This document shows positions 1 through 60,388 of a stretch of DNA of 60,388 bases, piece by piece. The notes beneath the pieces are model-generated. The model worked only from the letters and a program-made list of their open reading frames with translations, was not told where the DNA came from and made no database searches. Every line of letters starts with the position of its first letter. Within the stretch, counting starts at the first letter, position 1. Source of the DNA: an uncultured Synechococcaceae cyanobacterium (lineage in GTDB: Bacteria > Cyanobacteriota > Cyanobacteriia > PCC-6307 > Cyanobiaceae); contig CACGPQ010000004.1 of NCBI GenBank assembly GCA_902574955.1, forward strand, positions 1 through 60,388, in the 5' to 3' direction. The position numbers and the translations under genes are program-made.

Positions 1-219
1 AAGTTCTCTGGTTTTAGTAATGGCTTAAACTAATTAAAATCTAGATACATTGTATTAGTTGGTATGTATGGTTGTAATTAGATGACCTAGGATGAAATAG
101 TATTAATAAATTTACCAAGAGGATTAAACATTTGAGAGGTTGCTTCTTGATTAAATGCCTGGAAGATATTTAGTTATAGATTTACCAAATGGAAACAGAT
201 TTGGTTCTTAAAACTTAAT

Positions 220-1020
220 TTATTTCTTTTCTCTTAAACATCTTTGAGTTTCTACGAGTGATGTTATTTTAAAATTATCGTCTGGAGCAATTAAGAAACA
301 ATATTCTGTGGGGTATTTTCTCGTAAGGTTTCTTTTTAATTTTGAAGCAAAATGTTTTAAAAGAAATTTTGTTTTAGTTATTATGTTGATTGAATTTTTA
401 TTATTATAAAAATAATTATAAAAATTCATATCATATCTACATTGCATATATGATGGAAACTCATTTAAAATTTTAAATCCCTCTGATTCAATAAGAAATC
501 TGGCGGTTGATGGCGTGAAAATATTTATATGACCGAACGATAGAAGATCTTTAGTTGGAATATTATCACTAAAATCAATTGGCACTTCAATAAATGCTTT
601 TTTGCAAACTCTATGAATTTCTCTAAGGAATTGCCTTGGATTTGGAACATGTTCAAGCACATGAGTTGAAAACCCAAAATCTATTGATCTGTCTTCAAGA
701 GGAATGTTATAGCCATCAAATTTGAGACTTGATTTGACACCACTTTTTTCTTGCGAGATATTAACCCCATCTTGAGAGATATCAACTAACGTTGAAGGAG
801 GAAAATGGTGTTCAACATATAATATTTCAGAAACCTCACCTGTTCCTCCACCAATATCTAAAATCTCAAAATTATTTTTAGATCTAAAAGATTTAGCAAT
901 ATTTTTTGCCTTATACTTTGCGGCTAATTTATAAAAGCCTTGTTGGATTTCTTCGAATGAGTTTCCAGCTGATTTTTTATACCAATGATCGTAAATGTTT
1001 TCAATATCTTTAGTTTTCAT
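220..1020 (-). CDS. Class I SAM-dependent methyltransferase
   Basis: 266 aa. The glycine-rich SAM-binding motif I (ILDIGGGTGEV) lies near residues 50-60, followed by an acidic loop and the HVLEHVPNP segment typical of the Methyltransf_11 and Methyltransf_23 families. The Rossmann core fills the first ~180 residues; the basic, aromatic-rich tail has no motif I recognise. The substrate cannot be told from sequence. It is followed on the same strand by nothing, and preceded by a glycosyltransferase-like gene, so a role in surface glycan or lipid modification is a guess from context only. Confidence 0.85.
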   Translation of the reverse strand: MKTKDIENIYDHWYKKSAGNSFEEIQQGFYKLAAKYKAKNIAKSFRSKNNFEILDIGGGTGEVSEILYVEHHFPPSTLVDISQDGVNISQEKSGVKSSLKFDGYNIPLEDRSIDFGFSTHVLEHVPNPRQFLREIHRVCKKAFIEVPIDFSDNIPTKDLLSFGHINIFTPSTARFLIESEGFKILNEFPSYMQCRYDMNFYNYFYNNKNSINIITKTKFLLKHFASKLKRNLTRKYPTEYCFLIAPDDNFKITSLVETQRCLREKK

Positions 1021-1364
1021 TTGTAATTAACAATATCTATTTTTTTTAATAATAAAGTGATCTAATTTTTAAAGATTTTTATTTGTAATAATTCTTCAGG
1101 TTTTAAAAAATATATAATCTTTTTACAAGTCAATATGTCTATTTTAATAAGATTTTTTATTTAAAAGTTTTTAGTTCAACAGACAAGCGCGTTAATTTTC
1201 ACTAAAAGTTCACTTATGTTAGTCCACTTTTTAAAATCTCTCTGAGATCTTCTGCAATTAATTATGTTTCAGATAACTTTTAAGAATAGAGCCTTAAACA
1301 ATACCAACACCCTCCATGGGTGATTTTAAATTTTACAAAATAATTATTCATCAGATTAGATCTT
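1021..1364. other. Intergenic region, no gene seen
   Basis: About 340 bp, very AT-rich, between two minus-strand genes. The only structure I see is a short stem (CACCC, 5-nt loop, GGGTG) at 1308-1322 followed by a mixed T/A tract on the plus strand. No plus-strand gene ends here, so it is not called a terminator. The promoter of the downstream methyltransferase gene presumably lies here. Confidence 0.5.
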
Positions 1365-2243
1365 TTAATTAAAAAAAAGTCTTTTAATTGTATGCAGTTT
1401 TTGCTTAAAGTAATCTATTGCTGAATCTGTAAAGCATTTAGCCCAAAATCTATTTAATCCTAAAATTCCTGAATATTTAGTATGGCCATAGGGACTTGGA
1501 CCTATTATTAATTTTGGATTAATAAAAATTGATCCTTGGTTTTGTTTGATTGAATTGTGAAAAGATACATGTTCACAAATTTTTTCACCATTTCTACATA
1601 AGCCTATGTATTTTGCATTATCAGGTATACTCGATTTTCTATATATAGCTAACCCTCCGAAAGCAGAATCTACAGCAATTTTTTTAGAGGAATTTATGTT
1701 AATCATCCTTGAGTATACATTTTTTGATTCCGCTTCAAACTTACTTAATCCAATATTTAATTCTTCTTTTGTTGCTTGCCAGCAATCATTAGGAGACCAA
1801 TTATTATGACGTAGTGCCCAGATATCGTAGTATGCACCTTTTACATTCGCTGTCTGAACAGACCATCCTTCTTGTGAAATACATTCTTTAATTACTTGAC
1901 TATTTATATTTCTGCAAACTCCATCTGTATCAACAACAATTAAATAGTCTACCCAACTATTTTTTTTACTTTTTAACTCCTCTAAACATCTGTTTCTACA
2001 TAGGGCTAATCTTTCTGTATGAATTGGTAATTTCGTTCTTAATCTGCCAAAAGATTCATAACGAAAGTTTTTTTTCTGCCTTGAAAGTGTTTTTAGGCTT
2101 TCTAATGTTTTATCATCGCTATCAGATTCAACAAAAAAATATTCAATTTTATTAGCAAAATATAGACCCTTATCTAAACATTTTATTGTTTGAAAAATTT
2201 GTCTTTGACAATTCCTTATTGTCCCAACTATTAAAAAATTCAA
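1365..2243 (-). CDS. Putative glycosyltransferase (GT-A-like)
   Basis: 292 aa, no signal peptide or membrane helix. The N-terminus (FLIVGTIRNC) and an FFVESDSDDKT segment near residues 36-46 resemble the nucleotide-binding start of GT-A enzymes. VVDTDGV near residue 104 is a DxD-type metal site. An ERLALCRNRCLEEL helix precedes it, a pattern reminiscent of CAP59/GT69-type transferases, but this similarity is by eye and weak. With the neighbouring methyltransferase it suggests surface polysaccharide work. Donor and acceptor are unknown. Confidence 0.55.
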   Translation of the reverse strand: MNFLIVGTIRNCQRQIFQTIKCLDKGLYFANKIEYFFVESDSDDKTLESLKTLSRQKKNFRYESFGRLRTKLPIHTERLALCRNRCLEELKSKKNSWVDYLIVVDTDGVCRNINSQVIKECISQEGWSVQTANVKGAYYDIWALRHNNWSPNDCWQATKEELNIGLSKFEAESKNVYSRMININSSKKIAVDSAFGGLAIYRKSSIPDNAKYIGLCRNGEKICEHVSFHNSIKQNQGSIFINPKLIIGPSPYGHTKYSGILGLNRFWAKCFTDSAIDYFKQKLHTIKRLFFN

Positions 2244-2374
2244 AATCTTTCAGTTTAAGAGGAATCAAACTTTACTTACACTAGCTCAACAAGTTAAATT
2301 TTTAAAGATTTTTCTTATTAAGAAAGAAAAATAATTTTTATGTTTAATAAAAATTAAACGATATATTAATACCA

Positions 2375-2524
2375 CTATCCGAAATTCACATTTTCTTGAA
2401 ATAATCCAAATAAGTTATTACCAACTATGGCAGCTATTATTAATACGAAGGCAACAATAGCGAAAAGAGCACCAACATCTTTTATGTCATAAGGTTCTTT
2501 AAATAAAGGTTTCTTGTCTACCAT
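2375..2524 (-). CDS. Small single-helix membrane protein (49 aa)
   Basis: ATG to TAG, 49 aa. A short charged N-terminus (MVDKKPLFKEPYDIKDVG) is followed by one hydrophobic segment of about 20 residues (ALFAIVAFVLIIAAIVGNN) and a polar tail. No family recognised. It has the shape of the small thylakoid proteins common in Prochlorococcus, but nothing ties it to a photosystem. Confidence 0.6.
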   Translation of the reverse strand: MVDKKPLFKEPYDIKDVGALFAIVAFVLIIAAIVGNNLFGLFQENVNFG

Positions 2525-2611
2525 GGTTATCAAACCTATAAATGTGATTGAATCATTTTATTTTAATGCTTGTGAGAAGTATTAAGTTATTTTTTTTAGT
2601 CTAAGATTGGA

Positions 2612-2638
2612 CAATAAAAAAGCCACTAAAAGTGGCTC
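2612..2638 (-). terminator. Rho-independent terminator of the DUF4278 gene
   Basis: Perfect 6-bp stem GCCACT / AGTGGC around a 3-nt loop. Read on the minus strand it is followed directly by TTTTTTATT. It lies 24 nt past the stop of the DUF4278 peptide gene and so fits as its terminator. Confidence 0.8.
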
Positions 2639-2661
2639 TTTATACTTAATGATTAAATAAA

Positions 2662-2763
2662 CTAGCTTGTATAAGCTTTGCCTCTGTAAGTTAGTTCGTT
2701 ATGCTGCTTTTTAGCTGCTTCTTTGTTTTGGACGTACTTTTGCCCTCTGTAAATTAGAGTCAT
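2662..2763 (-). CDS. DUF4278-type small protein (33 aa)
   Basis: 33 aa with two copies of the YRG motif (LIYRGQKY near the start, LTYRGKAY at the end), the hallmark of the cyanobacterial DUF4278 family, joined by a Lys/Gln-rich helix. Soluble; molecular function unknown. It has a long structured leader upstream (see the riboswitch entry) and its own terminator downstream, so it is a monocistronic, RNA-regulated peptide gene. GGAG 11 nt before the ATG can act as ribosome binding site. Confidence 0.75.
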   Translation of the reverse strand: MTLIYRGQKYVQNKEAAKKQHNELTYRGKAYTS

Positions 2764-2860
2764 TTTTAAGCTCCGGTTTCGCTTAAGTCCCCGTTCCATG
2801 GCTTAAGTCGATTTGCGGCTTGCTAAAAGCAAGTTGAACGTTTTGGTAGCGGTTGCTACA
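2764..2860 (-). promoter_or_regulatory. Candidate glutamine-II (downstream-peptide) riboswitch
   Basis: On the minus strand the leader has a GTAGC/GCTAC stem, then CGTTCA, a CTTGC-TTTTA-GCAAG hairpin, CGCAAA, and GGGACTTAAGC close to the start codon. CGTTCA, a hairpin, CGCAAA and a GGGACT-type segment are, as I remember them, the conserved blocks of the downstream-peptide RNA, a glutamine sensor found before short cyanobacterial ORFs. ACTTAAGC occurs twice and GCTTAA again just before the ATG, so mutually exclusive pairings around the GGAG are possible. A covariance-model search was not possible. Confidence 0.6.
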
Positions 2861-3069
2861 AATTTATAATAACATCCAAGAAAATTATTTGTCTAGCTCA
2901 TTAATAAATAAACTTAATATATTTATGTTAGGTTAGGTTTCTTTTAGAGACTATCAATATATCATCTCTATTTAATTGCTTGCAGGTTACATTTTGTTCG
3001 TTTTTGAGAAGTATTTTTTATTTAATGAACTTTTAAATGTAAAATTCTTAAGATTATAAAATTTGTTTT

Positions 3070-3264
3070 ATGTTTTCTAGAAGCAAAAAACCTACAGTAA
3101 AAAAATCTGCACTAGTTGAAGAGACTCCATTATTTGCTCAATTACTACCATTCGCAAACAGAATGAATGATAAAGTTCAATTGGTAAATGCTTTAGCTTT
3201 TACTTTTATTATGGGATTCTCAATTTTTGGAATTGCTCTGTGGAAACTTTCAGCGCTTACTTAA
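3070..3264 (+). CDS. Small single-helix membrane protein (64 aa)
   Basis: 64 aa: a basic N-terminus (MFSRSKKPTVKKS), a central amphipathic stretch, and one C-terminal hydrophobic helix (near residues 39-60, LVNALAFTFIMGFSIFGIAL). The layout is that of a one-helix thylakoid or plasma membrane protein. It lacks the ExxNGRxAM signature of HLIPs. Its stop overlaps the stop of the convergent gene by 4 nt. No family recognised. Confidence 0.65.
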   Translation: MFSRSKKPTVKKSALVEETPLFAQLLPFANRMNDKVQLVNALAFTFIMGFSIFGIALWKLSALT

Positions 3265-3527
3265 TTATTTAATTTTTGCAATGCATTAATTTTAGATTCT
3301 TTGTTTTTGATTATTGTTACTAACCATTTAGCGGCAAGTCCCCTAGATATTAATCTATTTTTTAGAAATCTACATATATATATGTGTAGATTTTTTTCAT
3401 TTTTGGAGTTAAATTTTTCTTCAAAGTCTAATATTTCTTCTTCTGAGGTCCTTTTTCTTAGCTCATCCACTAAAGCATTACTAGAGGAATCATTAAATAA
3501 GTTCCGAATATTTAAGCTTAATGTCAT
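3261..3527 (-). CDS. Hypothetical protein (88 aa)
   Basis: 88 aa, soluble, highly charged and helix-rich (ELRKRTSEEEILDFEEKF in the middle), ending in a basic segment. I chose this strand over the overlapping plus-strand frame (3301-3576) because its composition is that of a normal soluble protein, while the other frame gives a Ser/Phe/Leu-rich shadow product. Convergent with the upstream small membrane protein. Function unknown. Confidence 0.55.
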   Translation of the reverse strand: MTLSLNIRNLFNDSSSNALVDELRKRTSEEEILDFEEKFNSKNEKNLHIYICRFLKNRLISRGLAAKWLVTIIKNKESKINALQKLNN

Positions 3528-3615
3528 AAATAATTTATGTACCTATTTAAGAGGTAGCCATAAATTGATTTTTTAAAAACTAATTTATATTTTTTATTTA
3601 CAAATAATTTAAAAC

Positions 3616-5949
3616 TTAATCTTTCGGTTTAGCTAGAGGAAGCAGGCACTTATCTGAATCGCACCCAGCTGGCCCAGCTTCAGATAGTTCTCCCACATCA
3701 TATTTATTGAGAGCGTCAAAGAAATCGTTATTAACTTTCCTTTCTATTACTTTATTTTGCAATGATATATATTCCTCTTTACTTATTGGTTCAAAAGGCA
3801 ACCTCGGGAAAGTTGCGTTAGCACTAAATCTAGCTAGTAATGCTGCCGAAATATATCCTTCATTATTTTCTATTGCATTATAAATAGCTTTCGCTAGATC
3901 CTCGATTTCATTTTCTCTAAATTCTACGGTTGCAGAAGTGTTATGCTCTGTGTAAAATTTTTGCACCTGCATATAAAAATCAAATTGGGCTAGTGCTGAG
4001 AAATTATTGATGTCTATTTGGTCTGCTCCTTTTATGTTTGCCCAGCTAACTTCAGTAGGTATTTCAACTAACCATTCAGTACATCTTGGATCAAATGGAT
4101 TATCAAGTAAGCAGCCATTTTCATCTTTATCGGACTGAGATGGAACAACTGAGTAACCATAATCCATGCATGCTAAAGCAATTGGATCATTTTTCCTGAA
4201 AGTTATTCTTCTAATGAATCTTTGAGCTTTTGGCGGATGCCATCCTGGGGCTGCTCCAGTTAGAAGACTTTTAGTCCCAGCCGGCTGAACTGTTGTGCAT
4301 CTATTTGGTCTCCTTAGATTATGCTTATCACAATATTCCCATACAGTTTCTTTTACTATTTTTCTCCAAGAATCTAAGAATTTAGCTTCCTTTTCTTTGA
4401 AAGCCTTCCCTTCTTCGCTATTTGGTCTTCCTGCTTCCCACCATTTCAACCATGGAGTCCCAAAGGCATGGACACAAAAATCAAATAATCCAGTGAAACT
4501 TACTCCTACGATTGGATCATATTCTCTACTTTTTCTGTAACGCTCAACTTCAAATTCATGATTAAGTAAGCATGCTACAGAAAGAGCGGCTGCTTTAAAA
4601 GCTTTTTTTTGCTCTTCAAAATTTCCTGGATCAATCTGATTTAAATGAACTTCAGCCAAATTGCAGTGGAAATCATTTCCCAAGATCTCCCCACAAGGGT
4701 TGAGTCCATATCGGCTCATCCTGTGGTCTAACTCTTCTTCTGAAAAAGGACCATAACTACTATTTATCCAATTTCTCGCTTCATCCTTGCCTTGTTCTGA
4801 GTATATTTCAATAAATTCCTTTCTCAATTCATCATCTTTGAGAATATCTGCATTTGACCTTGCTATTGCTTCTGGAGCAAATTGAATGGCTCCCTCACCT
4901 GAATGGAATTGTTTTGTTACTGCATCCAAAACAGTTTGGTAAGTAGGTTTTGTATGGTAAACCCTAGTATGATTGGCCATTCTGAGGGCATCTTTTTCAG
5001 GATCTATTCTCCAATTACCATACTCATCTTGACTCCATAAATTTTCTTTTGCTGATGCGGCTTCCTTATCATCTGAAGCAAATTGTCTCATTCCAGCACT
5101 TCTTCTTATATTCCCAGCAACTATGGTTACTGCAGCTTCATCAATTAATAAACAACACTCTACTGTACTTAATTTCCTACCAATTGCCTTTCCAAGAAGT
5201 GATGCGACTCTAGAGTAAAGATCTTTCAATTTGATAGGATTTGCCATACCACCAAAACCTTTTAATGATTCTCCAGCAGGCCTAATATCTTCCAAATCAA
5301 TGTAAACATCAATTTCTCTTTCAAGACTCTCGTTACTTGATGCCTCAAGAAGATATTTATAGCTATCTACCCATCCTCTTCTGCTATCTCCAACTTTGAT
5401 ATGAAGATCTTTTCCTTTAATTTCTAGTGATGACTTTTCTTCTCTTTGATCTTTAGGAGTTATTCCAACTTCACTGACTGATTTAATATTTATTTTGTTA
5501 ATTACCGTAGGTAGATTATTTATAAAATGAGGCTCAATTATTGCACCTGTTCCACATCCCATCATTGCTAAGTCCATCATTAATGCAAAGGCTTCCCAAT
5601 CAATTAAGTTTGTTGAGGTACAGTTGTAAGCTCCTGAGAAATTTTGGTTCTTATTAATCCAAGGGGTTCCGCCTATCCATAACCATCTTCCTGAAGGTTG
5701 AGCTTTTTGGTTACTTTGCATCTCTCTCATTAGGATTAATTCTTCTTCAGAAAGTTTTCCTAATTCTTTTAATCCCGATAAATTCCTTTCGCCTACTTCG
5801 CTCCAGTTCTCCCTTTTGCCAGATGAAGTTTTTCTACTATAAGATCTGAAAAAAACTGGGTAAGCAGCTGGCGCAGTCTTTGGAAAATCATCTTTTTTAA
5901 GATTATTGGAATTGCTCTTTGAAGAAGCTTTATTTGGTGCAACAGTCAC
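3616..5949 (-). CDS. nrdJ: Adenosylcobalamin-dependent ribonucleotide reductase (class II)
   Basis: Reduces ribonucleotides to deoxyribonucleotides with vitamin B12, of the monomeric Lactobacillus RTPR type. The frame is open to 6012, but the first 21 residues are unlike the family, so I take the GTG at 5949, giving 777 aa. Active-site NPCGE is near residue 417-421 (Cys about 419). The C-terminal redox pair GCDSDKC ends ~10 residues from the C-terminus. GGTPWINKNQ and PAGTKSLLTG are further family segments. It needs no oxygen or iron radical cofactor, and makes growth depend on (pseudo)cobalamin. Divergent from the methyltransferase gene at 6084. Confidence 0.93.
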   Translation of the reverse strand: MTVAPNKASSKSNSNNLKKDDFPKTAPAAYPVFFRSYSRKTSSGKRENWSEVGERNLSGLKELGKLSEEELILMREMQSNQKAQPSGRWLWIGGTPWINKNQNFSGAYNCTSTNLIDWEAFALMMDLAMMGCGTGAIIEPHFINNLPTVINKINIKSVSEVGITPKDQREEKSSLEIKGKDLHIKVGDSRRGWVDSYKYLLEASSNESLEREIDVYIDLEDIRPAGESLKGFGGMANPIKLKDLYSRVASLLGKAIGRKLSTVECCLLIDEAAVTIVAGNIRRSAGMRQFASDDKEAASAKENLWSQDEYGNWRIDPEKDALRMANHTRVYHTKPTYQTVLDAVTKQFHSGEGAIQFAPEAIARSNADILKDDELRKEFIEIYSEQGKDEARNWINSSYGPFSEEELDHRMSRYGLNPCGEILGNDFHCNLAEVHLNQIDPGNFEEQKKAFKAAALSVACLLNHEFEVERYRKSREYDPIVGVSFTGLFDFCVHAFGTPWLKWWEAGRPNSEEGKAFKEKEAKFLDSWRKIVKETVWEYCDKHNLRRPNRCTTVQPAGTKSLLTGAAPGWHPPKAQRFIRRITFRKNDPIALACMDYGYSVVPSQSDKDENGCLLDNPFDPRCTEWLVEIPTEVSWANIKGADQIDINNFSALAQFDFYMQVQKFYTEHNTSATVEFRENEIEDLAKAIYNAIENNEGYISAALLARFSANATFPRLPFEPISKEEYISLQNKVIERKVNNDFFDALNKYDVGELSEAGPAGCDSDKCLLPLAKPKD

Positions 5950-6083
5950 GATAAAAAAAACGTATGTGAATAACCCGTACTGGAAGAATAACTCTACCTG
6001 TGGCGTCTGCAACTATTCTTACCACTATTTAACGGTTTGTGTAGAATTATGTTTAATATGAAATCTTTGTTTCAAGAAAGGAT

Positions 6084-6779
6084 ATGGAAAGAGTCCCCGA
6101 ACCTGAATTAATGGAAGAAAAAGAGCAGGTCATTTCTTATGACGAAGCTGATTTTTCAGAAGGGGAAGTTAATCTAATTAATCAAATAAATCAATATCTT
6201 TTGAAAAAAAATATTTCTTTAGGTGAAAAAGATTTAATAGTTGATTTAGGATGTGGCCCAGGAAATATTTCTGAGAAGTTAGCAATAAAATGGCCTAATA
6301 CTGCAGTCGTAGGAATAGATGGTTCTAAAGAGATGATTTTGAGAGCAGAATATAATAAAAGTATTTCTAATAATCAAAAAAAATTAAAAAATTTACGCTA
6401 CATTTGTTCTGACATCAAAGACATTAAATCAAATAATTTTTTATTTAAAAAAAGAATTAGTTTACTTGTAAGCAACAGTTTGATTCATCACATTACCAAT
6501 CTTGAGGATTTCTTCAACACAATAAGAAGTTTATCTAGTAATATCACTGTAAATTTTCACAAGGACTTAAAAAGGCCATTAGATGAAAAGTCTGCTTTAG
6601 AACTCAAAGCACAATGTTCAACTAAATATAATGAGATTTTAACTAATGATTTTTATGCATCTTTAAGAGCTTCTTATACTTTTAAAGAGTTAAAAAATTT
6701 CACCTTAGAGAATGATCTATCCTCTTTAGATGTGTTTGAAGAAGGTGAAAATTATTTAATAGTCTATGGTAATGTTTAA
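6084..6779 (+). CDS. Class I SAM-dependent methyltransferase
   Basis: 231 aa. Motif I VDLGCGPGN lies near residues 53-61, an acidic residue ends strand 2 (VGIDGSKEM), and SNSLIHHITN marks motif IV to V of the Methyltransf_25 type. A second in-frame ATG at residue 10 (MEEKEQ) is also possible as start. The gene sits between divergent nrdJ and co-directional prfC, 31 nt before prfC, which hints at co-transcription. Substrate unknown; a translation-factor target would fit the neighbour but is not shown. Confidence 0.8.
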   Translation: MERVPEPELMEEKEQVISYDEADFSEGEVNLINQINQYLLKKNISLGEKDLIVDLGCGPGNISEKLAIKWPNTAVVGIDGSKEMILRAEYNKSISNNQKKLKNLRYICSDIKDIKSNNFLFKKRISLLVSNSLIHHITNLEDFFNTIRSLSSNITVNFHKDLKRPLDEKSALELKAQCSTKYNEILTNDFYASLRASYTFKELKNFTLENDLSSLDVFEEGENYLIVYGNV

Positions 6780-6810
6780 GAACTAAGTGAAAGGCCCTTA
6801 TATTATATAA

Positions 6811-8448
6811 ATGAGCTTAGGTACTAAAATTCTAAATAATAAAGAAATACTGGACGCGGTAAATAAAAGAAGAAATTTTGCTATTATTTCACATCCAGAT
6901 GCTGGGAAAACGACTCTTACCGAGAAGCTTCTTTTGTATGGAGGTGCCATTCAACAGGCAGGAGCAGTAAAAGCTAGGGGTAATCAGAGAAAAGCCACCT
7001 CAGACTGGATGGAACTTGAGAAACAAAGAGGTATTTCTATCACATCAACTGTATTGCAATTTGAATATGAAAGATCAGTAATTAATCTATTAGATACACC
7101 AGGACACCAAGATTTCTCCGAAGATACTTATAGAACATTAGCTGCTGCTGATAATGCAGTTATGTTGGAAGATGCTGCTAAAGGACTAGAACCTCAAACT
7201 AGAAAATTGTTTGAAGTTTGCAAGATGCGAAAAATACCAATATTTACTTTCATAAATAAAATGGATAGACCAGGAAGAGAGCCATTTTCTTTACTTGATG
7301 AAATTGAATCAGAACTTGGATTAAATACCCTACCTATAAACTGGCCAATTGGGAGTGGCGAGGAATTTAGAGGGGTTATTGATAGATTTTCAAGAGAGGT
7401 GATTTTATTTGATAAAGCAGTGAGAGGGAAACAATCGAATGAGAAAAGATTAAGTCTTGAAGATAAAGAGCTATCAAAATATGTAGAGAGAGATTTACTT
7501 GAAAACTCACTTGAAGAATTGGAGGTTCTTGATGAGGCAGGATCTAAATTTGAAAAAGAAAAAGTTTTTAATGGCTCTTTAACCCCAGTTTTTTTTGGAT
7601 CTGCCATGACTAATTTTGGCGTAAGGCCATTTTTAGATAGTTTTTTAAAAATGGCACAAAAACCAACTTCAAGAAATAGTAATAAAGGGGATATTGAACC
7701 TGCAAGCGATGAATTTAGTGGGTTTGTTTTTAAGCTTCAGGCAAATATGGATCCAAAGCACAGAGATAGAGTTGCTTTTATAAGAGTTTGTAGTGGTAAA
7801 TTTGAAAAGGATATGTCAGTTAAACATTCCAGAACTGGGAAAACAATTAGATTATCAAGACCCCAAAAAATATTTGGGCAGGATAGAGAAGTAGTTGATG
7901 ATGCCTATCCTGGAGATGTTATTGGTTTAAATAATCCAGGGATGTTTTCTATTGGAGATACTCTTTATACTGGTACTCATCTGGAATATGAGGGCATACC
8001 ATCCTTTAGTCCTGAAATATTCAGCTGGCTAAGAAATCCAAATCCCTCAGCATTTAAAAACTTTAGAAAGGGTGTTAATGAACTTCGAGAAGAAGGTGCT
8101 GTTCAGATTCTTTATGACTTTGATGAGAGTAAAAGAGACCCTATACTCGCAGCCGTTGGTCAATTGCAGTTGGAGGTAGTAACACACAGATTAAAAAGTG
8201 AATATGGTGTGGATGCAAATCTTGAAGCAATGCCATATCAATTGGCTAGATGGATTTCTGATGGATGGCCAGCCATTGAAAAACTAGGCAGAATATTCAA
8301 TTGTAAAATAGTTAAAGATTGTTGGAATAGGCCAGTTATTCTTTTCAAAAATGAGTGGAATCTAAATCAATTTGTTGAAGACAATAATCAATTAAATTTA
8401 AACAAAGTTGCGCCCGTTGTTAGTGGAGTCGAACCAATTGTTTTATAA
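6811..8448 (+). CDS. prfC: Peptide chain release factor 3
   Basis: 545 aa translational GTPase that recycles RF1 and RF2 from the ribosome after termination. P-loop SHPDAGKTT at residues 27-35, switch region ending in [10 protein letters not shown]3 DTPGHQDF from about residue 95, and G4 NKMD near 149. The QAGAVKAR and [13 protein letters not shown] segments distinguish RF3 from EF-G. Domain II and the C-terminal RF3 domain ([16 protein letters not shown]) are intact. Length is slightly above the usual ~530. Confidence 0.96.
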
Positions 8449-8499
8449 AGTCTTAATGGATTATAAAATTAGTTAGTCTGTTAGTATTGGTAAAAAATT

Positions 8500-9174
8500 T
8501 TGGATTCAAACAGTAATAAAAATAATAATGAAAAATCACCTTATGAAATTTTAGGTGTAAAAGAAGGTGCTGCTTTTGAGGATATTCAGAAGGCTAGAGA
8601 TATTAAAGTTAAAGAGGCTGGTGAAGATTTAATTTTAAAAGCGAAAATAGAATCTTCTTTTGATCAATTACTTATGGGGAGTTTGAAAGCTAGGCAATCA
8701 GGAAATGTAAGCTACGAAGCTGTGAGTGCCTCAAAAAAAGAAAAACAAATTAATCAATTTACAAATAATAATTTCCCACTTCTTTCTAAGATAAAAAATT
8801 TAAATAAAAACTCTAACAATTCAATTCAGTATAGTCTGCCAAAAATAACTACCCCCTCATTTGATAATCTTTCAATAAAAATATCTGTTGGGCTATTATT
8901 TTTAATTTTGTTATTTATCAGTCCAGACTCTAAAAATAGACTGTTACTCTCTATCTCAACATTAATACTTACCTATACTCAAATTAAATCGGGGAAAAGA
9001 TTTATAGGTTCTCTGGGATGGAGTGTTACCTTTCTCTCGATAGGATTAATATTTGGTGGATTGCTTGAAAATAATTCTTTTATTCAGGAAGTATCAAACA
9101 ACTCTTTATCAATACAAAAAATTCAAAGTATTCCGGCCATGGTTATTTTATGGCTAGGCGTATTTTTTTTATGA
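8500..9174 (+). CDS. CPP1-like J-domain-type membrane protein
   Basis: 224 aa from a TTG start. The N-terminus has SPYEILGV and a J-like helical stretch without an HPD motif; the C-terminal half carries three to four hydrophobic segments (about residues 126-145, 148-160, 168-187 and 210-224). This architecture matches the cyanobacterial and plastid CPP1-like family (DUF3353), chaperone-like membrane proteins linked in plants to protochlorophyllide oxidoreductase stability. A role here in chlorophyll-enzyme stability is inference. Its end overlaps convergent hslO by 6 nt. Confidence 0.78.
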
Positions 9175-10077
9175 TTGATTTTCTATCATAGATTTAATTT
9201 CTTCATAATTTATAAGATATTTATTTTTACAAAATTCACAAACCAACTCTGCTTTGCCATCCTTCTTGAGGATGTCCTCTAACTCGCTCTTATCAAGCAT
9301 TTTCATCGCATTTAAACTTCTTTGTTTGGAACACTTGCATTTAAAACTCACTTGTTGGGAACGAGCTTTTTCAGAGATTGATTTATCGTCAATATCGGGA
9401 AATATATTTCTAATTAACGAAAGAAGATTATCTTTTGACTTAAATAGGTCTTCGCTGAAAGAATTAATTTCTTTACATCTTTCTTCAAGTAGTGAGATTA
9501 GTAGTGGGTCAGTATCTTTTTTAGGTAGAACTTGAGCTAATAAGCCACCACTACAAATAACACTTTTATTCTGGATTTTTTCTCCAATAAATACAGCAGA
9601 GGGAGTTTGCTCTGAATGATATAAATATGAAGCTAAGTCTTCAGCAATATTTCCATTTACTAATTCAACAGTGCTTGTAAAGGGTTCTCCAAATCCACTA
9701 TCTCTAATTACATTTAAATATCCTCTACCTAACGCTTTTGTAAAATCAAAAGAATATTTATTATTAACTTTTTTGACTAGGTCTAATTCTAAATTAGGAT
9801 TCCCTACATAACCCCTAACTTTTCCGTCTCTACCTGCATCAACTAGTAATCCTTTTAAAGGTCCGTCAGATCTAACTCTTAAAGTAACTCTCCCATGCAT
9901 TATCTTCATCGAGCTTGCCAAAAGTAGTGAAGCACTAAATGCTCTGCCTAAGATACAGGTGGTTAAATAAGAAAGACCGTGTCTTTTTTTTGCTTCTAAA
10001 GAAGATTCTGTTGTTAAGACTGCAACTAATCTTATTCCTCCATTTGCTGCAGTAGCCCGAACTATCCTATCCTGCAT
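9169..10077 (-). CDS. hslO: Redox-regulated chaperonin Hsp33
   Basis: 302 aa cytosolic holdase chaperone switched on by oxidative stress. The C-terminal redox switch is present as CKCSKQRS and, about 33 residues later, CEFCKNKY, giving the CxC...CxxC zinc site. The N-terminal substrate-binding domain is full length. The start overlaps the end of the upstream ABC ATPase gene by 11 nt, so the two are translated from one message. Confidence 0.95.
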
Positions 10078-10714
10078 GATTTTCTTTCATAAAATTTTTG
10101 ATTTTCCCTTTTTCCAAGAATAATATCCTAGAAGGAATCCCCTCAAATAAGGCAGGTTCATGAGTAACAATAATAATTGTATTTTTATTTTTTAAATCAA
10201 GAATTAAATTCTTTACATCATTTCTCATTGAATAGTCTAATCCAGCAGTTGGTTCATCAAGTAAAAGAATTGAGGGGTTTCTAAGTAGTTGAACTGCTAC
10301 AGCTAATCGCCTTTGTTGTCCGCCACTTAGTTGTTCTGGTGGTTGGGCCAGATTAATTTTTTTCAAACCAACTTTATTTAAAACTATTTCTATATTTTTT
10401 TCTCTTAAAGATTTATGGCCTATTTTTAATTCTTTCCCAATGCTTGTACCTATAAAGTATCTTTCAGGAAATTGGAATACTACTCCACAAAACCATCTTC
10501 TTTGTCTAGAAGACAAAATTTTATTCTTCCAAGTAATTTTTCCTTTTTGTGGATTTATTAATCCGCTTATTATTTCGAGTAGTGTTGTTTTCCCAGAACC
10601 ACTATTGCCGCAAATTAAAATGATTTCATTTTCATGAACTTTTAAATTTAAATTGTCTATTATTTTTCTTTCACCAGTTTGGGGTTGATAAGATATTTCT
10701 TTTAAATCAAGCAT
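10067..10714 (-). CDS. ABC transporter ATP-binding protein
   Basis: 215 aa, a single nucleotide-binding domain. Walker [10 protein letters not shown] at residues 36-44, Q-loop [10 protein letters not shown], signature [10 protein letters not shown], Walker [13 protein letters not shown]-loop THEP. The FQFPE Q-loop resembles energy-coupling-factor and cobalt-type ATPases. No permease gene is adjacent, so the substrate cannot be given. Overlaps hslO. Confidence 0.9.
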
Positions 10715-10797
10715 TATTAATTAAGTTATAGGTATGAATTTGAATCTAGTAATAACTTACTTATAATAGCTGTAGATCTAAAAAGATATTAGTCAAT

Positions 10798-11241
10798 ATG
10801 AATATTATTTTTAGGGAAGTTGATCCTTTTAATTGTTGGATATGGATCAGGTTTTCAGAATCACCAACTCAAGACGAAAAAAATTATTTAGATGGTGTTT
10901 TTGATAGTTGGTACGTTTTAGGAAGGTTAGGTGGATTTAATTCTGAAAATTTGCAAACTCATGAAGAGGGTACCGATCTAAGTTGGATGTCCTATGATAA
11001 TGAACAAAAAAACGCATCTCTTCCAGCCTTAATGCATAATTTAGGAATTATGGAATATCAAAACCTGTGGGGAAGATGTTGGGTTGATTTTGGAACTTCA
11101 GACTCCATTTCAATAGATATATTAATTAATTCTTTGAATGAGATATCAAATAATTATGTAAAAATTGAAGAGTTAATTATTGGGGGTGAAAATAATGATT
11201 GGGCAATTGAAGAACATGAAGATTTAGTTTTTAAAGATTAA
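10798..11241 (+). CDS. DUF3531 family protein
   Basis: 147 aa acidic soluble protein rich in Trp and Asp. The start (FREVDPFNCWIWIRF) and the centre (FDSWYVLGRLGGFN) match my memory of DUF3531, a family restricted to cyanobacteria and plastid-bearing plants and of unknown function. It begins a plus-strand run with rsmE (9 nt gap) and the DUF92 gene (6 nt gap), probably one operon. Confidence 0.75.
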   Translation: MNIIFREVDPFNCWIWIRFSESPTQDEKNYLDGVFDSWYVLGRLGGFNSENLQTHEEGTDLSWMSYDNEQKNASLPALMHNLGIMEYQNLWGRCWVDFGTSDSISIDILINSLNEISNNYVKIEELIIGGENNDWAIEEHEDLVFKD

Positions 11242-11250
11242 GTGTTTTAG

Positions 11251-12024
11251 ATGGAAGACTTAACAAGATTAATTATTTCCCGTGATAGAATTGAAAATAT
11301 TAAGAACAAAAACTTAGAACTTTCTAAAGAAGAGGCTCATTATTTAAATAAAGTAATGAGGATAAAAAATGGTAAAGAAATATTTATAGGTAATGGAGAG
11401 GGTTCATTATGGAAAGCTATAAAAGTTAAAAATGATTGTTTAGAAATAATTCAATTAAAAAAACCTTACTTATTTCAAGAAAAAGAAATTTTCTTATTAG
11501 GCATAGCTGTTGTTATACCAAAAAGTGGGTTTGAGGATATTTTAAAAATGTCTACTGAAATAGGAATTGATTTTATACAACCATTATTTTCAGAAAGACA
11601 GGTAAACAAAAATTTAAATTTTTCTAGAAAACTTTTGAGATGGAATTTAATTATTAAAGAAGCAGTTGAGCAAAGTGAGAGATTATGGAAACCATCTATT
11701 TTAAATGGAATGGATATTATTGAATGGCTAAAAATTAGAGATAATCAAGAAAAAGTTTCAATTTCTATAACTAGAGAAGAAACACTATATGACTTAAATC
11801 AATGGTTAAGAAAACAACAAGAATTTGGAAATAAAAAAGGAGGTATTTTTTGGAATGTAATTGGTCCTGAAGGAGGTTGGTCCTCTAAAGAAATTGATTT
11901 TTTTAATAAAAATAATATTAACTTTGTTAAACTTTCTGACACTATCTTGAGAACTTCGACAGCTAGTATTAACGCATCATCAATTCTAAATCAGTGGAGA
12001 ATTGATTTGAAATTAACGAATTAA
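11251..12024 (+). CDS. rsmE: 16S rRNA (uracil-1498-N3)-methyltransferase
   Basis: 257 aa SPOUT-class enzyme that methylates U1498 in helix 44 of 16S rRNA. The N-terminal PUA-like domain covers about the first 70 residues. The knotted domain has GPEGGWSSKEIDFF and LRTSTASINASSI, which form the SAM site. Length is normal for the family. Middle gene of the DUF3531-rsmE-DUF92 run. Confidence 0.92.
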   Translation: MEDLTRLIISRDRIENIKNKNLELSKEEAHYLNKVMRIKNGKEIFIGNGEGSLWKAIKVKNDCLEIIQLKKPYLFQEKEIFLLGIAVVIPKSGFEDILKMSTEIGIDFIQPLFSERQVNKNLNFSRKLLRWNLIIKEAVEQSERLWKPSILNGMDIIEWLKIRDNQEKVSISITREETLYDLNQWLRKQQEFGNKKGGIFWNVIGPEGGWSSKEIDFFNKNNINFVKLSDTILRTSTASINASSILNQWRIDLKLTN

Positions 12025-12030
12025 GTAAAT

Positions 12031-12774
12031 ATGGATTTAATTAGAAATCAATTTTTAATAGGTTTTTGCATTAATTTTATTTTGATTTATATATTTTGCA
12101 AGATTCCTTTGATGACGAAAAGTGGTTGGGTAAGTGCAGGCATCTTAGGCACAATTTTGTGGGGATGTTTGTCTTGGCAGGGATGGATGTCAGTTGTAAT
12201 TTATTTATTATTTGGTTCTCTCGTTACCAAAGTAGGTTTTAAATTTAAAAAAGCACAAGGAATTGCTGAAAAAAGAGGCGGGAGAAGAGGTCCTGAGAAT
12301 GTATGGGGCTCTGCAGCTACAGGATTATTTCTTGCCATTATGACCAAATTTAATGCTGTCAACATAGTGATGTTTAAAGTAGGTTTTGCTGCAAGTTTTG
12401 CTGCAAAGTTGGCTGATACTTTTGGTAGCGAAATTGGGAAAAGATTTGGTAAAGACACATACTTAATTACTTCACTTAAAAAGGTGGATAGAGGAACTGA
12501 AGGAGGAATAAGTATAGAAGGAACATTAGCTAGTTTTTTGGGATCAATATTTATGGCTTTTATAATGCTTCGTCTATCAATTATTTCTACAAAATATCAT
12601 TTTATAGTTGTTGTAGTTTCTGGATTCTTGGCAACACTTTCTGAAAGTATTATTGGCGCTAAATTTCAAAACAAATATAAATTAAGTAATGAATTGGTAA
12701 ATGCTATTCAGACAAGTATTGCTTCTGTTTTTGCTATCTTTGCTCTTATTTTATATTCATATTTTTTAAATTAA
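12031..12774 (+). CDS. DUF92/TIGR00297 membrane protein (VTE6-like)
   Basis: 247 aa with about six membrane segments. The conserved cytoplasmic loop RGGRRGPENVWGSA and the later LADTFGSEIGKRFGK are the signature of the DUF92 family. Plant members (VTE6) act as phytyl-phosphate kinases that recycle chlorophyll phytol for tocopherol and phylloquinone. A phytol salvage role here is inferred from the family only. Convergent with the SGNH hydrolase gene. Confidence 0.82.
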   Translation: MDLIRNQFLIGFCINFILIYIFCKIPLMTKSGWVSAGILGTILWGCLSWQGWMSVVIYLLFGSLVTKVGFKFKKAQGIAEKRGGRRGPENVWGSAATGLFLAIMTKFNAVNIVMFKVGFAASFAAKLADTFGSEIGKRFGKDTYLITSLKKVDRGTEGGISIEGTLASFLGSIFMAFIMLRLSIISTKYHFIVVVVSGFLATLSESIIGAKFQNKYKLSNELVNAIQTSIASVFAIFALILYSYFLN

Positions 12775-12790
12775 TAATATTTGGAAAGAT

Positions 12791-13435
12791 CTAGGATTCC
12801 TTCCATTTTGTAAGAATCTCCCAGCTTTTAAGTCTTTGGAAAAGCCAGAAATGACCTTCGGAATTTAGATGAATTCCATCATGCGTAATCCAATTTTTAC
12901 TCCTTTTATCAGAGTACATTTCTCTAAAAGTAGGAAGAAATGGGACATTCTGATTGAGGCATACTTCCTCCATTCTCCTTTCATAAGAATTACAAAAATT
13001 ATTTGAGTACCATAGACATCCTGCGAAAGGCATTTTGCTTTCATCAACTGGTGTCAGACCAATAACAAATACATTTGTTTGAGAGTTCATTTCATTAATT
13101 AGCCTCTCTAATCCATATTCAAATCCATCTATATCTAATTGATGTCTTCCATTTATCTGACCAATTGCTGCAGTGTCGTTAAGACCTACATTTAGTAGGA
13201 TTGCTTTAGGTTTATTTCTTCTCGTTTCTCCTCTAGATGACCATTCTTTTTCCCATCTAGATGAAACTTTTTCTATCCCATCTCCCCTAACGCCAAGTTG
13301 ATAAATGACTGGCCCATTGTGGTTATTGGACCAATCTTTTCTAAGCCTCTCACACCATCCACCACCTTCATTATCTCCCCATCCATAAACTGAGCTATCT
13401 CCAATTACAACTAGCTGTTTTGGTAAACTAATCAC
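12791..13435 (-). CDS. SGNH/GDSL-type hydrolase
   Basis: 214 aa esterase-fold protein without a signal peptide. Block I GDSSVYGWGD holds the nucleophilic Ser (near residue 13-14), block II RGDGIEK, block III LNVGLNDTA with the oxyanion Asn, and block V DGIHLNSEGH with the catalytic Asp and His. All SGNH residues are present, so it should be active. Substrate unknown; esterase, lipase or thioesterase activity is equally possible. Confidence 0.87.
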   Translation of the reverse strand: MISLPKQLVVIGDSSVYGWGDNEGGGWCERLRKDWSNNHNGPVIYQLGVRGDGIEKVSSRWEKEWSSRGETRRNKPKAILLNVGLNDTAAIGQINGRHQLDIDGFEYGLERLINEMNSQTNVFVIGLTPVDESKMPFAGCLWYSNNFCNSYERRMEEVCLNQNVPFLPTFREMYSDKRSKNWITHDGIHLNSEGHFWLFQRLKSWEILTKWKES

Positions 13436-13484
13436 TATAACCGGAAAAAAATAATTACTTGATTTAACAAATTATTCTTACAAA

Positions 13485-14987
13485 TCAAGTTAAACTATTT
13501 TTGATTTTACCATTTATTAATTCGCCAACTATTGCGATGGAGCTATAAGCTATCAAAACTATGGTAACTTCTTGCCATGCGAAGGAACTTAGTGATTCTT
13601 GCAATTGCCAACCAAGACCAACACTTCCAATAACCCCAACAATTGCTGTTTCTCTAATAATAATGTCAGATCTATAAGCGCAATATGCTAAGTAACTTTT
13701 TGCTTGTTGAGAAAATAAACCTAAAAGCCAACTAGTCTTTTTTGAGATTCCTAGAGATTTCATTGCAATATAATTTCTCTTGTCTTGCCTATCTAGATTT
13801 GTAAAAAGTAATTTGCTAGTAATACCAGCGTTGTGGAGACCTAATGTTAAAGCTGCTAGAGATAAAGAAGGATTATTAAAAGTTAAAAGAGTTAGAAGTA
13901 TTACAGGCGTAGGTATTAAACGTAAAAAAAATGCAAAAATTTTTATAAAAAATTTAGAAGTATTGTTGTTAAAAATTCCTATTACTAATGGAGGTAAACT
14001 AATTGCGATTCCTGTTGATAAAAGACTCAAAATTATTGTTTCTAATATAAGTTTTAAGAAATCAAATAATCCTAAATCTGAGTTTGATTTAAATAGAGAA
14101 GTAAAGGAAGCAAAATTTTCAAAATTATTATTAAAAATAAAATAAAGAAAATATGAAAAAGAAAATAAAATTGTTATGAAAAAAACTGAAATAAAAAAAA
14201 TAGATGGGATTTTATTTGTAGTTTTAAATTTTATTTTTTTGAATATTAATCCAGAAATAATTATCAAAATTGCTAAGGACCATAAATAAGTCCATAACTC
14301 TCTAAAATTTAAAGTTTGGAAAGATAAAAAAATACTGGTACCTATTCCTCCAATCCCAAAAACTCCTAGAATCACCGTACTTCTTATTGAACACTCTAAT
14401 CGATATAAACCAAAGTTTTTAAATGTATTTATTATTGGATTCCATATTAAAGTTAGTAAAGAAGTAAATTTAGGTGCATTTATTTGATTTATAGATTCAA
14501 GACTTTTGTAGTCAATATTTTCTAATTGTTCAGCGAAAACTTTTGAATTTACAGCAATATAAGGTATACATATAGCTATTATTCCTATCGAAAAATTTAT
14601 GCCATATATCTGCATTAATAATATTCCCCAAACTACTTCATGAATTGATCTAATTATTGTTAGAAAAAACCATATTATGCGGTAGAAAAAATTTGGAATA
14701 TTAAAGATTTTATAAAAAATATTTGAGGATATTATTCCAAAAATTGCTCCAAAAATAATACTTACTAACCAACTAAAAAAACCAATTAAAATAGTTTCAT
14801 TTAATCGCTTAATTACGGTAATAATAATTTCATTATCGATCTTGGGATTAAATGCAGAAATTAAGAATTCTTGGAATAATTTAAATCCTCCAAAATGAAT
14901 GTTGTTTATTAATTGATACCCTAGAGGTATGCATACCAAAATTGGAAGAAAAGATAATGAGGTATAGTTTAATTTTAATTTGTTCAA
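13485..14987 (-). CDS. phnE: Phosphonate/phosphite ABC permease, fused double-length PhnE
   Basis: 500 aa, about twice the length of a usual PhnE. Two homologous permease halves follow each other: the first ends with SIRSTVILGVFGIGGIG, the second repeats it as IIRETAIVGVIGSVGLG, and each has six or so membrane helices. The protein therefore contains both halves of the membrane channel in one chain. Last gene of the phnD-phnC-phnE run, 4 nt after phnC. Substrate (phosphite, methylphosphonate or other) is set by PhnD and cannot be read here. Confidence 0.9.
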   Translation of the reverse strand: MNKLKLNYTSLSFLPILVCIPLGYQLINNIHFGGFKLFQEFLISAFNPKIDNEIIITVIKRLNETILIGFFSWLVSIIFGAIFGIISSNIFYKIFNIPNFFYRIIWFFLTIIRSIHEVVWGILLMQIYGINFSIGIIAICIPYIAVNSKVFAEQLENIDYKSLESINQINAPKFTSLLTLIWNPIINTFKNFGLYRLECSIRSTVILGVFGIGGIGTSIFLSFQTLNFRELWTYLWSLAILIIISGLIFKKIKFKTTNKIPSIFFISVFFITILFSFSYFLYFIFNNNFENFASFTSLFKSNSDLGLFDFLKLILETIILSLLSTGIAISLPPLVIGIFNNNTSKFFIKIFAFFLRLIPTPVILLTLLTFNNPSLSLAALTLGLHNAGITSKLLFTNLDRQDKRNYIAMKSLGISKKTSWLLGLFSQQAKSYLAYCAYRSDIIIRETAIVGVIGSVGLGWQLQESLSSFAWQEVTIVLIAYSSIAIVGELINGKIKNSLT

Positions 14988-14991
14988 CTAA

Positions 14992-15732
14992 TTAATATAT
15001 TTTCTCTAAATGAATCTTCTTTAAATTATTTCTTTTAATATTGAAAAAAATTTTACCATCCCTTATTCCAATAACTTTATCGAAATCGTTCAGCAAATCT
15101 AATCTATGTAATGCAACTAATGCCGTCTTTGGCGATTTTTTTGTATTATTTTTATCTACATTTTCTAGCAGAAGGTTTTTAATTGTTGTTATCAATTTGG
15201 GATCTAGATTATTAAAAGGCTCATCTGCAAGTAATATATTTGATTCTTGAATTAATGATCTAGCTATAGCCACCCTTTGTTTTTGCCCCCCAGATAGTTT
15301 TCTGATTTTTTTGTCGTAAATTGAGTTATGAAGTCTACATAATTTCATATATTTATGCGCCTTCTTAAAAGAACTTATATTTAGTAAATTTTTAAAAGCG
15401 AAATAAAAATTGTTTTCCGCTAGTAGTCCACAATTAACATTTTGTTCTGCAGAGAGATCTTCTATTAATCTTAAATCTTGCCATATTGTTGTTATTTTAC
15501 TTTTCTGCTTTCTATCTAATTCCTCGAAACTTTCATTGAATAATTTAACCTCACCTTGAGTTGGCTTTATAGTGCCATTAAGTACTGATATAAGTGTAGT
15601 TTTTCCTGAACCGCTTTTACCTAAAAGTGCAATTTTTTCCCCAGAATTTATTTTTAAATTTATTTTATTTAGGATCAGATCATTTTTGTATTTATAAGTT
15701 ATGTTTTCTAATTCTAGGACAGTATTATTCAT
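14992..15732 (-). CDS. phnC: Phosphonate-type ABC transporter ATPase
   Basis: 246 aa. Walker A LGKSGSGKTT near residues 37-46, Q-loop TIWQDLRL, signature KLSGGQKQRVAIARSL, Walker B LLADEPFNNLD, and an H-loop (VALHRLD). The Q-loop region and the gene order identify it as PhnC rather than a generic ATPase. It overlaps phnD by 4 nt and lies 4 nt before phnE, so the three are translationally linked. Confidence 0.92.
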   Translation of the reverse strand: MNNTVLELENITYKYKNDLILNKINLKINSGEKIALLGKSGSGKTTLISVLNGTIKPTQGEVKLFNESFEELDRKQKSKITTIWQDLRLIEDLSAEQNVNCGLLAENNFYFAFKNLLNISSFKKAHKYMKLCRLHNSIYDKKIRKLSGGQKQRVAIARSLIQESNILLADEPFNNLDPKLITTIKNLLLENVDKNNTKKSPKTALVALHRLDLLNDFDKVIGIRDGKIFFNIKRNNLKKIHLEKIY

Positions 15733-16622
15733 CTAATTTTATTTAATTTCCTCCCGATTTCCTCTATATTTTTATATTGTTTTGATTCTGCCTTTATAAA
15801 TCTTTTTGCATTGAACATATCTAATATCTGTTTATGTGATTTTTGCTTTATATCTAAATTTAGAATTACTGATTTAAGTTCTTTTGTAAACCCTTCCCCG
15901 AATCTATTTTCAAGATCACCTTGAGCTACCCAATGATAGTCAACATATTCTGGTGTGATCCAGAATAATTCTAAATTACTTGTTCTTTTGGGATTATTTT
16001 TAAGATTGTTTTCCCAAACCTGTTTATTTAAAGCTCCAGCATCAAATGCCCCACTATTAACTAAAGCTATAGTGGCATCATGACTCCCACTAAAACCTGC
16101 TTTTTTTCCTTTAAAATGTTTAATTTCTACCCCTGCATGATTTAAAAAATATTCTGGCATTAATCTTCCAGAAGTTGAGTTTTCAGAGCCAAAAGTAAAT
16201 CTTAAATTCTTTAGTTTCTTAAGTCCTTTAATGTTTGAAATTGAGTTAAGTTCTAAATTTTTGTTTACTATAAAAACACTTTTAAATTCCTTATCGATAT
16301 CTCTTTGAGCTATGACAATTGAATTAGGCGTTTGTAATCTTGCTTGAACTCCTGATAAACCGCCAAACCAAACTAAATCTAAGTCTTTAGTTCTAAATCC
16401 AGTTACTGCTGAAACATAATTAATAACAGGAATATATTTAACTTCTACATCAAGTTGTTTGGATAATTCTTTTGAAAATAAATTAAATCTTTTGTCCAAA
16501 ACATCTTGGTTTTGATCAGGTATTGCTCCAACTTTTAAAACTTTGGGATTTGAAAATACAGGTGATGAAAAAACAGAAAATAATAGAGATGAACTTAGTA
16601 GGAAATTCTTTAAATTAAACAT
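15729..16622 (-). CDS. phnD: Phosphonate/phosphite-binding periplasmic protein
   Basis: 297 aa. A signal peptide of about 24 residues ends near SSPVFS, followed by the PhnD-type start VLKVGAIPDQNQDVLD. Segments SAVTGFRTKDLDLVWFGG and FTFGSENSTSGRLMPEYFL are conserved in the family and line the oxyanion pocket. It lies 12 nt downstream of aspC and overlaps phnC, so it probably shares their transcript. Published work on Prochlorococcus PhnD proteins reports phosphite and methylphosphonate binding; which one applies here is open. Confidence 0.9.
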   Translation of the reverse strand: MFNLKNFLLSSSLLFSVFSSPVFSNPKVLKVGAIPDQNQDVLDKRFNLFSKELSKQLDVEVKYIPVINYVSAVTGFRTKDLDLVWFGGLSGVQARLQTPNSIVIAQRDIDKEFKSVFIVNKNLELNSISNIKGLKKLKNLRFTFGSENSTSGRLMPEYFLNHAGVEIKHFKGKKAGFSGSHDATIALVNSGAFDAGALNKQVWENNLKNNPKRTSNLELFWITPEYVDYHWVAQGDLENRFGEGFTKELKSVILNLDIKQKSHKQILDMFNAKRFIKAESKQYKNIEEIGRKLNKIR

Positions 16623-16634
16623 AACTTAGTTAAA

Positions 16635-17813
16635 TTAAAAGTATTTAGAGATTGCTTTTTTTAGCCTCTGTAGTCCATCTTTTATTTTAATTTCTGAAGC
16701 TGCACAAGATATTCTTATACATTGATCAGCTCCAAAAGCTTTTCCAGGTACAACAACTAATCCGTAATCTTGAAGAGCTTTATTGCAGAAATCAACAGAA
16801 GTGATTGAGGAGTTGGGTAATTTTGGAAATGCGTAAAATGCTCCCTTAGGTTCTGCAATATAAATCCTATTTATATTATTAAGGCCCTGATAGAGAAGTC
16901 TTCTTCTTTGATCATAATGGCTATTTATCATTGAGAAAAACTCATTATTAATTTTTAAAGCCTCTAGAGCACCTTTTTGAACAAAAGAGCAAACATTACT
17001 TGTACTTTGACTTTGTAATGCTGAGGATGCTTTGATTACATCTTTGGGACCTACTAAATAACCTATCCTCCAGCCAGTCATAGCCCATCCTTTCGCAAAC
17101 CCATTTATTATAAAAATTCTATCTTTTAAGTCATTTGCTAATGAAGATAAACTGTAGTGTTTAAATTCTTTTTTAAGAATAAGTTCGTAAATCTCATCAG
17201 AAAGAATATTGATATTTGGATTTTCTCTAGCTAAATCGGCAATTTGTAATAATTCTTCCTTTGACATAACTCTTCCAGTAGGGTTATTAGGAGAATTGAT
17301 AATTATAAATTTAGTTTTTGAAGAGATTTTAGACTTCAAATCTTCTATATTTATTTTGAATCCATCTTCTGCAGAAGAATTTGTAAAAATTGGCTTCCCA
17401 CCCGCCAATCTAACCATCTGGGGATAACTTAACCAATATGGAGAAGGAATAATAACTTCGTCTCCAGTATTTAACAATACTTGGAAAAGATTATATATTG
17501 CTTGCTTAGCACCATTTGTGACCATTACATTTTCAAATTCATAATTTAAATTGTTTTGAATTTGAAGTTTATTTGCAATTGCTTTTCGGAGATCTAAATT
17601 CCCCGCTGCGGGCCCGTACTTTGTAAATCCATCAAATATAGCTTTACTTGTAGCCTCTATAACTTCTTTTGGGGCATCAAAATCAGGTTCACCTGCACTT
17701 AAATTGCAAATATCTACTCCTTCTGCAGATAATTGATTTGCTTTAGCACTTATCTGCAATGTAAGAGAAGGCTCAATTGAAAGTGCCCGATCAGATAAAT
17801 TAACTTGACTCAT
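16635..17813 (-). CDS. aspC: Aspartate aminotransferase, class I
   Basis: 392 aa from the ATG at 17813 (MSQVNLSDR); an ATG six codons earlier is also open but adds a run unlike the family. PLP fold type I: SPNNPTGRVMS substrate/PLP loop, NILSDEIYE with the pyridine-binding Asp, and the Schiff-base Lys in GFAKGWAMTGWRIGY. Transfers the amino group between aspartate and 2-oxoglutarate, linking carbon and nitrogen metabolism; prephenate transamination is also known in this subgroup. It heads the transcript that continues into phnDCE. Confidence 0.92.
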   Translation of the reverse strand: MSQVNLSDRALSIEPSLTLQISAKANQLSAEGVDICNLSAGEPDFDAPKEVIEATSKAIFDGFTKYGPAAGNLDLRKAIANKLQIQNNLNYEFENVMVTNGAKQAIYNLFQVLLNTGDEVIIPSPYWLSYPQMVRLAGGKPIFTNSSAEDGFKINIEDLKSKISSKTKFIIINSPNNPTGRVMSKEELLQIADLARENPNINILSDEIYELILKKEFKHYSLSSLANDLKDRIFIINGFAKGWAMTGWRIGYLVGPKDVIKASSALQSQSTSNVCSFVQKGALEALKINNEFFSMINSHYDQRRRLLYQGLNNINRIYIAEPKGAFYAFPKLPNSSITSVDFCNKALQDYGLVVVPGKAFGADQCIRISCAASEIKIKDGLQRLKKAISKYF

Positions 17814-17974
17814 TGACTTATGACTTTTCAAATATGACTTTTAATAATGACAAATGCATAAATTAAGAATAAATAAAACTATCACACTATGGTTTAATTT
17901 AGTTCATTTTCTTAATCTATTTTATTTTCATGTTTTGAGTTCTTAAGATAAAAATATTTAAAGTTTTATTTTCG

Positions 17975-18478
17975 GTGAAAAGGTTAGTAATTGGGAGAGG
18001 AAGTGTATTTGCAGATTTGTTAGTAATTGGTGAGGCACCTGGAGCCCAGGAAGATTTAGAAGGAAAACCTTATGTAGGTAAATCTGGTAAGTTATTAAAC
18101 GAATTATTAATACAAGCTGGAATTGATTATAAGAAGGATGTTTATTTTTGTAATGTAATTAAATGTCGCCCACCAAATAATAGAAAACCCACTGCTAGAG
18201 AAATTAATATTCATAAACCTTGGTTATTACAGCAAATAAAGTTAGTCGATCCAAAATTTATATTACTTACTGGTTCTACTGCTATGAGAGTTATTTTAGA
18301 AGTTAAAGATCCTATAAGTAATTTAAGAGGTCAATGGATTAAAAAAGATGGGAGAGAAATTATGGTAATTTTTCATCCATCTTATTTGTTGAGATTTCCT
18401 TCAAAAGAAATCAATAAACCTTACCATCTAACTTTGAAAGACCTAGAGAATGTAAGTGGTAAACTATATGCCGTATAA
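17975..18478 (+). CDS. Family-4-type uracil-DNA glycosylase lacking Fe-S ligands
   Basis: 167 aa from a GTG start. Excises uracil from DNA. Motif 1 GEAPGAQEDLEGKPYVGKSG (near residues 19-38) and the motif 2 loop HPSYLLR are intact. Family-4 enzymes normally carry four Cys for a [4Fe-4S] cluster: an N-terminal pair before motif 1, one in the NVxKCRPP segment, and one about 15 residues later. Here only NVIKCRPP remains; the N-terminal region is short and has no Cys, and the fourth position reads INIHKPW. So the cluster is probably absent. A TGA closes the frame 39 nt upstream. Confidence 0.85.
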   Translation: MKRLVIGRGSVFADLLVIGEAPGAQEDLEGKPYVGKSGKLLNELLIQAGIDYKKDVYFCNVIKCRPPNNRKPTAREINIHKPWLLQQIKLVDPKFILLTGSTAMRVILEVKDPISNLRGQWIKKDGREIMVIFHPSYLLRFPSKEINKPYHLTLKDLENVSGKLYAV

Positions 18479-18513
18479 TTTAGTGAAATCCTTTTTGAAT
18501 ATCAAGAATTTTA

Positions 18514-19731
18514 ATGTCATTAACTCAATCTAAAGAGGTTAATAGTCTCTCCAAAAGATATTCAACTCATATTGAGAGAAGGATAACTAGAACAGTAATG
18601 GTGGGTGATATAGCTATTGGAAGTGATTATCCAGTAAGAGTTCAATCGATGATAAATGAAGATACTATGGATGTCGAAAATGCTTACTTAGCTATCAAAA
18701 GACTTCATGATGTTGGTTGTGAAATAGTAAGGTTAACTGTCCCTTCCTTAGCACATGCCAAAGCAGTAGGAGATATAAAGGCAAAATTACTAGAAAATAA
18801 TATCAATACCCCCTTGGTGGCTGATGTTCACCATAATGGTATGAAAATTGCAATGGAAGTTGCAAAACATGTTGATAAAGTAAGAATTAATCCTGGATTG
18901 TTTGTTTTTGAAAAATCAGACCCTACAAGAACTGAATATACAGATGAGGAATTTGAAACTATTAAGCAAACAATACTTAAAAGATTTACCCCTTTAGTTG
19001 AAGTTTTAAAGGCTGAAAACAAAGCTCTAAGGATTGGAGTTAATCATGGGTCTCTATCTGAGAGGATGCTTTTTACTTATGGAGATACGCCATTAGGAAT
19101 GACAGAATCTGCGATGGAGTTCGTCAAAATTTGTGATGAGCTTGATTTTCATAACATAATTATTTCTATGAAAGCTTCTAGGGCTCCGGTCATGATGGCA
19201 GCTTACAGAATGATTGCAGACAGGCTTGACTCAGAAGGATATAACTATCCCTTACATTTAGGAGTGACCGAAGCTGGTGATGGTGATTATGGAAGGATTA
19301 AAAGTACTGCTGGAATTGGAACGCTTTTAGCAGAGGGATTAGGAGATACCATCAGGGTTTCCTTAACAGAAGCTCCAGAAAAGGAAATACCAGTGTGCTA
19401 TTCAATTTTGCAATCTTTAGGATTAAGAAAAACAATGGTTGAATACATCAGTTGCCCCAGTTGTGGTAGAACACTTTTCAATTTAGAAGAAGTTGTAGAT
19501 AAAGTTAGGAACGCTACCTCACATTTGACGGGTCTAGATATAGCAATAATGGGATGTATTGTTAATGGGCCAGGTGAAATGGCAGATGCTGATTATGGTT
19601 ATGTTGGAAAAGGTAAAGGAACTATTGCCTTATACAGAAGAAAAGAAGAGATAAAAAGAGTACCTGAAGATGAGGGGGTCAATGCTTTAATCCAACTTAT
19701 TAAGGATGATGGGAAGTGGATTGATCCTTAA
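18514..19731 (+). CDS. ispG: 4-hydroxy-3-methylbut-2-enyl-diphosphate synthase (IspG/GcpE)
   Basis: 405 aa [4Fe-4S] enzyme of the MEP isoprenoid pathway; in cyanobacteria it takes electrons from ferredoxin. The TIM-barrel domain holds [11 protein letters not shown] and VADVHHNG; the C-terminal cluster domain has CPSCGRTLF and [19 protein letters not shown] with the three ligand Cys. Full length. Supplies precursors for carotenoids, the phytyl chain of chlorophyll and quinones. Lies 35 nt after the glycosylase gene. Confidence 0.96.
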
Positions 19732-19792
19732 GGATTTGTCAAATTTTTGAATTATAAATAAATTCTTTTTATAATAAAAATTATCGAATAAT

Positions 19793-21127
19793 TTGAAGAA
19801 AAGAAAATTGCTTAAAAAAAAATATATATTTCTGTTTGCGGCATCCTTTGCTGGACTATTTTTAAATAATTTTGCGGAGGCAACAGTTTTAAATAATAGT
19901 TATAAAGAAGTAATTGATCATGTTTGGCAAATTGTATATAGAGATTTTCTTGATTCAAGCGGCAAATTTCAAAAGTCCAATTGGATTAATCTAAGAAAAG
20001 AAGTTTTATCAAAAACATATTCAGACAGCAATGAAGCATATGATGCGATTAGAGATATGCTTTCTAACTTAGATGATTCTTATACAAGATTTTTAGAACC
20101 TAAGGAATTTAATCAAATGAGAATCGATACCTCTGGTGAATTAACTGGAGTTGGTATCCAAATAGTTAAAGACAAAGAATCTAATGATTTAATAATTATT
20201 TCTCCCATAGAGGGCACCCCTGCATTTGATGCTGGAATTAAAGCTAGAGATAAAATATTATCTATAGATGATATTTCTACTGAAGGTATGAATATTGAGG
20301 ATGCCGTGAAATTAATAAGAGGGCAAAGAGGTACTAAAGTAAAGCTTGAAATTCTTAGAGGTTCTAAATCCTTCTTTAAGATTTTATCAAGAGAAAAAAT
20401 TGAAATAAAATCTGTATCAAGTAAAGTCAATCAAACCAAAAACGGCTTATCAATTGGCTATGTAAGAATTAAACAATTTAATGCAAATGCTTCAAAAGAG
20501 ACTAGAGATGCTATTAAGGATTTAGAAACAAAAAAAGTCGCAGGATATGTTCTTGACTTGAGAAGTAATCCTGGAGGTTTATTAGAATCAAGCATTGATA
20601 TCTCAAGGCACTTCATTAACAAAGGAGTAATAGTAAGTACGGTAAGTAAAGATGGTTTAAAAGAAACAAAAAAAGGAAACGGTCAAGCTCTAACAAAAAA
20701 GCCTTTAGTTGTTTTAGTTAATGAGGGTTCTGCTAGTGCTAGTGAAATAGTCTCTGGTGCTATAAAGGATAACAAAAGGGGGAAATTAGTTGGGAAGAAA
20801 ACGTTTGGTAAAGGTTTAGTTCAATCTATGAGAACATTAGTTGATGGTTCAGGTCTAACTGTTACAGTCGCTAAGTATTTAACTCCGAACGGTACTGATA
20901 TAAACAAATCTGGAATTATTCCAGATATAGAAGTAAAAATGAATATCAACCCTATACTCCAAAGAGAGATAGGAACTAGAAAAGATAAACAATATAGAGC
21001 TGGTGAAAAAGAGCTAATAAATATAATTAGTAGAAAGAATCAGATAAGCGAATTTAAGCCTGACACTACAAACCTTAATGCGTTCCTAAAAATTAATAAA
21101 GAAGATAAAGTATTTTCATTAAATTAA
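19793..21127 (+). CDS. C-terminal processing peptidase, S41 family
   Basis: 444 aa from a TTG start; an N-terminal basic run and hydrophobic helix (IFLFAASFAGLFLNN) end with a likely cleavage near residue 30. A PDZ domain occupies about residues 105-190 (GELTGVGIQIV onward). The S41 core has the catalytic Ser in NEGSASASEIVSG and the Lys in VGKKTFGKGLVQS. Cyanobacteria have several Ctp enzymes; CtpA matures the D1 protein of photosystem II, and I cannot be sure which paralogue this is. Exported to lumen or periplasm. Convergent with nadA, 4 nt overlap. Confidence 0.92.
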   Translation: MKKRKLLKKKYIFLFAASFAGLFLNNFAEATVLNNSYKEVIDHVWQIVYRDFLDSSGKFQKSNWINLRKEVLSKTYSDSNEAYDAIRDMLSNLDDSYTRFLEPKEFNQMRIDTSGELTGVGIQIVKDKESNDLIIISPIEGTPAFDAGIKARDKILSIDDISTEGMNIEDAVKLIRGQRGTKVKLEILRGSKSFFKILSREKIEIKSVSSKVNQTKNGLSIGYVRIKQFNANASKETRDAIKDLETKKVAGYVLDLRSNPGGLLESSIDISRHFINKGVIVSTVSKDGLKETKKGNGQALTKKPLVVLVNEGSASASEIVSGAIKDNKRGKLVGKKTFGKGLVQSMRTLVDGSGLTVTVAKYLTPNGTDINKSGIIPDIEVKMNINPILQREIGTRKDKQYRAGEKELINIISRKNQISEFKPDTTNLNAFLKINKEDKVFSLN

Positions 21128-22038
21128 TTACTCATATCCAGCATTCTCTTTATTGGCACATAAGCTCTTCTTATTATTTCTGGGTCTAGTTCTATAGACG
21201 GGGAATTGTTTTTTAAGCAATCTAGAATTTTTTCTAAAGTATTTAATTTCATATATGGACACTCGTTACATTTACAACCTTCTACATCTGGGACTTCAAT
21301 AAAAATTTTGTTAGGTTCTTTCTTTTTCATTTGATGAATTATTCCAGGTTCAGTTAGTACCATATAAGTTTTAGATGGATCTTTACTTACGAAATCAAGC
21401 AGCTTACTTGTTGATCCAATAAAGTCTGAGAGAATTAGTAAATTTTGACTACATTCAGGATGAGCAATGACTTTTGATCCTGGATTTTGATATTTTAATT
21501 TTAGAAGTGCTTCTTCACTAAATGATTCATGAACAATGCAGCTGCCAGGCCATAATTTAAGATCTCTTCCTGAATTTTTCTGTACCCATCTCCCAAGGTT
21601 CTGATCTGGTGCAAATATTATCTTTTTATCTTCAGGTATCTTTTTAATTAATGAGACTGCATTACTGCTTGTACATATCAGATCACTTTGAGCTTTTACT
21701 TCTGCAGTACAATTTATATAACTCACGACATAGTGATCTGGATTTTCTTCCCTGAACTTTTGAAATTTATCTGAGGGACAATCGTCTGCTAGGGAGCATC
21801 CTGCGTCAATATCTGGTAGTAGGACTGTTTTATTAGGGCTAAGTATTTTTGCGGTTTCGGCCATAAAGTGCACACCGCAAAAAATTATTATATCTGCATC
21901 ATTATTTGCAGCTTTCCTAGATAGATCTAATGAATCGCCAATAAAATCTGCAATTTCCTGAATCTCTGGAGCTTGATAATAGTGCGCAAGAATAATTGCA
22001 TTAGCTTTTTTGCAACGCTCCTTTATTTCAGAAATCAA
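21124..22038 (-). CDS. nadA: Quinolinate synthase A
   Basis: 304 aa from TTG at 22038. Condenses iminoaspartate with dihydroxyacetone phosphate to quinolinate for NAD synthesis, using a [4Fe-4S] cluster. Family segments: ILAHYYQAPEIQEIADFIGDS, FCGVHFMAETAKIL, CSLADDCP, HPECSQNLL, and the C-terminal cluster Cys in VEGCKCNECPYM. The frame stays open 5' of the TTG, and 15 more codons beginning at an ATA (22083) read T-S-T-A-K-Q and look coding, so the protein may start earlier than any standard codon allows. Confidence 0.92.
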   Translation of the reverse strand: MISEIKERCKKANAIILAHYYQAPEIQEIADFIGDSLDLSRKAANNDADIIIFCGVHFMAETAKILSPNKTVLLPDIDAGCSLADDCPSDKFQKFREENPDHYVVSYINCTAEVKAQSDLICTSSNAVSLIKKIPEDKKIIFAPDQNLGRWVQKNSGRDLKLWPGSCIVHESFSEEALLKLKYQNPGSKVIAHPECSQNLLILSDFIGSTSKLLDFVSKDPSKTYMVLTEPGIIHQMKKKEPNKIFIEVPDVEGCKCNECPYMKLNTLEKILDCLKNNSPSIELDPEIIRRAYVPIKRMLDMSN

Positions 22039-22141
22039 ATCCTCTTCGTTTTGAACTGATTTCTGTTTTGCAGTAGAAGTTATACTGGTCAGGATTTAGA
22101 ATATCTCTAAATAGATTATATGCCTTTAAACAGAAAAAATT

Positions 22142-22975
22142 CTGACAAATTTAAAAATTGCTATTGTTGGTGACTGTCATGGTCAATGGTCTGAATTAGA
22201 CTTGAAAGTTTTATCGATTATCAAACCAAATATTGTTTTATTTGTTGGTGATATTTCTGATGGGAGTGTCAAAATAATTAAAAAAATAAATGAGATTAAA
22301 ATTCCTACTTTTGTGATTTTAGGAAATCATGATAGAGGGAAAGATTTTACAGGGGAAACTCTTTCAAAACAGATACGTGTTCTTGGTGAAAAATATTGTG
22401 CATGGGATTTGAAAGTTTTTAATAATCAAATAAATTTATTGTTTGCTAGACCATGTAGTTCTGGCGGCGGCTATTATCTTTCGAAAGAAGTTAAAGGTGT
22501 TTATGGACCTATCACCGAAGAAGATTCAATAAACAAAATTATCAAATGTTCGGAAAAGACTTTAGAAGATATACCTTTAATAATTATTTCTCATGCTGGT
22601 CCCTCTGGTTTAGGTTCAGAACCTAAAAGCATTTGTGGAAAAGACTGGAAATTACCCTCACTAGATTGGGGAGATAGAGATTTGTCTGTGGCTATTTCTC
22701 AAATACAAAAAAGAAGAAAAGTTGATCTTGTAATTTTTGGTCATATGCACAGCCGGCTTAAAAGAAATCTTGGCTTAAGAGAGATGTTTAAAATTGATAG
22801 CAAAGGGTCAATTTATTTCAACACTGCTGTGGTGCCAAGATATAAAACTGATGAAAATGGGAAATTACTAATTAACTTTTCTTGGATTGAGTTTGAAAAA
22901 AATGCATTAAGTCATGTTTCTCATCGGTGGTATTCAGAGTCTGGTGAAATTCGTGAAGAAGATAAATTTTTTTAG
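22142..22975 (+). CDS. Calcineurin-like metallophosphoesterase (TIGR04168-like), non-standard start
   Basis: 277 aa when started at the CTG at 22142, which gives (M)TNLKIAIVGDCHGQW. The usual first start (TTG, 22202) would cut off the essential GDxHG metal motif. The rest is complete: FVGDISDG, LGNHDRG (GNHD), IISHAGPSGLG and FGHMHSRLK (GHxH), so both metal sites can form. Related proteins are widespread in cyanobacteria and plastids; the substrate is unknown. No ATG, GTG or TTG exists in frame between the upstream TAA (22127) and the motif. Confidence 0.82.
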   Translation: MTNLKIAIVGDCHGQWSELDLKVLSIIKPNIVLFVGDISDGSVKIIKKINEIKIPTFVILGNHDRGKDFTGETLSKQIRVLGEKYCAWDLKVFNNQINLLFARPCSSGGGYYLSKEVKGVYGPITEEDSINKIIKCSEKTLEDIPLIIISHAGPSGLGSEPKSICGKDWKLPSLDWGDRDLSVAISQIQKRRKVDLVIFGHMHSRLKRNLGLREMFKIDSKGSIYFNTAVVPRYKTDENGKLLINFSWIEFEKNALSHVSHRWYSESGEIREEDKFF

Positions 22976-22998
22976 GATCAGATATTTTTGTTTATATT

Positions 22999-23796
22999 TT
23001 AAGTATTTTTGGGCTTTTCATATCTTGAAAATAATGTTTGAGACAGGATATAACCCGCAATTCCTGCTGCCGTAAATGCTAAACCATTTTTAAATAAAGG
23101 TAATAAATCATTTGTTCTGGATATTATGGGTGCCAAGCCAAAAATTCCAAATAACATTCCCCATAAGGGAGAAAGAAGAGCTAAAAATCCAATTGATATG
23201 ACTTGATCTTCTTTTCTTGGAGCAGATGCAAAGCCTGCTACTAAACCTCCAAGAATAGATGTACATAAAGTCCAAATATATTGCTCTTTAGGTAGGCCAG
23301 GAACAACTTGGCATCCTCCTCTTTCGAGACAAATCTTTACTGAATCAATTGCATCTAACACTGCACCATCCTCACCGTGATCTTTAACATAGTATTGGTT
23401 TCCAAATCTTGTTTGAAGTTCAACCCAAAATAACCTTGGCATAAAATTAAAATAAGCCTCTCCGACATTAAAGTTCAGTAAATTTCCCCCTCTAGGATCC
23501 GCAACTATCAACAAACTTGTCTCATCTAAATCCCAATAGTCTTTAATTGCACTACCAGGTGAACTCTCAAACTGAGATAAATATTTAATTTTCCACCCAC
23601 TTTCAATTTCTAAATTGTTGAGCTTTTCCTCTAAAGATTTTTTCTGATTAGGGCTTAATGTTTTAGCTAAATCAATTACTGGTGTTTTTTCCTCAGGTAA
23701 TAAATTTGGATTATTTATAGCGAAAACGGGTTTATGTGAAATTAAAACTAATATAGATAGAAATATTCCTAATAAATAGTTAATCTTTGAAGGCAT
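22999..23796 (-). CDS. TPM-domain membrane protein (TLP18.3/Psb32 type)
   Basis: 265 aa. Signal peptide/helix in the first ~26 residues (LLGIFLSILVLISHKPVFA). The TPM domain follows (VIDLAKTLSPNQKKSLEEKL, a region near LLIVADPRGGNLLNFNVG), and two to three membrane helices occupy residues ~180-255. Plant and cyanobacterial relatives (TLP18.3, Psb32) sit in the thylakoid lumen and help photosystem II repair; that role is inferred here. Divergent from the methyltransferase gene at 23828 with only 31 nt between. Confidence 0.8.
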   Translation of the reverse strand: MPSKINYLLGIFLSILVLISHKPVFAINNPNLLPEEKTPVIDLAKTLSPNQKKSLEEKLNNLEIESGWKIKYLSQFESSPGSAIKDYWDLDETSLLIVADPRGGNLLNFNVGEAYFNFMPRLFWVELQTRFGNQYYVKDHGEDGAVLDAIDSVKICLERGGCQVVPGLPKEQYIWTLCTSILGGLVAGFASAPRKEDQVISIGFLALLSPLWGMLFGIFGLAPIISRTNDLLPLFKNGLAFTAAGIAGYILSQTLFSRYEKPKNT

Positions 23797-23827
23797 AAAT
23801 AAGTTTTGTCTCTTTATATTTTCGCCG

Positions 23828-25018
23828 ATGAATAGCTTACCCGCGAATAATCCTGATTGGTTAGTAAAAAAAATAATAAAAATGGGTGGGACTATAAGTT
23901 TTTATGACTTTATGAATTTTGCATTAAATGATCCTATTAACGGTTATTACGGCAGCGGGAAAGCTGAGTTAGGCGTTGGAGGAGATTTTGTCACATCAAC
24001 ATCTTTATCTGATGATTTTGCTTTTTTGGTTGGTAAACAAATAGAAGATTGGTTGATTCAGTTCAAAAGTAGTTTTTTATCTAATAAGAAATTATCTGTA
24101 ACTGAATTTGGAGCTGGAGATGGAAGCTTTATGAGTGGATTAATTAAATATTTTTTAGAAAACAGCAAGAATTTTTTAGAAGGAGTTTCTTTTGTAATTA
24201 TTGAACCTAATGAAGGGATGGTAGAAAAACAAAAAAATAAATTGGAGGAATTTCTGAACTTAGGTATTGATATTTTATGGAAAGGTTTGGATGAAGTAGA
24301 GGAAAATAATATAAATGGAATAGTTTTTGCAAATGAGGTTTTAGATGCTTTGCCAGTAGAGAGAATAACCTTCTCAAATGGAAAATTAATTCGACAAGCA
24401 GTTTCTATAGACAAAAAATCTCATAAATTATTTTTTGATGAAATGCCAATTACAAGTGAATTGGAAAAAAGTATTGAACTTGCTAAAAGCAAGTTGGGAA
24501 TTACTATTCCGCCTGAAGATGCTCCTGAAGGATGGACAACCGAATGGCATGTAGATAATTCAAAATGGTTAGAGGCTATTTATGGAAAAATCAATAATGG
24601 TATTTTATTGATAATTGATTACGCCAAAGAAGCTAAAAAATACTATAACTCTAAGAATTCTGATGGGACCATAGTTTCTTATGAAAATCAAAAAATGATG
24701 AATGATGTCTTAGATTCTCCTGGAAATTGCGATTTAACATCTCATGTGTGCATAGAAACTTTAATTAATGATGCTGAGACTCTTGGATTTAATACTCTTG
24801 GAATAACTAAACAAGGAGAGGGTTTGTTGGCCCTTGGATTGGCAGAGAGACTTTATGGAATTCAGAAGGAATTTAAGGAGGATTTATCAAATGCTCTTTT
24901 AAGAAGAGAAGCATTACTTAGACTCGTTGATCCTGTATGTCTAGGTAATTTTAAGTGGTTTGTTTTTAATAAGTTTAAGGAGAAGGAAATGAATATAAAT
25001 TCAACCTGTTTGCGTTAA
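23828..25018 (+). CDS. SAM-dependent methyltransferase, MidA/NDUFAF7 family
   Basis: 396 aa. The N-terminus has [24 protein letters not shown], then [18 protein letters not shown], motif [13 protein letters not shown] near residue 98, and [14 protein letters not shown]: the conserved order of the DUF185/MidA family. Mitochondrial members methylate an Arg of complex I subunit NDUFS2; in cyanobacteria a role with the related NDH-1 complex is a reasonable guess. Overlaps convergent aroB by 4 nt. Confidence 0.88.
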
Positions 25019-26106
25019 GAAAAAAACTTTAAAAATAATGAATCTTCTACGTCATCATATATATCAACAGCACCAATTTCTTTCGGTAATATAAATCTCA
25101 TTTTGCCATCACGAACTTTTTTATCGCCCATAAGTATTGTTAGAACGTCTTCTTTATTTATTTTGGGGATCTCGGTAGGAAGATCATAACTCTCTAAGAG
25201 AATTCGCTGTCTCTCTAATTCTTCTTTAGACCATAACCCTTTTTCAATTGCTATTTTCCCCGCAATATTCATACCAATTGATATTGCCTCACCATGCAGA
25301 AATTTGCCGTATCCACATAAATTTTCAATAACGTGACCAAAAGAATGACCATAATTCAATATTGCTCTAACACCATTTTCATGTTCGTCTTGAGAAACAA
25401 CATCAGACTTTGTTTTAATTGAACTATTAATTATTTTAATTAGATATTCATTTTTCAGATTTATAAGTTCATTTTTGTTTTTTTCAATTTCTAAGTATTC
25501 GAAAAGTTCTTTATCTCGTATTACTCCGTATTTTATTACTTCAGCCATGCCTGCACTAAATTCTCTTTTGGGCAAACTTTTTAAAGTTTCTGGATCAATA
25601 AAAACTGCTTTAGGTTGATTGAAAGCTCCAATTAAATTCTTACCTTTTGGATGATTTACTCCTGTTTTTCCTCCTACAGATGAATCAACCATTGATAATA
25701 ATGTTGTTGGAATCTGAATATATTCGATACCTCTCAGCCAAGTCGCAGCTGCAAAACCACTTACATCTCCAACAATTCCTCCTCCAAGGGCAATAATTAT
25801 TGAATTTCTATCTAAGCCAAATTCAAATGCTACATCATATATTTCACTTAAGGTTTTTAAGTTTTTATATGATTCTCCTGCCTTGATAAGGAACATTTTG
25901 GCCTGAAATTTATTATCTTTTAAATTATTTAAGAATTTTTCACCATACAAATTTGATATTTCTTCATTTGAAATCACAAGTATTTTTCTTTTCTTTGTTA
26001 TTCCAATTTCTAAAAGTTCTTCGCTGATATTATTAAGTATCCCTGCTTCTAGAGTAACTTCGTATGACTTATCACCTAATGGGACTAATATTTTTCTCTT
26101 ATTCAC
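25015..26106 (-). CDS. aroB: 3-dehydroquinate synthase
   Basis: 363 aa. Second step of the shikimate pathway, DAHP to 3-dehydroquinate, with NAD+ and a divalent metal. NAD-binding [16 protein letters not shown], the active-site region [36 protein letters not shown] and the metal His residues in [11 protein letters not shown] and HGEAISIGM are all present. Full length. Confidence 0.97.
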
Positions 26107-26231
26107 AATTGATTACCTAGTTAAAATTTATAAATATTTGGTATTAAATACTTTATATATTAGCAAAATCCAAGCTCTAAATCCTTAAAAATTCAGTTGT
26201 TAAGAATTAGAAATGGTAATAAAATCATGCT

Positions 26232-27422
26232 ATGAGTTTTAAAAAAAATATAAACGATATCAAGAAAAATTATTCCCTAGGAATAATTGGAGGTGGTCAA
26301 CTGGCATTGATGTTAACCGAGGCAGCAAAAAAAAGAGATTTAGAAGTATGTGTGCAAACAAAATCTTGTGATGATCCTGCTGGTTCAAAAGCAGATCATG
26401 TCATAGAAGCTGATCCTTTAAAGATAAGAGGCAATAAATCATTAATTAATGAGTGTGAAAAAATAATTTTTGAAAATGAATGGATAAAAATTGATAAATT
26501 AAATTTAATTGGCAATAAAGATATTTTTGTTCCAAGCCTTAATGCAATTAAGCCATTAGTAGATAGGTTTTCTCAAAAAAAATTAATAGATAGAATGAAT
26601 ATTCCCTGTCCTAAATGGATAAGTATTGAAGATTTTAAAAATCTCTCGGATGAAGAAATCAATAATTGGACTTTTCCTCTAATGGCAAAATCAAATAAAG
26701 GTGGATATGACGGCAAAGGGAACAGAAAAATAAAGACAAAAGAAGATTTAGATTCTTTTCTAATAGAGAATAATTCTGATGAATGGTTAATAGAAGAATG
26801 GATAGAGTATGAAAAAGAACTGGCTCTTGTTGGTTCGAGAGATAGGACCGGTAAGATAAGATTCTTCCCAATAGTTGAGACATTCCAATCAAACCATGTT
26901 TGTGATTGGGTTCTTGCACCTGGAACAAATGAATATGATTTGAACTTATTTGCAATAAATATTTTCTCTTCAATAGTCAATGAACTTAATTACGTTGGAG
27001 TTTTAGCTATTGAATTCTTCTATGGCGATAATGGTCTTTTAATTAATGAAATAGCTCCTAGAACACATAACTCAGCTCATTTCTCTATTGAAGCTTGTAC
27101 TTCAAGTCAGTTTGATCAATATGTTTGCATTTCTTCTGGGATAATGCCACCTGAAATTAAAATGAATTGTGAAGGGGCAATTATGATAAATCTACTGGGA
27201 TTAAAAAAGAATTTCCCAATCTCAATGGAAACCAGAATTAAAATGTTATCTGAAATTGAGGGTTCTAATATTCATTGTTATGGCAAATCTCGAGAAATTC
27301 TGGGAAGAAAAATGGCTCACATCACATTTTTATTGAATGGTAAAACGCATTCAGAAAGATATGATGAAGCTCAAATTTTATTAACTATGGTAAGAGACAT
27401 TTGGCCATCTCCAAATGCATAA
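26232..27422 (+). CDS. purK: N5-carboxyaminoimidazole ribonucleotide synthase
   Basis: 396 aa ATP-grasp enzyme of purine synthesis converting AIR, ATP and bicarbonate to N5-CAIR. N-terminal LGIIGGGQLALMLTEAAKKR, ATP-grasp loop KSNKGGYDGKGNRK, and metal-binding INEIAPRTHNSAHFSIEAC are typical. Length fits. Its downstream neighbour is the 6S RNA gene, an arrangement conserved in cyanobacteria. Confidence 0.96.
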   Translation: MSFKKNINDIKKNYSLGIIGGGQLALMLTEAAKKRDLEVCVQTKSCDDPAGSKADHVIEADPLKIRGNKSLINECEKIIFENEWIKIDKLNLIGNKDIFVPSLNAIKPLVDRFSQKKLIDRMNIPCPKWISIEDFKNLSDEEINNWTFPLMAKSNKGGYDGKGNRKIKTKEDLDSFLIENNSDEWLIEEWIEYEKELALVGSRDRTGKIRFFPIVETFQSNHVCDWVLAPGTNEYDLNLFAINIFSSIVNELNYVGVLAIEFFYGDNGLLINEIAPRTHNSAHFSIEACTSSQFDQYVCISSGIMPPEIKMNCEGAIMINLLGLKKNFPISMETRIKMLSEIEGSNIHCYGKSREILGRKMAHITFLLNGKTHSERYDEAQILLTMVRDIWPSPNA

Positions 27423-27442
27423 AAAAATAAGTTAGAGTTAGA

Positions 27443-27620
27443 TTACTGGATCTTTGGTTAAGTTCTTCTTTATGTGCTCTGATCTGACTCTCTTTCGACA
27501 TGAGGAGACTGTCGTGATGCGGTAGTAAACCGATCTTGTAATCGGAAACGAAAGCCCACTTTGAATCCTCTTCTGGCATTTCCAGGTCGATGCAGCAGAG
27601 AACTGACGGGGATCCGGTGT
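27443..27620 (+). ncRNA. ssaA: 6S RNA (SsaA/Yfr7)
   Basis: Sits directly after purK, where cyanobacterial 6S RNA is found. The ends close in an 8-bp stem: ACTGGATC at 27445-27452 pairs with GATCCGGT at 27611-27618 (one G-U). The predicted length, about 180 nt, matches the ~185 nt reported for Prochlorococcus. Internal complementary arms leave a central bubble, as in the promoter mimic that binds RNA polymerase. A minus-strand ORF across it is a shadow. Exact ends are approximate; no covariance-model search was possible. Confidence 0.85.
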
Positions 27621-27621
27621 T

Positions 27622-27673
27622 ACCTATCAAAATGCATGCTATAACAGGCTTTTGGTAGGTATTTTATTTTTTT
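27622..27673 (+). terminator. Rho-independent terminator of 6S RNA
   Basis: Stem ACCTATCAAAA / TTTTGGTAGGT (with one or two G-U pairs) around an AT-rich loop, followed by ATTTTATTTTTTT. Ends the 6S transcript and separates it from the DUF1651 promoter. Confidence 0.8.
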
Positions 27674-27731
27674 GGAATAACTGAGCTGTTTTTATTCTCT
27701 ATCAGTGTAAATAATTTATTTACCAAAACAC

Positions 27732-27782
27732 TTGACGATCCATTTCTAATGTATTTATATTAGTAGTACACATGTATTACTA
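27732..27782 (+). promoter_or_regulatory. Promoter and LexA-box-like palindrome before DUF1651 copy 1
   Basis: TTGACG at 27732-27737 and TATATT at 27756-27761 form a -35/-10 pair with an 18-nt spacer. A 22-bp imperfect palindrome (27761-27782) overlaps the expected start of transcription. Its core AGTACACATGTATT matches the published cyanobacterial LexA consensus RGTACNNNDGTWCB at all but one position. The same arrangement precedes the second DUF1651 gene. Confidence 0.6.
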
Positions 27783-27786
27783 AGTA

Positions 27787-28086
27787 ATGACTTTAGGAGG
27801 AGCTAATGTTTGGACTAATTTTTCTTACGGTTATCGTAATGAGTCCCCAAGTGGTTGGTTGCTTAGCCCAGACCGCAGCAGATTAATTTTATTTATAAGG
27901 AATAAAAAATCTCCAAGAAATAGTATGAGAATTTTTGCTCATACATATTATGCAAATGATCTTGGTGAGCCAATGGCAATTAAATCATCCACTCAAATGT
28001 ATTTGGATAATGCTTGGGATAAATGGCATGACCTTCAATTAGAAGGTTGGACTTTTGAAGAACTTGAATTACCTGAATCTGTATGA
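27787..28086 (+). CDS. DUF1651 family protein, copy 1
   Basis: 99 aa. The core (GWLLSPDRSRLILFIR ... YYANDLGEPM ... AWDKWHDLQLEGW) matches DUF1651, a family of short proteins limited to Prochlorococcus and marine Synechococcus, with no known function. The first ~20 residues are outside the core. The Shine-Dalgarno AGGAGGAG lies inside this frame and serves an inner ATG in another frame, so the true start is uncertain; a TTG before the core (W-L) is an alternative. Its TGA overlaps the next ATG (ATGA). A paralogue is at 30233. Confidence 0.75.
   Translation: MTLGGANVWTNFSYGYRNESPSGWLLSPDRSRLILFIRNKKSPRNSMRIFAHTYYANDLGEPMAIKSSTQMYLDNAWDKWHDLQLEGWTFEELELPESV
27806..27886 (+). CDS. Nested +1-frame hydrophobic micro-ORF (26 aa), copy 1
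   Basis: ATG preceded by AGGAGG at a 5-7 nt spacing, in the +1 frame of the DUF1651 gene. The product is MFGLIFLTV... with 19 mostly hydrophobic residues ending in VVGC, a lipobox-like end, then a short polar tail. Copy 2 (30252) has the same length, the same start and stop position, and a conservative set of substitutions. It lacks a charged N-terminus. Could be a membrane micropeptide, a leader that couples translation of DUF1651, or chance retained by recent duplication. Confidence 0.45.
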   Translation: MFGLIFLTVIVMSPQVVGCLAQTAAD

Positions 28087-28223
28087 CTAACTTAAATCCA
28101 ATCAAAAAGAAATTATCAAAAGTAGATAGAAAGATATCTATGCAAGACCCATCAAAATTATTAGCAGAATTTTTTAATGGTGTTGTCATTGAACTTGATG
28201 AAGAATATAAATATGACTCATAA
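28083..28223 (+). CDS. Hypothetical protein (46 aa)
   Basis: 46 aa. The ATG overlaps the stop of the DUF1651 gene (ATGA), a junction typical of translational coupling. Basic N-terminal half (NPIKKKLSKVDRKIS), acidic C-terminal half (VIELDEEYKYDS), with QDPSKLLAEFFNG between. No family recognised. Second cistron of a three-gene run. Confidence 0.6.
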   Translation: MTNLNPIKKKLSKVDRKISMQDPSKLLAEFFNGVVIELDEEYKYDS

Positions 28224-28365
28224 TGAATTGATAGATCAAGTTTCCGCAAATTTATTTAAACAAAGTGGAAAGTTAGAAAGCAGAAGATCTTGGTTGGCAA
28301 TGAGAAATTATCTTGAACAATTAGATACCGAACAACTTAAATCCATGCTTAAGGACCACGGATGA
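28213..28365 (+). CDS. Hypothetical protein (50 aa)
   Basis: 50 aa from the ATG at 28213, which overlaps the previous gene by 11 nt. An earlier in-frame GTG (28177) would lie deep inside that gene and is less likely. Helix-rich soluble protein (LIDQVSANLFKQSGKLESR, RNYLEQLDTEQLKSMLKDHG). The motif ESRRSWLAMRNYLE recalls other small picocyanobacterial proteins. Third cistron after DUF1651. Confidence 0.6.
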   Translation: MTHNELIDQVSANLFKQSGKLESRRSWLAMRNYLEQLDTEQLKSMLKDHG

Positions 28366-28375
28366 TTTAAAAACT

Positions 28376-28489
28376 TTATTTAGTTTTTATTTTTTTCTTA
28401 ATTCTCAGAAAACCGTATGTTGCAAAGCCAACCAAAAACATATCCAAGTAAATATGCCAAGTAGGAAAAATCTGGTGTATTAATTCCAT
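28376..28489 (-). CDS. Small membrane protein (37 aa) coupled to the ligase-like gene
   Basis: 37 aa. Start and upstream stop share one base (TAATG) with the NAD-ligase-like gene, so translation is probably coupled. One hydrophobic stretch (IYLDMFLVGFATYGFL) and a Lys-rich tail (RIKKKIKTK). Converges with the DUF1651 run. Function unknown. Confidence 0.55.
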   Translation of the reverse strand: MELIHQIFPTWHIYLDMFLVGFATYGFLRIKKKIKTK

Positions 28490-29238
28490 TAACGTTTTAT
28501 TGCCACTTGCCAATAAGGATAATCTAAATTTGATTTTTCTCTAATCAATTGTAATTTTCTAGAATTTATTTTTACTACTATTCCATCTGTTGGATATTTA
28601 CTAAAAAGCTTCCCTTCTAGCCATTGTTTTCTAAATACTTCAACTTGGCTCGTAAAGTTGCATGAAATATCCTGAGGGATAGTGAAGCCTAGCTTTGAAA
28701 GACTTTTTTTGGACTCATATTGGTTAAGTGTTGAATTAAGTATTTGAAATGCGCAGAAGCTAAGACTTTCAGAAAATCCTTCTTTAGCTCTTAGAAATCC
28801 AGAAGCGATTCTTTGGGAGATATTTGGACTTTGGTTGGGTGCATATAATTCACCTCTAACTTGAAGAACTCCTCGTAAAGGGAGATTATTGGGAATGTCT
28901 TGGACTTTAATAAGTTTACTAGTAACGTCTGCCCCTTTTCTTGAAATTGCTTTCTCCAAGGTTCCATCCCTATATTGCAAAGCAACAGCACAACCATCAA
29001 TTTTTGGTTCAATTAATAATCTGGTATCTACTAATAATCCTTTCAAAAATTCATCTATCGAATCCTTTTCTAATGACGGTAAAACTAGTTTATTTTTCTT
29101 TTTAAAGTAATCACAATTTGGGTTTGTTCTTAATAAATTTTTTTCAAGTTGGTCGAACTGCTTATCAGAGATTAAAGCATTACCATTTCGATAATTATCG
29201 TCATACCATTCAATTCGTTCTTCTAAATAAGTCTTCAT
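28489..29238 (-). CDS. Stand-alone NAD+-dependent DNA ligase adenylation domain protein
   Basis: 249 aa. Residues ~10-40 (EWYDDNYRNGNALISDKQFDQLE) match domain Ia of LigA, which binds NMN. The nucleotidyltransferase domain follows: EPKIDG with the AMP-accepting Lys (motif I), VRGELY (motif III), DGIVVKI (motif IV) and a terminal WQVAIKR (motif V). The protein ends there: OB fold, zinc finger, helix-hairpin-helix and BRCT domains of LigA (~670 aa) are missing. It could still form the enzyme-AMP intermediate; sealing activity alone would be weak or need a partner. E. coli LigB is a more complete relative. Confidence 0.85.
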   Translation of the reverse strand: MKTYLEERIEWYDDNYRNGNALISDKQFDQLEKNLLRTNPNCDYFKKKNKLVLPSLEKDSIDEFLKGLLVDTRLLIEPKIDGCAVALQYRDGTLEKAISRKGADVTSKLIKVQDIPNNLPLRGVLQVRGELYAPNQSPNISQRIASGFLRAKEGFSESLSFCAFQILNSTLNQYESKKSLSKLGFTIPQDISCNFTSQVEVFRKQWLEGKLFSKYPTDGIVVKINSRKLQLIREKSNLDYPYWQVAIKR

Positions 29239-29445
29239 TTAATACGATGGCTTAAGTTTTTGGTCAGGTATCCAACTTGGTTTATCTATAATCCATTTTT
29301 CTCTATCTTCATATTTAACAGTCCATACAAGAAATGAAGAAATTTCTTTTAGAGTTATGCCAACCAAATATCTTGTTTTTGGACTTATTGATATAAATCC
29401 AAATAATAATATTAATAAAATAAGTTTAAAAATACCTTTAATCAT
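29239..29445 (-). CDS. Small membrane protein (68 aa) heading the ligase-like operon
   Basis: 68 aa. One N-terminal helix (GIFKLILLILLFGFISI), then a polar, Trp-containing region ending in DKPSWIPDQKLKPSY. Its TAA is immediately followed by the ATG of the ligase-like gene (zero spacing). No family recognised. Confidence 0.6.
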   Translation of the reverse strand: MIKGIFKLILLILLFGFISISPKTRYLVGITLKEISSFLVWTVKYEDREKWIIDKPSWIPDQKLKPSY

Positions 29446-29475
29446 TAAAAACTCAACGTAATTTTTGCGAACTTT

Positions 29476-29733
29476 TTAATTAATGCAATTCTTATAACCT
29501 TCAATCTTTGCTAGTTCGTCAATATTCAAACCTGTTTCTTCTAGTAAAGTTTCTCCTATATCGTCCTTATTAAATTTTGTTAAAGCTCCTTTAGTAGAGT
29601 ACTTAATACATTGGTTTTTGTATTTTGCTTCTTTGACAACAGGAGATAAATAAAAACCAAACAAGATGATAAAAGCCCCAAAGGTTACCACTTTTCTATG
29701 GTTTTTCCACCATTCATAAAATTTATTGGACAC
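29476..29733 (-). CDS. Small membrane protein with two-Cys tail (85 aa)
   Basis: 85 aa. One helix (VVTFGAFIILFGFYLSPVV) near residues 15-33 and a soluble tail with Cys at ~42 and at the C-terminus (GYKNCIN). The segment YLSPVVKEAKYKNQC resembles YFYPVIKHAKNKLDC in the protein at 56984, so the two look like one family. The two tail Cys could pair if the tail is in an oxidising compartment. Function unknown. Confidence 0.6.
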   Translation of the reverse strand: MSNKFYEWWKNHRKVVTFGAFIILFGFYLSPVVKEAKYKNQCIKYSTKGALTKFNKDDIGETLLEETGLNIDELAKIEGYKNCIN

Positions 29734-29803
29734 AAAAAAATAAATGATTATTTTCTATTTTAAATTGACTGTCAACAAATTACTTTAGAAATTGAAGGAT
29801 AGG

Positions 29804-30112
29804 TTAATTTATTGTTTTTTCATTAATAGATTTAATCCAAGAATAATATCTTGATTTTCTAATCCTTTGCTCTTTCGAGACTAATCTATCCGCAGATTCT
29901 AGAGGTGATTCTCCTTTCTCAACTTTTGTTGTAATAGAAATACCAAAACCTTTTGCTTCAATTTTTGCAATCCCACCCTCTAAAAAAAATAAAAAAGACC
30001 AACCTTTGTTCCATCCTAAATAGAAGGGATTTCGATACATTGCATTCTTTTGGAGATACTCTTTAAATGATATTTTCCTTTTCAAGGAGTTACTTGTATT
30101 CACTATTACCAA
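29804..30112 (-). CDS. Hypothetical protein (102 aa)
   Basis: 102 aa, basic. A hydrophobic patch (GWSFLFFLEGGIAKI) lies in the centre, flanked by a Lys-rich N-terminus and a charged C-terminal half. The last third (SADRLVSKEQRIRKSRYYSWIKSI) is a strong basic helix. No family recognised; peripheral membrane binding is possible. Confidence 0.5.
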   Translation of the reverse strand: MVIVNTSNSLKRKISFKEYLQKNAMYRNPFYLGWNKGWSFLFFLEGGIAKIEAKGFGISITTKVEKGESPLESADRLVSKEQRIRKSRYYSWIKSINEKTIN

Positions 30113-30180
30113 ATAAGAAGTTTACGGCTGATTATTTCTGGAAAGTAATTTTAGTATTTAAATAATTACCAGAGGAATAC

Positions 30181-30228
30181 TTGACGCCTACGAGTAGTAC
30201 ATCTATATTAATAGTACAACTGTATTAT
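30181..30228 (+). promoter_or_regulatory. Promoter and LexA-box-like palindrome before DUF1651 copy 2
   Basis: TTGACG at 30181-30186 and TATATT at 30204-30209 with a 17-nt spacer. Just downstream, AGTACAACTGTATT (30213-30226) again fits RGTACNNNDGTWCB except for one base, in an imperfect palindrome. A further AGTAC lies in the spacer. Same order and spacing as at copy 1. Confidence 0.6.
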
Positions 30229-30232
30229 CTTC

Positions 30233-30523
30233 ATGACCTCAGGAGTTGCTAATGTTCGGACTAATTTTTATCGTGGCAGCCTTATTGACCCCCCAACTGG
30301 CTGGTTGTTTAACAAAAAAAGTGGTTTGTTAATTTTTTTTGAGATTTATAAGAGATCTGTATCTAATAACTTAAAAGTATATACTCATCTTTTCTATGCA
30401 AATGAATTAGGTGAACCAGCCCAAATTAAAAATTCAAGACTTCATTCTAGTGAGGGTGCTTGTGAAACATGGAATGAATTAATTTCAGGAGGTTGGCAAA
30501 TTGTTACTAATAAATTCCAGTAA
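30233..30523 (+). CDS. DUF1651 family protein, copy 2
   Basis: 96 aa. The core (GWLFNKKSGLLIFFE ... FYANELGEPAQIK ... ACETWNELISGGW) aligns without gaps to copy 1 over most of its length, and the DNA upstream is also duplicated. Function unknown; family restricted to marine picocyanobacteria. As in copy 1, the Shine-Dalgarno (AGGAG) fits an inner ATG in the +1 frame, so this start is provisional. Followed after 2 nt by a Cys-containing small gene. Confidence 0.75.
   Translation: MTSGVANVRTNFYRGSLIDPPTGWLFNKKSGLLIFFEIYKRSVSNNLKVYTHLFYANELGEPAQIKNSRLHSSEGACETWNELISGGWQIVTNKFQ
30252..30332 (+). CDS. Nested +1-frame hydrophobic micro-ORF (26 aa), copy 2
   Basis: ATG with upstream AGGAG, +1 frame of DUF1651 copy 2, 26 codons like copy 1. 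The product starts MFGLIFIVAALLTP and ends its hydrophobic part in LAGC, a good lipobox. A run of seven A near codons 22-23 could allow a -1 slip into the DUF1651 frame in this copy; copy 1 has no such run. See the paired finding. Confidence 0.45.
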   Translation: MFGLIFIVAALLTPQLAGCLTKKVVC

Positions 30524-30525
30524 TC

Positions 30526-30759
30526 ATGATCAAGGTAAATCCGTCAAAATGGGAATATCTAAAAGAATCTACCCTAAAACGAAAACGAACAAAGATTTGT
30601 ATTACTTGCAATCACTTTCGCTACAGCACTACAGAAACTTTTGCTACTATCTTGATCTGTCCAAAATACGAAAAACGCATACCAGAGGGTGATCATTTAC
30701 TTAAAGGTTGTAAGTATTGGCAAAAAAATAGGACGGTATTTTCTCCTGAAGCATCTTAA
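30526..30759 (+). CDS. Small Cys-containing protein (77 aa)
   Basis: 77 aa, starts 2 nt after DUF1651 copy 2 and is probably co-transcribed. Cys residues in KICITCNHF, ILICPKYEK and LKGCKYWQ could bind a metal such as zinc. Basic throughout. No family named with confidence. Short CxxC...C...C proteins of this kind recur in marine picocyanobacteria. Confidence 0.6.
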   Translation: MIKVNPSKWEYLKESTLKRKRTKICITCNHFRYSTTETFATILICPKYEKRIPEGDHLLKGCKYWQKNRTVFSPEAS

Positions 30760-30859
30760 TTATTCTCTAATTAAACTTTTCTAAGAAGAGATATTTAATT
30801 ATGTTAATAAAGCATTATTTTATACAACTTAAAAAATTCTTTTTAATTAATTTTGAAGC

Positions 30860-30961
30860 ATGATTCAATTCTACTTTTCCATATTTTTATTAGTTGTGCT
30901 TACATTTTTTGCACTTTTATTAGATGCACCAGAATTGGCTTCTTTAATTCAAACATTTTAG
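30860..30961 (+). CDS. Possible small membrane protein (33 aa)
   Basis: 33 aa, almost wholly hydrophobic (FYFSIFLLVVLTFFALLLD) with a short polar end. No clear ribosome binding site. The shape fits a one-helix membrane peptide, but AT-rich DNA gives such frames by chance. Confidence 0.35.
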   Translation: MIQFYFSIFLLVVLTFFALLLDAPELASLIQTF

Positions 30962-31043
30962 AAAATAATAAACCAGCATTTTTACGGATTTACTTTCTTA
31001 ATAAGTAGGTCGTAGGTTTAACTAGTTGAATAGGAGGGATCTA

Positions 31044-31094
31044 ATGATTGACAGTCCACCAGAGGAGTTAAATTATAAATTTAAATCTAGATAA
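31044..31094 (+). CDS. Possible 16-residue microprotein with strong ribosome binding site
   Basis: ATG preceded by TAGGAGGGATCTA, a strong Shine-Dalgarno at good spacing; 16 codons (MIDSPPEELNYKFKSR) to TAA. A strong terminator follows 17 nt later, so a transcript of perhaps 120-150 nt would hold little else. May be a real microprotein, a dual-function RNA, or a remnant of a longer gene. Confidence 0.4.
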   Translation: MIDSPPEELNYKFKSR

Positions 31095-31110
31095 AACTAA
31101 TGCTAAATCT

Positions 31111-31148
31111 GGAATGAATCTTCTATTTAAGATTCATTCCTTTTTATT
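31111..31148 (+). terminator. Strong Rho-independent terminator
   Basis: Perfect 12-bp stem GGAATGAATCTT / AAGATTCATTCC with a 6-nt loop, followed by TTTTTATT. One of the clearest terminators in the window, and it marks the end of the short transcript carrying the 16-codon ORF. Confidence 0.85.
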
Positions 31149-31246
31149 TCTTTCTAAAAAATGTAAATATTAAATTTTAAAAGTAAAAAATCTCTTCATA
31201 TTAAAATGATTTGAGGCCTTAGTCTCTTCTTAGATAGTGGCTAACT

Positions 31247-31429
31247 TTATCTGAATCCAAAACCAGTTTTTTGTTCTTCTTTTTCTTCCCATTCATTAAT
31301 AATTAGTTTTAGTAAACTTATAAGTTCTGAATTCGAAGCATCAGTATCTTTTTGAAGATTTATACAAATGTTTTTTATTTCCTCAAAAGCATTATCAATT
31401 AATATTGTTTTTTGATCTGGGTTAGCCAT
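31247..31429 (-). CDS. Hypothetical protein (60 aa)
   Basis: 60 aa, acidic, helical and soluble (AFEEIKNICINLQKDTDASN, LIINEWEEKEEQKTG). It starts 6 nt after the stop of the next upstream minus-strand gene, so the two form a small operon. No family recognised; its INEWEEKE end recalls IQNEWHPES in the protein at 33176. Confidence 0.55.
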   Translation of the reverse strand: MANPDQKTILIDNAFEEIKNICINLQKDTDASNSELISLLKLIINEWEEKEEQKTGFGFR

Positions 31430-31435
31430 AGAATT

Positions 31436-31633
31436 TTAAAATGCACCATTACAGTTGAAGCCACTGCAGTTGATAACCCTGAAAATATTCATTACAAAGT
31501 TGTGGAATCTTTCATCATAAAAAAATGCCCAGGTTGTAAATATAGCAAAACCAGAGACAGCAAAAGCAGCATATTGAAGCCAATGTATTCCATAGCTATC
31601 TAATCCATTTTTATCAAAATCAGAATTACTCAA
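31436..31633 (-). CDS. Small membrane protein (65 aa)
   Basis: 65 aa. The helix YAAFAVSGFAIFTTWAFFYD lies near residues 21-40, followed by a basic amphipathic part and a Cys-containing end (INCSGFNCNGAF). SYGIHWLQYAAF weakly resembles DYGMYWLAFLEG in the protein at 35779. First gene of a two-gene run. Function unknown. Confidence 0.6.
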   Translation of the reverse strand: MSNSDFDKNGLDSYGIHWLQYAAFAVSGFAIFTTWAFFYDERFHNFVMNIFRVINCSGFNCNGAF

Positions 31634-31731
31634 TTGCTTTTTTACTTATAATAAAAATTTTTTTTTTAAAAGGAGAGTTTGTTTTGAACGAGAGATTTAT
31701 TTTTTCTACAAGACCTTAATGTATTGATAGT

Positions 31732-31986
31732 TTAAATAAAACCAGGTATTATCCACCCAAAAAAACCGTAGTTTATTATCAAAGCTAAAAAACCAATCAT
31801 AGCTAATCTCCCATTTGTTATTTCGGCATTTTTCCAGAATTTACCCATGTAGTTTAAATTTTTTTTAAAGTTTTTATCTATCAAATAATTTGGTTCTAAA
31901 GGTTCCTGCAACCTTTTCATGGCGTATAAAGAGAATTGAATTGTAATTGCGATGATAACAACTATAAAACTAGTAAGTGCATCCAT
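31732..31986 (-). CDS. High-light-inducible protein with extra N-terminal helix
   Basis: 84 aa. The C-terminal part AEITNGRLAMIGFLALIINYGFF carries the chlorophyll-binding ExxNGRxAMxGF signature of HLIP/Scp proteins, which bind chlorophyll and carotenoid in thylakoids and protect photosystems under stress. Unlike ordinary one-helix HLIPs, residues 3-22 (ALTSFIVVIIAITIQFSLYA) form another hydrophobic segment, so two helices are likely. hli genes are often in variable regions of Prochlorococcus and its phages. Confidence 0.88.
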   Translation of the reverse strand: MDALTSFIVVIIAITIQFSLYAMKRLQEPLEPNYLIDKNFKKNLNYMGKFWKNAEITNGRLAMIGFLALIINYGFFGWIIPGFI

Positions 31987-32338
31987 TTTTAGATTTCATA
32001 TGTGATCAGTTAGTAAGCTAAAGAGTAGATGACATTTGTATACATCAAAAATTCCCTCATTTATGCTTTATTGACAGAGGAAACCTTAACTTGAATTATT
32101 AAAGAATGTAACATATTTAAAAAAAATTAGTATGAATTCTTACTTTTTCTTTGGATTTCACATTTTTAAGGACTTTACTGTTACATTTATGTTTCAGTTA
32201 CATCCTAAGACTAGTCTTAATTGAATTACAGAATTAGTTTCAAAGTTTTTACTTTAAATCAGGTAAATATTGAAATATTTTTATAAGAAATATATTTTCA
32301 ATGTTATTTATTTAAAATTTTTTAATAATTAGAAATTA
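31987..32338. other. Intergenic region, no confident gene
   Basis: About 350 bp upstream of the hli gene, very AT-rich. A 30-codon plus-strand ORF (32132-32224, Phe-rich) has no ribosome binding site and I do not call it. The hli promoter should lie next to 31987, but no clear -35/-10 pair stands out. Confidence 0.4.
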
Positions 32339-32458
32339 TTATTTTTGTTTGATTTCCGGAAGGTAGAATTTATTGCCTAATGTGTAACCAATTGACATCA
32401 GTACGAATCCAATAAGTTGAGGTAAATGAGAATTTGCTAGAGAGATTTTTTCAATCAT
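32339..32458 (-). CDS. Small membrane protein (39 aa)
   Basis: 39 aa: short N-terminus, one hydrophobic segment (LPQLIGFVLMSIGYTLGN) and a basic end (YLPEIKQK). Common shape among picocyanobacterial one-helix proteins. Function unknown. Confidence 0.5.
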   Translation of the reverse strand: MIEKISLANSHLPQLIGFVLMSIGYTLGNKFYLPEIKQK

Positions 32459-32509
32459 TTCTCAATCTATAAATTAATATAATAATAAATAATTTTACAT
32501 ACTGTAAGT

Positions 32510-32683
32510 CTATTTCCTTTTTGATTCTTTAATCTCCCCAGATTTTTTTAGTGAATTAACAAGTCTTTCATTTTCTGTTTTTAAATTTTCTAATGCAGAT
32601 TTTGTGAATTGTTCTTTAGCCTCAAATTTTGCTGAACTTATAACTTTTTTATTAGGGAGTTTTTTCTTCGGTTCTGACTTCAT
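32510..32683 (-). CDS. Small Lys-rich helical protein (57 aa)
   Basis: 57 aa from the ATG at 32683 (MKSEPKKK); the frame opens four codons earlier. Highly charged, helical. The C-terminal half SALENLKTENERLVNSLKKSG closely resembles SKLEVLTNENDFLVKNLKKAG in the 41-aa protein at 36493, so both belong to one small coiled-coil-like family. Function unknown. Confidence 0.6.
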   Translation of the reverse strand: MKSEPKKKLPNKKVISSAKFEAKEQFTKSALENLKTENERLVNSLKKSGEIKESKRK

Positions 32684-32782
32684 ATTAAACAGCAATTTAA
32701 AAAATTTTAGAAGTTATTTTTTTTGAGTTAGGTATTATTTTTTACCGTTTTCTTGTTAATAATATTTGTTTACATAGACAAA

Positions 32783-32995
32783 TTAATTTCTATCTTTTGG
32801 GAGTCTTAACCATCCAGTAGTCCACTCTGATTTTAGTTTTGCCCATGAGATCCTTTTTATATCTTTATTATTTTTGGTAGGAAAAATATCAACCCATCGA
32901 TCTTCATTTTTCCCACCATAAGCTTTAACTTGAAAATGCCTATTACCATTAATAGTTTTTGGTGCTGTCCAACACAAAGTAGGAGGCCATTTCAT
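32783..32995 (-). CDS. TIGR02450-type Trp-rich protein
   Basis: 70 aa with five Trp. LCWTAPKTINGNRHFQVK, RWVDIFPT and ISWAKLKSEWTTGWLRL follow the TIGR02450/DUF2389 pattern (WTS...GWRHF...V.W..L.D...W..GW). These short soluble proteins are widespread in cyanobacteria and some proteobacteria; function unknown. Confidence 0.75.
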   Translation of the reverse strand: MKWPPTLCWTAPKTINGNRHFQVKAYGGKNEDRWVDIFPTKNNKDIKRISWAKLKSEWTTGWLRLPKDRN

Positions 32996-33019
32996 GAGAA
33001 ATTTTTAAAATTTGAAAAA

Positions 33020-33106
33020 CTAAAGGTTGCTTTGCCCAGTTAAAACTAAACCATAATATGCAATCGTACCAAGGATAAGTACGATACCTAATATTCTAAT
33101 AATCAT
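33020..33106 (-). CDS. Small membrane protein (28 aa)
   Basis: 28 aa: MIIR, then one helix (ILGIVLILGTIAYYGLVL) and a polar end TGQSNL. Size and layout resemble the smallest photosystem and cytochrome subunits, but I recognise no known one. Could be chance in AT-rich DNA. Confidence 0.45.
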   Translation of the reverse strand: MIIRILGIVLILGTIAYYGLVLTGQSNL

Positions 33107-33175
33107 GATTTAGTATTTTAAATTCAAATTATATTAGAGAAATTTTATAAATTTGCGTTGAAGATTTAATATTTT

Positions 33176-33385
33176 CTAATTTTTCCTTTTTTTATTTCTA
33201 ACTATGGAGTGGCAAGATTCAGGATGCCATTCATTCTGAATCTTGCCAATAAAATCATAAATAAATGAATCGGGACATCCAGTTTTTTTTTGAAGTTCTG
33301 AAAGTTCTTCTTTAATGAATTCATATACACTCGTTATTACCCCTAAATTTTCTTCTTGGGTGGGGGCCCATTTTTTATTATCCAT
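33176..33385 (-). CDS. Hypothetical protein (69 aa)
   Basis: 69 aa, soluble. APTQEENLGVITSVYEFIKEELSEL is a long acidic helix; the end is basic (SIVRNKKRKN). It overlaps the upstream gene at 33378 by 8 nt, so they are translated together. IQNEWHPES echoes INEWEEKE at 31247. Function unknown. Confidence 0.6.
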   Translation of the reverse strand: MDNKKWAPTQEENLGVITSVYEFIKEELSELQKKTGCPDSFIYDFIGKIQNEWHPESCHSIVRNKKRKN

Positions 33386-33566
33386 TAATATTTTTTAAAT
33401 TAATTTCCACAATATCGTAATAGGTTATGTCTCCATAATCAGCATCTGAACAACATAAATCTCCATATAGTTCCTCTAACAAATCGTACGCATCTGAATA
33501 CTTATCAAAACTTTGAGCTGTTAATTCGTCATCTTTCCCATCAATTCTAATTATTTTGTAGGTCAT
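33378..33566 (-). CDS. Hypothetical protein (62 aa)
   Basis: 62 aa, acidic and soluble (DAYDLLEELYGDLCCSDADYGDITYYDIVEI). The pattern of an N-terminal YKIIRIDGK strand and an EELY helix is common in short cyanobacterial proteins of unknown function. First gene of an overlapping pair. Confidence 0.6.
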   Translation of the reverse strand: MTYKIIRIDGKDDELTAQSFDKYSDAYDLLEELYGDLCCSDADYGDITYYDIVEINLKNING

Positions 33567-33627
33567 ATTTTACTTAGATGAAAAAGTATTTTTTTTGATT
33601 CATTAGATCATCTTATAAATAAAAATC

Positions 33628-33834
33628 TTATTTAGGAGTGTTAGTTGGGTAAAGCTTCTGAATTTTATTTTTCTGAATCTCTATTTTTCTTCTTTCATAT
33701 TTTTTTGCCATTATTTTTCTGATAAATAATTGTGGAATAAGCCAAACTAATGCAATAGCTATAGCCATGAAAGCAGGATTTCTCCACGTTAACCTAATAA
33801 TTTCTTGAATAAATTCTTTATTGAAAATTTCCAT
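33628..33834 (-). CDS. Small membrane protein with basic tail (68 aa)
   Basis: 68 aa: one helix (PAFMAIAIALVWLIPQLFI) near residues 20-38, then a strongly basic helix (RKIMAKKYERRKIEIQKNK). The positive-inside rule places the tail in the cytoplasm. Function unknown. Confidence 0.6.
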   Translation of the reverse strand: MEIFNKEFIQEIIRLTWRNPAFMAIAIALVWLIPQLFIRKIMAKKYERRKIEIQKNKIQKLYPTNTPK

Positions 33835-34008
33835 ACATTAAATTTTGATGATAAAAATATCTTTGCTTTCTTTTATAAAATCTTTTAAATTTCATAATCC
33901 ATCATAACCTTAAAAATTCTAATAAGGAATTTTATAAATTTTTTCTTTTTCTAGATCGTTTTCTTTTATATTTGGATTTAGATTAATTATTTATTTTTTA
34001 GTTTAGAG

Positions 34009-34674
34009 ATGTCGACTTATCTAATTACAGGATCAAATAGGGGTATTGGATTAGAACTATGTAGGCAAATTCATAAGAGGGGAGATAATGTAATTGCAAC
34101 GTGTAGGAAATCTTCAAAAGAACTTAGAGATTTAGGAGTGAGAATTGAAGAGAATATAGAAATTTCTTCGGAAGAGTCGATAACAAATTTGTGTAAAAAA
34201 CTTTCTAGAGTTAATTTAGATTGCTTAATTCATAATGCAGGAATTTATGAATTTAATTCTTTCGAAAACTTAGATAAAAAAAGTATTTTGCGGCAATTTG
34301 AAGTTAATGCATTGAGCCCAATATGTATGACCCAATCACTTAAACACCTTTTAAAAAGATCTTCTAAAGTTGCTTTTATCACAAGTAGAATGGGATCCAT
34401 TGAAGATAATTCATCTGGAAGTTCTTATGGTTACAGGATGTCTAAGGTAGCCTTGTCAATGGCAGCAAAATCACTTTCTATAGATTTATCAAGAGATGAT
34501 ATTTTTGTAGCTATTTTGCATCCTGGGTTAGTGAGTACAAGAATGACTGGCTTTACAAGAAATGGAATTAGTCCTGAAGAATCAGCAAATGGCCTTTTAA
34601 AACGTATTGATTCTTTAAATAAAAATAACTCGGGTACGTTTTGGCATGCCAACGGAGAAGTTTTACCTTGGTAA
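34009..34674 (+). CDS. Short-chain dehydrogenase/reductase
   Basis: 221 aa, classical SDR. Cofactor loop TGSNRGIGLE at residues ~7-16, NAG motif (LIHNAGIY), catalytic Ser/Tyr/Lys in FITSRMG and YGYRMSKVALS, and HPGLVSTRMT after the active site. CRKSS after the second strand suggests an NADP(H) preference. Slightly short, resembling the carbonyl reductase type with unknown substrate. The only larger plus-strand gene amid the minus-strand small genes. Confidence 0.88.
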   Translation: MSTYLITGSNRGIGLELCRQIHKRGDNVIATCRKSSKELRDLGVRIEENIEISSEESITNLCKKLSRVNLDCLIHNAGIYEFNSFENLDKKSILRQFEVNALSPICMTQSLKHLLKRSSKVAFITSRMGSIEDNSSGSSYGYRMSKVALSMAAKSLSIDLSRDDIFVAILHPGLVSTRMTGFTRNGISPEESANGLLKRIDSLNKNNSGTFWHANGEVLPW

Positions 34675-34805
34675 TATCTGTATTTTTATTTTTAAGAGAT
34701 TTATATCCTTAATTTGTTAAAAAACTTTTAAATTTTTGACGAATTTCTTTCTTTATTAAATTCTTTTAGTTATCTTAAGAAAAAATTAGTAAAGGAGGTG
34801 ATTCA

Positions 34806-34928
34806 TTGTCGTATCTACCGAAAAATACGGTTATCGAAGGGACCGTGAATTCAATATCTTCATCACATTCATCGGTCTCTTTTTCTTTGATTAAGAAAAA
34901 AGGTTTTATAATCAATAGATTTATATAA
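34806..34928 (+). CDS. Possible 40-aa protein or structured RNA after a perfect Shine-Dalgarno
   Basis: AAAGGAGGTGATT at 34790-34802 is a full complement of the 16S rRNA 3' end, placed before a TTG. The frame runs 40 codons (MSYLPKNTVIEGTV...; Ser-rich middle, basic end) to TAA. The same DNA also forms stems CGTAT/ATACG and GACCG/CGGTC, so a regulatory RNA is possible too. Ends 19 nt before a strong bidirectional terminator. No family recognised. Confidence 0.45.
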   Translation: MSYLPKNTVIEGTVNSISSSHSSVSFSLIKKKGFIINRFI

Positions 34929-34947
34929 ATCAGTTACTTAATAATTA

Positions 34948-34984
34948 AAAGCTCTGCATCTCATGAACTTGCAGAGCTTTTTTT
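34948..34984. terminator. Bidirectional Rho-independent terminator
   Basis: Stem AAGCTCTGCA / TGCAGAGCTT with an ~11-nt loop. Plus strand: followed by seven T. Minus strand: followed by TTTTAATT. It separates the plus-strand 40-codon transcript from the minus-strand four-gene run ending at 35015. Confidence 0.85.
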
Positions 34985-35014
34985 ATGAATTTAAATAGTC
35001 TTTCAAAATTTACT

Positions 35015-35116
35015 CTATCTTTTTTGGCCGAAGTAAATTAAAGCTAAAAAAGATAAAATGCTTACCAAAGCAATTAAGTACCAACCAGTTGAGGAGTTGC
35101 TAGCTATTTCGTTCAT
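35015..35116 (-). CDS. Small membrane protein (33 aa), fourth of a coupled run
   Basis: 33 aa: NEIASNSSTG, one helix (WYLIALVSILSFLALIYFG), QKR end. Its ATG directly follows the TAA of the previous gene (TAAATG). N-out, C-in orientation expected. Function unknown. Confidence 0.6.
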   Translation of the reverse strand: MNEIASNSSTGWYLIALVSILSFLALIYFGQKR

Positions 35117-35206
35117 TTATTTTGAATTATCGGAGGAATTGATTATTTGAGTGAAAATTACAATTGATATCATTAAAAAAACTAAAAGGATGTAAGTTAC
35201 GTTCAT
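35117..35206 (-). CDS. Small membrane protein (29 aa), third of a coupled run
   Basis: 29 aa: one helix (VTYILLVFLMISIVIFTQII) and a polar end NSSDNSK. Flanked by TAAATG junctions on both sides, which is hard to explain unless it is translated. Function unknown. Confidence 0.55.
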   Translation of the reverse strand: MNVTYILLVFLMISIVIFTQIINSSDNSK

Positions 35207-35461
35207 TTATAGAAAAATGCTAATTATCAAAAAGATTATTCCTAGAACTACCGTAACAATCGCTCCATCTACTAATAAGTCTTTCCATGTATAACTTTTA
35301 AGCATCCTCGTTTTATCTTCTTCACTCATAAGGTTTTTTAACCACGTCCAATCTAAAAGCTGTGTCAATGCAACGCCAAAAATTAAATGACCAAACAAAA
35401 TACCAATTAGATCAATTCTAGAAATATCTTTAGTGAGACTTGTAATAATAAAAAAGTCCAC
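35207..35461 (-). CDS. Membrane protein (84 aa), second of a coupled run
   Basis: 84 aa from a GTG that shares one base with the preceding stop (TAGTG). Two hydrophobic segments: about residues 17-38 (DLIGILFGHLIFGVALTQLL) and 65-83 (GAIVTVVLGIIFLIISIF), joined by a charged loop with TWLKNLMSEEDKTRML. Function unknown. Confidence 0.65.
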   Translation of the reverse strand: MDFFIITSLTKDISRIDLIGILFGHLIFGVALTQLLDWTWLKNLMSEEDKTRMLKSYTWKDLLVDGAIVTVVLGIIFLIISIFL

Positions 35462-35688
35462 TAGCTTTTTTCTTTATTAGATAAGACACCACCTTCTTCT
35501 TTGTATTTTTCCCAAGCTTCGCTTATTTTTGCTTTAGAGAAATTTTGTTTCCCCTCAAAGAATTTATTTTTGAGGGTATTAAAACTATTAGTCAGCTCTT
35601 TTTTTGTTGGTTCATCAAGAAAGTTTGATGTTAATTTCCATAAGTACCAGCTACTAGCTAGAAGAAGAATTAATCCCAGTAATTGCAT
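35461..35688 (-). CDS. Membrane-anchored helical protein (75 aa), first of a coupled run
   Basis: 75 aa: an N-terminal helix (LLGLILLLASSWYLWKL) anchors a long charged helical region (EPTKKELTNSFNTLKNKFFEG, AWEKYKEEGG). Heads the four-gene run. Function unknown. Confidence 0.65.
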   Translation of the reverse strand: MQLLGLILLLASSWYLWKLTSNFLDEPTKKELTNSFNTLKNKFFEGKQNFSKAKISEAWEKYKEEGGVLSNKEKS

Positions 35689-35778
35689 ATTGGTTTTTTA
35701 CTATGCTACAACTTTTTAAATGGTTTCGATAAGTTAATTTATTTAATACCTGTAGAATTTTTTTGATATGGATAAAAA

Positions 35779-35934
35779 TTAAAACTTTAACCAGTGGAAA
35801 AATATCCTATCCAGCAACCATATAGTGAGACCCCCTTCCAAGAAAGCCAACCAGTACATCCCATAATCAGAAAACCCCATTTGTTCTTTTACGGTTTTAA
35901 TTAATTTTTTGTGAGCTTGAATGAGATCTTTCAT
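35779..35934 (-). CDS. Small membrane protein (51 aa)
   Basis: 51 aa. A basic N-terminal helix (IQAHKKLIKTVKEQMG) precedes SDYGMYWLAFLEGGLTIWLL, a Trp-rich hydrophobic segment. The FLEGG element also occurs in the protein at 29804 (LFFLEGGIAK). Function unknown. Confidence 0.6.
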   Translation of the reverse strand: MKDLIQAHKKLIKTVKEQMGFSDYGMYWLAFLEGGLTIWLLDRIFFHWLKF

Positions 35935-35949
35935 GAACAATCAAATTTT

Positions 35950-36201
35950 TTAAACCTGCTTAATTTCTTTAATTAAAAACCCCCTCCCGTAGCAAGATAG
36001 ACATGTTTTAGTCTCATCTAATGAAATTCTTAGAAAACCTGCTCCATTACATCTAAAACAATTTACTTTAGCGTTTGAATAGATTTTTGATTTAATTTTA
36101 GCAGCACGATTTAAGTAAGAAACAGTTTCTTTACGACCGTTTGCTTTGACAGCTTTGTTTAGAAGCTTTTTGTAGTTGATTTTAAGTTCTTGGGTATTCA
36201 T
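35950..36201 (-). CDS. DnaJ-type zinc-finger protein without J domain (83 aa)
   Basis: 83 aa. The basic N-terminal half is helical; the C-terminal half has CFRCNGAGF and CLSCYGRGF, two CxxCxGxG repeats as in the DnaJ cysteine-rich domain, enough for one zinc. No J domain. Related short zinc-finger proteins in plants and cyanobacteria (BSD2/LQY1-like) assist assembly of Rubisco or photosystem II; any such role here is a guess. Confidence 0.75.
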   Translation of the reverse strand: MNTQELKINYKKLLNKAVKANGRKETVSYLNRAAKIKSKIYSNAKVNCFRCNGAGFLRISLDETKTCLSCYGRGFLIKEIKQV

Positions 36202-36492
36202 TTTTAATACAAACTATGATGCGAATACAGGAAAACTAAATGTTAAAGTAATTTAAAAAAGCTTTGGATTTCCTGTCTATATTTCTAATCTGATCTCTTA
36301 CTGAGATCTGAATAATATAACCAATATTTGTTTTAGATGTTTAGTTTTCAGAGGATTAATCTGTATATTTAATAGAAATTTTATATTTGATAAACTTAAA
36401 ATTTTGAGTGATCATTCAAGAAAATATTATTTTGGCTTAGAAAGTAAGTTTGGAAGATTTATTATTTAAAAAATATTTTAAGCTCTAGTAGA

Positions 36493-36618
36493 TCATCCAG
36501 CCTTTTTGAGGTTTTTAACTAAAAAATCATTTTCATTAGTAAGAACTTCCAGCTTAGATTTTTCCAAATCTTTTTTGATTTCGGGATTTAAATCCTTTTT
36601 TGTCTCATTTAGATTCAT
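36493..36618 (-). CDS. Small Lys-rich helical protein (41 aa)
   Basis: 41 aa, soluble, one long charged helix. The end SKLEVLTNENDFLVKNLKKAG aligns with the C-terminus of the protein at 32510 (SALENLKTENERLVNSLKKSG), about half identical. Function unknown. Confidence 0.6.
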   Translation of the reverse strand: MNLNETKKDLNPEIKKDLEKSKLEVLTNENDFLVKNLKKAG

Positions 36619-36652
36619 AAGATTAGTACTTAAATTTAATTTTGAAAGACAG

Positions 36653-36673
36653 TTGGGATCATAGTGATCCCAA
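36653..36673. repeat. Perfect 9-bp inverted repeat
   Basis: TTGGGATCA, loop TAG, TGATCCCAA. It is flanked by A on the plus-strand 3' side, not T, so it is not a normal terminator in either direction. Could be an operator or a cruciform. Confidence 0.6.
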
Positions 36674-36681
36674 AAAAAATT

Positions 36682-36792
36682 TGTGGATAGTTTTTCCTAA
36701 AAGAAGATAATATTTTATTTTGCACATAGAAATTCAAATTTAATCAACATATTGTGGAAAACCCTGTTGAAAAACACTTAAAAAGTGGATAA
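36682..36792 (-). promoter_or_regulatory. Cluster of three DnaA-box-like sites
   Basis: On the minus strand: CTATCCACA (36682-36690), TTTTCCACA (36753-36761) and TTATCCACT (36784-36792). TTTTCCACA is the cyanobacterial DnaA-box form; the other two differ from TTATCCACA by one base. Three same-strand sites within 111 bp is more than expected by chance, but binding is untested. Confidence 0.4.
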
Positions 36793-37152
36793 CTCTTCGG
36801 GAGCATTATCAAAACAAGCTTTTCTGGAAAACTTTTTAAGTATTAATACTTCATCAAAAAAAATAAAATATAGTTTAAAAAGTAACATAATCTCTTGTTA
36901 TAACAGTGGGATCATTACTTTTTTAAAAAGATTAAATATCTATACCAGAAGTTCATGTTGATAAAAAATTTAAAAAATTTTTTGTGCATGATGTATCAAA
37001 TTGAAAATTAAAGTGAAGAAAAATCAATCTAAACTTGAAATTTTGAATTTTTGTCATAGTTGATAAAAAATTGTTTAATTCGGTTTTCTCTATGAAAATA
37101 TTTCTCAAACTTAAAATTAATTAAATAAATTGAATTAAGTTAATTACTCAAA

Positions 37153-37389
37153 ATGACAGAAGAAAAAAAGGATTCAAAAAAGTGTTCTGGAAAGAAAAAC
37201 ATAATGTTTGCCTATGGTTTTACACAAATTTGTTCTAGTGTCATCTCTGCTGTAGCTTTGGCTGCAATAGCTTTTGGGTTTTGTTCAGTAAAAAAAGAGT
37301 CCAAGCTTTTCAATAAATGCGTTGCCGAAATTATTGAAGATGGTGGTACTAATTCAGAGGCGGTAAGGTATTGCAATGGAGGCAATTAA
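37153..37389 (+). CDS. Small membrane protein with two-Cys tail (78 aa)
   Basis: 78 aa. Lys-rich N-terminus, one helix (SSVISAVALAAIAFGFCSV) near residues 28-46, then a tail FNKCVAEIIEDGGTNSEAVRYCNGGN. The tail spacing, Cys-~18-Cys-x-GG, resembles the end of the protein at 56984 (CYGGEE). Overlaps the next gene by 14 nt. Function unknown. Confidence 0.6.
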   Translation: MTEEKKDSKKCSGKKNIMFAYGFTQICSSVISAVALAAIAFGFCSVKKESKLFNKCVAEIIEDGGTNSEAVRYCNGGN

Positions 37390-37651
37390 AAGTCTCTCAC
37401 AGAATAATCAAGTGGATTCGACAAGTGATTTGATTATGGACTCTTTGAAAGATCCAATTGGTGAGACTAACCACTTTACTTGGTTTATAACAGATATTGG
37501 TATTGTTGCTCTATTTAAAAAAAATGAGAACTTTGAAACTTACAGCTCGATTGTCGAAATTGAGGCGAATAAAATCGCTTTGGATATAACGAAAGAAGAG
37601 AAAGAGTACCTCAAAATAAAAGAGAGACAGCTTTTCTTGTTTTATTCATAA
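37376..37651 (+). CDS. Hypothetical protein (91 aa)
   Basis: 91 aa, soluble and acidic, with alternating strands and helices (HFTWFITDIGIVALFKKN; KIALDITKEEKEYLKIKERQ). Starts inside the end of the preceding gene, so probably coupled to it. No family recognised. Confidence 0.55.
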   Translation: MEAIKSLSQNNQVDSTSDLIMDSLKDPIGETNHFTWFITDIGIVALFKKNENFETYSSIVEIEANKIALDITKEEKEYLKIKERQLFLFYS

Positions 37652-37671
37652 TCTAGGATTTAGTTCTTGAT

Positions 37672-37866
37672 TTAATAGGATGGCTCAAGGTTAAAGGCCG
37701 GCTCCATAATATTATTTTCACTAATTAATTCGTAGGTTAGCTCTTTATTTAGGGCATTTATATAGGATGTATAAAGTTTTCCCCAAACAAATTCAAATTC
37801 ATCTTTACTTAAATTCTTGAAAAGAATTTCTCCTTTGAAGTAAATGTGATAAGAATCATTCATCAT
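37672..37866 (-). CDS. Hypothetical protein (64 aa)
   Basis: 64 aa, acidic. YHIYFKGEILFKNLSKDEFEFVWGKLY looks like a strand-strand-helix unit seen in several short cyanobacterial proteins. Start may be either of two adjacent ATGs. Function unknown. Confidence 0.55.
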   Translation of the reverse strand: MMNDSYHIYFKGEILFKNLSKDEFEFVWGKLYTSYINALNKELTYELISENNIMEPAFNLEPSY

Positions 37867-37961
37867 GGAAAATAAATCTTATCCTTTTTAACGCAGTGAA
37901 ATATGTATGTAGTATTAGGTGCTACTAAAAAGAAATTTATATTTAGGGCTTAGAAATACTT

Positions 37962-38273
37962 TTAGACTATCCGTGTATTCATTTTTTGTTTTTTGAATAA
38001 TCCGACTGTTTCATCAAGATCCATGCAAGGCTGAATACTAATATCCATTAACCTTCTCCAGGGATGCCATTGCTTCCAAATTGTCTCAAGAGAATCTGCA
38101 CTCACTACAGAATGTCCAATCCCATTTTGAACCATAAAAATCCAAGAATGGACCTCATAGTTTTCAGGTCTGTTTTGGGGCCCACCTGATTCATACCAAT
38201 TAATAAGCATTTCTGCTCCTTCTTCTTGATCCTCCCCATCAGTAAATTCGTAGGAAATCAAATACCTTTGCAT
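37962..38273 (-). CDS. DUF3303 family protein
   Basis: 103 aa. YLISYEFTDGEDQEEGAEML, YESGGPQNRPENYEVHSWIF and SADSLETIWKQWHPWRRLMDI follow DUF3303, short soluble proteins of the dimeric alpha-beta barrel type common in marine cyanobacteria. Function unknown. Confidence 0.7.
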   Translation of the reverse strand: MQRYLISYEFTDGEDQEEGAEMLINWYESGGPQNRPENYEVHSWIFMVQNGIGHSVVSADSLETIWKQWHPWRRLMDISIQPCMDLDETVGLFKKQKMNTRIV

Positions 38274-38374
38274 ATAGATTATTATTAAAATCTCTAAACT
38301 ATTTTAACTCCTGATTTATATATTGCCTGCCAATTTAATTAATGCTATGAAGTTTATATAAGTTATTGTATTGA

Positions 38375-38479
38375 ATGACCGAAAGATTTGGGAAAATTAA
38401 AAAGAATATTTTGACGAATTTATCTTTTATAAATAAGACAATCTTGAAGTATTTTCAAAACCATGATCTGTTCGTATAG
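38375..38479 (+). CDS. Doubtful small ORF (34 aa)
   Basis: 34 codons, basic and amphipathic (ERFGKIKKNILTNLSFINK), no ribosome binding site, in a 283-bp gap. Listed only because the gap otherwise holds nothing. Confidence 0.2.
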   Translation: MTERFGKIKKNILTNLSFINKTILKYFQNHDLFV

Positions 38480-38556
38480 CTCCAGTTAAAAGATAAAATT
38501 TGATACTTTTTAAAATTTCTTAAATTAGTTAACATATTTATACTTTATAGATACCG

Positions 38557-38940
38557 ATGATAAATAAAAAGGATAGTAGTGATCCCATTGATAATTTAGA
38601 ATACGAAAAAGTTCTAGAAGAAGAAATAATTAATTCATACGAAAGTAAATTTCAGAAAGATACTGAAGAAGATAGTAAAAAGATTAAATTTTACAGACTT
38701 AAAAGAACCCCATTAGAAATACTAAATAGGACATTTTTCTTTTTCTTTATTGGAAGTTTTCTTTTCTCTTTGTTTTTAGCTTATTCAGAAAGTAAGTTAT
38801 GGTTCATACTTTATGTAATAAGTGCATTGTCATGTGTTTTCTATACTCCTAATAGAAAGGCACTTAAAGAATTAATAGCAGCTTGGCCAAATATAGAGGA
38901 TCTCATTAAAGGGAGGAGTATGTGGAGAAAAGGCAAGTAA
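38557..38940 (+). CDS. Membrane protein with acidic N-terminal domain (127 aa)
   Basis: 127 aa. A long acidic N-terminal region (~60 residues), then two adjacent hydrophobic helices (FFFFFIGSFLFSLFLAYS and LWFILYVISALSCVFY) and a basic C-terminal helix (NRKALKELIAAWPNIEDLIKG). First of three closely spaced genes (7 nt, then 4 nt overlap). Function unknown. Confidence 0.65.
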   Translation: MINKKDSSDPIDNLEYEKVLEEEIINSYESKFQKDTEEDSKKIKFYRLKRTPLEILNRTFFFFFIGSFLFSLFLAYSESKLWFILYVISALSCVFYTPNRKALKELIAAWPNIEDLIKGRSMWRKGK

Positions 38941-38947
38941 ATAGATT

Positions 38948-39040
38948 ATGAAACTGTTAAGTTCATTTAAAAAATGGTTATTAAATATCCTTTTGCCATA
39001 CATAGAGGGCACCAATAAGAAGAAAGAGGATAAAAAATGA
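38948..39040 (+). CDS. Small basic amphipathic protein (30 aa)
   Basis: 30 aa: LLSSFKKWLLNILLPYIEGT and a Lys-rich end. Starts 7 nt after the previous gene; its TGA overlaps the next ATG (ATGA). The position between two coupled genes supports translation. Confidence 0.5.
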   Translation: MKLLSSFKKWLLNILLPYIEGTNKKKEDKK

Positions 39041-39174
39041 GTTTAATAAAGGTTGGAATTATTGTTGAAATTTTTTTGTTTGTGGGAATTTTTTTATGGG
39101 TTAGGAAACTAAATAGTAAACAAAGTAGGCAACCATCTCTATCAAAAAAAACAATAAAAAATCTCAAATTTTAG
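39037..39174 (+). CDS. Small membrane protein (45 aa)
   Basis: 45 aa. One helix (IKVGIIVEIFLFVGIFLWV) followed by a strongly basic tail (RKLNSKQSRQPSLSKKTIK). Overlaps the previous gene by 4 nt. Function unknown. Confidence 0.6.
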   Translation: MSLIKVGIIVEIFLFVGIFLWVRKLNSKQSRQPSLSKKTIKNLKF

Positions 39175-39295
39175 AATTTTGATCACAAAATAAGGAATCT
39201 TTATAAAGAGATCAAATTTATGGGATAATTCTTTATTTTTTTCTCTCACTTTGTATGTGAAATAGGTTAGAACATCTACATCGTTCTTAAAAAAT

Positions 39296-39649
39296 ATGGT
39301 TTCCTCCATTCAAGGTCTTGCTCCAATAACTAATCCTTTAAATAGTGTCTTAGTAGAAAAGAAACTAATAAATGTTGATCAAAAGTTTATTCAACTTGTT
39401 TCTCTTGCAGAAGGTTTACCTCGTACAGAAGTTATTGAAAGTGGAAGGAATTATTGGAGAGGTGTTTGTAGAAGCTTGATTTTTAGATTTCCTGACGATC
39501 TTGAAATTTTAAAGCTTGATGTAAGAAGTTATGTAGATAGATCAAAAGGAATTATTCAGATAAGATCTGCAGCAAGATTAGGGCAATCAGATTTAGGCGT
39601 AAATCTAAGAAGAGTGGAATACTTGTTAAATCAATTAGAAAAATCTTAA
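39296..39649 (+). CDS. DUF1499 family protein
   Basis: 117 aa. The C-terminal half (FPDDLEILKLDVRSYVDRSKG, IQIRSAARLGQSDLGVNLRRVEYLL) carries the DUF1499 signature RSASRxGxSDxGVNxxR. Found in cyanobacteria, proteobacteria and plastids; function unknown. Soluble in this organism, where other members have a lipid anchor. Confidence 0.8.
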   Translation: MVSSIQGLAPITNPLNSVLVEKKLINVDQKFIQLVSLAEGLPRTEVIESGRNYWRGVCRSLIFRFPDDLEILKLDVRSYVDRSKGIIQIRSAARLGQSDLGVNLRRVEYLLNQLEKS

Positions 39650-39726
39650 TTAATCTATTTTTTATAAATCTAAGGTTCTTTTTACTAAATAGGTGTGCTT
39701 TAATTCATAAGAATATTTGAAATGCC

Positions 39727-39858
39727 ATGGTAAAGATAATCTTAGTTGGAATTATTGTCGCGCTTGTATATTCTCAACCTGACCTTCGTCTTACGGTCGC
39801 TGATTGGTTAAAAGCAGCTTCTGATTTTCTTATTGAATCGGTACAAGTAAAACCTTGA
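39727..39858 (+). CDS. Small membrane protein (43 aa)
   Basis: 43 aa: helix VKIILVGIIVALVYS, then a polar helix (DLRLTVADWLKAASDFLIES). Base composition is less AT-rich than the flanks and codon choice looks coding. Function unknown. Confidence 0.6.
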   Translation: MVKIILVGIIVALVYSQPDLRLTVADWLKAASDFLIESVQVKP

Positions 39859-40041
39859 ATTAATTTTTAATGAAGCATTAAATAAGACCTGAGATAGTAA
39901 TCATTTGTTTAATGCATAGAGCCACGAAAATAAATATTATTATTCTGCTTAATATGTATTGCACTTAAACAAATAAATAGTTTTAGGAACATAATAGAAA
40001 ATTTTTTTGAAATATTTGAATAGTTAACGATAATAAGGAAT

Positions 40042-41097
40042 ATGAAGCTTAGATTATTTGAGTTCTATTTTATTAAAGACTATTTAAGGCCTTGGTTTGG
40101 TCTTATTTATTCTTTGTTCTTTCTGTTTTTTTTAGGTGCAATTGGCTATCGAATAACAGAGGGATGGGAATGGAGTGATTGCTTATGGATGGTTCTGATC
40201 ACAATAACCACTATTGGTTTTGGAGAAGTTCAACCTTTAAGTCCTGAAGGCAGGATTGTAACTGTCTTGGTAATTGTGGGCGGATTGATCTTTATTCAAT
40301 TTACCTTTCAAAAAGCTGTTAGATTATTCGAATCCGGCTATTTTCAAAGAGTAAACGAATTACGTTTTAAAAGACTTCTTAGAAAAATGGAAAATCATGT
40401 AATTTTGTGCGGATATGGGAGGGTAGGTCAGGAAATATCTAATCAAATAAAAACACAAAATATTCCAATTATCGTTGTTGAGAGTGATGAAGACAGAAAA
40501 AAGATTGCTGAAGAAAATGGTTTAGAAGTACTTTGTGCTGACGCCACTCTTGATGAGACTTTAAAACTGGCAGGATTAGAAAAATGCAAAAGTTTGGTTG
40601 TTACCTTACCCAATGATGCTGCAAATTTATATGTGGTTTTAAGTGCAAAAGGGATAAGAAGTTCTATAAGAGTAATTGCGAGAGCTGGAACTGAAGAAGC
40701 CGCAAGTAAGTTGAGATTAGCTGGAGCAAGTATAGTAGTAAGCCCTTATATTGCAGCGGGAAGAGCAATGGCCTCAATGGCCTTAAGACCAATCGCTATT
40801 GATTTTCTAGATCTATTAGCAGGAAGTGAATGTGAAATTGAAGAATTTGAATTAAGTAATGATATTAGTCTTTTTGAAACAGCAGAGAAAAGATCACTCT
40901 CTGAACTTGGAATAGGCAAAAAGAGTGGTGCGAAAATATTAGCCATTAAGGAAAATGAAAAGTTGTTCACTAATCCTGGCGGCAATTTCATACTTCAACC
41001 AGGTCAGGTTTTAATAGCATTTGGTAGTAAAGAACAGCTAAATATTTTGAACGGATTATTAGGGAAACTTGTCGTAGCAGTAGAACTATTAAAGTAG
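40042..41097 (+). CDS. Two-helix potassium channel with RCK (TrkA-N) domain
   Basis: 351 aa. Two membrane helices (residues ~17-35 and ~72-90) flank a pore loop with the selectivity filter TTIGFGE. A Rossmann-type RCK_N domain follows (HVILCGYGRVGQEI, VVESDEDRK, VLCADAT) and a C-terminal TrkA-C domain (residues ~270-350). MthK-like architecture: a K+-selective channel gated by ligands on the RCK ring. 36 nt before the region coding the cytochrome c precursor. Confidence 0.92.
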   Translation: MKLRLFEFYFIKDYLRPWFGLIYSLFFLFFLGAIGYRITEGWEWSDCLWMVLITITTIGFGEVQPLSPEGRIVTVLVIVGGLIFIQFTFQKAVRLFESGYFQRVNELRFKRLLRKMENHVILCGYGRVGQEISNQIKTQNIPIIVVESDEDRKKIAEENGLEVLCADATLDETLKLAGLEKCKSLVVTLPNDAANLYVVLSAKGIRSSIRVIARAGTEEAASKLRLAGASIVVSPYIAAGRAMASMALRPIAIDFLDLLAGSECEIEEFELSNDISLFETAEKRSLSELGIGKKSGAKILAIKENEKLFTNPGGNFILQPGQVLIAFGSKEQLNILNGLLGKLVVAVELLK

Positions 41098-41151
41098 ATA
41101 GATTGATATTCAGAATTAATTGCTAAATTAATTGTGGGTGAAATAAATCAA

Positions 41152-41505
41152 ATGAAAATATTTAAATTTCTCTTTGTAATTCCAGTAATAACTTTAATAA
41201 TTATTTTTCAAACCTCTTTACAAAATAAATATCTAATGGCTTCTGATATTAGAGATGGAGAGATGATTTTTAGAAATGTTTGTGCAGGCTGCCATGTAAG
41301 AGGTGGATCAGTCGTTCTTAAAGGATCCAAATCATTAAAACTTTCCGACCTTGAAAAAAGAGGAATAGCTGATGTAAATTCAATAAAAATAATTGCTAAT
41401 GATGGGATTGGTTTTATGAAGGGTTATAAAAATAAATTGAGGAATGGAGAGGATAAGGTTCTTGCACAATGGATTATTCAAAATGCAGAAAAGGGTTGGG
41501 AATAA
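41152..41505 (+). CDS. Cytochrome c6-like class I c-type cytochrome
   Basis: 117 aa from the ATG at 41152 (an ATG/GTG-type start six codons earlier is open). Signal peptide/helix FKFLFVIPVITLIIIFQTS. Heme site CAGCH with RNV before it; the C-terminal FMKGY segment supplies the sixth-ligand Met and EKGWE ends the protein as in cytochrome c6. Lumenal or periplasmic electron carrier. Sequence between heme and Met is unusual (VRGGSVVLKGSKSLK), so this may be a divergent c6 paralogue. Confidence 0.85.
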   Translation: MKIFKFLFVIPVITLIIIFQTSLQNKYLMASDIRDGEMIFRNVCAGCHVRGGSVVLKGSKSLKLSDLEKRGIADVNSIKIIANDGIGFMKGYKNKLRNGEDKVLAQWIIQNAEKGWE

Positions 41506-41874
41506 ATGAAAAGCGTATTTCTTGTTTCGTTTTTATTTCTATTAGCTGAATTTTCTTTTGCTGAGGAATTAACTAATTACACAATTACATCTGATTCTCA
41601 AATAAATACTTTAGAAGGAGATTTAGAGGCTAAAGGAAATGTAGTCATTAAGAGTAACAGTGGTAATTTTGAGGCTTATTCGGACAAGCTTTCTTTTGAC
41701 AAGGATGATAAATCTCTAAAACTTATTGGTAATGTATATGTAAAAAATTTAGAGTCTGATGGAATTGCAATTGAAGAAACATCTGGAGATGAGTTGACCA
41801 TATTTACTGATACAGGAATTTTTGAATTCAAATCTCAAAACAAAAATAGAGTAACAACAAAAATTAAATTCTAA
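41506..41874 (+). CDS. LptA/OstA-like exported protein
   Basis: 122 aa, ATG immediately after the cytochrome stop. Signal peptide of ~19 residues (FLVSFLFLLAEFSFAEE), then the OstA-N beta-repeat pattern (SDSQINTLEGDLEAKGNVVIKS, SDKLSFDKDDKSLKLIGNVYV). LptA bridges lipopolysaccharide across the periplasm in Gram-negative bacteria; a lipid-transport role here is inferred from the fold. Short but complete. Confidence 0.8.
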   Translation: MKSVFLVSFLFLLAEFSFAEELTNYTITSDSQINTLEGDLEAKGNVVIKSNSGNFEAYSDKLSFDKDDKSLKLIGNVYVKNLESDGIAIEETSGDELTIFTDTGIFEFKSQNKNRVTTKIKF

Positions 41875-42017
41875 ATAAAGAGTTGATATTTAATTGAAAT
41901 CTTAATTTCTAGCTATTAATGCCGATATATACATAAAAATTTTTTATATCAAATTAATTTGATTTATTTATCTTTAAATTTTTTAATAGATGTCAAATTA
42001 TCATGACTTTCATATAC

Positions 42018-42047
42018 CTTTAAGTCCTCTTAAAGTCTTTTACAGCA
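42018..42047 (+). promoter_or_regulatory. Pho-box-like direct repeat before pstC
   Basis: CTTTAAGT CCT CTTAAAGT CTT TTACAGCA: three 8-bp units at 11-bp spacing, as in cyanobacterial PhoB (SphR) boxes (PyTTAAPyPy(T/A) repeats). The first two units match well, the third poorly. About 35 bp upstream of the pstC ATG, with an AT-rich -10-like region after it. Fits phosphate-starvation control of pstCAB. Confidence 0.65.
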
Positions 42048-42082
42048 TTTAGTAGTAGATTTATAGAGATATTCTTTTTTTA

Positions 42083-43030
42083 ATGGAAGAGAAATTAACT
42101 CTTTTCAAGAATCGTAAAAGATTCGGTATCGAAAAAAATATAGATATTATCTTCAAGAATACTGCCCTAGTCTTGTCTAGTTTTGTAGCAATAATACTTT
42201 TAGGAATTATTTTAGTAGTCTTTTTTCAGTCATTTGATTCCTTTTCAAGGTATGGATTGAAGTTTCTAGTAACCTCTGAATGGAATCCTGTAAAAGATGA
42301 ATACGGAGCTTTTACTGCAATATATGGCACATTACTAACTTCATTTCTTTCGTTATTGATAACTATTCCTCTAGGAGTTGGCACTGCAATATTTATTACC
42401 GAGGACTTTGTCCCGAAAGTTTTTAGAGAAATAATAGGTTCATTTGTTGAATTATTAGCAGCAATTCCATCAGTTGTATTGGGACTTTGGGCAATATTTG
42501 TTATGGAACCTTTTTTTAGAACCTTTTTTGTCTTTTTACATAATTTCTTTGGTTGGATACCTTTATTCAGTACAGAACCTACAGGCAGGAATTCTTTGTT
42601 AGCAATATTGATTTTAGTAGTTATGCTTTTGCCAATAGTGACTTCTATAGCTAGAGATTCTCTTAATCAAGTTCCTAAAAAGTTAAGAAATGCAGCCTAT
42701 GGAATTGGAGCTAGTAGATGGAAAACAATATTTTCAGTAATTTTGCCGGCAGCGTTATCAGGAATTATGGCAGGTGTTCTATTGGCTTTAGGTAGGGCAA
42801 TGGGAGAAACAATGGCTGTGACAATGATTATTGGTAATTCAAATGCATTTAGTTGGTCTCTATTATCTCCTGGATATACCATTTCTTCTATGCTCGCAAA
42901 CCAGTTTGGTGAGGCTGATGGAAGTCAGGTTTCATCTCTTTTTTATGCGGCTTTTGTACTTATGATCCTTTCTTTGGTAGTAAATATCTTTGCGCAGTGG
43001 CTAGTTAAAAAATTTAGTCTCAAATATTAG
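42083..43030 (+). CDS. pstC: Phosphate ABC transporter permease PstC
   Basis: 315 aa, six membrane helices. The EAA-like loop is LRNAAYGIGASRWKTIFSVILPAAL, and LGRAMGETMAVTM is the conserved helix of PstC. N-terminal extension and large periplasmic loop (residues ~60-85, with SEWNPVKDEYGAFTAIYG) are family features. High-affinity phosphate uptake with PstA and PstB; the binding protein gene pstS is not in this window. Confidence 0.95.
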   Translation: MEEKLTLFKNRKRFGIEKNIDIIFKNTALVLSSFVAIILLGIILVVFFQSFDSFSRYGLKFLVTSEWNPVKDEYGAFTAIYGTLLTSFLSLLITIPLGVGTAIFITEDFVPKVFREIIGSFVELLAAIPSVVLGLWAIFVMEPFFRTFFVFLHNFFGWIPLFSTEPTGRNSLLAILILVVMLLPIVTSIARDSLNQVPKKLRNAAYGIGASRWKTIFSVILPAALSGIMAGVLLALGRAMGETMAVTMIIGNSNAFSWSLLSPGYTISSMLANQFGEADGSQVSSLFYAAFVLMILSLVVNIFAQWLVKKFSLKY

Positions 43031-43036
43031 ATAATT

Positions 43037-43930
43037 ATGAATTCACTCTATTACCAGAAAAGATTATCAAGAAATATAGGAGATAAATTCTTTACTTCTT
43101 TATCAGTAATTTGTGCATTGATCGCAATACTCCCTTTGATTTTTCTGGTGACTTATATTCTCATCAAAGGTGGATCCCAAATTACACCAGAACTATTTAC
43201 TTTAGAACCAAATCCCCCTGGAGATGATTTAGATGCAGGTGGTATTAATCCTGCATTGATTGGAACATTAATAATAACTACCATTGCTTCAATTATTGCG
43301 ATACCAGTAGGTGTTGGTGGTGGAATATATCTAGCTGAATACTCTAAAGGCGGTGCTTTTTCAAGGTTTATTAGATTTGGGGTAAATGTTTTAGCGGGAG
43401 TCCCCTCAATAATTGCTGGTGTATTTATTTATGCCTTAATTATTTCAACCAAGATCTTATTTGGGAGCATGTACAGTGGCTTGGCAGGAGGTATGGCACT
43501 TTCAATATTAATGTTGCCTACTGTGATCAAGACCACTGACGAAGGTTTAAAGCTGGTGCCCAATGAGTTGAGATATGCGTCTCTTGGTGTTGGGGCAAGT
43601 ATGTATACAACCATATTGAAGGTTACTTTGCCCTCTGCCTTTAGATCTATTGCTACTGGTGTTGTTCTTGGAATCGCAAGAGCAGCAGGTGAAACAGCAC
43701 CTTTGATATTTACGGCTTTATTCTCTTACTATTACATAACAGGCTTAGGAGACTTATTTTATGAGATGGGTTCTTTGGCTGTATTGATATACAACTTTGC
43801 TCTTGAACCTTATGATGCACAGAATAAATTAGCCTGGGCAGCTTCCTTTATTCTTGTTTTATCGATACTATCAGTAAATATATTTTCAAGGATATTAGCC
43901 GCTTTTACTGAGAAAACTAAGAGAGTATAA
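43037..43930 (+). CDS. pstA: Phosphate ABC transporter permease PstA
   Basis: 297 aa, six membrane helices. EAA loop LRYASLGVGASMYTTILKVTLP and IARAAGETAPLIFTALFSYY are PstA-typical. Six nt after pstC and directly adjoining pstB. Confidence 0.95.
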   Translation: MNSLYYQKRLSRNIGDKFFTSLSVICALIAILPLIFLVTYILIKGGSQITPELFTLEPNPPGDDLDAGGINPALIGTLIITTIASIIAIPVGVGGGIYLAEYSKGGAFSRFIRFGVNVLAGVPSIIAGVFIYALIISTKILFGSMYSGLAGGMALSILMLPTVIKTTDEGLKLVPNELRYASLGVGASMYTTILKVTLPSAFRSIATGVVLGIARAAGETAPLIFTALFSYYYITGLGDLFYEMGSLAVLIYNFALEPYDAQNKLAWAASFILVLSILSVNIFSRILAAFTEKTKRV

Positions 43931-44740
43931 ATGATCAAAACTAATAAAAAAATACCAAAGAATATCATTTTATCTCTTGAGAATGTCTCTATTAGCTATG
44001 GAACTTTTGAAGCAGTAAGAAATGTTTTTTGTAACTTTAAAAAAGGAAATATAACCTCCCTTATTGGACCCTCCGGTTGTGGTAAATCAACTGTTCTTAG
44101 ATCATTAAATAGGATGAACGATTTAATTCCTAATTGCTCACTAAAGGGGACTGTCCTTTTTGATGGAACTAATATTTACGATAAAAGAGTAGATCCAGTT
44201 GAAGTGAGAAGAAGAATTGGAATGGTTTTTCAACAACCAAATCCTTTCCCCAAATCTATCTACGAAAATATCGCATTTGGAGCAAGAATCAATGGCTTTA
44301 CTGGAAATATGAATGAATTAGTGGAAATTTCACTAAGAAAAGCTGCTTTATGGGATGAATGTAAGGATAAATTAAATGATAGTGGTTACTCTTTATCTGG
44401 TGGACAACAACAAAGATTATGTATCGCTAGAACCATTGCTATTGAGCCTGAAATAATTCTCATGGATGAACCATGCTCAGCTTTGGATCCAATCTCTACT
44501 TTGAAAATAGAAGAGACTATGCATGAACTTAAGAAGAATTACACAATAATAATCGTTACTCATAATATGCAACAGGCATTAAGAGTTAGTGATATGACTG
44601 CATTTTTTAATGCAATTGAATATGAAGATGGGGATGGAGGGAAGGTTGGTTATCTTGCAGAATTTAATTCCACTAAGAAAATTTTTAACTCTCCAAAAGA
44701 AAAAACTACTCAGGAATATATATCTGGTAAATTTGGTTGA
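43931..44740 (+). CDS. pstB: Phosphate ABC transporter ATPase PstB
   Basis: 269 aa. Walker [21 protein letters not shown]-loop [19 protein letters not shown], signature [17 protein letters not shown], Walker [14 protein letters not shown]-loop VTHNM. The RMNDL and NPFPKS motifs are specific to PstB. Starts with no gap after pstA. Confidence 0.96.
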
Positions 44741-44846
44741 TGTTTAATTTTTACTTTTAAAAGAATAATTTTACGTTTAAGATGGTCAAGGGGTAGACAA
44801 ACAGTATAAATACCTATATAGTTGTTTCGAATATCTAAGTTTATCT

Positions 44847-44936
44847 TTGAAAAACTACCCTTTTCTACCTTTCTTGATTTTTGCAGGTGCTCTCATAACA
44901 ACTGCAACAATAGGTTTGCCTGTATTTACTTCATAA
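44847..44936 (+). CDS. Possible small membrane protein (29 aa)
   Basis: 29 aa from TTG: KNYPFLPFLIFAGALITTATIGLPVFTS. One helix; no evident ribosome binding site. Small helix peptides of this type are plausible but unproven. Confidence 0.35.
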   Translation: MKNYPFLPFLIFAGALITTATIGLPVFTS

Positions 44937-44966
44937 TTTAAGAGTATTTTTATTTCAGGTAATCTT

Positions 44967-45122
44967 ATGGTTTCAATATCCAATAAAGAATTAATTGGAA
45001 GTCCTCATAAAACCTTAATAAAGGGAAATTTATTTGACTTTATAAAAAAAAGAGAGAACATGAATCTGTGTGGGAGTGAAAAATCTGTATTAAAACCATT
45101 TTTAAAAGTGGTTAATTTCTAA
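44967..45122 (+). CDS. Possible small protein (51 aa)
   Basis: 51 aa, basic (ELIGSPHKTLIKGNLFDFIKKREN, end VLKPFLKVVNF), one Cys. AGGT upstream is a weak binding site. No family; low confidence. Confidence 0.35.
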   Translation: MVSISNKELIGSPHKTLIKGNLFDFIKKRENMNLCGSEKSVLKPFLKVVNF

Positions 45123-45132
45123 TTTATTTATC

Positions 45133-45279
45133 ATGGATAAAACTAAAGAACAGTTAGAAAAATTAAGAGAAGTAGCAGAAGCCTCTCTTACAAAAACGGA
45201 TGAACTTCAAAAAGTTCTTGCTCAAATCGAAGCTTTAATGTCTAGAGAGGAATCACAAACATTATCAAAGAAGAAATAA
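45133..45279 (+). CDS. Small helical protein (48 aa)
   Basis: 48 aa, one continuous charged helix with heptad character (TKEQLEKLREVAEASLTKTDELQKVLAQIEALM is the span), ending KKK. Likely a coiled coil. Codon choice looks coding. Function unknown. Confidence 0.6.
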   Translation: MDKTKEQLEKLREVAEASLTKTDELQKVLAQIEALMSREESQTLSKKK

Positions 45280-45387
45280 TTATTTAAAAATAATTTTAGT
45301 TTTGTAAGTTTAATTACACCTCTACAATTCCATTCTAGTTATTAATTGGGTATGCAGAACCCGTTCCAAAGTTTTCTGTTAGGTCTC

Positions 45388-45430
45388 GAGGTCTTACCTT
45401 CTTTAAGTAAAAGACCTCTTTAATTTGTTT
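45388..45430 (+). terminator. Rho-independent terminator
   Basis: Stem GAGGTCTT / AAGACCTC with a 15-nt loop that can extend the stem by one or two pairs, followed by TTTAATTTGTTTGTTTTT. It ends the plus-strand transcript from the 45133 gene, or a short RNA in 45280-45430. Confidence 0.65.
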
Positions 45431-45460
45431 GTTTTTATTATATTTTTATAACCTGCTTAT

Positions 45461-45763
45461 TTAGTTAATTACTTTATAGATTTCTTTCAAGCAGACATTT
45501 ACATCAAAAGATTCAGTATTTACAACTTCTAAGCCTGTTTTTTCTGTAACTTCAACGGTGGCATTGCATTCGTCTTGTTTAAGAGCCATGTAAATTGGCT
45601 TTATGTCTTCTATATCTAATTCAACACTTGATTCAGTTCCTTCCTTATATTGCTCCATTACTAGTGTAAGTGCTTCTATCTCAACGGAAAAATTATCATT
45701 TGCTTTTGCCCCAAATGGGATGAGAAGAAATGGAAATGAAATCAAGACTATTAATTTTTTCAT
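45461..45763 (-). CDS. Exported small protein (100 aa)
   Basis: 100 aa. Signal peptide of ~21 residues (KKLIVLISFPFLLIPFGAKA) then an acidic domain with two Cys (DECNATVEV; DVNVCLKEIY) that could form a disulfide. No family recognised. Confidence 0.65.
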   Translation of the reverse strand: MKKLIVLISFPFLLIPFGAKANDNFSVEIEALTLVMEQYKEGTESSVELDIEDIKPIYMALKQDECNATVEVTEKTGLEVVNTESFDVNVCLKEIYKVIN

Positions 45764-45967
45764 TTCTATAAAATGTGTTTATTTTTTTTATAACGTGTAT
45801 TGTCTGCTAAAGAAAGGGTCATTAGCTGAATAAATTTTTTATTATCTATTTTTACTTTTAAAAAATAGATCAATAGATTTAAATTAATTGATAAAAAAAC
45901 TAAACGAGACTTTTAAGTATAAATTGGTATATCTAAATGAAAAATTTAATTCACTTCAATAGGATTT

Positions 45968-46621
45968 TTATTGAGATTTTATTTCGATAATTTCTTCTTC
46001 AGAAACAATTACCCATTTTTTAAACGACTTTTTGCAGGGATATCCTCCTGTTAAGTCTCCAAATGCAGGGATATATAAAACATTTTTATTCATATCCATC
46101 GCAAAGCACCTAAAAGATAATTTATCTCCATTGCTTTTTAAATAGATTTTTGGATGATAATGTCCACAAATATTCAAGGTTTTATTATTTTCTAAATTAA
46201 CTGGCTCATGGCTAAAAGTAATATTTTTAGTTTTTCTAACGTTAAAAATTTTTATATTTTTAAAATCACAACCTACATCATGATTTCCGAGGATGAGTTC
46301 AACATTAGTTTTTAGTAGTTCAGGAAGTTCCTCAACTTTTTTTTGAAGATTTTTATCTATTGAATATTTGCTGTGGAATAAATCACCCAAAATTATTAAT
46401 TTATCAGGACTATATTTTTTTACTATTTTTTTTATTCTTGCGAAATTATTTTCATCTGAATTATTTGTAAGAGGGATACCATTTTGCTGAAAATACTCAG
46501 CTTTCCCAAGATGAATATCGCATATTAACAATTCTTTTGTTTCCGGTAGAAATAAAGCTCTTGAAGGAAGCATCTCAAACAATGTATTTTCCCAACAAAA
46601 TTTAAAAGAACTTTTTTTCAT
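45968..46621 (-). CDS. pdeM: Ligase-associated DNA damage response endonuclease PdeM
   Basis: 217 aa calcineurin-fold nuclease. Metal motifs: CDIHLGKAEYF (DxH), LGDLFHSKYS (GDxxHxK), LGNHDVG (GNHD), and FSHEPV with GHYHPK (GHxH). Matches TIGR04123. The ATG follows the helicase stop with no gap; last gene of the four-gene repair operon. Confidence 0.9.
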   Translation of the reverse strand: MKKSSFKFCWENTLFEMLPSRALFLPETKELLICDIHLGKAEYFQQNGIPLTNNSDENNFARIKKIVKKYSPDKLIILGDLFHSKYSIDKNLQKKVEELPELLKTNVELILGNHDVGCDFKNIKIFNVRKTKNITFSHEPVNLENNKTLNICGHYHPKIYLKSNGDKLSFRCFAMDMNKNVLYIPAFGDLTGGYPCKKSFKKWVIVSEEEIIEIKSQ

Positions 46622-49108
46622 TTAATCACTATACTTTTTTATAAGTTTTTCTACTCTTTTTTCTATTGGTTCATTGCTTAAAGTATTTTTAAGTCTTTCC
46701 ACTAATAAAGGGAAAGCAAAAGGAGTTGGAGTTTTTATCTCGTTAAATATAATTTTTAAATTTTTTAATCTTTCTAATGATCTAGATATTCTTTTATTTT
46801 CTAATTGATATTCTTTAACTTCTTGATGCGATTGTTTTATCAAAAGATGTCCTTCTTCATATTTAGTAAAGACATCGTAGAAAAGACTTGAACTTATTTG
46901 AAGTTGAGAGGAGGTTTTTGTTTTGCTTGGATTATTTTGATTTATAAGTCCACTTATTTGGGCAATATTTTTAAATCTACGTTTTGTTAATTCTGAAAAA
47001 TTAATTGCATTTTCTAGATCTTCTTCTAATTTTTTGTTATTCAAAAAGTAATCAGCTTCTTTTTTTATTATGGAAAAATCATAATCTTCTGCGGTAGTTA
47101 AGCTGAATCCAAAATCATTAGCAGTAATACTAAATGTAGATTGTTTTAATTTTGCTAATCTCAAAGCCCATAAAAATGCAATTCCTTCATTTACAAATTT
47201 TCCATCAAGTGTAAAAACAAAAAGATTTGATAAATCCTTGGTTTTATATATTTCTATAAGGAATTCATCTTTCTTTGGAATATTTGAAAGAACTTTTTGT
47301 TTCTTCAATATTGGGCGTAATGAATTTAGTTCAGGATTTAAGTAGTCATAATTTTCTAGTTTGTTGCATATATCTATTTCTTTTCTCAAACTTTCACAAA
47401 GTAGATCAGAAATTGCCATTTGACCTCCAACCCATGCAGGAATATGAGAACTTTTTTTTGTTGATTTTTTAACGTATAAAATCATATCTCTTATTCTTAC
47501 AAATTGAAGCATTTTGCCTGCAAAGTAAAATGTATCTCCAGGGTTTAATTTTGAAGCAAAATTCTCCTCTAAATTACCTAAGTATTTACCTTTCATATAT
47601 TTGACATTCACAAATTTGTCACTTGTAATTGTCCCAATATTGAACTTATGCATTCTTATTAAAGATTTGTCTTTTACAAAATATTTAAAGTTTTCATTAT
47701 TATTTTTTGATTCTTCCTTAACTATTTTTTTATATTTTGGGTATGCTTTAAGACATTTCCCACCATATTCCAAAAAGTCAAGACACCAATTCCAATCTTT
47801 ATCTTTTAAGTTTCTATAACTCCAACAATTTTTAATTCTTTCTTTCTCAATTTTCGGATCAAAGCCATTTCCGCATGCCAAGCTTATTAGGTGTTGTAGA
47901 AGCACATCATAAGATAATTCAGGGAGTCTAATTTCTTCCGATATACCACTTTTTATTATTCTTCTCATCGCACTAATCTCTAATAACTCCAAAGAATTTG
48001 TAGGCATAAAAATAATTTTTGATTTTCCACCTGGTCTATGAGCACTTCTTCCCGCTCTTTGGATAAGTCTAGCTAAATTCTTTGCGCTACCAATTTGAAC
48101 TATTTGATCTACAGGTTGAAAGTCAACGCCCAAATCTAATGAGCTGGTGCAGACTACCCATTTTATTAGTCCATCTTTAACACCTTCTTCAACTCTTTTT
48201 CTATCTTCTTTATCAAGGGAGCCGTGATGAAGTTCAATTTTGTCTTCCATCTCTGGGAGAAAAAATTTAAGACATTGATACCATCTTTCAGATTGGTTTC
48301 TTGTATTAGTGAATAATAAGGTGCTTTTATTTTTATCTAGGATTTTTAAAAGTGAAGAATGACTTCTTATTCCTAGATGACCACTCCATGGAAAGGTCGT
48401 TTCCTCCTCTGGCAAAACGCTAATAATTTCTATCTCTTTTTGAATAGTTGTACTTATAATTTTGGGTTTAATAGCGCTCATCCCAACTATTGCTCTTGCT
48501 GCTTCTTCAATATTTCCAATAGTTGCAGACATTGCCCAAATTTGTAAATTTTTTATATTACCTCTTAGCCAACTTAAAGATAACTCGCACTGGTTTCCTC
48601 TTTTACTACCCATCAATTCATGCCATTCGTCAATAATTATTGATGACAACTCCTTGAACATATTATTAGATCCTTTATTAGAAAGTAAAAGAGATAAGGA
48701 CTCTGGAGTTGTAATAAGAATATTAGGTGGTTTAGCTAGTTGCTTTTTCTTTTCGTATGGTGTTGTATCCCCATTCCTAATTTCAATAGTGATCTCTTTA
48801 TTAAAATGTAAAGCTGCTAATTGTATGGAATTTTTTAGATCTCTACTTAGTGCTTTTAAAGGCGTTATTAACAATATTTGCACACTTTTATTATTTTTGG
48901 GATCTTCTATCTGTGATAAAGGTCCCATTAATGCAGCGTAAGTTTTGCCGCATCCAGTAGGAACTTGTATTATGCCGTTTTCCCCATTTAAAAATGCTTT
49001 CCAAGACTCTACTTGGTAGGGTAATGGTTCCCATCCATTTGAGAAGAAAAACTCTTTAATTTTAGAAATTGAAAAATTTTGCCTACTATTTTGAGTAATC
49101 TTTTTCAT
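46622..49108 (-). CDS. Ligase-associated DEXH-box helicase (Lhr-core type)
   Basis: 828 aa. Walker A PTGCGKTYAAL, motif Ia TPLKALSRDL, DEWH box (IIIDEWHEL), motif III MSATIGN, motifs IV-VI TSSLDLGVDFQPVDQIVQIG and RLIQRAGRSAHRPG. The C-terminal winged-helix and Lhr-core domains are present (residues ~420-800). Matches the TIGR04121 group: a 3'-5' single-strand-DNA-dependent helicase acting with its ligase and nucleases in repair of DNA damage. Overlaps the ligase stop by 4 nt. Confidence 0.93.
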   Translation of the reverse strand: MKKITQNSRQNFSISKIKEFFFSNGWEPLPYQVESWKAFLNGENGIIQVPTGCGKTYAALMGPLSQIEDPKNNKSVQILLITPLKALSRDLKNSIQLAALHFNKEITIEIRNGDTTPYEKKKQLAKPPNILITTPESLSLLLSNKGSNNMFKELSSIIIDEWHELMGSKRGNQCELSLSWLRGNIKNLQIWAMSATIGNIEEAARAIVGMSAIKPKIISTTIQKEIEIISVLPEEETTFPWSGHLGIRSHSSLLKILDKNKSTLLFTNTRNQSERWYQCLKFFLPEMEDKIELHHGSLDKEDRKRVEEGVKDGLIKWVVCTSSLDLGVDFQPVDQIVQIGSAKNLARLIQRAGRSAHRPGGKSKIIFMPTNSLELLEISAMRRIIKSGISEEIRLPELSYDVLLQHLISLACGNGFDPKIEKERIKNCWSYRNLKDKDWNWCLDFLEYGGKCLKAYPKYKKIVKEESKNNNENFKYFVKDKSLIRMHKFNIGTITSDKFVNVKYMKGKYLGNLEENFASKLNPGDTFYFAGKMLQFVRIRDMILYVKKSTKKSSHIPAWVGGQMAISDLLCESLRKEIDICNKLENYDYLNPELNSLRPILKKQKVLSNIPKKDEFLIEIYKTKDLSNLFVFTLDGKFVNEGIAFLWALRLAKLKQSTFSITANDFGFSLTTAEDYDFSIIKKEADYFLNNKKLEEDLENAINFSELTKRRFKNIAQISGLINQNNPSKTKTSSQLQISSSLFYDVFTKYEEGHLLIKQSHQEVKEYQLENKRISRSLERLKNLKIIFNEIKTPTPFAFPLLVERLKNTLSNEPIEKRVEKLIKKYSD

Positions 49109-50745
49109 GATATTTTTTTCATCAGTTCATAAGCATTCTGTAGGCTATCTGCATCATTGATTTTTTTATCTTTCCTCCATTTTGTTATTCTTGGAAATCT
49201 TACTGCTATGCCAGACTTATGACGTTTTGAAATTTGTATTTTCTCAAAAGATATTTCGAAAACCATTTCTGGTTTTAATGATCGAACAGGACCAAATTTT
49301 TCTATTGTATTTTTTCTTATCCATTTATCTAGCTCCTTAATCTCAATATTTGTTAAACCAGAATATGCACTCGCAAATTTAACTAATTCTTGGTCTTTCC
49401 ATAATGCAAAACTGTAATCTGTATAAAGACCAGCTCTTCTACCACTTCCGCCCTTAGCGTAAATTAGAACGGCATCCAGTTGCATAGGATCAACTTTATA
49501 TTTCCACCAAATACCTTTTTTTCTTCCAGAGGTGTATGGAGATCTTATGTTCTTAATTATTAATCCTTCAGTATTATTTTCTCTAGATTTTTCTTTAAAA
49601 GTTAAAGCATCAGGCCAATCTTTAGGAAAGATTAAATCACATATTTTGAAAATATCAGAGATATTATTCTCAGTTTTATTTTGCCATTTTGAAAAATATT
49701 TTTCTAACTTATTTCTTCTATTTTCTAATTTAATTTCTCTTATATCTCTTCCATTAATCTCTAGAAGATCATAAGCAATAAAAATAATTGGATATTTTAT
49801 TTGGATTGATCTAGTAGGAGACTTTCTATTTATTCTTTTTTGAAGTAAAGAAAAATCAAAGGCAATTTGTTCTTTAAAATTCCAAACTAATAATTCCCCA
49901 TCAAGAACAAAATCATCTTTTATATGCGACATTTTCTCTACTAATTCAGGGAAAGATTCATTGACTAATTCTTGCCCTCTTGTCCATAATGAAACATTGC
50001 CTGATCTTTTAATTAATTGCATCCTTATACCGTCGTATTTCCATTCAAATTGAAAATCATTTATTGAATGTTTGAAGATTTTATCTTCGATAGTATTCGC
50101 TAGAAGAAATGGAAATGGTTTGGAATTTAACTCTTGAAGATTGATATTCTTATTAATTAAAAATTGATATGAATCAATTGAAGGCTTGAAATTACCCATC
50201 AACCTATGAGAAATAATTTCTTCATCAATATTAATTAGTTTTGATAGTGATTTTGTAATTAATCCGATAGAGACTCCTACTCTAAAAGTGCCTGTAAGAA
50301 TTTTATTGAAAATTAAATGGTAATCTTCAGGTAACCTTTCCCAAATATTTTTAATTTGTAAATTTTTGTCCTCCTCATTAAGTTTTGATAACTCAGGTAT
50401 TGTTTTGCTTAGTAATTCATTGAGACTTATATTTGATAATTTTTTATTTATGGAAGTAGTTTTATTTTTAAGTAATAACGTTATTACCTCAGCAGAATCA
50501 CCAACTTTTAAATAACAGGTATCAATTAACCATTCAGGATATTCATATATTTGAGAAAAAAGATTTTTTAAATATCTTCCACTAATAAATCTCTTATTAC
50601 TTTTTCCAGTTAGTAAATATATTGCCCATGAATTATCTATTGGTTCATTTGATAAAAAATATCTTTTTAAAACTTCAATTTTATTATTTGTACTATTAAT
50701 TGAATCTAGATCGCCAAATAATTCTGAAAACTTTTTTAAGCTCAT
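49105..50745 (-). CDS. ATP-dependent DNA ligase, damage-response type
   Basis: 546 aa. N-terminal DNA-binding domain (~200 aa); motif I EWKYDGIRMQL with the adenylated Lys; motif III FVLDGELLVWN; motif IV NTEGLIIKN; motif V WWKYKVDPMQLDAVL; OB-fold with FEISFEKIQISKRHKSGIAVRFPRI as motif VI region. Matches the TIGR04120 family (cisplatin damage response ligase). Starts 2 nt after the exonuclease gene. Confidence 0.93.
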   Translation of the reverse strand: MSLKKFSELFGDLDSINSTNNKIEVLKRYFLSNEPIDNSWAIYLLTGKSNKRFISGRYLKNLFSQIYEYPEWLIDTCYLKVGDSAEVITLLLKNKTTSINKKLSNISLNELLSKTIPELSKLNEEDKNLQIKNIWERLPEDYHLIFNKILTGTFRVGVSIGLITKSLSKLINIDEEIISHRLMGNFKPSIDSYQFLINKNINLQELNSKPFPFLLANTIEDKIFKHSINDFQFEWKYDGIRMQLIKRSGNVSLWTRGQELVNESFPELVEKMSHIKDDFVLDGELLVWNFKEQIAFDFSLLQKRINRKSPTRSIQIKYPIIFIAYDLLEINGRDIREIKLENRRNKLEKYFSKWQNKTENNISDIFKICDLIFPKDWPDALTFKEKSRENNTEGLIIKNIRSPYTSGRKKGIWWKYKVDPMQLDAVLIYAKGGSGRRAGLYTDYSFALWKDQELVKFASAYSGLTNIEIKELDKWIRKNTIEKFGPVRSLKPEMVFEISFEKIQISKRHKSGIAVRFPRITKWRKDKKINDADSLQNAYELMKKIS

Positions 50746-50747
50746 AA

Positions 50748-51734
50748 TTATTTACCTAATAAAAGGACATTTATTGATTCCTTTTCAACTAAATATTTAC
50801 TTAACGCTTCACTATCTCCATGATGAAAAAATACATTTTTTGCTTCAGACTTTTTTACTAATTCCAGAATCCCATCCCAATCTGCATGATCAGAAATTGC
50901 GAATCCTTTATCATATCCTGATCTTTTTCTCATAGCTCTTATTGACATCCATCCACTCGCAAAGGCTGTTTGAATATTTTTAAAATTTTTTAGATAAGAG
51001 CTCTTACTTAAAGATGGCGGTAATAATATGAGACTTCCTTTAAGTTGATCAATCTTTTTTTTATTTTCAATTTTTATAGTATCTTTAATATCAATTCCAA
51101 GTTCCTTATAACAATTGTTCATTTTATAAATACTGCCATGAGAATAAATATTACCTTTAAAATTTGTTTGACTAATTTCTTTCAACAGTCTCTGAGCTTT
51201 GCCAAGTGAATAGCAGAAAAGTATAGAAGTTTTTTCTGGCGAATTAGTTATCCATTTTGAAATATCATTTACTATTTTATTTGTTTCATCCCACTTAAAG
51301 ATTGGCAAACCAAAAGTACATTCACTTATTAAATAATCAGTTTTTACTATTTCATATTGTTTGCAAGTGTAATCTTTTTGAAGCTTAAAGTCACCTGAAA
51401 TCAGCCATTTTTCTTCTGCAAAAATAAATTTTATTTGACTAGATCCAAGGATGTGACCTGAAGGATGAAAAGAAATATTGATACCATTTATCTTGAATTC
51501 TTCTCCATAATCAAAAGTCTTAATTTTGATGTTATTTCCAACTCTTTCTTTAAGAATTATCGCAGTCTCGTTAGTAGAAATGTATTCTTCACAGCCAAAT
51601 GTAAAGTGATCAAAATGAGCATGGGTTATTAATGCGCTCTTTACTGGCTTATTTGGATCAATCCAAATATCAGCAAGTTCACAATAAAGACTACCATCCT
51701 TATATCTAATTAAATCTTTTTGCTTAGTTCTCAA
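50748..51734 (-). CDS. Ligase-associated DNA damage response exonuclease (metallo-beta-lactamase fold)
   Basis: 328 aa from a TTG start. MBL/CPSF73-like: ALITHAHFDHFTFG (HxHxDH), SGHILGSSQ, WLISGDFKLQKDY, and the beta-CASP region with FCYSLGKAQRLL, FASGWMSIR, ISDHADWDGILEL and FFHHGD. Matches TIGR04122. Removes damaged 3' ends in the four-gene repair set. First gene of the operon. Confidence 0.92.
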   Translation of the reverse strand: MRTKQKDLIRYKDGSLYCELADIWIDPNKPVKSALITHAHFDHFTFGCEEYISTNETAIILKERVGNNIKIKTFDYGEEFKINGINISFHPSGHILGSSQIKFIFAEEKWLISGDFKLQKDYTCKQYEIVKTDYLISECTFGLPIFKWDETNKIVNDISKWITNSPEKTSILFCYSLGKAQRLLKEISQTNFKGNIYSHGSIYKMNNCYKELGIDIKDTIKIENKKKIDQLKGSLILLPPSLSKSSYLKNFKNIQTAFASGWMSIRAMRKRSGYDKGFAISDHADWDGILELVKKSEAKNVFFHHGDSEALSKYLVEKESINVLLLGK

Positions 51735-51769
51735 AACTACATCTCTTACAATGAAGTTAATTTAGCGAA

Positions 51770-52183
51770 TTATGCCCATGCTTGTTTTGATAAAGCTATT
51801 GCAGAAATTGTTAGTAAAGCAATAACTACAAATTTGTTGCTCCAATTAATCATAAATGAACTTATTCTTTTAAAAAAAACACTCTTTGATGGCTCAGTCC
51901 TTGTTTGATTCGAAATTTGACGATTATCGTTATTTTCTAAGTAATTTAAATTTTTGATCTCATTTATTAATTTAGATTCACAAGTTGAGAGTTGTTCTAC
52001 TTGATTTAATAAATCAATATCTTCTGGTCTTAATAATGAATTTAATTCTCTAATTTGTCTTTCGTTTTTCACAAGAAATTCATTAACTATCTCAGCTGTT
52101 CCTAACCCCTTCTTTATATTTAAAAGAATATGATCTCTTTCCCAGGATTTTTCAAGAGAATTTAAAATTTTGCCTATGGTCAT
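51770..52183 (-). CDS. Tail-anchored hypothetical protein (137 aa)
   Basis: 137 aa. N-terminal ~85 residues helical and charged (LNSLEKSWERDHILLNIKKGLG, RQIRELNSLLRPEDIDLLNQ); a C-terminal helix (KFVVIALLTISAIALSKQAWA) gives a tail anchor. Lies 35 nt upstream of the repair operon on the same strand, so it might be its first transcribed gene. No family recognised. Confidence 0.65.
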   Translation of the reverse strand: MTIGKILNSLEKSWERDHILLNIKKGLGTAEIVNEFLVKNERQIRELNSLLRPEDIDLLNQVEQLSTCESKLINEIKNLNYLENNDNRQISNQTRTEPSKSVFFKRISSFMINWSNKFVVIALLTISAIALSKQAWA

Positions 52184-52267
52184 CTTAAGTATTTTTACTC
52201 ATAATAAATTATTATTTTTTTTTTCTGTGGTTTATTCCTTCAAGTAATTAAAAAAAATTATTTTTAT

Positions 52268-52549
52268 TTAAGATTTGCGAATAAGTCTGTTTGGAAAATA
52301 GTTTATTTTTACTTTTTCTACAATTTTCTTTGAACTGATTTTAGCTTTAACTTTATTTAAATTAATCACTTCATCTGATACATTTTTACCCGTTTCAAAA
52401 TAACTTTTAATTTTTTCTAATTCTTGTTTATTTAATCTTTTTGTCGCACCTTTTGCGTTGATGCCAAGTTTCTTGCATGCTAATAGTACTCTATTACTTT
52501 CGACATTAAGATCTTTGGCAATAGTAAAAATTGGAGTGCTTATAGACAT
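52268..52549 (-). CDS. Stand-alone IF2 N-terminal-domain protein (93 aa)
   Basis: 93 aa. Residues ~5-50 (PIFTIAKDLNVESNRVLLACKKLGINAKGATKRL) match the IF2_N domain, a small helical unit repeated at the N-terminus of translation factor IF2. The rest is basic. No GTPase domain. It may bind the ribosome or RNA; the full infB gene must lie elsewhere. Confidence 0.7.
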   Translation of the reverse strand: MSISTPIFTIAKDLNVESNRVLLACKKLGINAKGATKRLNKQELEKIKSYFETGKNVSDEVINLNKVKAKISSKKIVEKVKINYFPNRLIRKS

Positions 52550-52646
52550 TATTTTCTTAACTATGTAATTTATTATTTATAGTATATTTATAAATTAGAA
52601 ATTAAAAATATTTTTAACTATTATTAATTTCAAAAACCTTATTTAA

Positions 52647-53966
52647 TTAGGCTACTTCCTCTTCGAAATTATTTAAATCATTAAACTTTTTCTTCATGGT
52701 TGGGTTATTTTTAGTTAATTTCTTTACTGTCAAATCTTGAGATTTGCTGTCAGCAGATAAAAGATGTTTTTTTGAGAGAACTAAAGCCTCCTTAGTTTTT
52801 TGTAAATGTGTTATTGATTTATCAATTTCTGAAATTGCATCATTAAATCTATCTTGGGCAAGTGAAACATTTTTACCAACTGCACTTTTGAATTGCTCAA
52901 GAGTACTTTCAAAATTAGTTATGTCAAAATTCTCACGTTTCATTAATTCAATTTTTGATTTGTATTTTAGGGTTTCCATAGATGCATTTCTTAGCAGAGA
53001 AATAATGGGCAAGAAAAATTGCGGTCTTATCACGTACATTTTTGGGAATCTATGCGAAACATCTACTATGCCAGCATTATATAGTTCGCTATCTGGTTCT
53101 AAAAGCGTTACAAGTACTGCATATTCACAACATTTTTGTCTTCTATCTTTATCTAATTCTTTTAGAAAATCTTCGTTTTTTCTTTTATTAGTTCCATTTA
53201 AACTTTCATTCTTCATCTCAAACATTATAGATACCACTTCAGTTTTATTTTCATCAAATTCTCTAAATATATAGTCACCTTTACTTCCTGAAGTGGCATC
53301 ATTATCCTTTTCGAAATATGAGTTTTTAAATGCAGAAGCACGATTCAGATTAAATTGGGTTTCGCAATGGATTTCTAATGTTTCTCCTACCATCTTTGTA
53401 GATAATCTAGATTTCATTTCTCTTAACTCCTGAATGGTCAGGTCCCTTTCACTAATTTTGCTTTTAAACTTTTCTTCAATTAATTTTTCATTAATTGAAT
53501 GTTCAAGCTTCATTTTTTCAATCGAATTTGATAATGATGAGTTCTCTTTTTCTAAATTAGTAACAGCTTCACTAATTTTGTTTTTTAAAGATAATTCTGA
53601 AATTAAAGACTGGTTTTTGATTTCATCCTTCAACTTGATTAATTCATTATTCAATGAATTAATTTTATTTGTTGCTTGATTTTTTAAATCATTAAGGGCA
53701 TTTGTTTTCTTTTCTTCAGCTATTTTTAATTTAGATTCAAGAGTTTGGATCTCGGACTCTTTAATGCTATTTTGCTCTATTAACTTTATTTTTAACTCAC
53801 GTTTTAAGATTTCCAATGCTTTTTTGTTATCTTCTTCAGCCAAAATAAGTCTTTCTTTTATTTGTTTGTTAAATTCTTCGTCTTTTATCTGAAGAAGTAT
53901 TTCTTCAAAGCTGCTAGGATCAATTCGGAAAGTTTTGCCGCATGAAGGACATTTAATATCTTTCAT
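52647..53966 (-). CDS. DUF2130 family coiled-coil protein
   Basis: 439 aa. N-terminal zinc-ribbon-like CPSCGKTF with few other Cys; a long coiled coil at residues ~25-180; then the DUF2130 domain (TKMVGETLEIHCETQFNLNR, GSKGDYIFRE, VSIMFEMKNES, DRRQKCCEYAVLVTLLEPDSELY), whose E...D...E-K pattern looks nuclease-like; and a C-terminal helical tail. Function unknown; some authors place DUF2130 with restriction-like folds. Confidence 0.85.
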   Translation of the reverse strand: MKDIKCPSCGKTFRIDPSSFEEILLQIKDEEFNKQIKERLILAEEDNKKALEILKRELKIKLIEQNSIKESEIQTLESKLKIAEEKKTNALNDLKNQATNKINSLNNELIKLKDEIKNQSLISELSLKNKISEAVTNLEKENSSLSNSIEKMKLEHSINEKLIEEKFKSKISERDLTIQELREMKSRLSTKMVGETLEIHCETQFNLNRASAFKNSYFEKDNDATSGSKGDYIFREFDENKTEVVSIMFEMKNESLNGTNKRKNEDFLKELDKDRRQKCCEYAVLVTLLEPDSELYNAGIVDVSHRFPKMYVIRPQFFLPIISLLRNASMETLKYKSKIELMKRENFDITNFESTLEQFKSAVGKNVSLAQDRFNDAISEIDKSITHLQKTKEALVLSKKHLLSADSKSQDLTVKKLTKNNPTMKKKFNDLNNFEEEVA

Positions 53967-54097
53967 TTTTTAATTACAAAATTAATATTAGAAAGGATTT
54001 AATATTCAAATTATGTAAAAAGAATATTGTTCTTGACTAAGAATAAACAATGATCCAATGTTATGCATTAAAAAATAAAATAATTACTCAACAAAAG

Positions 54098-54466
54098 TCA
54101 TATTAATCCTGATTCCTTAAGAATATTAATTTTATTTGCTAATTCAATATCTTCAGAAGATATTGAGCGGTCTAAAGTTTTATGAGATGAAACTGTGTAA
54201 CCACTATCATCAACAAATTCATCCTCAGCATCTTTTAAGTGGGTATTCTCATTTTGGAGATCTTTAAAATTATTCGATTTGTATATATTTTCCTTACTGA
54301 TATTACTATATCCAAAATTTGCAATTCCTCTAGCATCTAATGCTTCCTCAACTAATATTCCAACTACTTTAGATCTACTTATAGATTCGCTCTTAGATAT
54401 TTCATCAATAATTTCAAGAACTCTTTTTCTAGGAAGATATCCTATTCTTTTAACTTTATTTTCCAT
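54098..54466 (-). CDS. Possible ribbon-helix-helix-like DNA-binding protein (122 aa)
   Basis: 122 aa from the ATG at 54466 (MENKVKRIGYLPRKRV); a frame extension of 13 codons upstream exists but looks non-coding. VKRIGYLPRKRVLEIIDEISKSESISRSKVVGILVEEALDARG fits the strand-helix-helix pattern of CopG/Arc proteins (span given, residues ~4-46). The acidic second half has no motif. Target unknown. Confidence 0.6.
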   Translation of the reverse strand: MENKVKRIGYLPRKRVLEIIDEISKSESISRSKVVGILVEEALDARGIANFGYSNISKENIYKSNNFKDLQNENTHLKDAEDEFVDDSGYTVSSHKTLDRSISSEDIELANKINILKESGLI

Positions 54467-54608
54467 GAGTCTTACTATATGACGATATTGTAACACTTCT
54501 GTCAAATTAAATCAGATTTTGATTAATAGCACTTAAGTATAAATTCAAATAATGAGATTAAAGTATAATTTTTAGGGAAACTCATAGAAAATTATTTCTC
54601 AGACATTC

Positions 54609-54899
54609 ATGAGGGTAGTTTTATATGAATCTTCTACTGAGTCTTTCAGATTGGCTCGTATTTCTGAAAATTTCTTAACTCAAATTCTTAATATCATGAA
54701 AGATAAACTATATGACAATGCTGATAACTTTGCTATGTCATTTGATGAGGAATGGCAAAATATTGATTGTGATGATTTACGATTAAAGATAGATAAGGTA
54801 TTTGAAATTTTATCAGACCATCCTTTTTTAATCTCTAATCCAGATAATGCAAGGAAAATGGCAGAATTTAGGATATTTTCATTAAAAAAATTTCAATAA
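54609..54899 (+). CDS. Hypothetical protein (96 aa)
   Basis: 96 aa, soluble and acidic, helical (TQILNIMKDKLYDNADNFAM, WQNIDCDDLRLKIDKVFEIL). No family recognised. Confidence 0.6.
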   Translation: MRVVLYESSTESFRLARISENFLTQILNIMKDKLYDNADNFAMSFDEEWQNIDCDDLRLKIDKVFEILSDHPFLISNPDNARKMAEFRIFSLKKFQ

Positions 54900-54968
54900 T
54901 TATTTTAAATTTTATTGAAATTAATTATACAAATTAAATATTTAAATTTAATCTTCATTACTTAAGAA

Positions 54969-55142
54969 TTACATATTTGGCGGACTAAAAAATCCCTTAC
55001 TAAATAAAAAGATTATTATGCCAATTATTGGACCTATTCCGAATACAAAAAGTACTAATTTTGCAGAATTTTTTGTTTGACCTAACTTCTGATCTTTTAA
55101 ATTTGATTTAGCTTGAATTTTTTTTGATTTTTTCTTTTTCAT
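54969..55142 (-). CDS. Small basic membrane protein (57 aa)
   Basis: 57 aa from the ATG at 55142 (MKKKKSKKIQ); the upstream eight codons of the open frame are less likely. Very basic N-terminal half, then one helix (AKLVLFVFGIGPIIGIIIFLF) and a short end SKGFFSPPNM. Function unknown. Confidence 0.6.
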   Translation of the reverse strand: MKKKKSKKIQAKSNLKDQKLGQTKNSAKLVLFVFGIGPIIGIIIFLFSKGFFSPPNM

Positions 55143-55277
55143 GAATGATATATTACAATAACGCAACTTTAAAAGATTCTGATGTGTTATGGAGTTTGAA
55201 ATAATTTTTCAATTTAACTAAATTAATATGGGGTTCAAAAAGACAATATTGTATAATGTTAAAACTATAAAGCAAAT

Positions 55278-55475
55278 ATGAGTGCAACTAAGAGAGAGGA
55301 AGTATGTTCTCACCTTAGATACATAAGGTTAGAGCTTAGAGAGATGCATCAAATGCTTATAAAAGAAGATTTGTTGCCCGATCTTAATGAAGCTAAGGAA
55401 GTTCATGCACAGCTTGATGCTTTATTGGATTTATTATCTGAAAAAAGAGTAAATAAGATAAAAAGCCAATTTTGA
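55278..55475 (+). CDS. Small helical protein (65 aa)
   Basis: 65 aa. The pattern EEVCSHLRYIRLELREMH ... LLPDLNEAKEVHAQLDALLDLL is shared with the 58-aa protein at 56719 (EEVKLHLKDLRQNLKKMH ... LPKPDDVKKLMNKMDKLLKLI). Two amphipathic helices joined at an LP turn; probably a helical hairpin. Function unknown. Confidence 0.7.
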   Translation: MSATKREEVCSHLRYIRLELREMHQMLIKEDLLPDLNEAKEVHAQLDALLDLLSEKRVNKIKSQF

Positions 55476-55497
55476 ACTTTTGGTTAATTTGAATATA

Positions 55498-55692
55498 TTA
55501 AAGATAATTTGTAGCCGATTCTATTTTTTTTCGATTATCGTGCATCTGTTCTAATTTATTGTAAATCTCTTTAATTTGGATTTGTATTAGATCGGTTGAA
55601 TTTATATTGCTTAATGCGTCTAATGCCGATAGAAGGCTTTCCTTAGCTTCAATTAAATGTCTACATTCCTTACTGCCTGCTTCGTATGACAT
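55498..55692 (-). CDS. Small helical protein (64 aa)
   Basis: 64 aa, soluble. ECRHLIEAKESLLSALDALS and IQIKEIYNKLEQMHDNRKK are two amphipathic helices, again a likely hairpin. Convergent with the gene at 55278. Function unknown. Confidence 0.6.
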   Translation of the reverse strand: MSYEAGSKECRHLIEAKESLLSALDALSNINSTDLIQIQIKEIYNKLEQMHDNRKKIESATNYL

Positions 55693-55833
55693 GAGATTTT
55701 TGTAAAAAATAATTATCTCAAATATATAAAAAATTCTTCCGTATTGCTTGATACTCTTATCAAATCAACGCTTATTAATGTAATTTTCAATACAGAATCT
55801 GTAATTATTTTTACTAGTATTTAATAAAAACTT

Positions 55834-56016
55834 ATGCAAGAAAAAAACAATGACTATAAATTCTGTATTAAATTAGCTTTAGATAATGCAAAAAAAAGAA
55901 TTAATCTACTAGATAATTCTGATAAAAAGTGTGTCCAAGAGGAATATAAGGAATGGATTAATGATGGTTTAAATAAGCATACAGTTTTACTGCTAAGAGA
56001 TGATCCGATAATCTAA
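55834..56016 (+). CDS. Small soluble protein (60 aa)
   Basis: 60 aa, charged, helical (IKLALDNAKKRINLLDNSDKK), two Cys. No family recognised. Confidence 0.5.
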   Translation: MQEKNNDYKFCIKLALDNAKKRINLLDNSDKKCVQEEYKEWINDGLNKHTVLLLRDDPII

Positions 56017-56032
56017 AATCAAATAATAAATT

Positions 56033-56128
56033 TTAATTATTTGTATTCGAAGTAACCCTAAATAAAAAATAAAGACTTGCAATAAAAATAATTGCCAAAA
56101 TAGCAGTTAATGAAGAGAAATTACCCAT
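56033..56128 (-). CDS. Small membrane protein (31 aa)
   Basis: 31 aa: MGNFSS, helix LTAILAIIFIASLYFLF, then RVTSNTNN. One-helix membrane peptide; function unknown. Confidence 0.5.
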   Translation of the reverse strand: MGNFSSLTAILAIIFIASLYFLFRVTSNTNN

Positions 56129-56187
56129 ATATCATCTATATAATAATTTAATTCAAATATAGCAGTTAATTTAAATACGTATTACAT

Positions 56188-56316
56188 TCAGTTTTCTTCG
56201 AAAAGTGAAAGAACAAATTTATTCAAACTTTCCTTTTCTAAAAATATTTTTTTATTCTTGTAGTTTTTTAATTTCTTAAAAATTAAATCAACTAAATTTT
56301 CTGATTTTGAAGTCAT
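56188..56316 (-). CDS. Small basic protein (42 aa)
   Basis: 42 aa, Lys-rich, helical (ENLVDLIFKKLKNYKNKKIF, LNKFVLSLFEEN). Lies 9 nt downstream of the lipoprotein gene. No family recognised. Confidence 0.45.
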   Translation of the reverse strand: MTSKSENLVDLIFKKLKNYKNKKIFLEKESLNKFVLSLFEEN

Positions 56317-56325
56317 ATTTTAAAT

Positions 56326-56676
56326 TTATTTTTCCAATAAATAAATTTTCTCTTCACCTATTCTATCTGGCTTTGTTATTTTACATCCTTTATCATTTTC
56401 CATATTACAATCTTTTGTGGCAGGAACAGATTTCCAAGTGCAAATTTTTTCTTGAGAATCTTCTTTCAAAATATTCCAGCCATCATCTAAATATTCTGAA
56501 ATACCATCCTCTCCACAAGAAAACTTTATTTCCATTCTTTTTTTATCTGAATTAGAATTCTCATTAATATTTTTTTTCAAATTTTTTATGGGATACTCTT
56601 TATTGATTGATGTCCTACAAGAAATTAAGAAAATTGCAATTAGAATTATTGGTGGAAATTGTTTTATTATTTTCAT
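56326..56676 (-). CDS. Putative lipoprotein (116 aa)
   Basis: 116 aa. Signal sequence KIIKQFPPIILIAIFLISC with a lipobox LISC at residues ~17-20, so a lipid-anchored exported protein. The mature part has five Cys, three of them in CTWKSVPATKDCNMENDKGC. No family recognised. Confidence 0.65.
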   Translation of the reverse strand: MKIIKQFPPIILIAIFLISCRTSINKEYPIKNLKKNINENSNSDKKRMEIKFSCGEDGISEYLDDGWNILKEDSQEKICTWKSVPATKDCNMENDKGCKITKPDRIGEEKIYLLEK

Positions 56677-56718
56677 TTTTATTAACTATTCATGATTTCA
56701 AATTATTTGAATTATAGT

Positions 56719-56895
56719 TTATTTTGATTCTATCAATTTTAAAAGTTTATCCATTTTATTCATTAATTTTTTTACATCATCTGGCTTTGGTAATATTAAT
56801 TCTTCTGTAACTTCTAAATGCATTTTCTTTAAGTTTTGCCTCAAATCTTTTAAATGCAATTTTACCTCTTCTTTCTTGTGTTTTAATTCAGTCAT
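56719..56895 (-). CDS. Small helical protein (58 aa), paralogue of 55278
   Basis: 58 aa. EEVKLHLKDLRQNLKKMH, the LP turn (LPKPDD) and DKLLKLIESK align with the protein at 55278 at the same spacing. Soluble. Function unknown. Confidence 0.65.
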   Translation of the reverse strand: MTELKHKKEEVKLHLKDLRQNLKKMHLEVTEELILPKPDDVKKLMNKMDKLLKLIESK

Positions 56896-56983
56896 AGGAA
56901 AAAAAATTAAATTTTATTTAACTTAAAGTAATATCATCATTTTGGGATGGTTATTTATAGAGAATAATTAAAAATTAAATTTT

Positions 56984-57412
56984 TTAATTTCTCAACTCAT
57001 AGATTTCTTCTCCACCATAACAAAAATTTGTAGATAACATTTTTATTTCCCTTTTATTAATTCCGTTTGTATTTTTATTTTTAATAATATAATTTTTAGC
57101 AACCGCTTCACAATCTAATTTGTTTTTTGCATGTTTAATAACTGGATAAAAATATACAAGTGTAACAATTAAAAATAAAAATGTTATTAATGATTTTTTA
57201 TCATTTTTAATAAATTCTTTGGATGTTTTTTTGGTTTTTAATATTTTTATTAGTAATTTATCTGGTAATCCTATTTGAACAAATAATAACTCTACCCACC
57301 ATGGAAGATCCATACCTTTCTTTTTCTTTGAGTTTTCATATGTATTCATTTTCTTAGCTTCATAGTTTTGGGCTCTAATCTCTTTAGGATTAGTTGTTTC
57401 TTTTTTACTCAT
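56984..57412 (-). CDS. Membrane protein with two-Cys tail (142 aa)
   Basis: 142 aa. Charged N-terminal ~30 residues, an amphipathic segment with WWVELLFVQIGLP, one clear helix (SLITFLFLIVTLVYFYPVI) at ~75-93 and a tail with Cys at ~102 and near the end (NFCYGGEE). The post-helix region resembles the protein at 29476, the end the protein at 37153. Function unknown. Confidence 0.6.
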   Translation of the reverse strand: MSKKETTNPKEIRAQNYEAKKMNTYENSKKKKGMDLPWWVELLFVQIGLPDKLLIKILKTKKTSKEFIKNDKKSLITFLFLIVTLVYFYPVIKHAKNKLDCEAVAKNYIIKNKNTNGINKREIKMLSTNFCYGGEEIYELRN

Positions 57413-57540
57413 ATCATCGAATGATTTGTTTGGAATGTAGAGGTTTTATTTTGATTTGGAAACTATATTTTTATTTTATAAGTTTTAATTTAATTTATCT
57501 ATGATTTTGAGTATTGTGAATTTGTATTTAAAAAATTTTG

Positions 57541-57810
57541 ATGGCAAAAAAAAGAAGGAAGTTAAATAAAGATTTTGAGAGAAAAATATATACATCAAAA
57601 AAAAATGTCGAATTAGTATTGGCAAAAATCTATGATATCGATGATGAAGACATACAAAAGGAATATATTAGTGCTTTTAATAGAGTGGTTTACTTATATG
57701 ATGAATTAAAACAAGATTATGAACAATTAGGATTTTCTGATAATTCAGAAAATCTTCTAACAAGCTATAAAAATGCTTTTAATCTTTTCGAATCAGAATT
57801 TGAAATTTAA
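57541..57810 (+). CDS. Hypothetical helical protein (89 aa)
   Basis: 89 aa from the ATG at 57541 (a TTG just before it is also open). Basic start (AKKRRKLNKDFERK), then acidic helices (YDIDDEDIQKEYISAFNRVV, YDELKQDYEQLGF). Soluble. No family recognised. Confidence 0.6.
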   Translation: MAKKRRKLNKDFERKIYTSKKNVELVLAKIYDIDDEDIQKEYISAFNRVVYLYDELKQDYEQLGFSDNSENLLTSYKNAFNLFESEFEI

Positions 57811-57822
57811 TTTAATTTCTTA

Positions 57823-58029
57823 TTACCGTTTGTAAGGTGCTACAGGTATTTCAATATAATTTCCTTTTTGGAGATTTGATCTTTTCTCTTTTAAATCTTT
57901 TATACATGAGGATACTCTTCTCTCTTTTGTGCAATATTTTTTTATTTCGTAATCAGAAAGTGATAATAATTCATTACTAAATGAAAAAAAAGCCAATAAA
58001 AACAATGATAAATTTAATCCCAATTTCAT
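57823..58029 (-). CDS. Exported small protein with two Cys (68 aa)
   Basis: 68 aa. Signal peptide LGLNLSLFLLAFFSFS, then DYEIKKYCTKERRVSSCIKDLKEKR and an end IEIPVAPYKR. The YC...ER...C pattern and the IEIPV.PYKR end recur, as I recall, in several Prochlorococcus small exported proteins. Function unknown. Confidence 0.6.
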   Translation of the reverse strand: MKLGLNLSLFLLAFFSFSNELLSLSDYEIKKYCTKERRVSSCIKDLKEKRSNLQKGNYIEIPVAPYKR

Positions 58030-58069
58030 CGTTTTTCTCCTGAATGCTTTCTAATTATGTTTTATTTAA

Positions 58070-58348
58070 TTAATTATTATTGTAAATATCTATAATTTGT
58101 TTTAATTCATCTTTACTTAAATCTGTTGAAATAAAAACTTCTTGGGCTGTTTTACCCTTTCTTGCTATTGCTTTATATCCGTTTATAGTTTTTACTGACA
58201 ATCTAATTATCAATTTAGAAGATCTTCCCCTAACTCTTGATATAGCAGCTGGTGTGATTGTCTTTATATTTATGTTTAGTGCTAACTTTTGGAGTATGGG
58301 AATCAGACCTTCTATATTTGAACTATGATTTAAAACTAATCTTCCCAA
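58070..58348 (-). CDS. DUF2103 family protein
   Basis: 92 aa. GRLVLNHSSNIEGLIPILQKLA at the start, ITPAAISRVRGRSSKLIIRL, and ARKGKTAQEVFIST fit DUF2103, described as a predicted metal-binding family (the His and Arg residues) of cyanobacteria and plastids. Function unknown. Confidence 0.8.
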   Translation of the reverse strand: MGRLVLNHSSNIEGLIPILQKLALNINIKTITPAAISRVRGRSSKLIIRLSVKTINGYKAIARKGKTAQEVFISTDLSKDELKQIIDIYNNN

Positions 58349-58463
58349 TTTTAATTTTTATTTATTCTATTGAGAAAAGCTTGTTTCTGAGAAATTAACT
58401 TTGGCTTTGAAATGATAAAAATTTTTGAAATTCTGTTATATTTATAAAAACGATTTAAATCTA

Positions 58464-58565
58464 ATGATCTTTCAAATAGGTTGGGCAGCGTTAGCTGCTA
58501 TTTTTACTTTTTCAATTGCCATGGTTGTTTGGGGAAGAAATGGTGACGGATCAATTGATGTATGA
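58464..58565 (+). CDS. petN: Cytochrome b6f complex subunit 8 (PetN)
   Basis: 33 aa. [23 protein letters not shown] is the single thylakoid helix and the VVWGR(N/S)G signature of PetN, needed for cytochrome b6f assembly. A short extension DGSIDV follows the usual end. The TGA overlaps the ATG of a second small membrane gene (ATGA). Confidence 0.92.
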
Positions 58566-58702
58566 TTTCATTTTTAACTTATGAAGTCTATTTAAGTAAG
58601 TTTCTAATCTTAACGTCATTCGCTTTACTCATATTCATAACCTTAGCTGTAATTTATATTTCCTATATCTCTTGGAAAGATAAAAGAAGATTAAAAAAAT
58701 AG
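58562..58702 (+). CDS. Small membrane protein coupled to petN (46 aa)
   Basis: 46 aa. One helix ([20 protein letters not shown]) and a basic end ([10 protein letters not shown]), so N-out, C-in orientation. Translational overlap with petN suggests a shared role in the thylakoid membrane, but nothing in the sequence shows it. Convergent with psb29, 4 nt apart. Confidence 0.65.
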
Positions 58703-58706
58703 ATAT

Positions 58707-59318
58707 TTAATCTTTTAGGTCTTTTTTCTTATCTTTTATTCTAAGCTCTTCAATTAATTCTTTTGCTTGTTCCATTTTTGATATGCTGCTTTTATAAATT
58801 CCAATATCTTTTTCTGCTTTATTAGTGGGTAAGCTTAACTTCTCAAAAATATCAGAGGTTAACTTATTTATTTCTGACTCATTTTTTTCTTTAAGATCTT
58901 GGGCGTTTGAAACCAATAAATATATCCCTAAATTCAAAATCCTTGAAGGATAAAGTTTAGAATTGCTTTTTTCTTTTAATAATTTTAAAATATTTTTAGA
59001 TGTTTTATCCTGGAATTCTTTTTGTGATTTTTGAGATATTTCATTAATTTCCTTTGCTTCAAAATTTGTAGAACTGCATAAAGATTCAAAAAGAAGATCC
59101 AAATGTTTCTCAGGTTTGTATCCTTTCATTAATTCTTTGAATGTTTCAGTGAGACCAACACAAAAGAGGTAATCTTGGGTAAATTCATTTTGATGATTTA
59201 GAAGATTTAGTTCGACAAGCATTTCATCAACTATTCTTTTATATAAACCAGGAATAACGTAAGGGAATTTTTCATGAAATAACTTTTTGCTATCTGAAAC
59301 AGTCAATTTTTCTTTCAA
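58707..59318 (-). CDS. psb29: Thf1/Psb29 photosystem II biogenesis protein
   Basis: 203 aa. TVSDSKKLFHEKFPYVIPGLYKRIVDEMLVELNLLNHQ (first ~45 residues), then YLFCVGLTETFKELMKGYKPE, are the Psb29/THF1 signature; the last ~50 residues form a charged helix. The protein is known to bind FtsH protease complexes and to affect PSII repair; an ftsH gene lies 0.7 kb away. Start chosen at MKEKLTVSD. Confidence 0.92.
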   Translation of the reverse strand: MKEKLTVSDSKKLFHEKFPYVIPGLYKRIVDEMLVELNLLNHQNEFTQDYLFCVGLTETFKELMKGYKPEKHLDLLFESLCSSTNFEAKEINEISQKSQKEFQDKTSKNILKLLKEKSNSKLYPSRILNLGIYLLVSNAQDLKEKNESEINKLTSDIFEKLSLPTNKAEKDIGIYKSSISKMEQAKELIEELRIKDKKKDLKD

Positions 59319-59399
59319 TTTTTTTATATGTAAACCTTAATAAGGTTAGCGTATGTTGACTCAATATCGTTAATATCTAATAAACAGATAAATATTATT

Positions 59400-59987
59400 A
59401 TGATCCCTTTAGTCTTAGAAGAATCTGGCGGTAGTGAAAGAGTCTTTGATATTTATTCGCGATTATTAAGAGAAAGAATAATCTTTCTGGGAGAACAAGT
59501 TACCAGTGAAACTGCTAATAGAATTGTTGCTCAATTATTATTTCTTGAAGCAGAGGATCCCGACAAGGATATCTATATGTATATAAATTCTCCAGGAGGG
59601 TCTGTTTATGATGGGTTGGGTATCTTTGACACAATGCAGCATGTTAAGCCTGACATACATACAGTTTGTGTAGGCCTGGCAGCAAGTATGGGTGCATTTT
59701 TGCTGGCAGCCGGTACTAAAGGCAAAAGAAGCAGCCTTAGACATTCTAGAATAATGATACATCAACCACTTGGAGGTGCTAGAGGTCAAGCCAGTGACAT
59801 AAGAATTCAAGCCGATGAAATTTTGTTCTTAAAAGATCGACTTAATACTGAATTATCTGAAAGAACAGGAAAAGATTATGAAACTATAAAAGAAGATACT
59901 GATAGAGATTTTTATATGTCACCAAATGAGGCTGTTGAGTACGGATTAATTGATCTTGTATTAGATAAGAAGCCTATTAAGGTCTAA
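59400..59987 (+). CDS. clpP: ATP-dependent Clp protease proteolytic subunit
   Basis: 195 aa serine protease. Catalytic Ser in [14 protein letters not shown], His in [10 protein letters not shown], Asp in [20 protein letters not shown]. Length is normal. Cyanobacteria have several clpP genes; which one this is cannot be told. Divergent from psb29 with 81 bp between; converges with ftsH, 4 nt overlap. Confidence 0.95.
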
Positions 59988-60388
59988 CTTAATAGTTGAG
60001 GTGTTCTCTCTTTCTTAGGAATTTTGGTGAATTTGGAAAGAATACTTACAAATTCTTCACCATCTAATGTTTCTTTTTCTATTAATAAATCTACAATTTT
60101 ATCCATAGCTTCCCTATTTTTACTGACTAAATCATAGGTTTCTTTATAACATTCCTTTACCATCACCCTTACACTTTCATCTATTTGTTTAGAGATTGAA
60201 TCGGAAACTTCACTTCTAGTCATTAAATCTCTACCAACAAATACTTCTTGATTACCACTTTCTAAAGCTATGGGACCTAAATTACTCATTCCAAATCTTG
60301 TAACCATTTGACGTGCCATAGAAGCAACTTGTTGGAAATCACCTCCCGCACCTGTTGTAATCTCACCTTTACCAAAAACTACATCCTC
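59984..60388 (-). CDS. ftsH: ATP-dependent zinc metalloprotease FtsH, C-terminal part
   Basis: Truncated by the window edge; the last 134 codons are present and in frame to base 60388. [42 protein letters not shown] and TLDGEEF are conserved in the FtsH peptidase domain just after the zinc site. Thylakoid FtsH degrades damaged D1. AAA domain and HExxH motif are outside the window. Confidence 0.95.

Follow-up and report, generated by a model that had tools for sequence, protein, structure and literature searches.

Two DUF1651 genes, which we call A and B, in the cyanobacterial DNA that we analyzed (a stretch of 60,388 nt, hereafter the window) each contain a nested open reading frame for a hydrophobic peptide close to their start. 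Dual coding, in which the same gene of the marine cyanobacterium Prochlorococcus gives a DUF1651 protein and a selected, probably membrane-inserted micropeptide of the SOS or phage-stress response, appears to be the best explanation for the observations as a whole, and we put its probability at roughly 70%. That the inner peptide is selected and translated seems very likely from the way the two frames have evolved.

Layout of the Nested Reading Frames

The frames, positions, 26-codon lengths and common end point that a preliminary description had given for the inner ORFs are all found in A and B (Table 1). In both genes the inner ATG follows the outer ATG by 19 nt, and the inner stop falls at the identical outer codon. 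Each inner ATG is preceded by a Shine-Dalgarno (SD) sequence, AGGAGG in A and AGGAG in B, as had been reported, and no SD was found before the outer ATG of either gene. The outer proteins match Pfam PF07864 with E-values of 1.3e-10 for A (residues 23-89) and 1.5e-12 for B, and bit scores of 41.9 and 48.2 against a curated cut-off of 22 place both in the family. The inner ORF overlays the N-terminal extension, upstream of the DUF1651 domain.

The outer proteins had no match in PHROGs, PADLOC or NCBIfam. The structure model of outer protein A has a mean pLDDT of 63, with residues 1-16 below 50, and the Foldseek search of this model against the PDB returned nothing significant (best E-value 0.26); therefore, we draw no function for DUF1651 from it. 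Where viral contigs were concerned, three scans matched one and the same contig.

Table 1. Features of genes A and B, with positions in the window.
Feature	Position	Strand	Basis and remarks
Outer gene A, DUF1651 protein, 99 aa	27787..28086	+	Pfam PF07864 match
Inner ORF A, hydrophobic 26-aa peptide, +1 frame, MFGLIFLTVIVMSPQVVGCLAQTAAD*	27806..27886	+	Read from sequence
Shine-Dalgarno AGGAGG, inner ORF A	27795..27800	+	Read from sequence; 5 nt before inner ATG
Predicted sigma-70-type promoter of A, TTGACG-N18-TATATT	27732..27761	+	Consensus scan, 10/12
LexA-type box of A, TAGTACACATGTATTA	27764..27779	+	Exact pattern match
Outer gene B, DUF1651 protein, 96 aa	30233..30523	+	Pfam PF07864 match
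Inner ORF B, hydrophobic 26-aa peptide, +1 frame, MFGLIFIVAALLTPQLAGCLTKKVVC*	30252..30332	+	Read from sequence
Shine-Dalgarno AGGAG, inner ORF B	30241..30245	+	Read from sequence; 6 nt before inner ATG
Predicted promoter of B, TTGACG-N17-TATATT	30181..30209	+	Consensus scan, 10/12
LexA-type box of B, TAGTACAACTGTATTA	30212..30227	+	Exact pattern match
Second LexA-type box of B, one mismatch	30195-30210		Pattern match

Nested ORFs Expected by Chance

The window has 54 mechanically called ATG ORFs with 90 aa or more, and A and B are the only ones of these in which an SD-led nested ATG lies within 45 nt and is followed by at least 20 open codons. An explanation that dispenses with the peptide is that only the outer frame codes, the inner ORF being a by-product of the GGA-GGA, AAT-GTT and T-ending codons, and its conservation being inherited from DUF1651. 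When the outer codons were recoded synonymously with the codon usage of the window (20,000 trials), an ATG with an SD and 26 open codons arose in 43% of the trials for A and in 3% for B. Inner ORF A by itself is therefore unremarkable, and we rejected the presence of an ORF as proof for A. The encoded peptides are more hydrophobic than the recoded ones: the GRAVY of A is 1.52 versus a null mean of 0.41, a value reached in 1.0% of the open trials, and that of B is 1.67 versus 0.71, reached in 2.3%. The conservative swaps between the two inner peptides that had been emphasized earlier are present; as proof they are weak, being in part a product of outer codons that end in T, which also make the +1 frame hydrophobic. 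The real test of the inner frame is its evolution and not the presence of an ORF.

Selection on the Two Frames

Rates and conservation in A and B were counted in full-length, ungapped genes with 100 nt of upstream sequence (155 A and 145 B), and frame damage in the unfiltered sets of 164 A and 152 B distinct sequences. The set for paralogue C comprises 29 distinct genes with at least 72% identity to the C reference. Paralogue E, the control, is represented by 27 of 32 retrieved rows, aligned from residue 1 over 89 codons; the remaining five rows, a divergent copy and four D-type genes, were left out. Rates were obtained by Fitch counting on FastTree trees, the mutation spectrum being taken from the fourfold sites of A and B, and the intervals given in square brackets are bootstraps over codons. 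We counted classes of substitutions instead of relying on codon models fitted per frame in iqtree2, because likelihoods cannot be compared between frames.

In the overlap of B, changes that are silent in the inner frame and alter the outer protein occur close to the neutral expectation (85 vs. 90.9, a ratio of 0.94; 145 genes), and changes that are silent in the outer frame and alter the inner peptide are reduced to 0.29 of it (21 vs. 71.2), compared with 1.11 outside the overlap. The changes at codon positions 1, 2 and 3 number 83, 44 and 22 in outer codons 8-22 of B versus 172, 116 and 260 in the rest; the same counts in C (29 genes) are 30, 14 and 16 versus 68, 54 and 208. The codon-position phase is switched to the inner frame in B (5.6-fold) and in C, the ratio of position-1 to position-3 changes in the overlap over that in the rest being 5.60 [1.68-35.9] and 5.65 [2.40-15.3], respectively. 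There is no phase reversal in A (0.75 [0.19-2.99]), whose overlap is conserved throughout, with 5, 6 and 20 changes at positions 1, 2 and 3, or in E (0.51), where aligned codons 2-15 carry 6, 10 and 35 changes. The outer-synonymous rate in the overlap relative to the rest is 0.32 [0.10-0.60] in A, 0.27 [0.03-0.72] in B and 0.33 [0.14-0.58] in C; it is 1.27 [0.68-2.24] in E, so that the 27 control genes, which have no inner ORF, display neither the phase reversal nor the deficit.

The comparison of dN/dS in both frames, proposed in the preliminary description, gave for B 0.36 [0.12-0.80] in the inner frame (inner codons 2-16) and 2.18 [0.77-18] in the outer frame. For A, the inner value over the same codons is 3.65 [0.94-14.9], which is not below 1, and the outer value is 0.15; inner codons 17-26 of A show no inner constraint, with outer-synonymous changes at 1.42 of neutral. 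Inner-silent changes compared with doubly changing ones give 1.88 [0.70-7.78] in B and 2.72 [0.79-8.07] in C, values in the right direction and non-significant in the codon bootstrap. Synonymous constraint in the outer frame only had been named as an outcome that would speak against dual coding; the constraint that we observe is not confined to that frame. Purifying selection on the second frame beyond that on the first, by which overlapping genes are recognized, is found in B and C, and A displays only the deficit. As judged from these substitutions, the inner frame has been under selection in B and C, and A has been under excess synonymous constraint; the dual coding suggested for both genes of the window is supported for B, and for C as well, and the case for A is the weaker one.

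Coding in the outer frame only agrees with the findings in A, with its lack of phase reversal, its outer dN/dS of 0.15 and the seven genes that have lost the inner start or length. However, it is already contradicted for B and C by the phase reversal, which has no counterpart in E, by the near-neutral rate of outer changes that are silent in the inner frame of B, and by inner ORFs that outlive broken outer ORFs; we regard this explanation as improbable. An RNA or DNA signal at the nucleotide level, for example an antisense-RNA or RNase site, could also act without any peptide. Such an element would fit the conservation of A at all positions, and PMM0684, a DUF1651 gene of Prochlorococcus MED4, has an antisense RNA (PMC2518516); however, it would not produce the three-base periodicity in the inner phase that is seen in B and C, and the start regions do not fold better than shuffled sequences (z 0.79 to 1.83). 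We consider this possibility very improbable.

Frame-Specific Damage Among Natural Variants

The outer ATG is present in 155/155 filtered A genes and in 144/145 filtered (147/152 unfiltered) B genes, the inner ATG in 151/155 filtered A genes and in 152/152 unfiltered B genes. Three A genes have ACG in place of the inner ATG, a change that leaves the outer protein as it was. The inner ATG, all four positions of GGAG and the inner stop are invariant in the 145 B genes. Among copies with a single damaged frame, seven A copies have lost only the inner frame (start or length) and none only the outer; four B copies have lost only the outer frame and none only the inner, except for one with a stop one codon early. 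Two C copies (L366 and L370) have kept the inner ORF and have a broken outer ORF. Some D copies (L349, L070) have a poor inner ORF or none, and the inner ORF is absent from paralogue E. Stops that break the inner ORF in other paralogues, a second outcome anticipated as adverse, occur in 2 of 164 A copies; the absence of the ORF from E counts against dual coding. The natural copies show that either frame of the sequence can be lost separately, and a division of labor seems to have arisen among the paralogues, with A keeping mainly the protein, B mainly the peptide and C both.

The alternative in the preliminary description, a translated leader coupled to DUF1651, is disfavored because the outer ATG is conserved, no conserved in-frame start was seen downstream of the inner stop, and some copies with a broken outer ORF still have the inner one. 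A wider form of this idea is that ribosomes starting at the inner ATG feed DUF1651 either through coupling or through a -1 frameshift joining the hydrophobic peptide to the domain. The SD serves the inner ATG only, B has seven consecutive A close to the inner end, and three indel alleles of B connect the frames: L248 puts the inner ATG in frame with the whole domain (90 aa), and L251 and L140 enter the domain frame from the inner reading, with early ends at 63 and 30 codons. However, the slippery site is not common to A and C, the A run of B is interrupted by CAA in 26 of 145 genes and by GAA in one, and the conserved outer ATG of A and B and the inner ORFs that remain where the outer one is broken argue against either route. 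We rejected a frameshift fusion since no slippery site is common to the paralogues, and feeding of DUF1651 from the inner ATG is hardly probable in either form.

Properties of the Predicted Inner Peptide

The first 20 residues have a GRAVY of 2.08 in A and 2.05 in B and include no charged residue; such values are typical for membrane spans. A resemblance to a lipobox had also been noted at the end of the hydrophobic part. The lipoprotein signal peptide motif requires a Cys at lipobox +1, and this Cys is replaced by Tyr or Phe in 13/155 A genes, by Tyr in 6/145 B genes and by Tyr in 27/29 C genes; two MED4 copies have Tyr and Phe at this position. The Cys is not conserved across A, B, C and MED4, and we rejected a lipoprotein signal peptide. 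Dual coding could also be real with a peptide that does not act on the membrane, and instead binds another protein, for example the DUF1651 product or one made by the phage. The constraint on individual residues, for example at the PQ and G positions, would suit such a role; the hydrophobicity and lack of charge of the first 20 residues speak against it, and we consider it somewhat unlikely.

Promoters, LexA-Type Boxes, and Relatives in MED4

The promoter scan by itself is no proof because it finds 13 promoter-like sites in the region versus 16.7 expected. The exact LexA-type box occurs at only four sites in the window's own genome, three of which precede DUF1651 genes; with one mismatch allowed, the pattern has 22 matches versus 13 in the control, which is little excess. 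As a LexA reference, recA of this genome (60.5% complete) gave no match. The boxes of A and B agree with the cyanobacterial LexA consensus and sites in PMC3091678. With such a box in the promoter of each gene, as in members of a LexA/SOS regulon, LexA may control transcription of A and B, and both products would then increase when DNA is damaged or a phage infects the cell.

The MED4 gene PMM0684 is induced by phage (PMC5490813, PMC2518516), and its antisense RNA rises together with the mRNA, which it has been proposed to protect (PMC2518516). PMM0684 carries the nested inner ORF, as does a MED4 gene of the A type located at 774 kb, which is probably PMM0819. PMM0684 and PMM0819 have been described as DUF1651 genes of the phage response (PMC5490813) and have their Pfam family in common with A; the passages of that paper that deal with them are confined to the DUF1651 protein. 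The inner ORF is absent from the six Synechococcus-type DUF1651 genes examined.

Discussion

We propose that a single promoter with a LexA-type operator gives one mRNA with two starts 19 nt apart. The outer start, without an SD, would yield the DUF1651 protein, and the inner start, with its strong SD, would yield the hydrophobic peptide of 26 aa in the +1 frame, which would enter the membrane. A 30S subunit at one start would probably exclude the other, since the footprint of the outer start covers the inner SD. In its most far-reaching form, this would be a self-contained module triggered by SOS and phage, in which a short mRNA gives either the DUF1651 protein or a membrane-active peptide, each to the exclusion of the other, the two working together or in opposition during phage infection, and whose paralogues split the pair after duplication, one keeping the protein and one the peptide; we think this extended version unlikely.

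In marine picocyanobacteria, DUF1651 genes are among the host genes raised during cyanophage infection. If the peptide is made, then effects credited to these genes may have been assigned to the wrong product or to only half of it. DUF1651 is also a clear natural example of overprinting; its two frames drifted apart after duplication, and the cost of dual coding can therefore be measured from sequence.

DinQ (dinQ-agrB) of E. coli is an SOS-induced hydrophobic peptide (PMC3567139). As with DinQ and TisB, both SOS-induced in E. coli, a LexA-type box precedes a predicted short hydrophobic peptide in A and B, and the MED4 antisense RNA opposite the mRNA is a further likeness to DinQ (PMC2518516; PMC3567139). 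However, the peptide of A and B is nested out of frame within a protein-coding gene, the likeness being one of layout, and the antisense RNA in MED4 is co-induced and proposed to be protective (PMC2518516). The likeliest role of the inner peptide, at almost even odds, seems to be that of a stress peptide acting on the membrane in the manner of DinQ or TisB. At 26 aa, with the GRAVY values of 1.52 and 1.67, the inner products of A and B are short hydrophobic peptides as in type I toxin-antitoxin systems; we do not claim that A and B belong to these systems. Rz1 in Rz of lambda and E in D of phiX174 are embedded out-of-frame membrane genes of phages. Like the inner ORFs, they place a short membrane peptide or protein wholly within another gene in an alternative frame; A and B differ from them in being cellular and duplicated, in having a LexA-type box and only 26 inner codons, and in having paralogues that keep different frames.

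Nested reading frames in two DUF1651 genes

Nearly all of the closest named relatives of the window are Prochlorococcus. Its two DUF1651 genes, A and B, each contain an inner open reading frame (ORF) of 26 codons in the +1 frame, which starts 19 nt past the ATG of the outer (DUF1651) frame, ends at the same outer codon in both genes, and has a Shine-Dalgarno sequence (SD), AGGAGG or AGGAG, 5-6 nt ahead of its ATG, as the preliminary description had claimed. When the outer proteins were recoded synonymously with local codon usage (20,000 trials), an SD-led open 26-codon inner ORF appeared in 43% of the trials for A and 3% for B; the existence of the inner ORF in A, taken alone, proves nothing. 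The hydrophobicity of the inner peptides exceeds this null and was matched in only 1.0% (A) and 2.3% (B) of open trials. The conservative amino-acid swaps between the peptides, previously offered as evidence for dual coding, are a weak argument because T-ending outer codons place T at inner codon position 2.

Features of the window around genes A and B
Feature	Position	Strand	Remark
6S RNA (Rfam RF00013, 93 bits)	27440-27624	+	directly 5' of gene A
LexA-type box TAGTACACATGTATTA			upstream of A; single box
Gene A, DUF1651	27787-28086		
46-aa ORF and 62-aa ORF overlapping it	28083-28365	+	46-aa ORF starts at 28083, overlapping the stop of A (ATGA)
249-aa ORF	28489-29238	-	lies between the two genes; similar to a middle section of NAD-dependent DNA ligase
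Tandem LexA-type boxes	30195-30227	+	TAGTACATCTATATTA (one mismatch) and TAGTACAACTGTATTA, upstream of B
Gene B, DUF1651	30233-30523		
77-aa ORF	30526-30759	+	three bases past the stop of B; several cysteines

Selection on the two frames

Substitutions were counted on trees of 155 A, 145 B and 29 C genes (C, D and E are further DUF1651 paralogue types), and each was classed by what it does to the outer and to the inner codon. The frame geometry favours this test: the third position of an outer codon is the second of an inner one, and the first outer position coincides with the inner wobble position. Outer codons 8-22 of B changed 83, 44 and 22 times at outer positions 1, 2 and 3, compared with 172, 116 and 260 times in the rest of the gene. 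Inner-silent, outer-changing substitutions occurred at 0.94 of the neutral rate, outer-silent, inner-changing ones at 0.29, and dN/dS is 0.36 (bootstrap interval over codons 0.12-0.80) for the inner and 2.18 (0.77-18) for the outer frame. In these 15 codons the protected protein is the inner one. Paralogue C shows the same phase reversal (30/14/16 changes in the codons shared by both frames versus 68/54/208 in the rest), but with constraint on both frames. Dividing the position-1/position-3 ratio of the overlap by that of the rest gives 5.60 (1.68-35.9) for B and 5.65 (2.40-15.3) for C, compared with 0.75 (0.19-2.99) for A and 0.51 (0.16-1.26) for E, which has the DUF1651 domain and lacks the inner ORF. 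The narrower contrast of inner-silent with doubly changing substitutions points in the right direction and is not significant (B 1.88, 0.70-7.78; C 2.72, 0.79-8.07).

The 155 A genes show no phase reversal; inner dN/dS over inner codons 2-16 is 3.65 (0.94-14.9), and no inner constraint was found in inner codons 17-26. For outer-synonymous change, the overlap has 0.32 times the rate of the rest in A, 0.27 times in B and 0.33 times in C, with all intervals below 1, versus 1.27 (0.68-2.24) times in E. The proposed dual coding is supported by inner-frame selection in B and C, whereas A has a synonymous deficit without phase reversal, and support for its inner ORF rests on that deficit and on its relatives. 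Selection in B and C is shown for the second reading frame as well as for its SD and start codon, which suggests that the inner ORF is translated.

Start signals and natural mutants

All 145 B genes share the same inner ATG, inner stop and GGAG, while nearby sites change up to 37 times. The outer ATG is present in 144 of these and in 155/155 A genes, the inner ATG in 151/155 A genes. Among unfiltered sequences, the outer start is ATG in 163/164 A and 147/152 B, the inner in 152/152 B, and by our criteria both frames are intact in 150/164 A and 144/152 B. Damage confined to the inner frame affects nine A sequences representing seven genes (five lost starts, with one such gene present at three loci in genome G010, plus two premature stops). 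None of the 164 A sequences has the outer frame alone damaged; two copies scored as broken there are three residues shorter, nothing more. Conversely, four B copies (L237, L245, L271, L163) have damage confined to the outer frame, and none of 152 to the inner, save L287, with a stop one codon early. The Fisher probability, calculated by hand, of 7:0 versus 0:4 is 1/330, although shared ancestry leaves fewer independent events than genes. Indels damage both frames three times in B and once in A. Among C copies, the inner start is lost in L315 and L317 and the outer start in L316; L366 and L370 have a broken outer ORF and retain the box, SD-like sequence and inner ORF, and both frames are broken in L364 and L371. 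The two frames are separable, and the pattern of damage suggests that A persists chiefly because of its protein and B because of its peptide. Breakage of the inner ORF in paralogues, set against dual coding in the preliminary description, is seen in the premature stops of two of 164 A copies, and E lacks the ORF, but constraint on synonymous change is not limited to the outer frame.

The B indel alleles L248, L251 and L140 put the inner ATG in frame with the DUF1651 domain; this reading runs to the gene end in L248 (90 aa) and ends early in the other two.

Distribution and possible origin

The pattern of the inner start region was found in 101 of 121 genomes of the genus, and a control pattern gave one match. 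Of the matches listed, 18 sites were retrieved in 17 stretches, and each belongs to a DUF1651 gene or a remnant of one; an orphan inner ORF may exist elsewhere. D-type copies are mixed: most of those examined contain the ORF, generally behind a poorer SD, the exceptions being L349 (no inner ATG) and L070 (no stop). The six Synechococcus-type DUF1651 genes examined (L128-L133) have no inner ORF. The inner ORF seems to have been overprinted on the extension preceding the DUF1651 domain; in the predicted structure of A this extension is of low confidence (residues 1-16, pLDDT below 50). A further A-type gene, its inner ORF intact, lies near the end of a contig in the viral collection (L294; IMGVR_UViG_2716884731_000001, 42,221 bases); it could be a piece of host genome or part of an integrated element.

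Promoter-like sites, LexA-type boxes and phage infection

Promoter-like sites, TTGACG-N17/18-TATATT, lie 5' of A and B and are at least as common in shuffles. The promoter of A would place its transcript start near 27768, ~19 nt 5' of the outer and ~38 nt 5' of the inner ATG. Exact copies of AGTACNNNTGTAYTA occur at four sites in the window's own genome, three of them ahead of DUF1651 genes (A, B and an E-type gene on contig C1); with one mismatch allowed, the LexA pattern has 22 matches versus 13 for a control, little above the latter. The cyanobacterial LexA consensus is AGTACWNWTGTACT, and P. marinus sites include GGTACAAATGTATT, ahead of MED4 lexA (PMC3091678). The fourth exact box (G000:C2:15454-15468; L382, about 1501-1515) lies away from DUF1651 genes, with a 292-aa minus-strand ORF on one side and other ORFs on the other.

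In genome G015 the 6S RNA begins at 652620 and the Cyano-1 RNA at 654509, in agreement with yfr7 (652625) and yfr3 (654511) of Prochlorococcus MED4, where yfr7 lies between purK and PMM0684 (PMC1242208); the G015 gene at 652944 is therefore PMM0684. It is C-type, with inner ORF MFGLIFLMAVVLIHPMAGYLTRKAAF, and gene A follows 6S RNA in the same place as PMM0684 follows yfr7. An A-type gene at 774 kb, with inner ORF MFGLIFLMVIVMSPQVVGFLTPIAAD, is by position probably PMM0819. Infection by P-SSP7 raises both genes (PMC5490813), and an antisense RNA of PMM0684 is co-induced (PMC2518516).

The nearest working model for the nested peptide is DinQ, an SOS-induced single-span peptide (PMC3567139). We do not claim membership in type I toxin-antitoxin systems, one ground being that the antisense RNA known for PMM0684 behaves differently. 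In the largely non-subscription literature on DUF1651, PMM0684, PMM0819 and Prochlorococcus overlapping genes or small proteins, we found no description of the nested ORF.

Neighbouring reading frames

Family searches with the 77-aa ORF found no family. The 46-aa and 62-aa ORFs may be co-transcribed with A. The 249-aa ORF matches TIGR00575 with E 1.3e-20, far below the family cut-off, and is a shortened ligase-like gene.
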